From: Cristatella mucedo
Taxonomy: Eukaryota > Bryozoa > Phylactolaemata > Cristatellidae
Assembly (NCBI GenBank): GCA_009760855.2
Contig: WPIO01000060.1
Location: 1,231,501 to 1,295,500, forward strand
Reading direction: 5' to 3'
DNA: 64,000 nucleotides
Numbering within the stretch: the first letter of the stretch is position 1; the number at the start of each line of letters is the position of its first letter. Both the position numbers and the translations under genes were made by a program. The notes beneath the pieces are model-generated. The model was not told the DNA's origin and searched no databases. It was given only the letters and a program-made list of their open reading frames with translations. This document shows positions 1 to 64,000 of the stretch, piece after piece.

Positions 1-28
1 ACAGTGTACAATATTTTTTCCATCCCAG

Positions 29-259
29 CTCGGAGTCCTATGTTCTCACACCTCAGCTCGACCCTGAGTGGCCTGCAGACCGTTCGTGCATACAGGGCTC
101 AGAATGCCTTTACTCAGGAGTTCGACCAGTACCAAGACGGCCACACGGAAGCCTTCTACTTGTTCCTGTGCGTGACTCGATGGCTGGCCATTCGCCTCGA
201 CTGGATATCTGTAGTCTTCGTGACGTCTGTTACTTTTCTATGCTTGATTGCCAAAGACA
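29..259 (+). CDS. ABCC4: ABCC4/MRP4-like gene A, exon encoding late TMD2 (first exon in window)
   Basis: This 231-nt exon encodes 77 residues of the second transmembrane domain of an ABC subfamily C exporter (MRP4 type, an ATP-driven plasma-membrane efflux pump for organic anions and cyclic nucleotides in known members). The segment runs from RSPMFSHLSSTLSGLQTVRA through the intracellular helix to TRWLAIRLDWISVVFVTSV, a late TMD2 helix; the RSP-FSHLSS-L-GL-T-RAY pattern is typical of ABCC4. The start follows a pyrimidine-rich acceptor (…ttttttccatcccag) and the end is a gaca|gtgagt donor, both phase 1. The reading frame stays open through 29-259 and joins in frame to the next exon. Gene B has an exon of exactly the same length and phases. 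Upstream exons lie outside the window. The LINE that follows at 416 is intronic. Confidence 0.93.
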
Positions 260-415
260 GTGAGTTTTTTATGTTTGTCGACTTGCAGTGCTTGCATGCT
301 TTTCCTGCGACTTGTAGCGGTCGAGGGAGAGGGGTTCTTATCTCATCAATTAGAACTGGCAGAAAGCTGGTGCTCTCGTTGCCACAGCTGTGCATCTAGC
401 TGATTACAGTTAGGT

Positions 416-961
416 ATAATAATTATAATAATATTGCACTTGATAAACCGCCCTCAGAGAACTTAGTCTCTTTCTATTCGCTTTACATTTGCTGCAAAGT
501 GATATGCAATAGAATAGTAAGTAAAATCGTGCTTGAAAAACAAACAAAATGAATAATATGGTTAGGGGTGACATGCACAGGGTCAGCATGCAAATGTGGT
601 TAGTGGCAGCATGCACAGTGTCAGCACGCATAAGCACATCAAGGACGAATCAAAGGGACCCACTAAATGCTGTCCTAAATAGGTGTGTTTTTAAGTTTCT
701 TTTAAATGTGGTCAGGTCAGGGGATGTTCTGACGCAGGTCGGGAGGGAGTTCCAGGCTGTGGGAGCATACGAGCTAAATGCACGGTCTCCAAAGGATTTA
801 AGGTTTGTACGAGGTATTTCCAGACTGTTGGATTCCGAAAAGTGGGTGGTACGATGCTTGGCCTGATTGGGGAGTATATCTGAAAGGTAGGCTGGAGCCA
901 TAGAATGAAGAGACCTACAAGTGGGCGACAAAACCTTGAAGTCAATCCGTTGCCTCACTCA
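416..961 (-). mobile_element. CR1/L2-like LINE, 5'-truncated 3' end
   Basis: Read on the minus strand, this piece encodes the C-terminal end of the reverse transcriptase ORF (RIDFKVLSPTCRSLHSMAPA … AWNSLPTCVRTSPDLTTFKR, stop near 650). The 3' UTR follows and ends in the GCGC-TTTATCAAGTGC motif and an ATT-rich tail near 416. The WLPVKQRIDFK-LSLTFRSLHS-APAYLSD-L motif is characteristic of the CR1/L2 group. Only the last ~100 codons survive, which fits 5' truncation during target-primed reverse transcription. Confidence 0.85.
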
Positions 962-962
962 G

Positions 963-1060
963 CATACGACCCCCTTAAGATAACTTAATCTCTATCCAGA
1001 CGTTTTACATATGCTACGAGGCTTGAGCGCACGATCTTAGTCATTAAAAGCAGTCTGTAC
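963..1060 (-). mobile_element. S2-type SINE remnant (tRNA-like head, LINE-like tail)
   Basis: On the minus strand a degenerate B-box-like segment is followed by a tail related to the LINE 3' end (…gtctggatagagattaagtt…). It resembles the better copies at 6098-6240 and 31795-31920. It abuts the truncated LINE end at 961. Confidence 0.5.
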
Positions 1061-1732
1061 TGACATACCACATCTCCACAAACAAGAACACACGCCACAG
1101 AGTTTGACTCGTGATTGCTTATCAGCACGCCAACTTATTTAACATTTGCTAGCCTTTTTCAGCACACTATTCTACATCATCATTAGTTTCCACCGCGGTT
1201 GTGCATCAATTCATGATTAGCTCGCTCACCACAACACCAGTCAATGTTTGCACTGTACGTATTCTAGCATTTCCTCGCTGTCGGTTTTCTTGACCGTCTG
1301 TAGCTTAGTTATTACCTGGAAATGTAACTGCTGACAGCTTTTTTCCTGTACAGGTTGCTATACATTTTTGTTTATGCTGCATGCTCATTAGCTAGCACAC
1401 CGACCTCACTCTGTTGCCTATCTTGCTGCCTTGGGCGGCCCTAGCTGCTGCTATCGCGGTACTTGTCAACTCCTAAGCTGCCTCGAGAATAGTGTTGAGC
1501 TGACAGGTGAAGAGCTGCTTTTGGAAAATACCTCTTGTTTATGGCCGTGCACAGCTAGCAGTGCATCTGGCCATAAATTGTTTATCGGACCCAACTGACT
1601 TACGGCTGTACTTATAACCCCTGTATAGCTACCATCAATCACAGAGGCACTTTCAAAGCTATATTCAGCAATTGCTACTGCTACGACGCTGGCCTGGCGG
1701 GTGCTCTGATGCCAGTAAAATACAAGTGAGAG

Positions 1733-1857
1733 CTGATTAACTGCCTCATTTATTCATCGGCACCAGAGTCTTAACGACCATCGCTATGACTGACTGGCAG
1801 GTAGCAACCAGCCGTAGGGCCAGCTATAGGACTGGAATCCACAACCTCGGTCGTTGA
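1733..1857 (-). mobile_element. Decayed S1 tRNA-derived SINE
   Basis: The stretch agctgattaa…gcctcattta…cagagtcttaacgaccatcg…ggaatccacaacctcggtcg is a mutated reverse-complement S1 copy. The B-box complement and the central hairpin region are recognisable, but many substitutions are present. Confidence 0.5.
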
Positions 1858-1969
1858 GTGTTTAGCGTTTTGCCCCAAGTTTCACCAAGCGCTGGCAGCA
1901 TGCGCTTCAGTGTGCATGTGCACCCACACATGTGCATGTGCAGCCATCTCTGTGCTTGGTGTGCTGCAG

Positions 1970-2268
1970 ATCTGAATCTTAGCGCCGACCTGGTCGGTCT
2001 TGCTATTACCTATACAATGGCTCTGATGGGACTGTTCCAATGGATGGTTCGTCAGAGTACTGAGATCGAGAGCATGATGACGTCAGTCGAGCGAATCGCC
2101 GAATACACTCGACTAGAGCCAGAGGCGCCCCTCGTGACCTCGGTCAGGCCACCACCCGGCTGGCCACGCACTGGCTGCATGAATGCCGAAGATGTGAGCC
2201 TCAGATACTCACCGAGTGAGCCGCTCGTGTTGCACAATGTTTGCTTCCATATAAAGGATGCCGAAAAG
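1970..2268 (+). CDS. ABCC4: ABCC4-like gene A, exon for last TMD2 helix and start of NBD2
   Basis: This 299-nt exon starts in phase 1 after a gtgctgcag acceptor and ends in phase 0 at gaaaag|gtaatt. It encodes the final TMD2 helix (SADLVGLAITYTMALMGLFQ), the coupling segment (RQSTEIESMMTSVERIAEYT), the linker (EPEAPLVTSVRPPPGWPRTG) and the first strands of NBD2 (SLRYSPSEPLVLHNVCFHIK), stopping at the residues just before Walker A. Aligned by memory with vertebrate MRP4, the RQSAEVE-MMISVERV-EYT and RPPP-WP landmarks are conserved. The frame open from 1858 runs upstream of the acceptor but is intron sequence. The matching exon of gene B (46181-45883) has the same length and phases. Confidence 0.93.
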
Positions 2269-2307
2269 GTAATTGCTCTCTCCTTTTGTACCAGGTCGAA
2301 ACTTTTG

Positions 2308-2488
2308 GGTGAGCCGTGATGGTTGACTAGGTAAGGTGGTTGCTTTTCACGACCTCGGTGCCGAGATCATCGGTTCAAATCCTGTTGTGGGCGATCCTGT
2401 ATCGCCGCTTTAAGCGATGGTGATAGCCGTAAAGGCTCTTCTGTCGCTCTACAAAAGAGGCTTTTGAATCACCTAGTATTTTTTTGAT
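2308..2488 (+). mobile_element. S1 tRNA-derived SINE
   Basis: The ~180-bp copy starts ggtgagccgtgatgg and has an A-box-like region (actaggtaaggtggttg), a B-box-like ggttcaaatcc and the body gcgatcc-tatcgcc…aaggctcttctgtcgct. It ends in a T-rich tail. It is one of about nine copies in the window, in both orientations. Confidence 0.8.
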
Positions 2489-2689
2489 GGTTTGAAATCG
2501 GCTTTCGTGGATGTGTGTGAGCTTGCCAACCTTGGTAAATTTGCTAGTGCTTGGATGCTGCTTTCTTGTTCAAGCTTTCTTTCATCTCGTCGGCACCGTC
2601 GGCTAGTGCTACTGACACTCCTGACGCTTCTGCTGCTTGTTAGAATCCAAGTAGTCCTGCTGCTGCTGCTGCTATGTAGGATTCTTCCT

Positions 2690-2860
2690 AAATCGTGGTC
2701 GATTGGTGCAAAAGTAGCAGCTCATCTGGTCTGTCGTCAATGGCATAGCTGCCACATAAAACCATTGCTGTCCCAGCTTCACTGGATCCCCATCAAGCAT
2801 TAAAATATCGATTTCAAGACCCTCTTACTGGCTTACTGGTGGCTTCACTCGATCGCACCA
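2690..2860 (+). mobile_element. Decayed CR1/L2-like LINE RT C-terminus
   Basis: The frames read VCRQWHSCHIKPLLSQLHWI followed by IDFKTLL after a frameshift. This matches the LVQN-AARLV-R--SCHITPLLA-LHWLPVKQRIDFK block seen in better copies such as 7382-8629. It is old, frameshifted and divergent, and probably a different subfamily. Confidence 0.6.
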
Positions 2861-3454
2861 AACTACCAACCTTTGACCTCCATGCTACTCCAGTGTGCTC
2901 CCACTGCACTACCTCTCCAGCATCTAGCCATCTTGCCGTCCCTTGCACGAAATGGAAGAACATTTTGGGGATCGAGCCACCAGCTTTTGTGCCCTAATGC
3001 TTGGAGCTAGTGTCCGGCAACACGCATTACGTGTAATTACATACATCATTAAGGTCTCAGCTAAAGGTGCACCATTTCGGGCCAGGTATCCCATCACACC
3101 AGTGAGCTTGTCTTTTTTGTTCGAGTCCCCTTTGGATGCTAACCTGGGCATGGTTCAGTGCATGATTGAGCGCATTTTACTCGCCAGAGTTGCAGCCAGT
3201 CAATGGCCGTGCATTTCATGTTTGCTTCAGCATGCGAACCTGAGCATGATACTTGGTTTTGCATCCTTGATGCCTTGCACTTCATAAACCGTTGATTATA
3301 TATCGTCTTGCAGTGCATTGTAAAGAGGCTGAATATAGATTTAGTTTTATTACAGACAACCTATTGTTGCTATTACTACTATTATTATCTGTTCATATAT
3401 CTACTTTTTTGTGTACAGCTTCATCAGGCGAAAGTCTGCTGCAGCCGTTTTTAA

Positions 3455-4922
3455 TACTAATAATAATAATAATAATGCACTTGATAAAGTGCCCTCTGAG
3501 AACTCAATTTATCTCTAGGTGCTTTACATTTGCTGCAAAGGGAAATGCAATTGAATGGTGAGTAAAATCATGCTTGATAAACAAACAAAATGAATAACAT
3601 GGTTAGGGGTGACATACACAGTGTCAGCATGCAAATGTGGTTAGTGGCAGCATGCACAGTGTCAGCACGCATAAGCACATCAAGGACAAATCGCAGGGAC
3701 CCACTAAATGCTGTCCTAAATAGGTGTTTTTAGTTTACCTGTAAATGTGGTCAAGTCAGGGGGATGTTCTGACGCAAGTCAGGAGGGAGTTCCAGGCTTT
3801 GGGAGCATACGAGATAAATGCACGGCCTCCAAAGGATTTGAGGTTTGTACGAGGTATTTGTAGACTGTTGGATTCCGAAAAGCAGGTGGTGCGATGCTTG
3901 GCCTGATGGGGGAGTATATCTGAGAGATAGACTGGAGCCATAGAATGAAGTGACCTAAAAGTGAGCGACAAAACCATGAAATCAATCCGTTGCTTGACTG
4001 GTAGCCAGTGCCGGTCAGCGAAAAGTGGTGTGATGTGGCAACTGCGCCGCTCACGACAGACAAGCCTAGCTACGGAGTTTTGCACCAGCTGCAATTGCCT
4101 GATCACACATGCTGGTAGGCCAATAAGCAGTGAGTTGCAGGAGTCGAGACGAGATGTCACGAATGCATGGACCAACTTGGACGTGGTATCCTTATCTAAG
4201 CAAGCCTGAATTTTAGCAATGTTATGAACCTGAAAATAGGCAGATTTGACTGTGGAGCTGATATGGTCGTCTAACGAGAGGTTGCTTTGGAATATGACAC
4301 CTAGATTCCGAGCTGATTCGACAGGAGATATGCTGGCAGAGCCAATTTTGAAAGTCAGCCTTTCCAATCTCTGGATCACACTGGGTTTGCCCATAACTAG
4401 TAAGTTAGTTTTATCATCGTTAAGTTTTAGAAAATTTGCTGCCATCCATGTGCGGATGTCATCAATGCATGCAGCTAGTGAGTTGAGAGAATTTGAGGTG
4501 CTCGAAGGCTGGGAGGGATCAAAGCAAAGGTACAACTGAGTGTCATCCGCATAGAAGTGAAAGTCTAGATTGTGCTTGGCAATCACATCAGCAAGAGGCA
4601 GAGTATAAACCGTGAAAAGAACCGGACCTAGCACTGAGCCCTGAGGTACTCCATATTTCAGAGGTACTTCAGATGATTTTTGTCTATTCACGTCAATACT
4701 ACGGAGTCTCCCACTGAGATAGGACCTGAACCACTGCAGAGCAGTGCCAGTGATGCCCAGGCGAGATGAGAGGCGCTCTAGAAGAACTTTGTGATCGATG
4801 GTATCAAAAGCTGCCGAAAGATCAAGCAAAACAAGCGGAGACACTCTACCCATGTCTGCATTCCTGAGTAGGTCGTTGTATACCCGAAGCAATGCTGACT
4901 CTGTGGAGTGAATGAGCTGCTT
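3455..4922 (-). mobile_element. CR1/L2-like LINE with long RT ORF (5'-truncated)
   Basis: Minus-strand element of ~1.47 kb whose reverse transcriptase frame is open from about 4922 down to 3756. Visible RT landmarks in order: HSTESALLRVYNDLL, LLDLSAAFDTIDHKVLLERL (motif with catalytic D), GVPQGSVLGPVLFTVYTLPL, the FYADDTQLY catalytic box, and the C-terminal SCHITPLFADRHWLPVKQRI and AWNSLLTCVRTSP blocks. Both metal-binding aspartates of YADD are present. The ORF breaks just before the usual DLTTFK end, and the 3' UTR continues to an (ATT)n tail at 3455-3480. The endonuclease domain and 5' half are missing, so the copy is not autonomous. It sits antisense to gene A in its intron. Confidence 0.93.
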
Positions 4923-5613
4923 TGCTGCTAGTCGAGGCATTAGTCTGACGGCAGCTTTATCGATTGTGAAAGCCAAAGAATGGTTGCATCCAGAACAGTG
5001 CTCTGAATGCCTAATTCCCCTAAGATAGTCGCATTTATTTTTGGAAGCTCCCAGGGTTTTTGCTTGATTGAGCCATGGATGGCTAGACCCTGATCTTGCC
5101 TAAAGCAGCCAATCCAATTAAAGCTGAAGCAGCGTGTCGAGCTGCTTGTGTGGCTGACGAAATCCTCCATGTAGGTCCAAGCATGTCGTCTGGATGTATC
5201 GGCCATGCTTCTATACAAGAATGGCAGTTCGCATTGGTTTCGTTTCGTCCATGCTAGTACGATGCACCCTCTGAACTGTTGTATCACCACCATGCCCAGT
5301 ATACTGTCTGTCCTGTGCAGAAATAGCACACCGATTCTTTTACAATTGTAACATCTAAATCATGCTGAGCACACAGCTCGACTTGCAAAGCTCAAACTAA
5401 GCCGACACGTCATTACCTGCACACCTTCCATCTGCAAAAGTAAAATGTATCTCATTTACCTTCTGAGTTTATTCCGAGCCCTGACACCGAGGTCACTTAA
5501 ATTAAAACTGCCCAATTGTATTCATATAAGACACAATGAAATTGTAAGGTGTGCTTTTACATGTGCCTGCTGGTTAGATGTCTTTATCATCCCACAAGTG
5601 TGTAAAGTTTCTT

Positions 5614-5678
5614 CAAGTCCCTACAGTGAATGCATCACATGCTATGCCGGCATGTGATGCATTCTCTGGAGGGACTTG
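5614..5678. other. Near-perfect 29-bp-stem hairpin
   Basis: The left arm 5614-5642 (caagtccct…catcacatgc) pairs with the right arm 5650-5678 across a 7-nt loop, with 27 of 29 positions complementary by eye. It lies in an intron of gene A, outside any recognised transposon. It could be a microRNA-like precursor, a small palindromic MITE core or a cruciform. Nothing in the sequence decides between these. Confidence 0.75.
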
Positions 5679-5812
5679 GGCTGATTTCCGTGTAACTTTC
5701 GCATCAGTTGTTTCTACTTAATCTGATTTTGCAGCAGGGCTCAGTCGTTGATCCTATGGTGTCCTCAGTGTACTGAGGTCCATCTACCGAATGCATGTAC
5801 CAATCATTTGGT

Positions 5813-5905
5813 AAAGCTTTCTATACAGCATCTGCAAAGCGCCTAGAAAGAGATTCAGTTCTCTGGTGCATACATATAAATTCATTATTACTATTAATAA
5901 TGGAC
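5813..5905 (+). mobile_element. LINE 3'-tail fragment
   Basis: The stretch gcaaagcgcctagaaagagattcagttctctgg… ends in an ATT-rich tail and is the terminal ~90 bp of the CR1/L2-like LINE. No coding part is left. Confidence 0.7.
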
Positions 5906-6097
5906 TCTTTAGCATTGAAACTGTCCCATGATTCGTAGCTTGATTGATCTCGTTGTGGCAATGAGACGCCCAAACATCTTAGTGGAGTTATTGCTCAAGA
6001 GAGAAGTCGATGCACGTTAGAGAGACAGAAAAGTGCTAAAGAAAGCAAGAGAGTGTCTCCCACTTGGAGAGACATAGCATCCTGGAATAGAGAGGCT

Positions 6098-6240
6098 GCT
6101 TATATAATTCATTGTATAGCACCCCTTGAAGACTTAATCTCTATTCAGGTGCTTCACATATGCCTTCGGGCTTGAGCCCACGACCTCAGCCGGACCTTGG
6201 TCGGGGCGAGCACCTTAACTGCTGGACCCAACCAGCTCGG
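6098..6240 (-). mobile_element. S2 SINE (tRNA-like head fused to LINE-like 3' tail)
   Basis: On the minus strand the order is ccagcagttaaggtgctcgc (A-box-like), gaggtcgtgggctcaagccc (B-box-like), then a tail of gaagcacctgaatagagatt…gtgctat. The tail parallels the LINE 3' terminus gtaaagcgcctagaaagag, so the SINE probably borrows that LINE's reverse transcriptase. Confidence 0.7.
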
Positions 6241-6264
6241 CAATGCTTATGCCTGATTTATCTC

Positions 6265-6447
6265 TTAAATAAATAAAAAAAATATTAGCTGATTTAAAAG
6301 CCTAATTTCTGTAGCAACAGAAGAGCCTTAACCGCTGTCACCACCACTTGCTGTTGGCAACAAGGAGCGGCCATTGCTGGATTCGAACCCACGACCTCGG
6401 TCTTGAAGAGCAAGCACCGTACTTCCTGGGCTGTCTCGGCCCAGTAA
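6265..6447 (-). mobile_element. S1 tRNA-derived SINE
   Basis: Minus-strand copy ending in an ATTTATTT-type tail at about 6265-6280. The B-box complement ggattcgaacccacgacctc is well preserved. The head near 6447 differs from the ggtgagccgtgatgg type. Confidence 0.75.
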
Positions 6448-6493
6448 CTCGACTCCTGTTGCTCTACTTAGTCAATTCCTTTTTTTGTTTTAG

Positions 6494-6931
<438 letters not shown>

Positions 6932-7144
6932 TAACTGTCTAGCCCACGCTGGTTAGCCGTTTAGCTGTTGTGCAGCCACCCATCACGGTAAACTGTCACT
7001 GTCTCTACGTGAGATTCTTCACCGGTAGCATAGAAAAACCGAGCTATTTTGTCGCTTGAGTGTAGCCTGGTCATTTGTTATCATTAATAGTACTGGCCCA
7101 CGATGTTTGTCTAATATCAGTTGCAGTGCCTTGGAACGGCATGA

Positions 7145-8636
7145 ATAATAATAATAATAATAATATTGCACTTGATAAAGCGCCCTCAGAGAACCTAATC
7201 TCTTTCTAGGCGCTTTACATTTGCTGCAAAGTGATACGCAATAGAATAGTAAGTAAAATCATGCTTGAAAAACAAACAAAATGAATAACATGGTTAGGGG
7301 TTACATGCACTGGGTCAGCATGCAAATGTGGTTAGTGGCAGCATGAACGGTGTCAGCACGCATAAGCACATCGAGGACGAATCACAAGGACCCACTAAAT
7401 GCTGTCCTAAATAGGTATGTTTTTAAGTTTCTTTTAAATGTGGTCAGGTCAGGGGATGTTCTGATGCAGGTCGGGAGGGAGTTCCAGGCTGTGGGAGCAT
7501 ACGAGCTAAATGCACGGTCTCCAAAGGATTTAAGGTTTGTACGAGGTATTTCTAGACTGTTGGATTCCGAAAAGCGAGTGGTACGATGCTTTGCCTGATG
7601 GGGTAGTATATCTGAAAGATAGGCTGGAGCCATAGAATGAAGGGACCTAAAAGTGAGCGACAAAACCTTGAAGTCAATCCGTTGCTTGACTGGTAACCAG
7701 TGCAGGTCGGCGAAAAGTGGAGTAATGTGGCAACTGCGACGCTCACGACAGACAACCCTAGCTGCAGAGTTTTGCACCAGCTGCAATCGCCTGATCGCAC
7801 ATGCTGGTAGGCCAGTAAGCAGTGAGTTGCAGGAGTCGAGACGAGATGTCACGAATGCATGGACCAACTTGGACGTGATATCCTTATCTAAACAAGCCCT
7901 AATTTTAGCAATGTTATGAAGCTGAAAATAGGCTGATTTGACTGTGGAGCTGATGTGGTCGTCTAACGAGAGGTCGCTTTGGAATATGACACCTAGATTT
8001 CGAGCTGATGCAACTGGAGATATGCTGGCAGAGCCAATTTTGAAAGTCAGCCTTTCCAATTTCTGAATAACACTAGGTTGGCCCATAACTAGTAAGTTAG
8101 TTTTATCATCGTTTGGTTTTAGAAAATTTGCTGCCATCCATGATCGGATGTCATCAATGCATGCAGCTAGTGAGTTGAGAGAATTTGAGGTGCTCGAAGG
8201 CTGGGAGGGATCAAAGCAAAGGTACAACTGAGTGTCATCCGCATAGAAGTGAAAGCCTAGATTGTGCTTGGCAATCACATCAGCGAGAGGGAGAGTATAA
8301 ACGGTGAAAAGGAACGGACCTAGCACAGAGCCCTGAGGTACTCCATATTTTAGAGGTACTTCAGATGATCTTTGTCCATTCACGTCAACACTCTGGAGTC
8401 TCCCACTGAGATAGGACCTGAACCACTGCAGAGCAGTGCCAGTGATGCCCAGGCGAGATGAGAGGCGCTCTAGAAGTACTTTGTGATCGATGGTATCAAA
8501 AGCTGCCGAAAGATCGAGCAAAACAAGAAGAGACACTCTACCCATGTCTGCATTCCTAAGTAGGTCGTTGTATACCCGAAGCAATGCTGACTCTGTGGAG
8601 TGATTAGCTCTAAAGCCAGACTGGATCATACTGATG
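7145..8636 (-). mobile_element. Best-preserved CR1/L2-like LINE copy in the window (RT ORF intact to stop)
   Basis: Minus-strand element whose RT frame is open for 415 codons from 8629 to its natural stop at 7382. It starts at IQSGFRANHSTESALLRVYN and passes LLDLSAAFDTIDHKVLLERL, GVPQGSVLGPFLFTVYTLPL and FHFYADDTQLYLCFD. It ends with LTTFKRNLKTYLFRTAFSGS and a stop. A ~235-bp 3' UTR follows, with the gtaaagcgcctagaaagag motif and an (ATT)n tail at 7145-7165. The start of RT, the endonuclease and any ORF1 are missing through 5' truncation. The lack of stops suggests a fairly young insertion. It serves as reference for the decayed copies. Confidence 0.95.
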
Positions 8637-8963
8637 CATAGATATATTAACCTGTGAAGGATTCTCCTTATAGAAATCTTAATCTGGTGCTGTCATAAGG
8701 CCACCTTATTCCCGATTTCTTCCTTACTTTGTACCTACCTGTGGTTATTTGAATCTGGAGAGAGAGAGAGAGAGGGAGAGACAGTTAATTCGTCCTAGCT
8801 ATTCTTGGCAGTTGGTGTATGACGTTTCTCACATGCATCTGTTTTTTTTGGCAGTGAGTTTCGAACAGCCAAGAGTGCTTCCTGCTTCGTATAACTTCTC
8901 CTGTGATGCCTACTCATATTAACCCGGCTGTACTTAAGAGTAAACGTTAGCGATTTTGCAATC

Positions 8964-9552
8964 GTGCATTTACCACTTCTCGCCGACCTGCACTGGCTAT
9001 TAGTCAAGCAACGGATTGACTTCAAGATTTTGTCGCTCACTTTTAGGTCACTTCATTCTTTGGCTCCAGCCTATCTCACAGATCTACTCCCCCACCAGGC
9101 GAAGCATCGTACCACCTGCTTTTTGGAATCCAACAGTTTACCAATACCTCGTACAACCCTCAAATCCTTTGGAGACCGTGCATTTAGTTTGTATGCTCCC
9201 AAAGCCTGGAACTAACTTCCGACTCGCGTCAGAACATCTCCTGACTTGACCACATTTAAAACGAACTTAAAATCACACCTATTTAGGACAGCATTTAGTG
9301 GGTCTCTGTGATTCGTCCGTCGTGTGCTTACGAGTGCTAATACTGTGCATGCTGCCACTAACCACACTTGCATGGTGACCCTATGCATCTCACCCCTAAC
9401 CATGTTATTCATTTTGTTTGCTTATCAAGCATGATATTATTCACCATTCAATTGCGTTTCCCTTTGCAGCTAATGTAAAGCACATGGAAAGAGATTGAGT
9501 TCTCAGAGGGCACTTTTTCAAGCGCATTGTTATTATTGTTGATAATATAATT
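8964..9552 (+). mobile_element. CR1/L2-like LINE 3' end
   Basis: Plus-strand copy covering the last ~110 codons of the RT ORF (LPLLADLHWLLVKQRIDFKI … SFGDRAFSLYAPKAWN). One nonsense change lies after AWN, and the 3' UTR runs to an ATT-rich tail near 9550. Its orientation is opposite to the neighbouring copy, so the pair forms an inverted repeat of LINE ends within one intron. Confidence 0.88.
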
Positions 9553-9920
9553 ATTTCCTTTTTCTAGGCCGAGGTACTCTGTCCCAAACATTTGATGTCT
9601 TGATCAGAGACTGTCAAACTTGCGGCAGTGAGTCAGACAGCAGTGGCTTAATGTTGATACCTTAGAAGCTTTTAGGTCTTGGCAACTGCTACTCACTTGG
9701 TCGAATCCTAATTTTGTTAAGATTGATGGTATGCCATGAAAACTAAACAGCAAACCACCGACATGTGTGTCTTACAGATCAGCAGTTTTCATGGGCAATT
9801 ATTTCCGTGCTGTTTTCTCAATTTGCTTGCTCATAGAGGACAGTTGCTTGGTATACCTCATTCCAGGGCTGCTTTGAAGACTGTTTCTTAATCAGAACGA
9901 GCTGTTGATTTCTGTTCAAG

Positions 9921-10209
9921 GACCGATGCTACAATTCAAGAGACGATTAAAGACAAGTTCAAGGATTGCACGGTGTTGACCATAGCTCATCGTCTCAACA
10001 CCATCATGGACTCTGATCGTGTCATGGTGCTAGAAGGTGGCACTATTCGTGAATTCGACGAGCCGCACATTCTCTTGCAGCAAACAGACTCCCTGTTTCG
10101 GGATTTAGTAAAGCACACCGGGAAAGGCTACGACCACCTATGTGCCATGGCCAAGGCTGCTCACGATAAAAGGATGGTGCTAGCTGCCTCAACCGACTGC
10201 CAAGCCTAG
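9921..10209 (+). CDS. ABCC4: ABCC4-like gene A, terminal exon with stop
   Basis: This 289-nt terminal exon starts in phase 2 (cg|g gives the R of DPR-TDATIQ). It encodes [20 protein letters not shown] followed by the switch-histidine motif [20 protein letters not shown], then [20 protein letters not shown] and a short C-terminal tail ending DCQA before TAG at 10207-10209. The length is normal for the end of NBD2 in ABCC4. The terminal ETAL-type PDZ ligand known from mammals is absent. A candidate poly(A) signal lies at 10924. Together the four exons supply the last 412 residues of the protein. Confidence 0.95.
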
Positions 10210-10940
10210 CTAAATGCCCTCGAAACACATTTCGATGTTTAATTTCCAAAACACTACGTCCATGGCTAGTTCACCGTTCGTTAAGCTCTGCCTCCATATC
10301 TGCAGTGTCTCTCAGATGAATCCTTTGCACCATCTACCTGTACCGCGACTGTATAAAGTCCTCCTAGTGCTCATGTCCGCCGAATGCACGCGTTTCTGTC
10401 ACCCGTGGACTAGGCTTGGCATTGTCACTTTTTATCTTCGGTTGTGGCAGCATGTTCCGTGTTGCTCAGTGTTGCTAATCGATAGCATGCGTGGAACAAT
10501 CCATGCTGATTGCTTTCATTCTGGTTGTCAGTCGATTCGAGTTCACTCCCGTCCACTGCCTGGGCATGTGCCACTGACAGGCAGCACACCGTGGGCTGTG
10601 GGTGGCCTCTTATCATTAAAATGGCCCAAAAGGCGTTTTGTTGCGTGCAGTATCTATTTATTGATATTTATCGATTTTTGTGCTACACTGGTATACGAGA
10701 AGTTTTAATTTTTTTCAGCCCTGCCTTAGGATTAGCAATCCAAGCTATGGCAAACCAGTGCCCTTCGAGTACAATTCCGGAAACACCTCAACCTATATAC
10801 CTGTAGCCATACAAATATATGTTCCACTAGCTTACCAGTGCTCTGCAGGTGAGCCCAAACTGATGTTAATAAGGAATTTATTTGCTTTTTGTCACCTTCA
10901 GGGCAGCGAGCAATCATCTCTGTAATAAATGTTTTTTACT
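10210..10940 (+). other. Probable 3' UTR of gene A
   Basis: Unique-looking sequence follows the stop codon. Open frames here are short and lack family features. An AATAAA at 10924-10929 is the first convincing polyadenylation signal. The extent is inferred from that signal only. Confidence 0.5.
10924..10929 (+). terminator. Candidate polyadenylation signal of gene A
   Basis: An AATAAA hexamer lies ~715 bp after the gene A stop, followed by a T-rich stretch (gttttttact). The use of this site is inferred. Confidence 0.5.
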
Positions 10941-11354
10941 GATAGCGAAAGTGTTTTTTATAGCACCTCTAGAGAATTAAATCTACTCTGGGCATTACGC
11001 ATAGGCTGTAATGAAGCATTTAAGCATATTAGTGCTACTTATATTCTATTGTGCGATACCATAACACTACAACATTATTCGTAAGCAATTTAACCATGCT
11101 TTAACACGGGTGACGTACAGGCTGTCGGTAACGGAAGCGCTTTCGGTAGCCAAATGAATTCATCTAACGCAACAAGAGAAAGTGGGAAGCATATCAGGGT
11201 CAGGAGAGCATTTGACATTGTGAGTAGCATGGAAGTAGCAGCTCAGGACCACTGGAAAAGATGTGCCATAGTAGGCAGCAGGAGAGTAGTTGTCATTTCG
11301 TAAGAATCGTGGAAGCTGGTTCCGAAGTTTACAACATACAAAAAGCAGAAGCTT
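10941..11354. other. Intergenic, no recognised feature
   Basis: No open frame or repeat was recognised. A short stretch near 10960-10995 (tagcacctctagagaattaa) resembles a very decayed S2/LINE tail on the minus strand. Confidence 0.4.
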
Positions 11355-11680
11355 GTGTCGCCAACGGTATTTAGGCAGAGGAATGGAACAGCTAATTTAT
11401 TGTTCATACCGGACGGGGGCACGAGGAGGCTGAAACTGGTACAGCAGTTCAGCTTGGTATCGAGGAGCCAAGCCGGGACAGGCCTTGTGGATCAGCATAA
11501 GAAATTGGCTCAGTACCCGACGATCAACCGGCATCCATCCTAGCTCTTGTAGCAAAGGAGACACGTGGTCAAAGCTCTGGAATTTGCAAACTAGCTTTGC
11601 AGCCATATTCATAGCCGTGTGCAGTGACCCAGTGGCTTTTTGGGGTAGCCTAGCCAAAAGAGAATTTCAATAACTTAGAC
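11355..11680 (-). mobile_element. RT C-terminus of a second, divergent LINE family
   Basis: The minus-strand frame reads AAKLVCKFQSFDHVSPLLQE, then LGWMPVDRRVLSQFLMLIHK and ACPGLAPRYQAELLYQFQPP. This fits the RT C-terminal pattern 'AARLV…HVTPLL..LHWLPV..RI.FK.L.L.HKALHGLAP.YL..LL'. The residues differ strongly from the main LINE, so this is a different CR1/L2-group family. No 3' tail was recognised. Confidence 0.65.
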
Positions 11681-12394
11681 CGAACTAAGGAGCTAGTTAA
11701 ATTTTCTGCAAGCCACCGTGGACGGCAGTTCCTGATCTTAGATAGGGATCAGACATAATGGCTGGCTGTGGAAGCAGGCTTCTTAGCGTAGCTTTCAAAA
11801 TTTTGGCAGTTGTCGAAGACGACATCTAAATTCCGAGGTCGCACAGCAGCATCACCTATTAGAAGAGCAAAGCCTTCTAGTTCAGCGCCACCGGGTTGCT
11901 ATTTAGAACCTTACAATAAGTGGGGAGGGGGAATCGTACGAGTGCATGCGATCAACCCCTCTCCGAGATTGCTCATCGCTATTGGGAGGAAGGTTCGCAA
12001 AACATTAGCTACCTTGGTCTGGCAAGGGGTGCTACGCCCAGGTGCGACCGGAGTGGAAATTATACTTCGAGTTCGCTTGTAGTCGACGGGTGGTCAGCCT
12101 GCAGCTGCTATAGCATCTGTGCCTAGCGGCTGGCCGCAACGAAGCAGACACTTAACAGGAGCCTAGGGTGGCAGTTTATTTCGTAGGTCGTCTTAGAAAC
12201 TGTCAGTGAAGCTCCTGCACTACCAACCAAACTTGGTACGTCTATACACTACGAGGCTCTACACTAGGCCAGCACACTGAGGGGTATGGCTGTGATGGGC
12301 CCCCTTCTCTCGACTTACCAGGCACACTGGTCACCAGCCAACCGAGGGCCAGCCGCCAGTACGCATCAGCGTAGCTTATGTTGCACCAACTGTA
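11681..12394. other. Intergenic, no recognised feature
   Basis: Open frames are short (up to 90 codons) and lack recognisable motifs. No repeats were identified by eye. Confidence 0.4.
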
Positions 12395-12556
12395 AATTAT
12401 AATTCATTTGTAAAGCACCATACGGGAACTTAAAATCTGTCTTCGCTCGCTACACATACGTTATGGGGCGCCAGTCTACGAACTTGGTCTTTGAATACAT
12501 TAACCCCTTGACCTTGGTCGTACAAGGGTAGAACCTTAACCGCTGGGCAAAACCTT
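12395..12556 (-). mobile_element. Decayed S2 SINE
   Basis: The order on the plus strand is an aaagcaccat…gaacttaaaatctgtct tail complement, a B-box-like complement, and gaccttggtcgtacaagg with accttaaccgctggg at the head. This parallels the S2 copy at 6098-6240 but is divergent. Confidence 0.5.
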
Positions 12557-12574
12557 CTGTTTGTCGTCTTAGAA

Positions 12575-12785
12575 CAGTGGTTCTCAACCTTCCTAATGCC
12601 ACGACCCTTTAATACAGTGCTTCATGTTGCGGCGACTCCCAAACATACAATTATTGTGTGTGAAATGTGGAGATGCTTGTTTTCCGATTTTCCGATTAGG
12701 CGACCCGGTGGAAGGGTCGTTCGACTCCCGAAAGGGTCGTTCGACTCCCAAAGGGGTCGAACGACCCAGAGGTCGAAAACCGCTG
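12575..12785 (+). mobile_element. SPIN-like hAT MITE (211 bp) with perfect 8-bp TSD
   Basis: The element begins cagtggttctcaacc and ends ggtcgaaaaccgctg. These are imperfect terminal inverted repeats (13 of 16 positions match by eye). It is flanked on both sides by TCTTAGAA (12567-12574 and 12786-12793), the 8-bp target duplication expected of hAT elements. The left end (ttcctaatgccacgaccctt, then taatacagtgcttcatgttg) and the right end (ttaggcgaccc, aagggtcgttcgactccc, aaaggggtcg) match, from memory, the consensus ends of SPIN non-autonomous hAT elements. There is no transposase. Inside the right end an 18-bp motif (aagggtcgttcgactccc) is repeated at 12712 and 12732, and a 12-bp perfect stem (gggtcgttcgac / gtcgaacgaccc) spans 12734-12767. 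Frames running through it are not genes. Confidence 0.9.
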
Positions 12786-12793
12786 TCTTAGAA

Positions 12794-13304
12794 TCTGGCT
12801 CATCTCTGTCCGAGCTGATCTGCCTACACGAAGGAAAAGAGAGGCAGGCTCCTTCTCATCGTTATCCCTTCGTTGAAGCAGGTAAGCTTCCGCAGCTGCT
12901 TCTGTTTCCCGCACACAGGTTTTCTGGGATTCCGTCGCCTGATCCTGTAACTTCGTTACTAATACTGCCTATTGCCGCGTGTTACGAGGCCAACGCGAGC
13001 CGAAGTACTGCGACGACAGTCGAGATGAAAGCGGCTACAACTAGCAACGCCAAGTGAGTAGGAAGGGAATGGAGAAACGCAGAAGAGCGGCACCCGATGT
13101 GTATGCCACGCTGAAGCTTCTCAGCGTGTCTTGTAGCGGAAACAAAGCACAGATTGCAAGACGTCTAGCGTTTGCCCTGAGTGTATGCAACGTGGGCCAC
13201 GGTAGCACGTCCATCGGGGGGGGGGGCGGGACGGGGCGGCCAGGTGAACAGTTATTGTATTTTACCCCTGCCGGCGTGGTGTTAATTGGGTCGTGCTGAC
13301 CATT
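12794..13304. other. Intergenic, no recognised feature
   Basis: A run of nine G lies at about 13217-13225. Short frames here have no recognisable family. Confidence 0.4.
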
Positions 13305-13494
13305 GGTCAGCCATGTTGGCGCACTAGGTAAGGCGGGTGCTTTTCACGACTTCATATTCGACGTCACGGGTTCGATTCCTACGGTGGGCGATCCTTTATC
13401 ACAGCTGCAAGCAGTGGTGATAGCCATAGAGGCTCTTCTGTCGCTACACAAAAGAGGCTGTTAAATCATCTAGTACTTTTTTTTTTATTAAACC
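13305..13494 (+). mobile_element. S1 tRNA-derived SINE
   Basis: Plus-strand copy with A-box-like actaggtaaggcgggtgc, a good B box (cgggttcgattcctacgg), the body gcgatcctttatcacagctg…aaggctcttctgtcgctaca and a poly-T tail. Confidence 0.85.
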
Positions 13495-14097
13495 TTGCTG
13501 CTAAATCCCCCCTAGAAAGCCAACTCCACGAATTAAGCTCAGCGCTTGTCGGCCTAGCTAATAAGGTCAATCGTGGTCCTCTGCCGTAACGGCTGCGGGT
13601 AGTTGCGGTTGCCCAGGCATGTCGCCGGCTGTCAGATCCCACTGACTTTTTTCTCCCTACCTTTTACGTGCGTCTCGACTTTGGGCCGAGCAGGTAGCTA
13701 GCTACAAAAAAGAAGGCAGCTCTGCCTATTTCGGAGAAAGGTTAATGCAACCATTCTTCTTTATCATCCACTTGTGACAATATCGACATCTGTATGGCTA
13801 TACTTTCGTAGTAGGGCTAAAGTACGAGCTGATAACTCTTTGGCCGTTGAGGTACGTAGTTCTTAAGTCGGGGTAGAGGTGACCCTGACGACTAGCGGCA
13901 TTAGATTTATTATTTGGAACTGTTTGGCGTGAATTGGCTGTGAAAGAGGACATGGTAGCCAAGCGATAGCAGAAACTAGCACGGAGATATTTTACCAGCT
14001 CTTAAAAGTAGGCCCTCTGTATATGTGATACCATCCAGCTCTATTAGACTTTCGTGATAAACCGGCCACTGCGAGCTCGGAGTCAGCAGCCGATCTT
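13495..14097. other. Intergenic, no recognised feature
   Basis: No coherent open frame or repeat was recognised. Confidence 0.4.
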
Positions 14098-14284
14098 GGT
14101 GAGCCGTGATGGCACATTAGGTAAGGCGGTTGATTTCATGACCTCGGTCCTGAGGTCGTGGGTTAGATTCCTGCGGTAGGCGATCCTTTATCGCCACTGC
14201 AAGCGGTGGTGATAACCATCAAGGCTCTTCTGTCGCTATGCAAAAAGAGGCTGTTTAAGCAGCTAGGATCTTGTATTTTTAAAC
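14098..14284 (+). mobile_element. S1 tRNA-derived SINE
   Basis: The well-preserved head (tgagccgtgatggcacatta), the ggtaaggcggttg A-box region, a self-complementary gacctcggtcctgaggtc stem, the B box gtgggttagattcc and the standard body are all present, ending in a T-rich tail. Confidence 0.85.
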
Positions 14285-14429
14285 GATTGTCATCTAATGA
14301 GAGCAGCGTAGTTTCTGACCAATTTGACTAGGGTCTAGCTATTAGCACCTGCCTCGTGCCTTCGAGGCAGCTGCTTTTGTCGAGAAACTGAAGGGGAACT
14401 TCAGCGAAAGCTTTCTTCGTCTTGCGAAC

Positions 14430-14775
14430 GGGCAGCTCTCAGCCACGGCACTGGCCCTTGCCTTAGTGCGTTCACCGAGGGCACCTAGAGCAACCTGAAA
14501 CGGGCGGATCTAGCCGAGCACAATCGGGTAGGGGACACATTAGTTGACCGGAAGCGGAGCGAGGTGTCAATCTAACAGCTAGATCCGCTCAGGTTAGAAA
14601 GGAGCTTTGAGCCGACAAAGAGCGGTCAGGACGTGAACCAACCAATGTACTTAATAGATAAAGAGCAAGAGGATGGCAAACTGGTGCATGAGCCATCTAA
14701 TAAATTACAGGCAGGAACGAATAGGCCTGAGAACCGACACCGAGAGCGGAAGCTGAGAAAATAGTAGGTCGGGAG
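14430..14775 (+). repeat. Copy 1 of an unknown ~340-bp dispersed repeat
   Basis: This segment is colinear with 27090-27420: ggcagctctcag, gagggcacctagagcaacc, acattagtt-accg, gcggagcgaggtgtcaatct, atccgctcaggttagaa, acaaagagcggtcag, aataaattacaggc and caccgagagc occur in the same order and spacing. It has no coding potential and no recognised ends. It could be part of an LTR or a LINE 5' region, as it lies just upstream of a LINE fragment. Confidence 0.8.
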
Positions 14776-14809
14776 TTCAGATGTCGAGAACACGAGGTCA
14801 GGAGATCAG

Positions 14810-15600
14810 ATGAGAGAGAATACAGCGGAATGACTTGCTGCAGGTATTGCATTTATCTGCACGTGAATAGCCACTGTATTTACGGCAATAAATAATGATA
14901 AAACTAACTTACTAGACATAGGAAAACCTACTGTCACGCAGAAAAATAGGTCCGATTGACGATCCAAATAGACTTTCCAGAGTAGCTCCTGCGGCATGTG
15001 CAGATTACCTGCGTGTCCTGTTAAAAAGTGACCAATCACTGGACGACTGTATCACTCTACAGCCAACTCTGCCTACTTTGAGCTACTTAAAATCTCAAAA
15101 ATTTGGGTCTGCTCAGACAGGATACTAAATTCAAATTGGTCCGTGCAAGCGTGTCGTACCGTTTCGGCTTCACTACCTCAGTGGTTGCTGATCTTCGGGC
15201 ATGTGCAATCAGGCGCTAACACTTTTTGCAAATCTGCCCAGCCAAGCTTGCCTGTCTATATTATCATAGTTATCAAATCACGTTAGTTCTCGCCGACCTG
15301 AACTGGCTTCCACAGCAGCTGTGCATTGACCTCAATGTTCTGCCGTTCACGATTAGCCCCCTTTATTCTCAGGCTGCAGCCTTCCTATCCGAACTACACC
15401 CAAACATGACTAGGCATCCGTCGTAACACCCTCTTTTTTGACACAAATAGCTCCGCTGTACCTCGAGCTAACCTAAAATCGTTTGGAGACAGTGCTTTAG
15501 TTAAAATGCTCCCATAGCTTGTAGCTTTATCCCGACTGACAAAATGAGCAACCCCGACTTCACGACATTAAAAACGATGCTGCAATGCACGTGAGGGCAA
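14810..15600 (+). mobile_element. Old CR1/L2-like LINE fragment
   Basis: Degenerate plus-strand frames preserve NNDKTNLL-IGKP-V, then SLDDCI…YLKSQKFG (cf. SLDDHISSTVKSAYFQL-NIAKI) and LVLADLNWLPQQLCIDLNVL with FLSELHPNMTRHPS. All are in the order of the reference RT C-terminus. Many stops and frameshifts are present. Confidence 0.7.
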
Positions 15601-18005
15601 CAGTGGGAACTAATTTGTATGCAAATTTAATCTCTTGCTACGAACCTAAACAATGTTGGAAAAGAAGGTTGAGCCCCGAAAAACTTCTCCGGAGCCTCGA
15701 TCATCAAGGGGATGAAGTTCTGACTAATGGCAATCGTCATGCATTGTCAGCTCTTGGAGAACCGAACCCCATGCCTATTCAATAGCAAATACATGACGGA
15801 AATGTTGTTATTCTGTACTCGCAGAATGTGCCAATTTACAACTCAGTTGTAGACAGATATTTTTGAGAGCTAATTTTAGGTGACCTGTTAATACCAGAAT
15901 CTCAACTCCGAAATTGGCTTGATCTTACATAATCGAGCAGGGCTATGCCTAGGGTATAACAAGAACGGCTACAACTAGCTTATCTAGTTTCCCTGAATGC
16001 CATTGTTCTTGCCTTGGGGAATTATGTGATTCACAAAGCATTCTTTTTGAGGCATGCTAGTTTTCCCTTCAAATCTGAGTGCTTGATTCACTGCCATTTC
16101 AACAGTCACCCTGATGCGCCAACGAAACATCTTTAACTAGCCGCATTCCAAGAGGTTCTCGTTTCAGGAAATTTCGGCTGCTGGTTAGCAGCTGCTCCTT
16201 GCTCAGGAACTCGCAAACTTCCGGACGTCGTCGGCGATAAGTGCTGGCAGTGGCAGCCGTAATAAGTCCAAGCAGAGCAGCTCAGGGATCCTACGTGCAT
16301 GCCTGCTAGCACTGGCACTGGCTCTAGTATCGACTTTGGCTATTACTACCATCACCTATTATCCTCGATATTTCAGCAGGTCCGTATCAGGCATGACAAG
16401 GAAGACTGCAACGTGTGGGATCATCTGTCCAAAGGTGAATGTCAAATCATTGCATGGCATTGTACCTTGGTGGTTAAGCCTGTTTACTTAACCAACTGGA
16501 TCCATTATGTAAGCATATACCAGTGTTTTTATTTAGCTTTACTATATCAGGTTTGTACGTCACCTTAGCAATTGCCGCACCTTCATTAAGCAGTAAGCTA
16601 CGGACTTGAATGACGAGTGATCACGCTGTCGACAGAAAGAACTTTGCTAAAGGCATTGGGAATAACGATTGCCAAACATAGGGCATTCACACTAGTGGCT
16701 TCACACCCGGTTCACCTGAAACGTAGCTGCTAGCCGACCACTCAAGCCGTAGGAGTGGACTGAGATTTTTGTTTTGGTCATATTTAAACTCTGCTGACCA
16801 TGCAAACCTTCTTACTGCAATCCAGTAATGGTTGTACAGACCGAACCCAGTTGAAGACTCCACAGTCACCTGTAAAAGAATGCGTCATCTAACTCTGGGT
16901 CTTGCACCGCAAACCGAAATCGGCAGCGTGACAATCGCAGGCGGTTATCATCACCTCTAGCAAGGACAGCTAGCGACTTTCTGGGTCCATGATCTGGGTC
17001 TGGGTGACCAAAATGCAGAAAGGTCTTCACGAAAAAGTCTGAGGGAAATGAGGGAGACGGCAGCAGTTTGGTAGAGCTGTGACAAAAAATGCCTCGAAAG
17101 TACCATAGATTTGGCTTGCCCCGTAACACTTCGCCATGTTAAACGTGGGAATAAGTTTCAAATTTTGATCGCTTCGCTCTAAGATGAAGATTACTCAACT
17201 GCATGGCCGCTCTTGAAAATCTGGCGAAATCGAAAATCCTCAACGTTGAGAAGCTAGCTTCAGCTACAGAGGCCCCAGCACATACACCCACCATCATTCA
17301 CCGGCTTTGCCAACCCAAATGTACATGCATTCAGCAACACTATAAATCTCTAAAGCAAAACATAGGGTGACAGTCACCAACTCTGCAGCTCCATAGAATT
17401 CTGGTAACGACAGGCCTAACGAAAAACCTTTGTGGTCGTATTACTCGGTAAATTCCGGAACTAAATGAAACGCAAGCAGTGTTATATTACTTAGCTAACT
17501 TACAATGATGGATATGCAAGACTCATGATTCCACTATCATTCATCTAGAGTCCACGCTTTCGATCTCATTGTAACTTCCATCTTAGAGAGGATAGTCGCC
17601 GAACTGGTTTGACTCTGCTAGTGCTGGTAATTCTAACAGTTGTGTAGGAAATTGCATCATTTGGTAGGTAAGAACTATGATTAACTTGCTATTAGCCAGA
17701 CTTGCTAGAGGTATGCTTGAAAAAAGTAGCTCTCAGGTTATGATTTGTGCCTCAGGGTCCGAGCCCAACAGCCAGGCGAACAGACACTACATAATTCAGA
17801 TTCCAGCTTTGCAGCAGCTAACACTTAATTGTCCCCCAAGTTGACTGGTGGCTCTTCTAGGACTGAGGGAAAATGGGCAAGCAAAATTTTTTACTCTCGT
17901 TTCTCTATAATTCACCGCAATTCTAGTTTTCTTAAACTAACCTACATGCTGTTTTTGGTTGCTTCTTAGCTGATCTTGGTTGCACTTGTCAAAGTAAGAT
18001 TCTTG
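15601..18005. other. Intergenic, no gene supported
   Basis: Two consecutive minus-strand frames at 17129-16687 are separated by a splice-like ttttacag/gtgact, but they show no family signature. No repeat was recognised in this 2.4-kb stretch. Confidence 0.4.
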
Positions 18006-18009
18006 TTCG

Positions 18010-18220
18010 CTTTCACTGCAGGCAATTAAAGTCAGCAACTATTCTGGCCGAAATCCCAAAGGGCCTTATAATACATCTCGTGACCAACTATATGACTCGG
18101 CTCGAATACTTGAGTTAAATGCTTCAATAGTGCTTGGTTCACACATTTCTTATCTGTGGAACTCGCTTCCACAACTCTATGAATAAATATTCAATCACTC
18201 ATTCAAATCAAGCATTCCAA
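18010..18220 (+). mobile_element. Possible LINE RT C-terminal remnant
   Basis: A plus-strand frame reads NYSGRNPKGPYNTSRDQL … ISYLWNSLPQLYE followed by IFNHSFKSSIP. The '…LWNSLP…SFK…' ending is typical of CR1/L2-group RT C-termini. The fit is short, so confidence is low. Confidence 0.35.
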
Positions 18221-19337
18221 TACTCTATGAATCAACTGTGCATTGGGTTTTTCATGGCTCTGGCAAATGCTTGAGAGCTTCTTATTCTCTTGCTGACCAA
18301 GTTAGCGAACGCCTCAATACATTCTATTCGATGCACCGAGCCAAGAGATCATACTTTGATGCCTTATTAATTCATCGAATATGACGACAGAAATACTCGT
18401 CATCATTAGGAGTCATTAGCTAAACAATACGAAGGAGGGCAGCTTACTTGAAAAAACTTACTGCATACAGAGAAGCTGATTAAAAGGATTCCCTTAAAGT
18501 AAGAAGCTTTCGCTACTTTGCAAATGCAGAAGAGAAGGCGCCAACCTTTGCCATGTCTGACATATATATTAACAAAGTGTTAAAGACACAAGAAGTGGCA
18601 TCCTTTTGAGAGTTACATTCGGTAAGAATAGGAGTCGGGGCAGCTAATGTCGCCAGCATCTTGAATATCAGGTTGCCTGGCTAAACAGCTAACTTAACAC
18701 GATAGGTCTAAGCAGGATGGAACTCATAATTACACGAGTAAGTATTATGAGAGTTAGCCTATCCAAGCTCCCGGGCCACATCCCAGATGTGATGCTGGTT
18801 TTGTGCAGGTGCCTACTACTATTTGATGCTTTCTTTTTTAACGTTGCAGATCGTTGGCAGTATAACTGCTTGAGTGGGTCTTTTACTTGCAGGCATGAGA
18901 TCCACATTTCGACCTAAGATGTTGCTGGGAACGCAGTGTGGATGGCGTGCACGTGAGGGCTGACTCATCTGTACAGATGAGCTATGCTGCTGAAGTTGTT
19001 CGTGTTTTCTGTCGAATGAAGCATGATTTGTCTATATACCCGAGCGTGACAATGGTAAGTGCCGGTGATGGAAATAGTGTTAGCCTGCCCCAATGCATGT
19101 GATGCTGGCTCATAAAACCCAAATTTTTAATTTGAGTTCCTTAGAAGAAAGCAACCCTTGTTACCCACCAAAGGGGGTTTATGGACGCAGGCTTATTTGC
19201 CTATGCCTGCATCAGGCTGCTAAAAATAAGTGTGCCTCTAATTTTACTTTGCTAGTAAACAACATTCAGAGGATCTTGTAAGACATCACATGGCTAAGGG
19301 CCACCATTTCCCATGTGAAAGCAGTATAGACTGAAAA
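18221..19337. other. Intergenic, no recognised feature
   Basis: Only short open frames occur, and no repeat was recognised by eye. Confidence 0.4.
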
Positions 19338-19339
19338 GA

Positions 19340-19515
19340 AAATAAATAAATAATCACTAGCCAATTTAAAAGCCTCATTTGTATAGTGACAGGAGAGATT
19401 AAACGGCTCCATCACCATCACTCGCAGTTGGTAATAAGGGATCGCTCACTGCAAGATTTGAACTCACGACTTTAATTGTGAGGAGCAAGCACACTACCTC
19501 CCGAGGAAGCCGGCT
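19340..19515 (-). mobile_element. S1 tRNA-derived SINE
   Basis: Minus-strand copy with an (ATTT)n tail at 19340-19353, the diverged B-box complement agatttgaactcacgac, and a head at gaagccggc near 19512. It is diverged and probably old. Confidence 0.7.
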
Positions 19516-19517
19516 TT

Positions 19518-19636
19518 CTTCTTCCAGTCTTGATCCAGTCTTGATTCCAGCGTTGATTCCAGTCTTGATTCCAGCGTTGATGCTTCTTCCAGTCTTGATT
19601 CCAGCTTCTTCCAGTCTTGATTCCAGCGTTGATGCT
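19518..19636 (+). repeat. Short minisatellite of cttccagtcttgattccagc-type units
   Basis: Variants of ttccagtcttgattccagcg and ttgatgcttc alternate about six times over ~120 bp directly next to the head of the S1 SINE. The unit length is irregular (~15-31 bp), as in a slippage-generated array. Confidence 0.8.
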
Positions 19637-21049
19637 TAACAACTACGGCGTTTATCTACTGTTTGCGTTGCGATCTATTGCCAGATGCAATTGCGTTGTG
19701 GTCTATTGCCAGACGCAATAGTTTTTACAATCTATGTAACTGTCAGTATGTCGGTTCTATAAAAAGCAATAATTTCCCACGGAGTTTTTATTTTTTAATG
19801 GCTTGAATTGTTTAATGCATGAGTCCTATAGTCATCTGTAGTCGGACAGGATATCAAGCCAGGTGGGCTTTAACGTGCTACGTATGAGTTTCTGCTGTGA
19901 GGACAGTTATGTCAGCCATATGCAAAACCTTAGCAATACTCCTCGGTATGTAATTTTACAAGCACGCCTAGTCTGTAAGTGCTTGGAGTGCTTGCGGTGT
20001 CATTGGCCAGTATTATGCAAGCAAGAGCAAGCTTTAACACCAAGGCGCATAAGCAATTGCCATTGCATCTTAAAATCTTTATGCTGTCACCAAGAGATTA
20101 ATCTAGAATTTGTATATCGTCTTCCAGATAGTCTGTGTGAGGCCTTATTGACAGCATCGTGAAGTCAAGGCTCTCTACAATGGCTAGCAGAAAATCTTAA
20201 TTTCTCTCTGGTTTCATCAAGGCTTGACTTCTATAAATATTTTTGCTTTGATTCCATCGTTTTTATTAGTCACATCTGCTGTTGCTAGTGAATATGGCTT
20301 CAAGGTTAGTTAGAAAATCTCAGAGGTTAAGCCAAGTATCCTGTTTAGTTTTTTTAGACCAATTAGGAATGATACTTTGCATAAATTCGCTTAGGTTTTT
20401 TTAACTTAACACTCTATGCTTTGCTGAATGGTTATTAAGTATTGCTCCATTGCTTAGATTTTCCAGCAAACTAATTCCGGTTGAATTAAAAACTTTGGTG
20501 AGTATGCAGGCACTTCAGCTTTTAGGCACTCAATAATATACTCACGGTAGGGCCATCATTGGAAAAATATTGATACGATGGTTTGAGATATGATTCTCAA
20601 AGTACAATCGCAAGCAGTGGAATTAGCCTAAAAGGAATGCTACTGGTCCTCATTTAGTATCACTCTTTTGACACTAAATGCTACGTAGCACGTTGTTCCG
20701 ACAAGTGGACTGAAGTTCTTGAGGAAAACACAACCTTAGGTAACGATGCTAGTCTTTATCAACGCAACGGTAACTGCAGAGAGATCCTGAATTTGTCGCA
20801 AGAAATGCAGTTGCTGAATCTATGTAAGAAGGAATACCGATGGCCGCCCAGCACTGCAGAGATTAATTGGCATAGACTTAAGTATTATCTATCCGTGTTG
20901 TTGACAGTAGAGAAATCTTTTTCAACACAATACTGGCCTAAGTGTAGTACTAAGCCACAGTTCACCGTTCCTTTAAAACGTAAAGGCCAAAAGACAAACG
21001 ACTGATCATCAAGACAGACGGCTAGTTTACACAGTTTCAACATTGGATA
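19637..21049. other. Intergenic, no gene supported
   Basis: An open frame at 19863-20162 (99 codons) and one at 20793-21005 show no recognisable motif. No repeat was recognised. Confidence 0.4.
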
Positions 21050-21400
21050 AGAATAATAATAATAATAATAGTAATAATAATAGCACACTTTATAAAGCAC
21101 CCTCAGAAGATTTAATCTCTTTCTCGGGGTTTTAAATTTGCTGCAAAGGAAACACGATCGAATGGTTAGTAATAGCATGCTCAATAAACAACTAGAATAA
21201 CATGGTTAGGGACAACATGTGCAGGATCAGCGTGCAAGTGTGGTCAGTGGTAGCATGCACAGTGTCAGCAAGCATAAGCACGTAAAGGACGAATCATAGC
21301 GACCTGCTAAATGCTGTGTAAATAGGTGCATTTTTAATTTCTTTTTGAATGTTGTCAAATCAGGGGACGTCGTGACGCAAGTAGCCGGGAGTGAGTTAAA
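21050..21400 (-). mobile_element. CR1/L2-like LINE 3' end
   Basis: Minus-strand copy with an (ATT)n tail at 21050-21080, the gcgc-like terminal motif, and the last RT codons in degraded form (CVTTSPDLTTFKKKLKMHLF). It breaks off near 21400. Confidence 0.8.
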
Positions 21401-22334
21401 AAAAACAAAAACTTTGATTTTTGGAAGAATCCTGCAACACACAATTAACGCCGAAAAGCTCTTGGTGTGCAACAGCAATGATTGTAGTACAGCTGGTTGA
21501 AAAAACTTAGTAATATAGGCATCACTAACAGGTTCAAGCACTCCATAATGTAACTGCTATTATGTGCAAACGTTTAACAACATTGCAGCTTGCTACTAGT
21601 TTCAACCTGAGAACCCCAGTGTGTTAGCTTCGTCCTCACTGCAGTCTAGGACATAGTTTCAGATTATGAACTTGTACAAAACGTACCATAGCTTCAGAAT
21701 GTTTTTTAATGAAATTGTGAAGCACTGCACTTTACTGCATTGCTCGTGAAATATCTACAAGGTAGACATTTCCATTAAAGCAGATAGTAAACGGAGTTGT
21801 ATCGGTGAATGCTTCTACTTACTTGCACACCAAGTTTCTTCAAACACAAATGAGAGCCATTACCAATGCTAATTGCTTCAACCACACTCCTGCCCACCAT
21901 TCACAATACTTGCTGCATAGTAGTCAGTCCAGCTCCTGGCTCGGCACCAGCTCCGACCAGTGGCGACCATTCCTATATCACAATACCTCATAGCGGGTCA
22001 TAGCAGATAAGTTCACATGCACAGCCGCCAGAGCTAAATACCACGTCACATACAACACACATCGTCTTGAAAATTGTGCTAATGAATGCAGTGATCTACT
22101 TCTTCTACATCAACCCTGATACCACTGTTTCCTACTCTGTCCAGGAGCATTCTAGTTCCTTGTACTGTTATCTGTTCCCACTAGGTGACCCCTGTAAAAT
22201 GTGCTAAGCTCATTCTAGCATCTGGTTGGTCTTTGCAATTCGTCCTTTGTGTGCATGTACCTACTTAAGCTATGCCTGCTGCTGATGTTACCAACAAGCA
22301 TTTGGTAATGCGTTATATGCAGCGCTTAAGGTGC

Positions 22335-22336
<2 letters not shown>
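21401..22336. other. Intergenic, no recognised feature
   Basis: No open frame with family features and no repeat were recognised. Confidence 0.4.
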
Positions 22337-22431
<95 letters not shown>

Positions 22432-22531
22432 GGGAGAGAGAGATAGCGATAGAGATAGAGATAGAGATAGAGATAGAGATAGAGATAGAGATAGAGATAG
22501 AGATAGAGATAGAGATAGAGATAGAGATAGA

Positions 22532-22629
<98 letters not shown>

Positions 22630-22630
22630 C
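22337..22630. repeat. Compound microsatellite (AG)n-(GATAGA)n-(GAGAGT)n-(AG)n
   Basis: A ~104-bp AG tract is followed by about fifteen agatag hexamers (22441-22531), five gagagt units, and a further AG tract to 22630. The translated 'SLSLSL', 'REREREI' and 'RDRDRD' frames are artefacts of this repeat. Confidence 0.97.
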
Positions 22631-22682
22631 TCAGTTCTCTGAGGGCTATATGCAAATGTATTATTATTGTTATTATTATTCG
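22631..22682 (+). mobile_element. LINE 3'-tail fragment fused to the microsatellite
   Basis: The stretch ctcagttctctgagggctat…tattattattgttattatt is the final ~50 bp of the LINE. The AG tract has apparently grown out of the tail's gaaagagatt segment. Confidence 0.6.
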
Positions 22683-22805
22683 AACTTATGCACAAATAGT
22701 AAAATTTGCTCTAGCAAATGTAAAGGTTACAATGCATGCATGCATTGCATGCACAGAGCTGGGAAACCATAAGCAGTCACATAGGGCATGTATGCACTCA
22801 AGCAG

Positions 22806-22984
<179 letters not shown>

Positions 22985-22986
<2 letters not shown>

Positions 22987-23454
22987 GCACTGTAGTTGGG
23001 TTATATGCAGGCCGGTACTGTGCCTCTGCTAAACCGCTGGTGAACAGCTGTTGTAAGCATCATCAAGAGGGGCCAGTACACAGCTGTGGTCTGCCTGTGA
23101 TGTGGGTGGACACAGGCCGGTAACCCAGTGGTGAACAGATGGTGGATTCAATGTCAGGGTCCTCTTAGATGAATCATCGGGGTCGATCAGGTGACAGAAG
23201 CACTCCGGTCGAGAAGACTCGAGTGGGAGAAGGGAGCCGTTCGTCTCTCGACTTCGTGCGACGCAAAGTGTTGGTGTTGTTCATGCTGGCTCTCTGTGTG
23301 TGCGAACCGAACAACAAGCACAAATAGATCCAGGACTGTTTCTGCTTGCAAACACATGCACAGACACATGCACACTCATTCAAATGCTAGCACTCAAACA
23401 TGCTCACTAAAGCATGCTTACTGCTAGCATTGAACATGCCACAATTAAGCATTT
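22985..23454. other. Intergenic, no recognised feature
   Basis: Two short overlapping near-repeats (ggccggtactgtgcctctgc near 23011 and aggccggtaacccagtggtg near 23114, both followed by gtgaacag) are visible. Otherwise nothing was recognised. Confidence 0.4.
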
Positions 23455-23552
23455 AATAATTCATCCTTTGCAACAGATGTAAAGTGCCTAGAAAGAGATT
23501 CAGTTCTCTGAAGGTGCTTTACGAATGCATTATTGTTGTTAAGTTTGTGCGG
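23455..23552 (+). mobile_element. LINE 3'-tail fragment
   Basis: The stretch ttgcaacagatgtaaagtgcctagaaagag…gcattattgttgtt is the terminal ~95 bp of the LINE in plus orientation. Confidence 0.75.
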
Positions 23553-25016
23553 GCAGTCACGCACAGCAAAAGATAGCTCAGACTGATGCCATTTATTACG
23601 GAACGAGGAACAGGGCCGTAGCAGCACTAAGCTAGCTGATGCACATCTACAGAAAGTGAGTCCGCTGTTCAAGGCCGTAAGAGGGGGTGGCTGGGCAAGT
23701 CAGGCGAACCCAATATACTTTCTTTCCAACAGTGGCCGATAAAGCACCGGTCTCACTGTACAAAGTCCCGTACGTAGGTAGGTAGGACAGTGTCCGTGGT
23801 CGGTATGGGTCGATGTATGCAGTGCATGTCGGCTTGAGTCGGAGGCACTACTATCCGAGATGAAGCCAGCTCTGATATTCAACGTATCTGCCTCCGAATT
23901 TTCATGGAAGCTCCCTGTCGGTGGGCTTGTAATAACATCGCTAGTATCAGAAGTATCAAGATATAGCTGCAAGTCAGTGGGGGATCTGGTAGTCTCAGCT
24001 GCTGTAGCAGAGCCTTAGCTGATTATGTCAGTGGCTTCTGCCACAGGTGAAGCATTATAGCTGCTGTAGCTGGTAGTAGGTCTTCTTCCTCTCGAGCCCT
24101 GATCACACCTTCCCTGGGTCATCTGGTCTGTGTCTAGCATTAAATATTGCCAACGTAGCTGGTTTTGGGGATGAATCGCGCAGTCCTCGCCATCTTCTGG
24201 CTACCCAATAGAGCACGCAGTCCTTGGCAGCCTTTATGTTTCCCGGAGACCAAATCGTTGTCGTTTTCAGATAATCCCTGTACCACACCAGGTCTCCACT
24301 CGTATATCTGAGAGGCCTAGTTGGAGATGAAGGCATGGCAGCACCTTCAGTGGCAGGATGAAGCAGGTCCAGGAATATGCGAAAGTTTCGGCAAAGCAGT
24401 AACTGTGATATGGTGGACCCGGTCCTAGCGTTCTCAGAGGAGCTATACTTGAACAGGAACTGGTCGATGTGCCACTGAAGATTGCCTTCACCAGCCGCAT
24501 ATGCCCGCTTGAAAGTTTGCACAAAGTGCCCAGCTAGTCAATTGCTCTGTGGATGACAAGGAGCCAAAATAAAGTGCCGGATGCCGCCGGCCTGCAGGAA
24601 ACTCATGAGAGGTGAACTGCTGTTCCATTCTCAGACACAATTACCGTGGGTAGACGCAATTGAGCAAAGTGTCCGTAGCCCCGAGATTGGGATGCCGGAC
24701 GTTGCCTTCCTAATTCGGAACACTTGGAGCCACTTTGCGAATGCATCTACCACTAATTGTAATACTAATAACAATAGTAATAAAAAATCGATATAGCGCC
24801 CTCGAATAACTCAATCTTTTTCTAGACACTTTACATTTGGTTCAAAGGAAGCAAGATCGAATGGTTAGTTAAGAAATAGTCATACTCAAGTGGCATGGCA
24901 AAATCGATATGAATACGTTGCCAAGGCCCTGCATGGTCACTCCACTTATGTGAGGTCGCTAGCGATGCATGTCTCACTTTGTTGCACTGAGGGCAGCTAC
25001 GGCACACAGATTCCAC
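23553..25016 (-). mobile_element. Ty3/Gypsy LTR-retrotransposon remnant: integrase and C-terminal pol
   Basis: Minus-strand pseudo-pol. From 25016 downward the frame shows the end of the integrase HHCC zinc finger (CRSCPQCNKVRH) and the first catalytic region (PWQRIHIDFA). A LINE tail then interrupts (24757-24885). Pieces follow with VVDAFAKWLQ, the SENGTA motif of the second catalytic Asp, and GGIRHFILAPCHPQSN. A TGA sits in the next codon position, then FVQTFKRAYAAGEGNLQWHI and the chromo/GPY-like end (SGDLVWYRDY, WSPGNI). At least one frameshift and one nonsense codon make it dead. Sequence down to 23553 is probably the pol tail and 3' flank; no LTR was identified. Confidence 0.8.
24757..24885 (-). 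mobile_element. LINE 3'-tail inserted in the Gypsy integrase
   Basis: A minus-strand LINE tail (taatactaataacaatagtaa … ctttacatttggttcaaagg) splits the integrase reading between the first and second catalytic aspartates. The insertion therefore postdates the Gypsy element. Confidence 0.75.
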
Positions 25017-25059
25017 GTCACTATCTATGCCTGGCTACCCGACGTAGTTTCTAGCAGTC

Positions 25060-25325
25060 GCTTTCATTGTCATTGTTTACCTAAATGTTCACCTATAGCT
25101 CCTACAAACCAGAAATCCTATAGAGACCTTGCCTTTAGTTCAAGTGGTCCCAAAGCTAGGACTCACTCCCGACTTGCGTCACGACATCGCCTGACTTGAA
25201 AACATTAAAAAAGAAATGAAAAACTCACCTAACTATGACAGCATTTAACGGGTCCCCGTGATTCGACCTCTATGCCCTTATGCCTGCTGACGCTGTGCAT
25301 GCTACCATCAACTACACTTGCATTC
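25060..25325 (+). mobile_element. Decayed LINE 3' end (copy 1 of two in tandem)
   Basis: The frames show SYRDLAFSSSGPKARTHSRL and ASRHRLT, followed by the aaaacattaaaaaagaaatg…ggtccccgtgattcg UTR start. These are degraded versions of SFGDRAFSSYAPKAWNSLPT and SPDLTTFK. Confidence 0.75.
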
Positions 25326-26545
25326 CATTCTAGCTTTAGGGCTAATCACTCAATAGAGTCAGCATTGCTTCTGGTGTTTAACGACCTGCTTAGCAAAGCA
25401 GACTTAGGAAGAATATCTCTGCTTGTTTTGCTCAATCTTTTGGCAGCTTTCACTTATATGCGGATGACACTCAGTTGTACATATGCTTCGATTCTTCCTA
25501 GCCCACGAGCACGTCGAATTCTCTCAACTCCCTTGCTGCATGTATTGATGACATCTGCACATGGATGGCAGCATATTTTCTTAATTTGAATGATGATAAA
25601 ACTAACTTACTAGTTATGGGAAAACCAAGTGTTTCAGAAATTGGAAAGGCTTACGCTCAAAATCGGATCTGCCAGCAAATCTGCTGTTGAATCTGCACGA
25701 AATTTAGGTGTCATGTTCCAAAGTGGCGTTTTGTTAGCTGACCACATTAGCTTCATAATCAAGTCTGCCTACTTTCAACTATGTAACATTGCTAAAATTC
25801 TGGCTTGTTTAGATAAAGATACCACATCTAAGTTGGTCAATGCATTTGTGACATCCTGTCTTGACTTCTGTAACTCACTGCTTGCTGGCCTACCGACATG
25901 TGCAATCAGGCACTTACAGCTGGTGCAAAACTGTGCAGCTGGGCTTGCCGGTCGTGAGTGTCGCAGTTGCCATATCACACCACTTCTCGCTGACCTGCAC
26001 AAACTACCGGCCAAACAATGCAGCAACTTCACGATTCTGTCGCACTCACTTTTAGGTCACTTCATTCTTTAGCTCCAGCCTACCTGTCAGGTCGACTGCC
26101 CCACCAGGCTAAGCCTAGTATCACTTGCTTTTCGGAATCTAACTGTTTACCTATACTTCATACAAACCTACAATTCTTTGGAGACCGTGCATTTAGTTAG
26201 TATGCTTCCAAAGCCTGGAACTTACTCCCGACTTACATCCCGACATCCCCTGGCGTGACCACATTTAAAAATGAATTAAAGACACACGTATTTATGACAG
26301 CCTTTAGTGGGTCCATGTGATTCGTCCTTTATGTGCTAATGTGTGCTGACACTGCGACATGCTGCCACTATCCACACTCGTATGCTGAACCTGCATGCAA
26401 TCCCTAACTATGTGATTCATAATGCTTATCAAACATGATACCACTCACCCTTCGATCTCGCTTTCTTTGCAGCAAATGTAAAGCGCCTAGAAAGAGATTG
26501 AGTTCTCTTGGGTCCTTTATAAAGTGGATCATTTAATTATTGCAT
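25326..26545 (+). mobile_element. CR1/L2-like LINE with internal RT deletion
   Basis: The RT frame begins SFRANHSIESALLLVFNDLL and LVLLNLLAAF, then jumps directly to the YADD region (cacttatatgcggatgacac, shifted frame). About 100 codons including the GVPQGS box are missing. After a frameshift it continues through KLERLTLKIGSASKSAVESA, SAYFQLCNIAKILACLDKDT and CRSCHITPLLADLHKLPAKQ. The 3' UTR ends gtaaagcgcctagaaagag…taattatt near 26545. Confidence 0.88.
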
Positions 26546-26546
26546 G

Positions 26547-26715
26547 CTGACCCTGTGCATGTCACCCCTAACCATGTTATTGCTTCTTATTATCGAGCAT
26601 GCTAACACTAACCATTCGATTATGTTTCCTTTGCAGGAAGCTTAAAGTGCCTAGAAATAGATCGCATTCTCTGAGGGCACTTTATCACGCGTGTTATTAG
26701 TATCATTTTTATTAT
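26547..26715 (+). mobile_element. LINE 3' UTR fragment
   Basis: The stretch from gcatgctgaccctgtgcatg to the tail aaagtgcctagaaatagatc…ttattattactc is a second LINE end placed directly after the first. Confidence 0.7.
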
Positions 26716-27089
26716 TACTCTGAATGGCACTTTTCTCTCTGGCTCGGAGGCATGCAAAAGATACCTACACCCTAAATACATAATCGCAGCATGCAGTCCA
26801 AGCTTGTCTTGCTTCACATCATTGATCGAAGGTAACAGAAACGTACCGTTGACGAAGCGTGAGACGTTGTCCTGCTTCAATGCCCCAGTGCTATACGTGG
26901 ATTAGAACCGACAGACAATGATGGGCTAATTTGTATAGGCCCATAGACTGCCCTTTGACACAGGCCCATGCTTGAATCAATTTTTGAGCAGGAAGAAGGC
27001 CTAATTGATGTTGTCACCATTTCGTGCTTTCAGAAGCAGCACTGAGGATTTGGCAAATTAGAATCTGCTGTCGCTCACTAGAAGTGCAC

Positions 27090-27420
27090 TGGGGCAGCTC
27101 TCAGGCTAGCCGCGATATTAGCCCTGGCCTTAGTAGGTCTGACTAGGGCACCTAGAGCAACCCGCAGCTGGTGGACTAGCCAAGAAGAATTAGACAGGTG
27201 ACATTAGTTAACCGCGAGCAGAGCGAGGCGTCAGTTTGCCAGAGAGATCCACTCAGGTTAGAATGGAGTTTGGTCAGACAAAGAGTGGTCAGAAAGTGGA
27301 CCGACTGCTGTACTCCATTAGACAAAGAGCGAAAGAATGGCAAGCTGGCGCAGGAGCCCTCTAATAAATTACAGGCGGAAGCAAATAGGCCGAGGAAGGA
27401 CGCCGAGAGCTAGGGTCCGA
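27090..27420 (+). repeat. Copy 2 of the unknown ~340-bp dispersed repeat
   Basis: Colinear with 14430-14775 (gcagctctcagg, gagcagagcgaggcgtcagt, gatccactcaggttagaatg, acaaagagtggtcag, taataaattacaggcgg). It sits at the left edge of the insertion that splits duplication unit 1. Confidence 0.8.
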
Positions 27421-27456
27421 CAAAAATAGCAGCTGCGCGCTCAAGGTCAAGAGGGC

Positions 27457-27966
<510 letters not shown>

Positions 27967-28430
27967 TATAAACGAGAGGACTGACAGAGCTCAGGGCTGC
28001 AGCTTCGGTAGTAGTCGATGAGAGACTACGCCTCGAGAGCACGAGAGTCAAACCTACGGCAGCGAACAGCTAAGTGCAACTTAGACTTCGCGGTTGTGTT
28101 TCGCCTGCTACTCAGTTAGCTGCTCATATCTTGAGGTGCTGTTGCGGTCCACCTTCGGGGTCGGGACCATCGCTAGCGAGGCAGGCATGTGGTAGCTTTT
28201 TGTAGTCGGGCTTCGGGAGTTCTCACACAGTTAACACCGTCGGCCCGGTGCGGGCGAAGCGTAAAGCGCTTTCGCCGGGGCATAGCCATTACTAACAGGC
28301 CCACAACAAACTGTTTCTTTCGGCACCCATTTGTGGCCGCTTGTATTTTAACCGAACTGCAGTGCTGCACAACACCGTCCACCGGTAGAGGGCTGGGGGA
28401 CGAGCTTCTGCGAGGTTACAGAAGTAAAAG
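27967..28430. other. Insertion remainder, no gene supported
   Basis: GC-richer sequence than its surroundings, with no recognisable family. The frames at 28189-28524 and 28382-28173 are overlapping opposites without motifs. It could be the right part of the element whose left part is the 340-bp repeat. Confidence 0.35.
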
Positions 28431-28679
28431 TGGCGCTGTGACAAGGTACCAAACCATCGAGCCTGCTTTCAAAGCAGGCCAAGCGAGAGGACGTGAACTT
28501 TGCTCACATAAGTTTAAATGGTAAAGGCTATTGAAGTTAGCCTCTTGATATTTCTAATACGGAGACCGGGTAAATCAGTTAACCAGTCATGACCAAGACT
28601 ATGTCTTACAACAAACAAAAGCACCCAGATGTATTTTATTTGCATCGAACTAGTCATGGTGGTCGGCTGGGACAGTTAG

Positions 28680-28935
28680 CTACCGACGCTGATCGTGAAT
28701 AGCCTTGGCTATCGCATGCAAGCTGTCGTAGCCTTTCCGGTGTGCTTCACCAAAGCCTTGAAATTGAGTGAGGACGCTGCAGTAGGACATGTGGCTCGTC
28801 AAATTCTCTTGCAGTGCCAGGTTGTAGCACCATAACGCGATCGAGTCTATTATAGTGTTGAGACGGCGGGCTACGGTAACGACAATGCAGTCTTTGAACG
28901 TTTGCTTAGTCGTCACTTGGATCGTCAAGTCAGTC
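28680..28935 (-). pseudogene. Decayed duplicate of ABCC4-like gene B terminal exon
   Basis: On the minus strand, a cacag acceptor is followed by a copy of the NBD2 end (TDLTIQVTTKQTFKDCIVVT, then RRLNTIIDS). It is 256 nt long against 289 nt for intact copies. Three single-base deletions relative to the intact exon at 31735-31447 scramble the middle (IALWCYNLALQENLTSHMSY) before the frame recovers at RKGYDSLHAIAKAIHDQRR and a premature TAG at 28682-28680. The switch histidine is replaced by arginine (ARR instead of AHR). It lies ~2.8 kb downstream of the real last exon within the tandem duplication. Use as an alternative terminal exon is possible but would remove a catalytic residue. Confidence 0.88.
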
Positions 28936-28984
28936 CTGTGGATAAAATGACAGACGGGTTTACAAGCCATGCTTTTCTAAATAC

Positions 28985-30862
28985 ATTAGTACAAGTGAAA
29001 CGAAAGAGGTTCAATAGTTACCTCGTCTTGAAGTTCATATCCCACTCAAAGGAGACAGCTAGTTCTCTGGACCCTATTCCCACTGTCCTGCTTCTAAGAT
29101 GCACTGATCTGCTGCTGCCAGGCATAACTAACATCATTAATATTTTATTAGCCTCAGTGATGTCCCAGCACCTTTCCAAAAAGCTCTATTCAGGCCACTA
29201 CTCAAGAAAACCGCACTAGACTAAGTGAACTTGAGCAACTTCAGCTTGGTCTCTCTTCTACCGTTCATATCAAAGACGCTTGAGCGAATCGTGGCAGACC
29301 ACATGAATTCATATTTGAAACTTCAAGCCTTGCTAGTAAATCTCAGTCTGGCTTTTGAGCTAATCACTCAACAGAGTAAGCATTGCTTCGGGCGTAAAAT
29401 GACCTGCTGAGCAAAGCAGCCTAAATGGAATCTCTCTGCTTGTTTGCTCGATATTTTGGCAGCATTTGATATTATCGACAACCAAATCGTTCTTGAGTGC
29501 CTCGCAGCTCGACTGGGCAGCAAGAGCATTGCATTGTAATAATTCGAATCCTATCGAAATATAATACTCCAGAGTATCGATATTAATGGACAAAGATTAT
29601 ACGGGAACCTCTGAAATATGGGATACCTCAGGGACCTGTTGGTGGTCCAGTTCTTTTCATGTTTTATACTCTCCCTATTGACATTGATATTGCCAAAGAA
29701 AATCTAGGCTTTCACTTCTATGCGGATGACACTCAACCGTACCTTTGCTTTGATCCCTCTCGGCCCTCCAACATGTCGAATTCTTTAAACTACCTTGGTG
29801 CATCTATTGATGATGTCCCACATAGATGGCAGCAGGCATTCTTAAAAGGAATGGTGACAAAACTAACTTACTAGTTATGGGTAAACCAAGTGCGATTGGG
29901 AAATTGAAAAGGCTAACGCTAAAAATCGGCTCCTCCAGCATATATCCTGTCGAATCTGCATGAAATCTACTCGTCGTGTTTCAAGGTAACCGTTCATTAG
30001 ACGAGCACATCAGCTCACCAGTCAAGTCTGCCTACTTTCAGCTACCCAAAATTGCTAAAAATCGGGCTTGTTTAGACAGGGACACCACATCTGAAGCGCC
30101 TAGAGAGAGATTAAGTTCCCTGAGGGCGCTTTATCAAGTGAGTTATTATTATTAATTATTATTACTATTTAAGTTGATCCATGGTTTTGTAGCATCCCGT
30201 CTTGACTTCTGTTACTCACTGCTTACTGGTCTACCGGCCGGTGCACTTAGGCGCTTACAGCTGGTGCAGAACTCTTCGGGTTGTCTGCAGTGAGCATCGA
30301 AGCTGCCACATCTCATCACTTCTCGAAGACTTACACTGGCTCCCAGTCAAGCAACGTATCGACTTCAAGGTTTTGTTGCTCACTTTCGCGTCCCTTCATT
30401 CTTTAGCTCTAGCCTACCCCTTAGATCTACTTCTCAACCAGGCAATGCAGCGTACTACCAGCTTTTTTGAATCTAGATGCTTACCTATATTGTGTACAAA
30501 CTTCACATTGTTGGAAGAGTGCCTTTAGTTCGTGTGCTTCTAAAGTGTGAAACTCACTTCCGACTTGGATTATGACATCTTCTGACTAGACCACATTTAA
30601 AAAGAAACTAGAAATGCATCTGTTTATTACAACAGTTAGCAGACCCATGTAATTAGACTTTAGCGTGTTTATGAGTGCTGCCATTAACCATACTTACTTG
30701 CTCACTCTGTGCATGTCACCCCTAACCACGTTTTTTTGTTGTTTATTGAGCAGGCTGCTACTAACCATTTTATCATGCTTTCTCTTAAGCAAATATAAAG
30801 CGCCTAGAAAGAGATCGAGTTCTGCAAGATCACTCTATCAAGTGTATTGGTATTGTTATTTT
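28985..30862 (+). mobile_element. Long but decayed CR1/L2-like LINE (in duplication unit 1)
   Basis: Plus-strand copy of ~1.9 kb reaching further 5' than most. It shows an upstream RT segment (SYLVLKFISHSKETASSLDP, RCTDLLLPGITNIINILLAS), the LVSLLPFISKTLERIVADHM block, the HSTESALL region, FHFYADDTQPYLCFDPS, and the HISSLLEDLHWLPVKQRIDF C-terminus with the tail gcgcctagaaagagatcgag near 30800. Stops and frameshifts are frequent. A 78-bp LINE/S2 tail is nested at 30093-30170. The 5' part of this insertion is shared with duplication unit 2, so it predates the duplication. Confidence 0.85.
30093..30170 (+). mobile_element. 78-bp LINE/S2 tail nested in a LINE
   Basis: The insert gaagcgcctagagagagatt … ttattattactattt interrupts the LINE coding sequence between gacaccacatct and aagttgatccatgg, which are adjacent in other copies. 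No clear target duplication is seen. Confidence 0.7.
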
Positions 30863-31446
30863 ATTCTAAATTGCACTTAACTCTTCGGCCCGGAAGCTTG
30901 CAACATAATCCTGCAATCTAAATACAAGGCCACATCACGTTGTCCAAGCTGGTCTCGTTTTGCATGATTGGTCGAAGGTAAGAAAACCAAGCTAGAACTT
31001 TGTGCTGCTAAGCTATGCGATTTTTTTTATAAGGAATAGGCACCAACAGTCAATGGTGGGCTGATACCTACAGGCCCACATTCTGCTCCCTGACTCGAGC
31101 CCAGGCTCAGAATCGACATGAGAGCAAAAGGAAGGCCTAATCAATGTCGTCTTCCTTTCGCGCTTTCAGAGACAGCCCTGAGGATTGGGCAATATGGAAT
31201 CTTCTGCCGCTCACTAGAATTAAACATGGTGACGCGAAAAATGTACAAAACCAGTGAGCCTGCATTCAAAGCAGGCCAACCAAGTAGACTTGACCTTTGG
31301 CCAAGTACGTGTAAACGGTAAAGGCTATTCAAGTTTGCCTCTGGATATTTGTAATAAGGATACCGGGAAAATCAGTGAATCAACAATGACCAATCCCATA
31401 TCTTACGACAAACGAAAGTACCCGGATGTATTTAGTTGGCATTGAA

Positions 31447-31735
31447 CTAGTCTTGGTGGTCGGCAAGGGCAGTTAGGTACTTACACTGGTCGTGATCTGC
31501 ATTGACGATCGCATGCAAGTCGTCAAAGCCTTTCCCCGTGTGCTTCACTAAAGCCTTGAAAAGTGAGTGAGGTCGCTGAAGTAGGACAAGTGGCTCATCA
31601 AATTCTCTTACAGTGCCAGCTTCTAGCACCATAACACGATCGGAGTCCATTATAGTGTTAAGGCGATGGGCTATGGTAAGGACAGTGCAGTCCTTGAACT
31701 TTTGTTTAATCGTAGTTTGGATCGTCAAGTCGGTC
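31447..31735 (-). CDS. ABCC4: ABCC4-like gene B, terminal exon with stop
   Basis: This 289-nt minus-strand exon follows a tcattttatccacag acceptor and starts in phase 2, completing the R of DHR. It encodes [20 protein letters not shown], the switch-histidine motif [40 protein letters not shown], and a tail ending ADHQD before TAG at 31449-31447. Length and phase match gene A's last exon exactly. The tail sequence differs from A and lacks a recognisable PDZ ligand. A degenerate duplicate lies further downstream at 28935-28680. No confident poly(A) signal was identified. Confidence 0.95.
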
Positions 31736-31794
31736 CTGTGGATAAAATGACAGACTTAGATTTACAAACCATTCTTTTCTTAATACAAAGTAGA

Positions 31795-31920
31795 AGTCAA
31801 GGTGCTAGCCCCGACCAAGGTGTGAGTGAGGTCGTGGGCTCGAGCCCCGAGGCATATGTGAAGCGCTTGAATAGAGATTAAGTTCTCTTGGGGCGCTATA
31901 GAAATGACTTATTATTATTA
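31795..31920 (+). mobile_element. S2 SINE, best copy
   Basis: The order is agtcaaggtgctagccccga (A-box-like), gaggtcgtgggctcgagccc (B-box-like), ggcatatgtgaagcgcttga, then atagagattaagttctcttg and ggcgctatagaaatgactta with an (ATT)n tail. The 3' half parallels the LINE end. It is absent from duplication unit 1. Confidence 0.8.
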
Positions 31921-32665
31921 TTATTATCAAGTGGAACGATTGAGGTTTAGTAGTTACCTCGTCTTAAAGTTCATATCCCAATTAAGGAAGACAACTAGTC
32001 CTCTGGACCCTATTGCCATTGTACTGCATCTACGATGCACTGACCTGCTGCTGTCATGCATAACAAGCATCATAAATATGTCATTAGCATCAGGTCGTGT
32101 CCCAGTACCTCTCAAAAAGGCTGTAGTCAGGCAAGCAACACTAGATCAAGATAACTTGAGCTACTACTGCCCAGTCTCTCTTATACCGTTCCTGTGCAAG
32201 ACACTGGACCGAGTTGTGGCAGACCAGATAAACCAATATATTGAGAATTCTAACGTTGCTATTACGTTCTAGTCAGGTTTTAGAGCTACTCACTCCACTG
32301 AGGCAGCACTGCTTCGGGTGTGTTCGGGTGTTGTAACTTCTTATGAATGCCGACTTAGGTAGAGTATCTCTGCTTGTTTTTCTCGATCTTTTGGCAACTT
32401 TTGATACTATCAACCACCACGTCGTTCTTGAGCGCCTCTCATCTCGCCTGGGCATCACTGGCACTGCATTGGAATGATTTAGATCCTATCACAGTAGAAG
32501 ACTCCAGAGTGTTGATATGAATGGACAGATACCATTCGAGAAACCACACACATATGTGATACCTTAGGGACGTGGGCTTGGTCCGGTTTCCTTTAAGGTT
32601 CTTACTCACCCTCTTGCCGACGTGATTGCCCAGCACAATCTAGGCTTTCACTTCTATGCTTTTTT
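31921..32665 (+). mobile_element. CR1/L2-like LINE fragment (upstream RT region)
   Basis: The frames preserve SYLVLKFISQLRKTTSPLDP, LASGRVPVPLKKAVVRQATL, PVSLIPFLCKTLDRVVADQI and SGFRATHSTEAALLRV. Degraded SAAFDTIDH-equivalent sequence follows, and the copy stops abruptly at ggctttcacttctatgc, just before YADD. It lacks a 3' end, so the break at ~32665 is a deletion or rearrangement rather than 5' truncation. Confidence 0.85.
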
Positions 32666-33221
32666 ATCAGCTACCGTAACTTGATCATTGATATGAATAT
32701 CTTACAAGCCTTCATTCTTATTGTGACTGGGTCCTTGCACCAATACTTTCAAAGCCTAGAAGACCCCAGACACTTTTGTCATGACAATCTCTGACTAGTT
32801 GGGATTAAAGAAGAAAAACAAAGACGCGACTATTTCAGAGCAGTGTGCTTTGTTATTTACCTTGGTTTTTGGGATTGCAATATGAATTTTTTGCAACCTA
32901 TTTAACTCGCTTAATTTACTGCTCACTTAAAGTTTCCCAAGCGTCCAATTAAACCTTCACAAGTGCAGAAATTCAATAACTTGAAGATATATCATTTACT
33001 TAAGATTAACATGTGCCGTCATTGTGAGGTAGCCACTGAAACCAGCCAAAATCGGTCGCCTTATCCTAGATGTTGGCAAAGGTCACCTGACGTCACCTAA
33101 ACCACATTAAAACTGTGCACTCCTAATCTGAACAATTAAAGTAGCTAAGCAGCTTTGGATATTGCCATGTTAGCGAAAATCACCGGTTGGCTATGGTCTG
33201 CGAACAAGCATGCAAGCGTAC

Positions 33222-33640
33222 CTATGATCGACGTTAGCGGTGGCCTCATCGACTACCAGTATTCGGTTATGGCATAGCATTGCCCTTGCCAGACAGAGCA
33301 GCTGCCGTTGGCCGACGCTGAAGTTGGATCCGCCCTCTGAAATGGCACTATTCAAGCCACCCGGAAGCTCATATACAGTAGCTGCCAGCTGCACCTGCTT
33401 CAGTGCATCCCACAATTTGGCATCATCATGCTCAGTGAATGGGTCGAGATTGCCACGAACAGTCGTGCTAAATAGCACCGGATCTTGAGGTATTATAGAC
33501 AGCTTGGAGCGCAAATCGTGCAGGCCGATATCATTGATGCAGATACCATCAATAAAGATCTTTCCCGTTGGCTCATACAGCCGAAATAGCATGGCCAGAA
33601 GTGAGCTCTTGCCACCGCCTGTGCGACCACAAATGCCAAT
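33222..33640 (-). CDS. ABCC4: ABCC4-like gene B, NBD2 core exon
   Basis: This 419-nt minus-strand exon (phase 0 start after catttcag, phase 2 end at cat ag|gtacgc) encodes the NBD2 catalytic core. It shows Walker A (GRTGGGKSS, with Gly where gene A has Ala but still matching GxxGxGKS), [20 protein letters not shown] with the Q-loop, [20 protein letters not shown], the signature NFSVGQRQL, and Walker B plus D-loop ([14 protein letters not shown]). DHR replaces the usual DPR after the D-loop. No frameshift or stop is present. Exon size and phases equal gene A's 6494-6912. Confidence 0.96.
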
Positions 33641-34564
33641 CTGAAATGAAACGAGTAAGGTGGCCTAGCATGTTGACTCCGAGTTAACTGCAAACTGGAC
33701 AAGAAGAGTTTAATATACTGCAGCTACGTTTACTTTTAACGTTATCCCCTCAGGGATTTAGAGAACATTTTGTAATCAGGTTGACAACAGTATAAAAACC
33801 ATACTTTTACTGGTGGCTCTCTTCTTTATCTCAAGTGAAGCTCACAGTTCCGACCGAGAGTCCAGGACTGGCCACATCTATAGGAAAAGTATGGTTGCAC
33901 GAACTTGCCGCGCTTATAGCAGAGCCGATTTATGTAATTTTTAGGTATCGACTGCTTTGCTCAGAGTCGTATTAAGCAAGCTTTTCATCGTAGGTGACTT
34001 CTATGCTGCATGCTTTCTCAACGTGACGTCCAAATTCGGAAACGATCCGTTGCTAAAAGTATGTCAGCTAAATGGTTGAGCCGGTCTGAGAATTTTAATG
34101 CAGACGTTCATGAATGCCTGATTCAGAGGAAAATTATTGGATGAATCCCTTTAACTACTAGATGATTGTGTTTGAAAGGTCCGCTAAGGAAAGACCCAGT
34201 AAAGTCGCCACAGCGAAAACGGCAATGGGTCGAGATACTGTCGCGATATGCAACGACAAAGTCATGTGGCGGTTGACTTTCCCTTTACAGTGGGGCCGGG
34301 AGCTGGGCCGCCTACTATTCGTACGCCCTCTAACCGTCACCAATACAGAAATAATGCTTCAAGTCCACTCAATTATTAACCGCCGACTATGTGTCACAAT
34401 AGTACTACAATTTTTAGCTGCAATCGATTTATTCATTTCAGGTTTTCACCCGCCCATAAGAAAAATCTTATGGACGTTTACCCTACATAAACTAGGCTTG
34501 TCTTGCGGCCAATATTAAAATCCTGGCTCCGCCGCTAGAAATATACATAACTTTCGACCAAGGC

Positions 34565-35092
34565 TTGTTGTCCGCAGATGGAGGCAACTCTGAAGAAGTT
34601 CAAGCAGGGATATACTGCCCATTTCAATCCTCGAAAAATTGTTGTTGCAAACAATTCGTTTTAATCCGCTGCCGAAAATCCAAAGAAGAATCCCTTAATT
34701 CTTTTTGCAGTGCCAAACTCGATCTCGTTAATTATTTTAACTATAATTTTGAGCGAAGGCCTAAAGCTCAGCACAAGCAGAGAGCTGCAGAACTCCGCTT
34801 CTCTAGAACTTCATCCACCGGATGCCAGGACTTCTTATGCCGTCACCGTGCAGAGGGGCCACGCTTAAATGGAAATTGTGGTAAAATGCATGCATCCCGG
34901 AATTCCTCCACTTTGGCAAAACTTGGGAACTTTTTTGGACTGAGTAACCGCTTTTCTCCTATTTTTCACTGTGCACTTTGCTCAAAAGCAGATACTGCGA
35001 ATGTCACTGCAGTAGAGTCAATACAAAACCACATGCAAAGTCATGCCCAGTGCTTCACATTGGTGCTTGCACGGTGCTTCCACCCTGACTAA
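34565..35092 (+). other. Unassigned 175-codon open frame
   Basis: An open frame antisense to gene B within its intron, beginning at a non-ATG codon. Its only notable feature is a C2H2-like pattern near the C-terminus (FHCALCSKAD … NHMQSH; Cys-X2-Cys and His-X3-His with a 16-residue spacer). I do not recognise the protein. Length alone is not strong evidence in a 64-kb eukaryotic window, and chance is the likelier explanation. Confidence 0.2.
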
Positions 35093-35849
35093 GATCTAAA
35101 AATATGCCAACGGTGTCACATCTCTGTCAGTACTAAATCAGAATAAGTGCCCTGTGTTGGCCAAAAGCTGATGGTAGACTCTGATGTTTAATGCCGTAAA
35201 GTAAAACGTACCGGATCTCTTTTTATACACGCCAAGCCACAGATTATTAGACAATACCGAGGTTGCAGCTTTGTGCAGTGGCCACTCCGCATCCTGCAGC
35301 TAGTCGTTTCCGTCGGATGAATTTCTCAACGTCTTTAAAAATTGAGATTTAGTTATTGCCCGCTGAATAAAAAATCAAGCTGCGCCAGGATGCTCAGATA
35401 GATATCCAATGCACGTACACCACGTTATTTTCAATAACATGAACGGCTCGAGAAGAGCACCGATATATTTAGATACAGGTCAAACATGAGCAGCTCCAGA
35501 TGTGTGCATCGAGCTATTTATAAGCTTAGGTAGCTCAAAGTTTGACAGCACACTGGATACAGTATCCGCTTTAACAGAGGTGGCTCCTAATAAGGCCGAC
35601 AGTCTTCTACCGATGATAGTCACACCGTTGGGATGCTTTCAATACTTTGGCTTCCCGATGGGTATTTCTTTTAGCAAAGAAGTGTTCCGAAGAAATATAT
35701 TGGGTTAATTTCGGACGTCACTTAAGTACATATCTGAATTTTTTTAAGTGGATCTAAAAGGAACGTGGCAGGATCCCGAGGCAGATTCTAGCGAAAGGCT
35801 TTTAGATTAATGTTCTCCCTAATGTACATAAGTCCAAGGTTGGCCAGAT

Positions 35850-38850
<3,001 letters not shown>

Positions 38851-38865
38851 CAGAGAACGATAGGT

Positions 38866-39092
38866 AATAGTAGTAATAATAGCGACAATGGCACTTGATA
38901 AAGCGCCCTCAGAGAACTCAAATCTCTCTCTAGGCGCATTACATTTGCTGCAAAGGGAAACGCGATTGAGTGGTGAGTAATATCGTGCTTTGTAAACAAC
39001 ATGAATAGCATGGTTAGGGGTGACAGGCACAGGGTCAGCAAGCAAGTGTGGTTAGTGGCAGCATGCACAGTGTCAGCACACATAAGCACATT
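38866..39092 (-). mobile_element. CR1/L2-like LINE, 3' part (split by S1 SINE)
   Basis: This is the 3' UTR and tail of the LINE that continues at 39277-40128. The (ATT)n-like tail is at 38866-38890 on the plus strand, followed by gcgccctcagagaactcaaa. Confidence 0.85.
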
Positions 39093-39276
39093 GAATAAAT
39101 AAATAAATCCTAGCTGATTAAACAGCCTCTTTTTGTATAGCGACAGAAGAGCCTTTACGGCTATCACCAGCGCTTCCAGCGGCGATAAAGGATCGCCCAC
39201 CGTAGGAATCGAACCCACGACCTCGGGACCGAGGCCGTGAAAGCAACCGCATTACCTAGTGTGCCATCACGGCTCA
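39093..39276 (-). mobile_element. S1 tRNA-derived SINE, complete, with 6-bp TSD
   Basis: This 184-bp copy is inserted in the LINE 3' UTR and flanked by CACATT on both sides (39087-39092 and 39277-39282). Its ends are therefore exact: an (ATTT)n tail at 39093 and a tgagccgtgatgg head at 39276. The B box (ggttcgattcctacgg on the minus strand) and the cacgacctcgggaccgaggc stem are intact. It is a good reference for the S1 family. Confidence 0.92.
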
Positions 39277-40128
39277 CACATTAAGGACGAATCACAGGGA
39301 TCAACTAAATGATGTCCTAAACAGATGTTTTTAAGTTCTTTTTAAATGTAATCAAGTCAGGGGATGTTCTGACGCAAGTCGGGAGGGAGTTCCAGGCTTT
39401 GGGCGCATACGAACGAAATGCACGGTCTCCGAAGGATTTGAGGCTTATACGAGGTATTGGTAAACTGCTGGATTCCGAAAAGCAGGTGGTACGATGCTTG
39501 GCCTGATGGGATAGTATATCTGAGAGATAAGCTGGAGCCATAGAATGAAGGGACCTAAAAGTAAGCGACAAAACCTTGAAGTCAATCCGTTGCTTGACTG
39601 GGGGCCAGTGCAGGTCGGCGAGAAGTAGTGTGATGTGGCAACTGCGACGCTCAAGACAGACAAGCCTAGCTGCAGAGTTTTGCTCCAGCTGTAATCGCCA
39701 ATTGCACATGCCGGTAGGCCAGCAAGCAGTGAGTTACAGAAGTCAAGACGGGATGTCACAAATGCATGGATCGACATGGTATCCTTATCTAAACAAGCCC
39801 GGATTTTAGCAATGTTATGTAGCTGAAAGTAGGCAGACTTGACTGTGGACCTGATGTGGTCGTCTAACGAGAGGTCACTTTGGAACATGAAACCTAGATT
39901 TCGAGCTGATTCAACAGGAGATATACTGGCAGAGCCATTTATGAGCCACAGCTTTCCAGTTTCTGAATCATACCGGGTTTACCCATAACCAGCAAATTAG
40001 TTTTGTCATCGTTTAGTTTTAGAAAATTTGCTGCTATCCATGTGTGGGATGTCATCAATACATGCAGCAAGTGAGTTGAGAGAATTCGAGGTGCTCAAAG
40101 GCCGAGAGGGATCAAAGCATATGGATAA
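39277..40128 (-). mobile_element. CR1/L2-like LINE, RT C-terminal part
   Basis: The minus-strand frames include SLDDHIRSTVKSAYFQLHNI, CLERRSCHITLLLADLHWPP, VKQRIDFKVLSLTFRSLHSM and AWNSLPTCVRTSPDLITFKK. Further 5' it shows DDKTNLL and the SRPLST region before breaking off near 40128, just short of the YADD box. A few indels are present. Confidence 0.88.
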
Positions 40129-40993
40129 AAACCTTGGGTCAAACAATGGGTCACGGCCATTCACACTTATCGACTCTGCCATGCACTTTACTTTAATACT
40201 ATAGTAGCATTTAGCATCATTCGCAAGATTTCTGTTATCTCCAAAAATGATCAGAAACGAGATGGACCCGTGTTTTACTACTTTTAGGTCAAAGAAAGTG
40301 GGTCACTGTCTCTGCTTAGTGAATAAAATGCAAATATTTGGTCCTCATGCCATTTAACTTAGCAAGTAATATAACTTCACTAAGAAAATATCTACTTCCG
40401 AGAACCTAGAGCCTATTGGAATTACCACGAAATGCGACATCCCTCTCTGCAGAAAAAATATAGAATATCTACGATACTATGTAATGCAGCACAATAATGA
40501 GCCACGTCTTTCCCCTCTCAACCTGACGCTGATTGATCGAGAGTCGTGCCTGTAAGATTTCAGAGGTAACTACAGCTCCTTCCAGTCCATCACTTGGTGC
40601 CGGCCGTCCCTTGCTTAGCTAAAGTCTTACTCAAGGATTGCAAACAGCTTAAGTCCTTGGAGTCGGTCTCATTTCTACCTCGCCAAAAACTTAAGTCGCA
40701 ATAAATGGAATCCTGTTGCTAGGAATGAAAAAGACATTCTTGCTTTTGTACCATAGTTTTTTCCGTTTCATGACGTCTTAGAATATACCACCAGATCGAT
40801 TCAGCATTTTAATTTTGTCTTGATAAATTCACAATCTGTTGCTAGGACAGCTCCAAGTTTCACGATGCAAATACGTAAGCCATCAGATATAGTTTCTGGC
40901 CAAATATGCAGGGTCATTACAGAGATTCGTTTCTTCTAGTAGCTCGGCTTGGATTATTCAAACCCATGGCACTAGGGTGACGCCACGCCTAGC

Positions 40994-42780
40994 TTGCCTT
41001 TGCCTACCCTCCTCACCCTTCATTGGCACTGCTTTTTCAACGGCCTGCTCTTGTGCATTGCTTATGAGCACAGCTGGGCGAGTATGGATCCGATCGGAGT
41101 GATTTTAGAGTTTACGTCTGATCGAGCTTGCACAAAACGAGTTGATCATTTTCTTACAAGCAATTGTACCATTGAGTTTCAAACAGTGAAATTTGTTCTT
41201 TATACTGGCCAGCCATTTAGAAAATTTCCTGCCCTCTGTCATGCTAGATTTAAAGATATGCTAACAGTCAGCGAATCTAATCCAAACTTGTATTCATCTT
41301 TTGTATTTGTGCCTGATCATCTTGTAAAGTTTCTTAAGTCAGTCGTTCTATACTATAAAGGCTGCATGCCTTGAGATCATACTTTGCCTATGCTAAACAA
41401 TGTGTACTGCAGTCTGCAGATGTGTCTTTTAAGTTTCATAAGCTGGCCAATAGCATATCACAGCGATCAGAGAAAAATAATTTGAACGAAATCGGCTCGT
41501 GCACGCTACAAATTAGGCGGATAATTGAAGGTATACCTCTGTTGTATATGCTAAAGAAAACTCAGTGTTTTTATTCTTAAAATGTTCTCACATGCTCCTT
41601 AGTGCAATACCTGATGAGTTCATTCTTTATGTTATTGAGCTGATCCTCGATAAAAATCTGCTGTATTTGTTTAGTGGCTTGAATTCATACATGAACATAA
41701 ATAAAAAAGGACATGAAAGGGCTATCGTCAAAGCAATTTTTGAATCACAAAAATTAAAACTTTCGTACTATTTAATAGCAATTGTTCCACGAGTTGTCCT
41801 TATGTGGCTGATTATTAAATGAACTAAGCAATATCTCACAAGCCTCCCTATTCAATCATTACTCTCTTGCATCACCACGTGATTGAGAAAATGTTAAAAG
41901 GGATGGTCGGCTACATTTTCCAGCCCTGTGGACACAAGCACGAATAATGGTACTGAAAGGATTGGAGTTTTTCTTAAGGGCTGAGAAAATGACCAATGTT
42001 GAGGAGTTGCTAGTTAAAGAAAAAAGATTTCCGATAGATAGGCTGAAGTATGAGATGGCGGAAGCGACAATCGAGTAAAGGGACTAAATATTGATGAACT
42101 GCTTAATTTTAACCCAGTGCAGGTCTTGCAGAAGTAAGGCGTTGCTGCAGCTGTCGCAGAGATGAAGCGCTCTAGATAAGTAAGCTAAGTTTTCCTTATT
42201 TTACTTCACAAGCTATAATGCATACTTGAAATTAGTTACAGACGTCGAGTCGCATTTTCGCAAATGCATCGGCTTAATCTTACAGCGGTTTCAGATTTTA
42301 AGAGCACTTTAATTTTGCTCATATTATGCAGATGCAAGTAAGCAGACCTGATGGTGACGCTTTGGTAATCAAGCGATTACGAGGTCTGGAACAGCATCCG
42401 GATAAAAGTAAATGCAGAGGTTGCTCATTTCATTTTAGGAATCAAACTTTAGATACAAGTTTTCCAGTAATAACTGTCCGATGTTTTGCTAAAACCACTA
42501 GGCTAGGCTCGGTACCGCTTAATTCGATCCAAGAAAACAATCTTTCTCGGGAGTGCAAATGTGTTGTGAAGGTTACATGAGAGTGGAGAGAATCAAGAGT
42601 AAGACAAGGCTGCACAATATCCATACACAGACAAAACAAAAAGTTTCATCATTCTCGTTTGTAATCTACGTGCAGAACGCACTAATCGTTCATTGGGATT
42701 ATACCTGGAAGAGGATGAGATTTAAAGTAACCAAGTGGATTTACACGCTAATTATGAGTTTACATAATTTTAAAGACTGA
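40994..42780 (+). other. AT-rich cluster of same-strand open frames, unidentified
   Basis: Frames of 126, 69, 85, ~40, 84 and 75 codons follow one another on the plus strand in different phases (40994-41374, 41371-41580, 41565-41822, 41948-42075, 42326-42580, 42553-42780). Some overlap by a few bases, as in a frameshifted or intron-containing coding sequence. Residue composition looks protein-like (for example DEFILYVIELILDKNLLYLF and VEELLVKEKRFPIDRLKYEM). I do not recognise any domain. It could be a decayed transposon protein or a nested gene, or chance in AT-rich DNA. Confidence 0.3.
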
Positions 42781-43649
42781 TTCCACCACCATGTACTCTC
42801 TAAAATCTCTCGCTTTGATCAAAACCAAAGAAATTTGTATCGTTTAATGCCATGCCTTGGACAGAGGTGCTGCACTAATGGCCGAAAATGCTTAACAATG
42901 CAAAGCGAATGGAGTTCTTATGAGTTGGGATACATGCATTTTCGCAACCCCCAATACCCAAAGCGAAATATAGAGTACATTGTTACACCTCTGCTGGAAG
43001 AGGGTGTAGGTAAACAGCATAAAACTTGATCGATCGTACCAGAACTTCATGAAAAACTTTGGTAGAAGAAAATAGCAAGAATTCGAGGCCTTTGGTACAC
43101 CATGCAGATTTGCATGTGTGGCGTCGTGACGCATTCTACAGTGCTGCTTCAAAGTTACTACCTCTTTAATTGTTTTTCTAGGTTCAATTTATTTAGTACG
43201 AGTTTATCCGGTGCACGCTACTCGCTTAACTGACATAAACAGAACGCCGGGAAAGTTCAACTGTGTAGAACGACATGACAGGCTCGTCAAAAGATAGATT
43301 GCGAAAGCCAAGCTTCGGCGTATTAATTTGGTTAAATGAGATCTGGGCTGCTTCCGGAGAGCCAGCTCGGACCACGCACTTAGCAAAAGGATGTTGAGCG
43401 GAGATTTTTCTAGTGGTTGCTAATGCCTAAGCAACTTTTGGTGCCCTTGCTGTAACCAACAGAATTAATCTCACGCAACAATACAATCATAAAAAGCATA
43501 GCTGTCAAAACATTTAGTTGATGAATTGAGCAGCATGAACTTAATAGCTCTTGACGACATGCAAAGTGCGAAATTTTCAATAGAAAGAGTAATATGAAAT
43601 TTTTTGCCAGCTAAGTTAAAAGCACATGTGATCAAACCAGACTAGTTCA

Positions 43650-45040
43650 CGGCGTCAAGGGAAACCTGAGAGGAACAGTTTGGCCTTGAGATGAGACTTA
43701 CAGGAAGCAAGGTCAATAAATATAGAGACTGGAGCTAGGAGTGAGTTCAAAATTTTAGTGGGACTTAGGACTAGTTTAAATAATGCAGAGACAGCTATCT
43801 GCTGAGCATGGCTGGTGGTATGAGAGCGAACTGGAAAAGCATGTGGTCGCAAGGTGAAGCTTGTGCAAACGACTGCTAAACCGTAAATATTATTCTGAAA
43901 TTGATTCGGGTACGTGAATTCTAGAGGGTCCTGATTTACTAGACTTAATTGCACTGCGAATTGCTGTTTTTGAGACACGGCAACTCATCAATGAGAGTGA
44001 TTGAAGCGGCATTAATCCAAGCAGAACAAGATGCGTCTTGTGCTGGAAAGTGCACCAGTTGAGCATTTTATGCATGAGATAAAACCGACAGCAAGCCGGC
44101 TGCCAGACATAAATTGGACCTGTGACTGCTCTCAAATCTATTACAGCTCGTTAGGTAGCTTAGAACTTTTGACGTCGATCACACTGGAATTATTCAATTG
44201 ACTAAACAAATACATAGAAAACTTGTTGGAGTAGCGTTTTCATAATTATTCTTGATGAACCTTTCAAAATTTAGGAAGCTGTCAAATGGCAACATTTAGG
44301 TTCAGAGAATGCTGTGACGGTTGAACAATAGCAACACCCATTAGAGCAGTCTTCGAGTCCAGCCACAGGCTTAGGATGTCCTACGAATAGCAGTTCAGTT
44401 ACATCATTGTTTAACTCCAGAAAATTTGCCGACATATGAAATTGAATGCCTGTCTGAAAGGCTGCATCCAAATTAGCCTTCTCTGGGACAAATTCCAACA
44501 GTTTAAACGAAAAATACAGCTGACTATGCCGGCATAGAAGTTGTATCCATTCTCCCAGGCCAAAATATAACTTTTTCCTGAGGTTTAGTATACATTGAGA
44601 AAAACGTAGGACTGAGAACGAATCCATGTGGGACTTGACATGTGACTGACCTGGCGGATTATAATTCACCCTAACACGACTGGAACTGGACTCGAGCAGA
44701 GGAGTACGATTTAAGCCATGCCGGTGCTTCGTCTGCCAAACTGATCGTGGTTCTCAATAATTCAAGTAGAACATCCTGATCAATAGTGTTTAAAGCAGCT
44801 GGTAGATCCAGCAGGACTAGTGCAGTGAAATTTTCGCCATCGTTGCAGCATAAGATTTCTCTCAATGCACGGAGGAGAGAAATTTGAGTGGAGTGGTGTA
44901 ATGAACTTAGACTAAGTTTATTAGACAGTTCATTATTTTTCAAGTGTGCTGCACGCTGCTTAGTAACGATATTGTTAATAATATTAGACAGAAAAGAGAA
45001 TGAGAAACTGGATAATAATTTGCAAGGATCTCTCAATCTA
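43650..45040 (-). mobile_element. Old, divergent CR1/L2-group LINE
   Basis: Minus-strand frames in order: SLSSLHHSTQISLLRALREI, FTALVLLDLPAALNTIDQDV with LLELL (the SAAFDTIDH motif), then ANFLELNNDVTELLFVGHPK, and near 43650 KSHLKAKLFLSGFP (the SFKSHLK-LF end). Spacing fits an RT with an internal gap. The sequence is much more divergent than the main LINE and represents another, older subfamily. Confidence 0.65.
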
Positions 45041-45882
45041 ATCCAGGCTCTTTAAGGTATCAGCCGAACGGAGGCTGATTTTACGGACTTAGGACAAACC
45101 GGTATTTGGAGAAGCATTGCAATCTTAGTTATGGCAGGAATAAGTCTGCCTGCCTGTGAAAGCCGATGAGGGGTCGTATAGGGTCTTCTGCAGATGAGCT
45201 CCCAGTAATAGAATTTTCTTTATGGTTCCTCCACTCCCTTGCTCTGGCATTCACACCAGAAACAGTTTTTCCTCCTAGCTGATTCCTATCGCCAACCAGC
45301 TCTTCTACGTTTGATTAAATACACAGTTAAATAACTTCGAAGCCCTTGGGGATTGTCCCTCCCGTTATTGCGCTCCTGAAGTTTTGAACTCATTACAGAA
45401 CGCCATCGCCTCATCTCATTCCAAGACATTAAAAAAAAGAAGCTATTGACCGACCTAATCAGCACAGCTGCCATTGGGAGTTGTGGATGAATGAGCACTG
45501 TAGCACTGCACAGTTTGCGACTGAGAGAAAAAGGTGTAAGCTTGCTTTTTGATAGCAGTCCTACGAAATTTTCCTTTTTCTATAATGCCTTGTTTGCTTA
45601 CCTGTGATTACTTCACGGCTTGTTACTAGCCAGTTGTCAGGCCGGTAGGGCCAAAGGCCACATTTCGAGCTTTAGCATAGAGGCCAAAGCAGGCTACTCT
45701 GGTATTTATGAATGCCGCTCTGGGAATGATTGCTCGGATGCCAATGCGTCTTAGCTGTAACTTATCTTAAAGCGAGTTTAAAGGCACCTGGATTCAGATC
45801 AACTCTCTTACGGTGTCAGACGAACGCAAATGGTAAGTATTAATATTGCTTTCCGACTGAGCCATACGATCCATGCAATTAC

Positions 45883-46181
45883 CTTTTCGGCACTCCGTAC
45901 ATGGAACAGCAGATTCTTTAATACAAGTGGCTCACTTAGTGAGTATCTGAGGCTGACTTGCTCGACATCCAGGCAGCCTCTCTGGGGCCAGCCTGGCGGG
46001 GGCCTGAGTGAAGTGACGAGAGGCGCCTCTGGTTCGAGTCGCGTGTACTCGGCAGCTCGCTCCACGGACGTCATCATGCTCTCGACATCAGCACACTGTC
46101 GACCTATCCTTTGGAACAGTCCCATCAGAGCCGTGACATATGTGATGGCTAAACTGACCATGTCTGGTCGGAGAGTCAGAT
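45883..46181 (-). CDS. ABCC4: ABCC4-like gene B, exon for last TMD2 helix and start of NBD2
   Basis: This 299-nt minus-strand exon starts in phase 1 after a cttattttgccacag acceptor and ends in phase 0 at gaaaag|gtaatt. It encodes the last TMD2 helix (MVSLAITYVTALMGLFQRIG), the coupling region (RQCADVESMMTSVERAAEYT), the linker (EPEAPLVTSLRPPPGWPQRG) and the first NBD2 strands (SLRYSLSEPLVLKNLLFHVR). The paired gene A exon has identical length and phases. The QRIGRQ segment replaces QWMVRQ of gene A. No disabling change is seen. Confidence 0.93.
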
Positions 46182-47935
46182 CTGTGGCAAAATAAGCCAG
46201 CCCAGAGACAGATGGAGATACATACTATAGTATGCAGACGTCGCCGAGCAGCACAAAGATATAATAATAAGAATAATGCACTAGATAAAATACCCTCAGA
46301 GAACTCATTCTCTTTCAAGGCGCTTTAGATTAGCTGCAAAAGGAAATGCAATTGCATAGTGAGTAATATCATGTTTGATAAACAAACAGCATGAACAACA
46401 CGGTTAGGGGTGACATGCACAGGGTCAGCAAGCAAATGTGGTTAGTGGCTGCATGCACAGTGTCAGCACGCATATGCACATGAAGGACGAATCACAGGGA
46501 CCCACTAAATGCTGTCCTAAATAGGTTTGTTTTTAAGTTCTTTTTAAATGTGGTCAAGTCAGGGGATGCTCTGACGCAAGTCGGGATGGAGTTCCAGGCT
46601 TTGGGAGCATATGAACTAAATGCACGGTCTCTAAAGGATTTGAGGTCTGTGCGAGGTATTGGTAGACTGTTGGATTCCGAAAAGCAGGTGGTACGATGCT
46701 TGGCCTGGTGATATTGCCGTCTCTTAGCAACACACCACGGCACAGGTGTAGCTTATAAGTACACTGCCATATAAATAGTCGCTTCTGCAATACCAACGGC
46801 AATTTTGCATGGGTCAATAATAGCTTATCTGTGAAAATTGTTTTCATAAACTACACGTGATGTAGAACGGTTTTCTTGGCCGATCGTTAAGCTTTAATTT
46901 AGTAGTCACGATGTTTGTAGCAGAAACATGCACATAATTATGTCTGCTTGACGATTATTGGTGTAGCGAGCTTGCACATTAGCTAAAGAATCTGAAGAGC
47001 CCGTTCATGCAGAGGGAGCAGTTTGTCTGGCAAGGCTGATGCAAGAGAATGAGGCAGATATTCTAGCTAATAATAATATGTTAGCATGTCTAAACGCGAT
47101 TTGACAACACTACTGGTACTTTACCACGATGATGAGCTTGACTTGCCAAGGTAGTGAATGCCTCATAACTTAAAATGCAGAAACGCTACCTCTTGTCACA
47201 GTCAACTGTGGTTATTCAGCCGCAATGTGACGAAGAACTAAAGCACAATCTACAGATGGCACAGAGTAATGATATACATGGCTTCCCAGTTATCAGTAAG
47301 GCCCGGAAGCTGAGAACAAGTACACATTCAACTCTACAAATATCTGCGTTATGGTCAGGATGCAAATATTTATGGGGATAAATAAAGTAAGAAACTTTTA
47401 ATTATATTCAGTAGTTAAAATGTGAGCACCCCTGAAATAGTGAACACATCATGATCTCGGACGCCTCGAAAATTGGAAGGGGTAGGCAATTAATGAAATC
47501 GTTTGCAACTACAACTAAGGTCAATTCTCTTAAAACTATATATCAAGCAGGCACATCCAAATTCTTATTTGGGCATATATTGAGGCTCTATTGCATACAC
47601 TTTCTTTCATGCACAATATGAAGCATTTTCGCCGGCTTAATTTCATTCGAAGTGCACAGATTATTCATGCCACCGGAAGCACGGGCATTCGATATGAATC
47701 CTAACTACCAACTATTGCCGTCATATTTCTGGAATGGAGAGGGTTTCAGCCAATATCTGCTGTGGAGATAATCCCAATGTCTATCACTGTTCAGTTGGCA
47801 AGGTGAATTTTCTGTAAACTTGATTCAAGTCGTAGCAGCCAGTATGACTATGACTGAAATGCAAAATAGTGAATGACTGCAGACTCGTGTACGGTGATAT
47901 GTATGGCGATCCTCGATGAAAACAATGGTGCTTAC
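46182..47935 (-). other. Intron of gene B (1.75 kb)
   Basis: The GT donor is at 47935-47934 (aaaaaca|gtaagc). It contains a truncated LINE end (46264-46710). Nothing was recognised at 46720-47930. Confidence 0.85.
46264..46710 (-). mobile_element. CR1/L2-like LINE 3' end
   Basis: Minus-strand copy with FSESNSLPIPRTDLKSFRDR, AFSSYAPKAWNSIPTCVRAS and PDLTTFKKNLKTNLFRTAFS before the stop near 46492. The 3' UTR runs to a taataataag tail at 46262. It is 5'-truncated at ~46710. Confidence 0.88.
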
Positions 47936-48166
47936 TGTTTTTAGCCACAATGCAGAGGAGAGTGAAGAACGTGACGAAGACGACCGACGCCCAGTCGAGG
48001 CGAATGGCCAGCCACCGGTTCACAGACAGGAACGAGTAAAAGGCTTCTGTGTGGCTGTCTTGGTGCTTGTCGAACTCCATTGTAAAGGCGTTCTGAGCCT
48101 TGTATGCACGAACGGTCTGCAGGCCACTGAGCGTCGAGCTGAGGTGTGAGAGCATCTGACTTCGAG
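47936..48166 (-). CDS. ABCC4: ABCC4-like gene B, late TMD2 exon
   Basis: This 231-nt minus-strand exon is in phase 1 at both ends, with acceptor gtgaacag and donor aaca|gtaagc. It encodes RSQMLSHLSSTLSGLQTVRA, YKAQNAFTMEFDKHQDSHTE and NRWLAIRLDWASVVFVTFFT, the late TMD2 segment of the exporter. About three quarters of residues match gene A's 29-259 exon by eye. RSQM replaces the RSP-motif of A and of known MRP4. The frame is open throughout. Confidence 0.93.
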
Positions 48167-48869
48167 CTGTTCACGAGTAAAAGAAATACAAATTGAGCTA
48201 TAGCATTCGAGCAGCTTTGAGTAATTGCTTTCTTTGTCACTTGACTCTTTTTTGGTCATTCTGATTCTCTCTTCCCCCCAGTCACTAGTCTTTCTAACCG
48301 TTACATGCAACCGTGCCTACCCATGTCAGCTCTGCCCGCAAACAGAACCAGTGTTAAGCACTAATTTAATATTTTAGATCTAGAAGCAGCCAGAAGTCCA
48401 AAAAGGAAGATACAAAATATGGAGCAGTGTCAGGAAACTATGCTGCAACGATTGCTATTTAGTTCTGCCCAACAAGCTCACCTCCAAGGGAAATGTGAAT
48501 TATGTCTGTACAAGTATAAGGATATGCACACAGCCCTATGCATATATATTAAATATTTAATAGAATATTTAACATGCACATATACATTACCTGGTGGTGT
48601 CCTGACCTGCCAGGGTCAGTTGTTATACCCATCGTATAGGAATAGGAATCACATGATGGAATGCTGAGGTCAGCTAAGCAAGCTTCATCGTTTGGCCACC
48701 TAAGGCTTAAAGCGACGACCAAGATGGGTCTCACCACTGCTACCGACCAGTAGCCAGCCATGAGGAAAGACAGGTCAATGGCTGTATACTAATCGGTCTT
48801 TTTCTGAGTGGCCCCTGCCAGGGCATCCTCGCTGCCTTCAAATGCACCATTCCATCAACGAATACCACA

Positions 48870-49170
48870 TCGACTTGACGACATTTAAAAAAACTTAAAA
48901 GTTTAAAAACCTTAAACGCACCTGTTTCTCGAGGCATTTGGTGGGTCCTTGTGAGCTGTCCTTTCTGCGTTTATGCGTGCTGACACAGTGCACACTAACA
49001 GTGACCATATTTGCAAGTTGACACTGAGCCTGTTACCTTTAGCAATAGTAGGCTTGTTGATATTTGTATGCTACTACTATTCGTTTGACCATGCTTCCGC
49101 TACAGCTTACGTAATCAAAGTGCATCGAAAGATTGATTTCTTTGATGGCTCTATACAAATTTATTAATAT
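48870..49170 (+). mobile_element. Decayed LINE 3' end
   Basis: The stretch cgacttgacgacatttaaaa … ggcatttggtgggtccttgt … gcgtgctgacacagtgcaca … aaagtgcatcgaaagattga … tttattaatattattatc follows the order of the LINE C-terminus, UTR and tail with many changes. Confidence 0.65.
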
Positions 49171-49819
49171 TATTATCACTTATCGAATGGTCAAGATTTG
49201 GTTCCTTCTGAGGCTTAATCCTGGCTATATATTACGTGAGATTGAAAAAGCTACCCCATTGTCTATCTCCTGGTTTGGCTTGAAAGCCAGACCACATGCA
49301 AGTGGGAGGGCACTGCATTTGGGTGAGTGTGGTGGCTAGAAGATATCGGTATCAGTATCGGCCAGCAGGGGCTCAGCACGTGGCAAACAGTCTCTGCCTC
49401 CGTGCTGGGTAGACGAGACGGCAGCTGGTAATGCCCCGGGGCATGACCGACTCCTAGCAGAAGCCACTCACAGCATGTCCATGCGAGCTCGGTGGACTAA
49501 ACACGAAGCCCAATGACAGGCTTGGGTCTGGATGTGACCGTTTATGGCAAATCAGTATATGAATAGGCAGTGGCTGCCTCTGTCCAGTGCAGGCTAGTTC
49601 ACCCGTGCTGGTCTTCCACGAGTCTGGAAAACTCCAGCAGCTTCGAGGTAACCACTCTCGGCATGACCCAGTGCTCGATGCCATCATCGTCGATGGACAC
49701 TGCCAGTACTACAGGTCCGGCCAGCAAGAGGTGGAAAGAGAGCCCCTTGAGGCACTTATGGGTGTCCGACCACAGCAACATTGGGCCGACCATGCTGCCC
49801 GGAAAGAAGGCTGATGGGC

Positions 49820-51010
49820 TCAGGTACCACGAACGCTCCTCGTCAGAAGACAGCAAGCTACCCAGACCGGAGACGACTCGAGGTCAAGTCGGTGATTGGC
49901 GACTTGGTGGATGCATGCTTCGGGTGAACACAGCATGCCACCGGCCTGCCCAGAACCAAAGTTGGAGGCGTTTGTCCCGAAACTGATCAAGCCAAGGCCG
50001 TCCACAGCAAACTGAAAATGTACCGACCCAAAGTTAAAAAAATTCCCATCTAAATGATAACGCTCCATCAGAGCCTTTTTGGCTTGATTCAGGGCAGTCT
50101 TAGGCAAAAGCCCCGCCCGATGAAGGTAGTCAAGCCATGGCAAGAGGAAAGTCCACAAGGCGTCAAGCTTTCGCCAAGTGGTGAGAAGGCTGATCTGCAG
50201 CAGGTTAATGTACCTCGCGAGGGAAGTGAAGGCCTGCTCTATTTCAGCCCTAGGCTGCTTGAGACCTTGCTTGTCACCGAGGTAAGCTGTGGACTCGTTC
50301 TCCAGCATCTTGGGTTTCAGCCTGCCGTGCAGGGTAATTGAGATAGGCACTGCCTTTGCACCATTGCAGGCGCTCACTCAGAACTTCCGTGGGCCGGAAC
50401 TGCATGCCCAGCATCGACACGTTCTGTTCAGCTGCAGACACGAGGGTCTACAGGCCAAAAGATGTGCCTGAGAATATAATAAGGCTATCTGTCAGATCAA
50501 AGAGAATCAGCGATAGAGGGTCGTCCACCAGATGCAGGAAGACGTAGGAATTGTCACCAGCGTCTCATCGCTCACTCGAAGCTCGAGGAACAAGCCGGAT
50601 AGATGTCTTCAACGAAACTGCAGTAGCTCTCGTCCACTCCGGCATGCCGAAGCACATGGACCAGTGAGACATGCACAATGCGTCTGAAGGCATTTTGTAG
50701 GCAAAGGAATGCTGAGTACACCATGCAAGCACCCCCCAATCTTTTCCCTCGTCGTAAACCCTCTTCCCAAGGAAGCACTGCTCTAGGCAGCCCTCTACAC
50801 CCAGAACGAGGCCCATTTGCTGTAGTGACAGCTGAACATAGCCAGCCACGAGCTTGCATAACCTCACTGCTAGGCTGCTAGAGGCACGGTCAAGAGCCTG
50901 ATGGGGCTGAAGTTACCTGGCATACTTAGGTCACCCTGATAGTGAATAAGGATCTTGATACAACCAATTTTTCGTGAGGAAAGGATGGTCCCTATGTAAA
51001 GGCAGTCATT
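49820..51010 (-). mobile_element. R2-clade-like non-LTR retrotransposon RT remnant
   Basis: Minus-strand pseudo-RT in several frames. In order: QGDLSMPGNFSPIRLLTV (the GD-S-PGNFRPI fingers motif), LCKLVAGYVQLSLQQMGLVL with GVEGCLEQCFL, then in a shifted frame FLCLQNAFRRIVHVSLVHVL and ESYCSFVEDIYPACSSSF. Next come AAEQNVSMLGMQFRP, and YLGDKQGLKQPRAEIEQAFT with TWRKLDALWTFLLPWLDYLH. The LDL-NAFGS-PH box and W-KL-AL-TFL-PRL thumb are features of the R2/NeSL-type clades and differ from the CR1/L2 elements. Frameshifts and stops make it inactive. No YADD box is readable. Confidence 0.7.
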
Positions 51011-51069
51011 CAGAATGCTGACATTGAGCCTGCATCTCGGATAGACAAGGTGCAAGTGGCAGCATTCCT

Positions 51070-51312
51070 GACTGTCGGCTCCCGGATATGCATTGAGGCT
51101 CGGCCAAAGCCGGTGGCTATGTCCTCCTCTGGTAGCTGAGACATCAGAATGGACTGCTGAGCTGGGTGATAAGGGATGGTCCGGACGACTAGAGTGCGGA
51201 GATGGTCTTTGCCAACCGTCAGGCCTGCGAATCTGCACTCCCATTGGGAGTGGAAAGCTGCTGGATCACTGGTGAAGTACTTTGGCACTGGCAACTGGAT
51301 CTCGAGGACGGC
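51070..51312 (-). mobile_element. Gag-like retroelement fragment
   Basis: A minus-strand frame contains LPVPKYFTSDPAAFHSQWEC, RFAGLTVGKDHLRTLVVRTI and PYHPAQQSILMSQLPEED. The P-F..DP..F..Q.E..F...GI..D...L..V...I pattern resembles capsid-type gag of invertebrate Ty3/Gypsy elements. The frame extends upstream to 51780 without further recognisable motifs. Assignment is from pattern only; it may belong with the adjacent RT remnant or be a separate insertion. Confidence 0.4.
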
Positions 51313-52707
51313 GTTGGTGTGGTTGGAGCCGGCCTTATTAGCATCAGTGGTTGCTCTCTGGACTTCGCGGCTATCGCCACTTAAAGGCAGCAAAAGCTGA
51401 GTGGGTTGCTCCGAGACTGCCGTGTCTGCCACAATGGGGGCAGTGACTGCAGAGGCAGTATCAGAGGAGTGACCCTCAGAGACCTGGAGGGAAGCCTTTG
51501 AGCCTAAACAGGATTTGATAACAATGAGCGAGCTCCGAACTCGGTGAAGACTGTGGATGCAAGAAAATAGTGGCAGAGGCAGGCACGAGCTCCCTGTCTC
51601 TTGTGGGTGATGACCGACCCACAGAGGACAACTGTGACAGGGGAAGTTGACGATGCTTTCAAGGCCCTCACTAAGAGAAAAGCCAGAGGACAGCACAGGG
51701 CCACTCCCGAAAACATTGTCGACAGACCCCGAGCGAAGAGCCACATGATGCAAGGTCTCCCATCGGTAGGGTTGCATCAAGGACTGAAGTAGCAGTCGCC
51801 ATGGGTGTAGCCAGCACCGGGGAGCTTAGGCCTCAGAATGAAGGATTAGCAGAGCCTGGAAGGTCGGGGCACCGATAGTGGGGCCGAGACCGCTCGAAGA
51901 AGTGGCAGGAATTCGTCAAAACGAGGAGAAGCAGCCTGGGCCAGAGGACTGGAGGCTGTACCGTGGCCTTGCTGCCGTGGTTGCAGCACAGTAATGTGCA
52001 AACTGGCCGCGAGCCCTGCGGTTGGCACACAGATGAGACAGCGTTCATGCCATGCTGATGTGCCATGGGGCACATCACTGATAAGAGAAATGTGCTCGGC
52101 ACATCTCACTAATATTCTCCGAAGAGCCACAGTTGATGCATGCTGGGACATGCCCCACATATCGTTCGGTGCAGGCCTCACTGTCAGTCATGAGGACCAG
52201 AGAGATCGGCCTATCGACAGTCAAGGCAAGTACATATCGTTTGGACGGCACCAGTCGTACTGACGAGGTATCCTGAACTCCATCACATTGCCATTCTCCT
52301 GGAGCACAATGGACATGCAATCAGCAGGGTGTCCAAATTAAGGCCCTTGACGATAATTGATTCCTGTGGGCGTCCCATTTACCCGGTGCCCTGGTGGTCG
52401 CCTGCAGCAGATGTCTTCGCCAGGCTTAACGCCTGCTTGTCAGTTTGACAGCAAAGGGTGAAGACAGAAATAATTGATGCTCAAGGCCGAGCGATCTTCA
52501 CCCACTGGATGTATGGGTACAAAGCCAGAAGGCCGGCAGGAGACGGCTTCTCTCCCTTCCCAGGCTCCCGGCAGGGGCTCCTCCAGTTGGTTGGGGGTAT
52601 CCAGCCAGGTATATCCAGCCTGGTAAGTCTGGCAGATCTGGCAATCTGGCAGCCTATCCAGCCTGGCAGTCTCACCCTGGGATGCCACAGCCACATAACC
52701 CTCTGGA

Positions 52708-55700
52708 AATGGTTTGACGAATTACCACAATCCACTGCAATCCAATACAATCTACTCGAATCAGGCTAACGTCGACCAGACATAAGTATTGCCGAGCTTT
52801 AATTTTACACTGATATTGTTGTACAGGCTAGAATTTATCTGACCATAAAATTTCATGTTGCTGTGCACGCACCCACTTATTCACATGATGTTTGGCACAG
52901 GACGCATGTAACACAATTTACTTCAATATATCACAATCCATCGCAATCCATACTAGTTCATGTCAAACAAACCAAAAATCGGCTGCACCAGCTCCAAATC
53001 GTTTGGAATATCAAACTGTGCTACACGTAAGATTGATCCAGAGAATTTCGCTTGAAACCGGTCAAGCGTTCTCACGAAGTCCACTGAAATAACATCGAAG
53101 TGGCCCAGGCCAATACTGAAATCCACGACAATGCACCGCAATCCGATGCATTACACCACGCAACGAATGAAATCATGTTTGAAAAGATCCTTTTTTGATT
53201 GCATATGATAGCAAACTCTGCGAAAACTGCACTTACAAAATTTGCTCTCATTGGCACGGCCGTTCTCGTGCAATGGCCTGCAATCGACTCAGTAGCACTG
53301 GCCAGTACTGCACTCCACTTCAGTTCACCAAATCAACCGAATAAAAAATCGAAATAGATTGCGCTAAGCTGCAGTTTTTATTGCACATTAAAGTGAACCG
53401 TGTTGTCTAGACAACCAAGTAAATAAAAAAAATTCGCATCCTCACACTATGGCAATGGGCGGCTATCGTCAGAAAAGACCTGGAAAACTAGCACAATCCA
53501 CTACATTCCACTGCAAATCATCCTCAAATAGAAATCGCGAAGCTCTAATTTGACATTGCATTAGGACTAAACTCAGATCAAAGTCCACACACGAACTTTC
53601 GCTCCATTGTGCACACGTAGTCTTATGCAATGAATTGCAATCGACTGCAACGGCCCGGTCCCATACACCAGTCTGCTTCAATCCAATCGAACCCACTGCA
53701 ATCTGCCGCACAGCGACCAGGCTTCGTATACTAGAAGCTCTAATTATGATTGCAAGTTGCTCTACTCTTCGGTTTTGCGTACTCGTATAACTTCACGGTT
53801 AATGCCTTGGAATTCTGCCGCAAGGAACTGCAATCGGTTGCAACTGCCGGGGCCAGTAGTCAATCTACTGCAACCCACGGCAAAATGACCAGAATACGTA
53901 CACTTTTAAGCTCTAATAGTGGTTGCACGTTGCTCTAATTTTTGGTTATTGTGTCATCCCACAATTTCACTGCAATCACCTCGACCATTCGGCAGCAATG
54001 CACTGCAATTGACTGCAATGGCTTGGGCCAATACCTTAATAATCATAATAATAATAATGCACTTGATAAATCCCCTTCAGAGAACTCAATCTCTCTCTAG
54101 GTGCTTTACATTTGCTGCAAAGGGAAATGCAATTAAATGGTGAGTAATATCGTGCTTGGCAAACAACATGAATGCCATGGCTCGGGGTGACATGCACAGG
54201 GTCAGCATGCAAATGTGGTTAGTGGCAGCATGCACAGTGTCAGCACAGATAAGCACATGAAGGGCGAATCACAGGGACCCACCAAATGCTGTCATAAATA
54301 GGTGTTTTTAAGATCTTTTTAAATGTGGTAGGTCACGGGATGTTCTGACGCAGGTCGGGAGGGAGTTCCAGGCTTTGGGAGCATACAGAACTATATGCAC
54401 GGTCTCCATAGGATTTTAGGTTTGTACGATGTATTTCTAGACTGTTGGATTCCAAAAAGCAGGTGGTACGATGCTTGGCCTGATGGGGGAGTATATCTGA
54501 GAGATAGGCTGGAGCCAAAGAATGAAGTGACCTAAAAGCTAGCAACAAAACCTTGAAGTCAATCTGTTGCTTGACTGGCAGCCAGTGCAGTTCGGCGAGA
54601 AGTGGTGCAATGTGGCAACTGCGATGCTCACGACAGACAAGCCTAGCTGCGGAGTTTTGCACTAGCTGCAATTGCCTGATTGCACATGCTGGTAATCTAC
54701 AGCAATCTAAGAGAAAAAGCCCTAAAATCGACTCCGCAATCTTCCAGTTGTTAATGCATATTAAAAAAGCACACTGGTTAAAGTCAACCACATCATTTTA
54801 AGCAGTTGCGCATGTATAATCTTTGGCAATGCATGGCAATCTACGGCAATGGCTCGGCTCACGGCAGCAACAAACTACAATCCGTGGCAAGTCCACCCTA
54901 CATTAGCTGCACGAAGTGCTGATTGTCATCGCATTCCACATTTATCTGTGCTAAAAGTGAAACTCTAGGACTTTCAAGCTATTGTACACATTATTCGTCA
55001 ACGATACAGGGCAATCGACACCAATGGCAGGGACCAATACTACATTGCGTGGCAAATTGATGAGAAATTGGCTACACCAAGCTACAATTCTCATTCCACG
55101 TGACATCTTACTGCGTGCACACATATTTTCAATCCTTTCAATCGGCTCTGAACGTTCAATCTTGGGCAATTCATTGCAATCGACAGCAATGACCCGAGCA
55201 AATACGGAAATCCATTACGATATATCGCAAATCACTAAGAACTGACTGGGCCAAGATCAAATATATCTTACCTGTCACAGTCCACTGTGTTGGATGTGCA
55301 ACCAAATCTTTTCAACTAACCGTGTGCGTACAATCGCGAGTAGTCAATGGCAATCGACAGCAATATCCTTGGCAAATACCCTAATTCCCGCAAAGTAAAG
55401 AGAAATAGCCAGTGCGAAGCCCTAATTGTCATTACATATAACATTCAGCTTCGTCCAAAGTAAAAACATGGAATTTTCAAGATGCTAAGCCGGCTAACTG
55501 TCAGCAATGCACGGCAATCTACAGCAATGGTAGGGGCCGATGGGCCATTCCGTGAAAAATTGACAAGATTGGCTGCAATAAACTGCAGCTCTCATTCCAC
55601 AAACATGTAACTGTACGAACGCATAATTTTCACTTATTGTGCGCGGTCAATCGAAGGCAATGCACGGCAATCGATGGAAATAGACGGCAATGGCCCGGGG

Positions 55701-56205
55701 AATAGGCTAATCCACAACGGTCAGTTACAATTGGACTGACAGCTACTGAGAGAGGCTCCAAACTTTCTGGCGAATCGCACTACACTGCATTAAAAGTGCA
55801 GCCACATCCTTTTAAATAATTGACAATCGAGGGCAATGCACGGCAATCGACGGTAATGGCCCCGCCTCTACCTTAATCTATTTCAAATTTGCTGGAAATC
55901 GGTTGTTTAAATTTGCAATTATCCCACCACATAACGATCATTGTGGGCACACATACTGTCTTTTTTCGCGTTCAACCTTGGGCGATCCATGGCAATCAGC
56001 GGCAATTTCCCGAGACAATACAGCAATCTACGATCGTCTGTTGCAGTTAGAAACAAAGCCACTCTGACAAGGTCAAATTTTCTTGCCTAACTGTGTGCTT
56101 CCTCAAAAATGCAACCTCGTCCTTTCAGCCAGTCGTGAACGTACATGTGAGGGCAATATGCGGCAATCGGCCTAGGAAAATACGAAAATCTATAACGGTC
56201 CATTA
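52708..56205 (+). repeat. Foldback left arm: satellite-like array, inverted partner of 56880-59535
   Basis: The arm begins tggtttgacgaattaccaca and continues as ~155-190-bp subrepeats, each with a core like gcaatcgacagcaatggccc, repeated near 53275, 53635, 53825, 53998, 54830, 55005, 55175, 55355, 55510, 55670, 55835, 55990 and 56155. The arm reads, unit for unit, as the reverse complement of the right arm: taccacaatccactg at the outer end, gaccagaca…ttgccgagct next, gttcaacct-gggcgatccatgg near 55975, and cagtta-aaacaaagc near 56065. A LINE (54042-54692) interrupts it. Confidence 0.85.
54042..54692 (-). mobile_element. CR1/L2-like LINE 3' end inserted in the foldback arm
   Basis: Minus-strand copy with RLQLVQNSAARLVCREHRSC, HIAPLLAELHWLPVKQQIDF and SLAPAYLSDILPHQAKHRTT, a frameshifted C-terminal end, then the 3' UTR to an (ATT)n tail at 54042-54060. 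Foldback sequence resumes at taatctacagcaatctaag. The right arm has no matching insertion, so the LINE came later. Confidence 0.9.
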
Positions 56206-56879
56206 AAAATAGACTGGTAACTGCTGGGTGACGCTCCCGTATTGATTTCTTGTTCGCGCATACTCTTTTTTTGGTGAGATCAGGAAATTCGTTGGTAGTA
56301 CCAGCTCTCGGTCACCGTATTACAATTAACGGCAAAGGTCCATGTCAATACAGCAATCTTCACCAATCCTTTGCAAATCGCGGCACTTAGGCTGTGCAAA
56401 ACTCAAGTATGCATCAGGTATGACGTTGCACTTTTTTGAAGTGAGATGTTATACCTAATGTAATATGCCTAATAAAATGCTTCTTTGTCCGAATGAGAAA
56501 GTCCTTAATAGCTTGGCAGTGACCTGCAAACCGAAAGTTTACTCACAACCCTTGAAACTTGTAACCTGCAAACTGAAAGTTCGCACCCCTGGAAACTTCC
56601 TTCGCAGCCCTCAGGTAGAGGAAGATAAATAAATGTCTATCATGTTCACCTTAACATCACTAGAGGTGTCAGCCTGACGGATTACTAGTTAATGTAGCTT
56701 CTCCCCTTACCGCCGATGTTTTAGTACTCACCGTAACTCTAATGTTCACCACACTTGGCAGTGGAGGACCGGTGCCATATTTTGCCAGCTAACCACAACG
56801 TCTCCCTCACCGGGTACGATCGCTTGACCCATATCCCTGATCTTACGACTTGAGTTGAGTGTGTACACTTACGAAGAAT
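56206..56879. other. Foldback spacer / loop
   Basis: About 0.67 kb between the arms. The left part (to ~56400) still contains a subrepeat-like core (acaattaacggcaaaggtcc) without a partner on the right. A ~44-bp direct repeat (cctgcaaaccgaaagtttac / cctgcaaactgaaagttcgc) lies at 56522-56600. No open frame of note. Confidence 0.6.
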
Positions 56880-59535
56880 AGTTTTCCGTAATTTCCCAGT
56901 CCGTTGCCACCGATTGCCACGCATCACCCTCGCTTGTACATTCAAGAGTAGCTGATATGATGCGGTTGCACTTTTAACACAGCACACTGTTACGCAAGAA
57001 AAACTTGATCTCAGAGCAGCTTTGTTTGTAACTGTAACCGACAATCATAGATTGCTGTATTGTCTGGGGCGATTGTAGTCAATTGCCATGGATTGCCCAA
57101 GGTTGAACGCGAAAAAGGACAGTATGGGCGCCCACAACGAGCATTATGTGGTAGGATAATTACAAATTCAAACAGGAAATTTGAACTAGATTGCTGCAGA
57201 GACCGAATCATTGCCATCGATTGCCTTGCATTGCCGTCGATTGTGCTTTTGACGATTATTTGAAAGGATGTGGCTGCAATTTTAACGCAGCGTAGTGAAC
57301 TCAAAAAAAGTTAGAGCTTCTCTCAGCAACTGTCGGCCAATTAGTAACTGTCCGTTATGGATTGGCGTATTTCCCGGGATATGGCCGTCGATTGCCTTAC
57401 GTTGCCTTCGATTGAACGAGCACAATGGGTGAAAATTATGCACGCAACAGGTACATGTTGCGTGGAATGAGATTTTCAGTTTATTGCAGGCAATCGTCAA
57501 TTTTCCACGGATCGCCCTATTGGCCCCTACCATTGTTGTAGATTGCCGTGCATTGGTGACAGCTAACGAACCATTAATCTTGAAAATGCCGTGGTTTTGC
57601 TTTAGACGCAGCGGAATGTTATATGTAATGACAATTAAGGCTTCCGCACTGGCAATGTCTCTTCAATTGGCCGGGAATTGGGGTAATTGCCCAGGACAAT
57701 ACTGTTGATTACCATTTATTGCTCGCAATTGTACATGCATGGTTGGTTGAAAGGAATTAGTTGCACATTCAACACAGTGGGCTGAGACAGGTAAGATATA
57801 TTTGATCTTGGCCCAGTCAGTTTCCAGTGATTTGCGATGGATCGTATTGGATTTCCGTATTTGCCTGGGCGATTGCTGTCGATTGTCATGCATTGTCCAA
57901 GATTGATCGTTCATAGCTGATTGAAAGTGTTGAAAGAATGTGTGCACGTAGTGAGATGTTACGTAGAACGAGAATTGAGGTTTGGAGCAGCCGATCTCTC
58001 ATCAATTTGCCACGTAGCTCAGAATTGGTCCCTGCCATTGCTGTCACTGGCTGTGCATCGTTGATAATTAATGAGCAAAATAGCTTGAAAGTCGTGCAAT
58101 TTTACTTTTAGCACAAAGACATGTGAAATGCGATGACAATCGGCATTCGAGCAGTCAATTTAGGGTTGACTTGCCACAAATTGTTGTTTATTGCTGCCTT
58201 GGGCCGGGCCGTTGCCATTGATTGCCATGCATTGCTAGAGATTAGACGGGCGCATTTGCTTGACATGCTGTGGTTGACTTTAACCATTGTGCTTTGTAAC
58301 AAGCATTAAAATTGCAGGATTGCGAAACGGATTTCAGGGCATTCCATCAGATCTGTAGATTGAGATATTGGCTAGAGCCATTGCAGACAACTGCTGCGTG
58401 TTCCTGCTAAATGTTCAAGATTATTGCAGTGAAATTGTGGGATTAAACAGTAACTGAAAGTTAGTGCTAAGTGCAATTACTATTAGAGCTTAAAGTGTAC
58501 GTATTCTGGTCATTTTGCAGCGGGTTGCGGTGGATTTGCTAATGGCCCAGGCAGTTGCAGTCGATTGCAGTGCATTGCTGCAGAATGGCCGAGGCAATTA
58601 CAATGAAGCTATGGGAGTACACAAAAACTGAAGAGTAGAGCAGCGTGCAATCATAATTATAGCTTCTAGTGTACGAAGTCTGGTCGCTGTGCGGCGGATT
58701 GCAGTGAATGGAGGCAGATTGGTGTATGGGACTGGGCCGTTGCAGTCGATTGCAATTCATTGCATGAAACCGCGTGTGCACAATGGAGCGAAATTTTGAG
58801 GGTTCTCTTTGAACTGAGCTTAGTCTTATAGGCAATCTCAATTAGAGCTTCGCAAGGGTAGTTTTCCAGGTCATTTCAGACGATTGCTGCTTATCGCCAC
58901 AGTGGGATATTGCATACTTTTTTTTTTATTTTGCCTGGTTTTGCACACCACGGTTTACTTTGATATGCAATAAAAATGGAGCTCGGCGTAATCTATTTCA
59001 ATTTTTATGCTGCGGGCTCGGTGGATTGAAGTGGATTGTGTAATTGGATAGGGCTACTGCAGTCGATTGCACTGCATTGCACGAGAATGGCCGGGCCAAT
59101 GCAAGTACATTTTTTAAGTGTAATTGTCGCAGAGTACTCGGTCAAATGCAATCAAATAAGGAGCTTTTCGAACAGGATTTCCTTCGTTGCATGATGGCAG
59201 TGGATTACGATGGATTGCCGTGGATTTCACCAATGGCCTGGGCCACTGCGATGTTGTTTCAGTAGACTTCTTGAGAGAGCATGAGCGCTATCGCGAGAAA
59301 TTTTCTAGGTTCATTGTACGGGCTGCGTAGTTTGACATTCAACAGTTTTAGGAGCTATGGGTAGCTGATTTTTCGTGGATTTGATGAGAATTAGAATGGA
59401 TTGGAAGTGCGAGTGAGAACAGCGACGTGAAATTTGGTGGACACATCAAACGTGCACTACAATATTAGTGCAAAATTTGAGCTCGGCAACGCTGCTGTCT
59501 GGTCAATGCTAGCATAATTCCAGTGGATTGTGGTA
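56880..59535 (-). repeat. Foldback right arm: inverted copy of the array
   Basis: The subrepeats now read in reverse complement, with cores such as ggcgattgtagtcaattgcc (57070), cattgccatcgattgccttg (57210), gcgattgctgtcgattgtca (57870) and gttgcagtcgattgcagtgc (58555), at ~140-185-bp spacing. The outer end (cagtggattgtggtagttca) mirrors the start of the left arm. Matching is unit-specific, not only at the shared core. The arm is ~2.65 kb, slightly shorter than the left arm without its LINE. Confidence 0.85.
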
Positions 59536-59815
59536 GTTCATCGAACCTGTAAGCCACCACTGGTCAATGAATCAAGCACCAACGGCCAGTGCTGGCAGGA
59601 GCTGGCTGGCAGGTGCCCTGGAAGGGATTTGTGGTAGCAGTCTGGCCTGCCTGATTACTATCATTTACCAAATAGGTGCCTTTGCTGGGGTCGGAAGCTG
59701 AGCGAAGAGTGGAAGAAACCGAGGCGGCTTGAGTGAAAGTGTCCCTGAAAACACCAAGGGGGCAGTGGCATCCAGTCGCGGTCTACCGACCGAGGTGGCA
59801 GGTCGCTGACCAAAA

Positions 59816-60232
59816 TTGCTAAAGGTGTCAAAGACGAAAAAAGAAAATGTTGCCAACATTGCAGGCTACTTAGGAGCAGCAGGGTCCTCCGGATGGGCTG
59901 TAGATGGCCCAGACGCCTCAGTTGCTGCAAACATGGTGTCGTCGGCTGTGGCTGACGAAATATGCCCTAGGGTGGCAACTTGGAATCTAGCCGTCAGGCC
60001 CAGAGTCCTCGCCAAAAGAGTGCAAATGATGCACGAAATGTATTCTAAATTTTCATGGACTAGAAAAATTGGGACTGTCTTACCTAGGAATTGGATGGGA
60101 AAAACCGATCCTTGTGAACGAAGGCGGCTGGCAGAGAAAATTAGGGTATATTATATAGCTAATGCCCGTGACAAATCACGGGAACTTAGGTGTTGCGTTA
60201 CAAAGTTACCATTACAATTAGGTGTATATTGA
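59816..60232 (+). other. Unassigned 138-codon open frame
   Basis: An open frame just outside the foldback, antisense to gene B, beginning MLKVSKTKKENVANIAGYLG. The C-terminal half is basic (RRLAEKIRVYYIANARDKSR). No family is recognised and no splice signals or neighbours support it. It may be chance. Confidence 0.2.
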
Positions 60233-61199
60233 CATAGTGGAAAATATGCCTATATGGTTAGTCCGGGAGGAATCCACCATACGACCTGGTTGTGAATGCA
60301 TGTTTTTTGACGAAAGTCTCTTTATATTTTTAACTTGTAATAGGTGACGCGTGTGCTGAGTTATATCACACGATGCTTCTTGGCTTCAACTATAGTCTTT
60401 TTCTATTGGAGAGTTTGTTTTAAGCACGTTATTCATTGAATTTTGGTGGTTTGGCACTTAATGACTTCCTACGTTTATCTTGTCATTGTTTCCGTTAGCT
60501 ATGCATACTTTGTGCTAGAGTCCCTTGTTTTGTTCCCTGTTCATTTCAGTAAAACTTACCTGGCTGTGCCAGTCAAGAAACTTTAGAAAACTGCAACTTT
60601 GCTTCGCAAGACAGTACTGATTGTCCTCATACAAGTCTGGTTAGCCAGCACCACCGAGGGCTAATCTTAAATTATTATTTACTAGAGAAAAAAGTGTATA
60701 GAGGCATAGTATAGACGTTTTTCAAAGCTATTTTTAATAATTATTTTAGGAAAAACGCACATCTCCTCTTGTAAAATTGTTTATATTAATTTTTTAGTGA
60801 CTGGAAATGGATCAGCATTTAATTATGTGCAAAAGAATTACAAACTTGCAAACCAACCTTAAATTTATATTACCTACACAACAAGCCCAAAGTGAAAAAC
60901 TGCAGGCCAATTTTAGCACTAAACTCTTATCGCTTAATTACAGACAGTGGCAGCAAGGTGTAGTCAAATTCCACGGCAAATTACCTTCCCTATTGGAGAT
61001 GTTTCAAGGCACTCACCATGTATGCACTGCCTTACATTTTTGGAGCTGTTCTAGAAACATCAGAAAGTTCACAATGTCATTGTAATGTCAATAACCGTGA
61101 GATTGTAACTAAATAACTAACAAAACTAAACTATTATCACCTCAATTTAATGCAGTGCATTAGTCTCTACATTCAAAAACGCTTCCTCTAGTTAACTAG

Positions 61200-62160
61200 T
61201 GACCTCGTTCTGAAGTTAACTAGTGACGTCGTCCAAATCAAAGAATACGGCTAGTCCTCTAAACTGTATTCCCAATTTCCTAATTCTGCGATGCTTATAT
61301 CTGCTGCTGCTGCCATCCAACCTAACGTCATAAATGTGTTAGTAGTCTCAGGGCATGTCCTAGAACCCTTCAAGAAGGCTGTTATCAGGCCAATACTTAA
61401 GAAAGCAACACTAGACCAAGACAACTTAAGCAACTTCCGCCTAGTCTCCATTCTATCGTTCCTATCTAAGACACTGGAACGAGTCGTGGTAGAACCGTTG
61501 AACTCATATATTAAAACTTCAAACCTTGCTAGTAAGTTCCAGTCTAGCTATAGAGCTTAAATATGAGTGACACCCCCATAATTGGCATTGCTTCTGGTGT
61601 ATAACGACCTACTAATAAATGAAGATTTAGGTGTATTATCTCTGACACAATGGATCACCAAAACCTTCTTGGTGGCCCCTCACCTCACCTGGGCATCACT
61701 GGAACTGCAATAGATTAGTTACTCTCTCGGTGGGAAACTCCAGAGTATTCACATTAATGTTTACAGATCATTCGAGGAGACCCTGAGATGTGGAATATCT
61801 CAAGAAACTGTGCTGGGTCCCGCCCTTGTCACGGTTTATACTCCCCCTCTTGCCGATGCAATTGTCAGGCACAAACTTTTACTTCTATTCTTAGTTGTAC
61901 CTATGCATTGATCTCTCACAGCCTTCCAGCTTGTCAAATTTTCTAAATTTCCTCGCTCCATATATCGATGACATTCTACCATAAGCAGCAGTGACGTTTC
62001 TTCAATTGAACGATGATAAAACTAGCTTACTAGTTATGGGCAAATTAAAGGCTATCCAGAATTTGGAAAGGATACAGCCTGTTCATTCTGGAGGAAATCT
62101 ATACGTTCTGTTCCAAAATGACCTTTAATTAGACGAAAAAACAGCTCACCAAATGATGAT
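61200..62160 (+). mobile_element. Decayed CR1/L2-like LINE, upstream RT part
   Basis: Frames at 61291-61560 read VLVVSGHVLEPFKKAVIRPI, LKKATLDQDNLSNFRLVSIL and SFLSKTLERVVVEPLNSYIK. This is the same block as 29225-29330 and 32090-32270. Downstream, degraded SAAFDTIDH, GVPQGS and NDDKT-LLVMGK equivalents continue to about 62160, where an insertion follows. Confidence 0.8.
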
Positions 62161-62620
62161 GGTATAGCATATTAGCTATATTATATTATATATTATACTA
62201 GCGAGCATAATTCTAGCCACTGCACATGTACAGTGGTGAGAAATAGCCGGCCATGCTGCAGTACATTTGCAATCACGAGAGCTACCCTCTCCCTCTCTCT
62301 TTGTCTGCTTCGTGCTATTTAGTAGTTCCTTTATCGCCACTGCAAACGGTGGTGATAGCCATAAAGGCTCTTCTGTGGCTATACAAAAAGAGATGCTGTT
62401 AAATCAGCCAGTATTTATTTAGCAGCCAACTTTTCGGGCTCGGATTGTTAGAGTCCCTAATGGCCAGAGCAGCAGTCTGAGGTTGGATCTGGAGCTGCAT
62501 CGGCGGCGGCCGCTCCGATCCAAAAAACAACACCGACCGAGACAAATTGGTCAAGTGTGTCGACTTTCTGCTACTTAACATCACCAAGCTCGGACGTATA
62601 GGGGCGTAATAGGTAAACTC
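62161..62620. other. Insertion splitting the LINE; contains a partial S1 SINE
   Basis: An AT-rich start (ttatattatatattatacta) and unknown sequence lead into a partial S1 body at 62328-62420 (atcgccactgcaaacggtgg … aaggctcttctgtggctata). After this block LINE coding sequence resumes at 62625. Confidence 0.6.
62328..62420 (+). mobile_element. Partial S1 SINE (3' half)
   Basis: Only the body and tail of S1 (tttatcgccactgcaaacgg to agccagtatttattta) are present. The tRNA-like head is missing. Confidence 0.75.
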
Positions 62621-63350
62621 GTCCATGCATGAGTGACATCCTGTCTGGACTTCAGCAGTAACTCACTGCTTGCTGGTCTACTGGCTTGTGCTATCAGGTG
62701 CCAGAAGTTGGTGCAAAACTCGGCAGTTAATCTTTTCTGTCGCGAGCTTCGCAGTAGCCGTATCACATCGCCTCTCACTGACCTAATTTCCCTCCCAGTC
62801 AACCAATGTGTTGACTTCAAGGGTCCGTCACTCACTTTTAGGTCCCTCCATGCTTTGGCCCAGAGCATACCCATTACATTTATTTCCAACTGGCTAAGCG
62901 TCGTACCTCCTGCTTTTTGGAATCGACTGGTTACCAATACATTGCATGAATCTCAAATACTTGGTTGCCCGTACCTTTAGTTCATTTGCTCCAAAAGCCT
63001 GGGATTCACTATCGACACAACTCACAACGTCCCCCGACTTGACCTCATTCAAAACAACTAAAAACGCATTTATTTATCACGACATTAGGTGGGTCCATGT
63101 GATTCGACCTTTGTTTACTAACTTATGCTGACAGCATGCATGGTGCCACGTATTATATTATATGTATATATCCTATATTTGCATGCTGAACCTGTCCACG
63201 TCACGTCTAACAGTTTTATGCATGCTGTCGTTGAGCATGCTACCTCCTACTAATCATTTCATACTTCCTTTGCAGCAGTGTAAAGTGCCTAGAAAAAATT
63301 GAGTTCTCTGAGGGTGCTGTAACAAATGTGTTATTATTAATATATTATAA
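62621..63350 (+). mobile_element. Decayed CR1/L2-like LINE, 3' part
   Basis: The frame reads LLAGLLACAIRCQKLVQNSA, CRELRSSRITSPLTDLISLP and VNQCVDFKGPSLTFRSLHAL, then (shifted) TFSSFAPKAWDSLSTQLTTS and PDLTSFKTTKNAF. The 3' UTR and tail (gtaaagtgcctagaaaaaat … gttattattaatatatta) end near 63350. Confidence 0.85.
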
Positions 63351-63595
63351 TAGCAGTTGATATGGACACACCGAGAAAAATAGAAAGAGAAAAATACACG
63401 CAGGGATATGTATATATAAGTATAAATAAAAAAAAAATATATATATATATACATATTTGGGCAGAGAAAGATTAGTCCTTCATCTTAAACAGGCAAAGAA
63501 ACGAACGGCAGAGAAATATGCTATAGCTAGCCATTCAGCAAATTAGATCCAATAATGTAAAGTCCCAGCTAAGTGGGCTCAGTTGCAAAGCATAC

Positions 63596-63746
63596 CTATC
63601 GCTTCCAGGCGTTTGATGGCTTGGGCGCTACAGAGATAGTAGCGATAAGCGAAGACGAGTAGTACCACTGTTGGCAAGAGGGGCAACAGCACCCATGGAT
63701 TTGCTATTCCAGCCATTATGACTGTCCCAACCACAACCATCAAGCT
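63596..63746 (-). CDS. ABCC4: ABCC4-like gene B, TMD2 exon (first exon in window for B)
   Basis: This 151-nt minus-strand exon follows a gctgtatctgttgtag acceptor (phase 0) and ends in phase 1 at gcgatag|gtatgc. It encodes SLMVVVGTVIMAGIANPWVL, LPLLPTVVLLVFAYRYYLCS and AQAIKRLEAI. That is two hydrophobic TMD2 stretches and the R-Y-L--S---KRLE motif that precedes the RSP-FSHL segment in MRP4. The phase-1 end joins in frame to the exon at 48166 across a 15.4-kb intron. The preceding exon was not found in the remaining 250 bp, so the gene continues off the right edge. Confidence 0.9.
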
Positions 63747-63956
63747 CTACAACAGATACAGCAAATAAATACGCATATACAGTATAAATGAAGCATAGGC
63801 ATACCTATTGACTTGATTTACGTTGAAAGCCTTCGATTCGTGATGCTGCAGCATTCATTCGGAGTTCATATAGTCAGGTAATCTCAATCCAATATCATTC
63901 ACACATCAAATTCGCAGATGTGACCATCTTCAGCAGAGGCAAGTTCGAAAGCTGAA

Positions 63957-64000
63957 AGCAGCGGTGATAATCGTTGGTTCTTCTAAGGCTATGTAAATGA
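63957..64000 (+). mobile_element. Possible partial S1 SINE at window edge
   Basis: The stretch agcggtgataatcgttggtt…cttctaaggctatgtaaa resembles the S1 body (agcggtggtgataacc-t-aaggctcttctgtcgctatgcaaa). It is short and diverged, and cut by the window end. Confidence 0.35.

Follow-up and report, generated by a model that had tools for sequence, protein, structure and literature searches.

A SPIN-type hAT element with a deleted interior in a lophotrochozoan genome, probably acquired by horizontal transfer

A short insertion at 12575-12785 of a 64-kb stretch of genomic DNA, C561:1231501-1295500, here called the window, raises the question of whether its inverted ends mark it only as some hAT transposon or as a member of SPIN, and, if the latter, how that lineage reached the present host. 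SPIN elements are known to cross between distant animals, and invertebrate hosts beyond those discussed below are known. SPIN (Space Invaders) and SPIN_NA of tetrapods are reportedly the subject of Pace 2008, and SPIN elements are said to be that of Gilbert 2010 and 2012. A sequence-only reading had taken the insertion for a SPIN-like non-autonomous hAT element received by horizontal transfer, and had named likeness confined to the terminal inverted repeats as the outcome that would speak against this label.

The insertion has the anatomy of a non-autonomous cut-and-paste element, with its ends kept and its middle deleted (Table 1). It starts with CAGTGGTTCTCAACCT and, inward from the opposite side, with CAGCGGTTTTCGACCT, both being ends of the CAG(T/C)GGTT type, and no Pfam domain was found in the single long frame across it. 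As claimed beforehand, this copy is a 211-bp element with TCTTAGAA on both sides; the caveat is that its inverted repeat is imperfect, the 16-bp ends agreeing at 13 of 16 positions here and at 15 in the consensus of the family. With the base composition found here, two 8-mers at a fixed offset would be identical by chance with a probability of 1.7e-5, but with a large family at hand (see below) a chance origin of this one duplication is irrelevant. Scanning the window with up to four substitutions allowed per end revealed no second copy, the sole 5' and 3' ends being those of the insertion itself.

Table 1. Parts of the insertion and its target-site duplications, in window coordinates
Feature	Position	Strand	Details or basis
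SPIN-family non-autonomous hAT element (MITE)	12575..12785	+	211 bp, against 187 bp in the family consensus
Left target-site duplication TCTTAGAA, TA at positions 4-5	12567..12574	.	letters of the copy and target pattern of the family
Right target-site duplication TCTTAGAA	12786..12793	.	exact repeat of the left one
5' terminal inverted repeat, 16 bp	12575..12590	+	13/16 against the 3' one
3' terminal inverted repeat	12770..12785	+	comparison of the ends
5' SPIN end (consensus 1-81)	12575..12655	+	translation runs on in Gekko, Myotis and Xenopus ORFs
13-bp middle (consensus 82-94)	12656..12668	+	unmatched in named vertebrate ORFs; Xenopus ORF has 12 bp here
3' SPIN end (consensus 95-187), with insertions private to the window copy	12669..12785	+	peptide matches
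Tandem repeat, 20-bp unit x2.4, bearing extra GGGTCG motifs	12712..12759	+	repeat scan

Because the family consensus measures 187 bp, the length of 211 bp belongs to the window copy alone, its excess consisting of several insertions, mainly a 20-bp unit, AAGGGTCGTTCGACTCCCAA, present at 2.4 tandem copies. Two further copies, L039 and L041 (209 and 216 bp), also duplicate a stretch around GGGTCGTTCGACCCC, and L056 (216 bp) has different insertions, so that the length of the family varies by local duplication. The motif CGACCC/GGGTCG occurs seven times in the consensus against a mean of 0.09 in shuffled sequence (maximum 2 in 2000 shuffles); for the window copy the count is six and the shuffled mean 0.11. 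Other hAT elements have repeated subterminal transposase sites, and by analogy with these the motifs are likely transposase contacts.

The sequence to the left of the insertion (about 12405-12554) belongs to a dispersed repeat of older date, with matches of 71-78% identity at many other sites. In a search with the two flanks joined (best 40 of 169 candidates) no row spanned the insertion point as an empty site would; the matches recovered were the locus itself and the older left-flank repeat, ending by about 12560 and mostly near 12554. Elsewhere in the window, related pieces of a non-LTR retrotransposon were recognized by eye at 3756-5099 (-), 7382-8692 (-), 25614-26072 (+), 39317-39978 (-) and 54333-54797 (-); the second contains a 436-aa frame with an RVT_1 domain, whose named relatives, mostly fish, are about 50% identical, one contig matching at 94% over 54%. 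Exons of ABC transporters (PF00005) lie on both strands, at 6494-6934 (+) and 33191-33664 (-), and the frames 1858-2319 (+) and 45808-46224 (-) resemble them by eye with no Pfam match; together these may represent MRP/ABCC-type genes in a dispersed cluster. Arrays of AG, CA and AT repeats of about 100 to 510 bp each occur within 22337-22984, 27457-27966 and 35853-36166.

The sequence-only reading had asked for a count of genomic copies, and the search of the host genome (572 Mb in 688 contigs) revealed a high-copy family. An exact 21-bp piece of the 5' end was found at 383 sites (181 forward, 202 reverse), and both ends occurred 137-166 bp apart at 249 sites (128 and 121 by strand), with no site for the reversed-pattern control in either case. 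The window element used as a DNA query gave 44 matching rows from 40 scored of 1877 candidates, and when the consensus was the query (best 40 of 2336 candidates) the top copies were 94-96% identical over the full length. Sixty copies were read, comprising the window copy, the 39 next best by score and 20 drawn from 100 listed sites of the 383; the majority sequence of the first 40 is the 187-bp consensus. Median Kimura two-parameter (K2P) distance to this consensus was 6.5% in those first 40 (the top-scoring copies, from which the consensus itself was built) and 10.6% in the 20-copy sample, for which the exact 21-mer was required and in which three copies (L110, L119 and L122), kept in the medians, align in their 5' part only and may be truncated or longer elements. 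All 60 span 2-17% from the consensus, and the copies look old and decayed. The window copy lies 11.0% away. The suggestion that this copy could help date its arrival is unsupported, since no date follows from a single copy that lies at 11% K2P and has duplications of its own; an age drawn from the spread of the family (the 10.6% median of the 20-copy sample) would need the substitution rate of the host.

Flanking 8-mers alike at zero or one mismatch were present in 37 of the 60 copies; of these 37, 35 have a T as the fourth base of the 8-mer and 33 an A as the fifth. The other 23 have no duplication at this threshold at their assigned ends, and in diverged copies without duplication the end assignment may be off. 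The target of the family is thus nnnTAnnn, a hallmark of Buster and SPIN: the parts of the hAT classification on which we draw give nnnTAnnn as the target of TcBuster and place SPIN and Buster together in one of two hAT subfamilies (PMC3499496). With its 8-bp target-site duplications and short terminal inverted repeats the family belongs to the hAT superfamily, and by its target, as that portion of the source defines the group, to Buster.

Membership in SPIN itself was assessed by joining three-frame translations of the consensus and searching them against 5.8 billion proteins at a cutoff of E 1. This comparison is one of peptides read from non-coding DNA. Of 37 candidates, 20 scored E 1 or better; the six of these 20 that carry organism names are all from tetrapods (three from Myotis myotis and one each from Gekko kuhli, Staurois parvus and Xenopus tropicalis). 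Over the 5' end, vertebrate open reading frames (ORFs) align along 27 codons, with 26 identical in Gekko kuhli, a record labelled UNVERIFIED_CONTAM by its source, and 25 in Myotis myotis. At the 3' end, a Myotis ORF matched at 28 of 30 codons, the first 28 all being identical. Weaker matches came from Xenopus (26/42), Staurois (23/26) and the third Myotis ORF (24/29). Hence vertebrate sequence has counterparts of about 81 bp of the 5' end and at least 84 bp of the 3' end, and the likeness, at the peptide level, reaches 27 and 28 codons deep, far past the terminal repeat. From their hosts and from known SPIN sequence we read the vertebrate ORFs, which carry no SPIN label, as SPIN copies. The name SPIN given to the insertion from its letters holds up.

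The Xenopus ORF is informative about the middle of the element as well. After the 5' part it has 12 bases, where the consensus has 13. The next 17 codons align with the consensus from base 95 onward and agree at 46 of 51 bases; the best of 2000 shuffled peptides reached 38. The frog therefore carries a short derivative built almost like the 187-bp form, and the stretch of the consensus middle without a counterpart shrinks to about 13 bp, the 3' end being matched from about base 95 by the Xenopus ORF and from about base 103 by the Myotis ORF. The view that the whole middle of about 22 bp is private to the 187-bp form was accordingly dropped. Two other searches contribute little: a literature text search for the terminal sequences brought up two mouse papers containing the 15-mer alone, which are not used as evidence, and exact scans for the ends in viral_contigs and genome_contigs, which are virus and prokaryote collections, gave no match.

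Longer copies are likewise present in the host. As a search pattern we used what we take to be the interior of mammalian SPIN 3' of the 5' end; a bat ORF (P0246) agrees with it, reading FVATS after the shared part. The pattern occurs at 68 host sites at three or fewer mismatches, four of them exact (examples of the 68 lie around C39:778371 and C77:668155), and its continuation, a 33-mer, at 50 sites under the same limit, again with four exact, the controls being zero throughout. In line with one of the 68 interior sites lie 35 of the 50 continuation sites. On contigs C1-C99, six of 18 interior sites have the exact 5' 21-mer 59-63 bases upstream, as expected, and 12 have no exact 21-mer at that place. 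With controls at zero, these sites show that the host has a longer class with vertebrate-type interior beside the 187-bp form.

A transposase that could have moved the family was sought with a TcBuster protein sequence. Of 881 candidates 75 were scored, with 28-34% identity to the query, and the 25 loci fetched from these (L082-L106) form one family, about 2.7 kb long where complete, with ends CAGGGGTGTCCAAC. Ends and duplication could be paired in 12 of the 25 loci, and all 12 duplications are TA-centred. Best pairwise identities within this family are 93-96%, and two of its 25 rows are without internal stop. None of the 25 fetched loci contained SPIN ends (consensus search, E 0.05), and no vertebrate-type interior site was present within 6 kb of any of the 75 rows. 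The search for a full SPIN transposase proposed earlier was thus carried out and yielded no autonomous SPIN with these ends among the 75 scored of 881 candidates and 25 fetched loci; the enzyme may have been lost, decayed or missed. The CAGGGGTGTCCAAC family was rejected as the parent, having no subterminal sequence in common with the element. An abundant 640-aa hAT (PF05699) was likewise rejected as a partner. Nothing similar to the element turned up in its 30 fetched loci, which may not extend to its 5' tip; this hAT closes with ...TACAGCCCTA on the 3' side, and its match in the PDB is Hermes. This second family (L009-L038; L078:2604-4526 (-)) is of Ac/Hermes type, with a BED finger and a hAT dimerisation domain. 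Fifty-five of 138 PF05699 rows score an identical 76.8 bits (one has 78), 15 of the 55 have an open frame of 635-642 aa, and the main aligned pieces of the fetched loci are 99.1-100% identical, so that it looks like a very young family in a recent burst.

Taken together, the element very probably belongs to the SPIN lineage of Buster-type hATs as a non-autonomous copy with a deleted interior, and that lineage was probably acquired horizontally before it spread and decayed. Directly observed are the high copy number, the ends with their nnnTAnnn duplications, and the tetrapod likeness well beyond the terminal repeat. Horizontal transfer is the most likely explanation of the last of these: non-coding DNA is not expected to be so alike since the protostome-deuterostome split, even with constrained tips, and identity at 26 of 27 and 28 of 28 codons would thus be unexpected under vertical descent. 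This part of the sequence-only reading stands as the favoured account, drawn from cross-phylum identity, whatever the path and direction may have been. Mechanistically, a full-length relative would make the transposase, which would bind the terminal repeats and the CGACCC/GGGTCG motifs, excise the element and join it to staggered breaks at a TA-centred octamer, giving the 8-bp duplication. The SPIN lineage would have entered the ancestors of this lophotrochozoan, spread largely as 187-bp deletion derivatives beside the longer class, and then decayed.

Three other explanations were weighed. The ends might be true SPIN ends, with the 187-bp form mobilised by the resident CAGGGGTGTCCAAC Buster transposase instead of one from SPIN. 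That family is abundant, 2.7 kb long and has the CAGNGGT tip in common with the element; its nnnTAnnn sites in 12 of 12 paired loci and the lack of a SPIN transposase among the loci scored would fit, but beyond the tip the ends are unlike, with no match to the consensus in its 25 loci at E 0.05, and the longer vertebrate-type class implies that more of the SPIN lineage arrived than the short form. We consider this improbable. Slightly less probable still is vertical inheritance of a Buster-type MITE native to lophotrochozoans, with a SPIN likeness that would be only the conserved terminal repeat CAGNGGTT. Buster-type hATs are indeed at home in this host, as the 2.7-kb family with ends CAGGGGTGTCCAAC and nnnTAnnn sites attests, and no autonomous SPIN was found; yet the likeness to vertebrate ORFs extends 27 and 28 codons inward, which in non-coding DNA would not be expected since the protostome-deuterostome split, and the vertebrate-type interior occurs at 68 sites with a control of zero. 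Contamination of the assembly by vertebrate DNA, suggested by named relatives that are bats, gecko and frogs, can be dismissed almost entirely, as the copies sit on many contigs, some of 14 to 25 Mb, the 60 that were read differ in their flanking 8-mers and lie 2-17% K2P from the consensus, and the mitochondrial contig is lophotrochozoan.

The last point refers to a 21,008-bp contig (C688, L079) with a G+C content of 0.44 over 4 kb and the gene order cox3-atp6-cox1-nad3, in which all names except cox1 were assigned by eye. Among the 120 matches listed for its COX1 (table 5), the top one is a contig at 95%, and named relatives (gastropods, cephalopods and a nemertean) reach at most 80-82%. In a 39-row COX1 tree the host and the 95% contig stand together on a branch of 0.23 and join coleoid cephalopods at a weak 43. 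As judged by COX1, the host is a lophotrochozoan.

Compared with SPIN and SPIN_NA of tetrapods and Rhodnius, by peptides rather than reference DNA, the family is alike in its ends (about 81 bp and at least 84 bp), in its nnnTAnnn duplications and in having short deleted copies; the vertebrate-type interior also occurs here in a subset, and the Xenopus ORF comes near the 187-bp spacing. It differs in its lophotrochozoan host, in about 13 bp of the middle and in that no transposase was found. SPIN_NA_12_RP and SPIN_NA_13_RP are listed for Rhodnius in the portion of the report consulted (PMC11614815), which also contains OposCharlie1 and ExtraTerrestrial; these, like hAT-6_XT (PMC11008031, in the section cited), share the horizontal mode of spread and are set apart by description as different families. 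For the snail Biomphalaria glabrata, the relevant part of PMC5440852 reports a SPIN-like hAT of about 1,000 copies with identity to SPIN and mentions no intact transposase; set beside our family by description only, it shares SPIN identity and a lophotrochozoan host. TcBuster of Tribolium has the same nnnTAnnn target and, in the passages used of PMC3499496, the same transposase family as SPIN, whereas the TcBuster-like loci fetched from the present host have other ends.

In the literature searched we found no SPIN report tied to this genome, and we make no claim of priority. Since SPIN has already been published from a bug and a SPIN-like hAT from a snail, the host is a new one for a known, horizontally spread element. 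Frog and host have nearly the same short derivative, and the host also has the longer form; on these grounds one could imagine that SPIN travelled among aquatic animals as a package of short form and helper, and that lophotrochozoans served as the reservoir or relay in which it persisted before tetrapods were entered or between such entries, a scenario we regard as rather unlikely. The view of how SPIN works is left unchanged. The finding adds a lophotrochozoan host whose COX1 is not close to the gastropod, cephalopod, chiton, nemertean, phoronid and annelid rows sampled, together with a large set of copies with measurable divergence and two structural classes, the short one like that of the frog.
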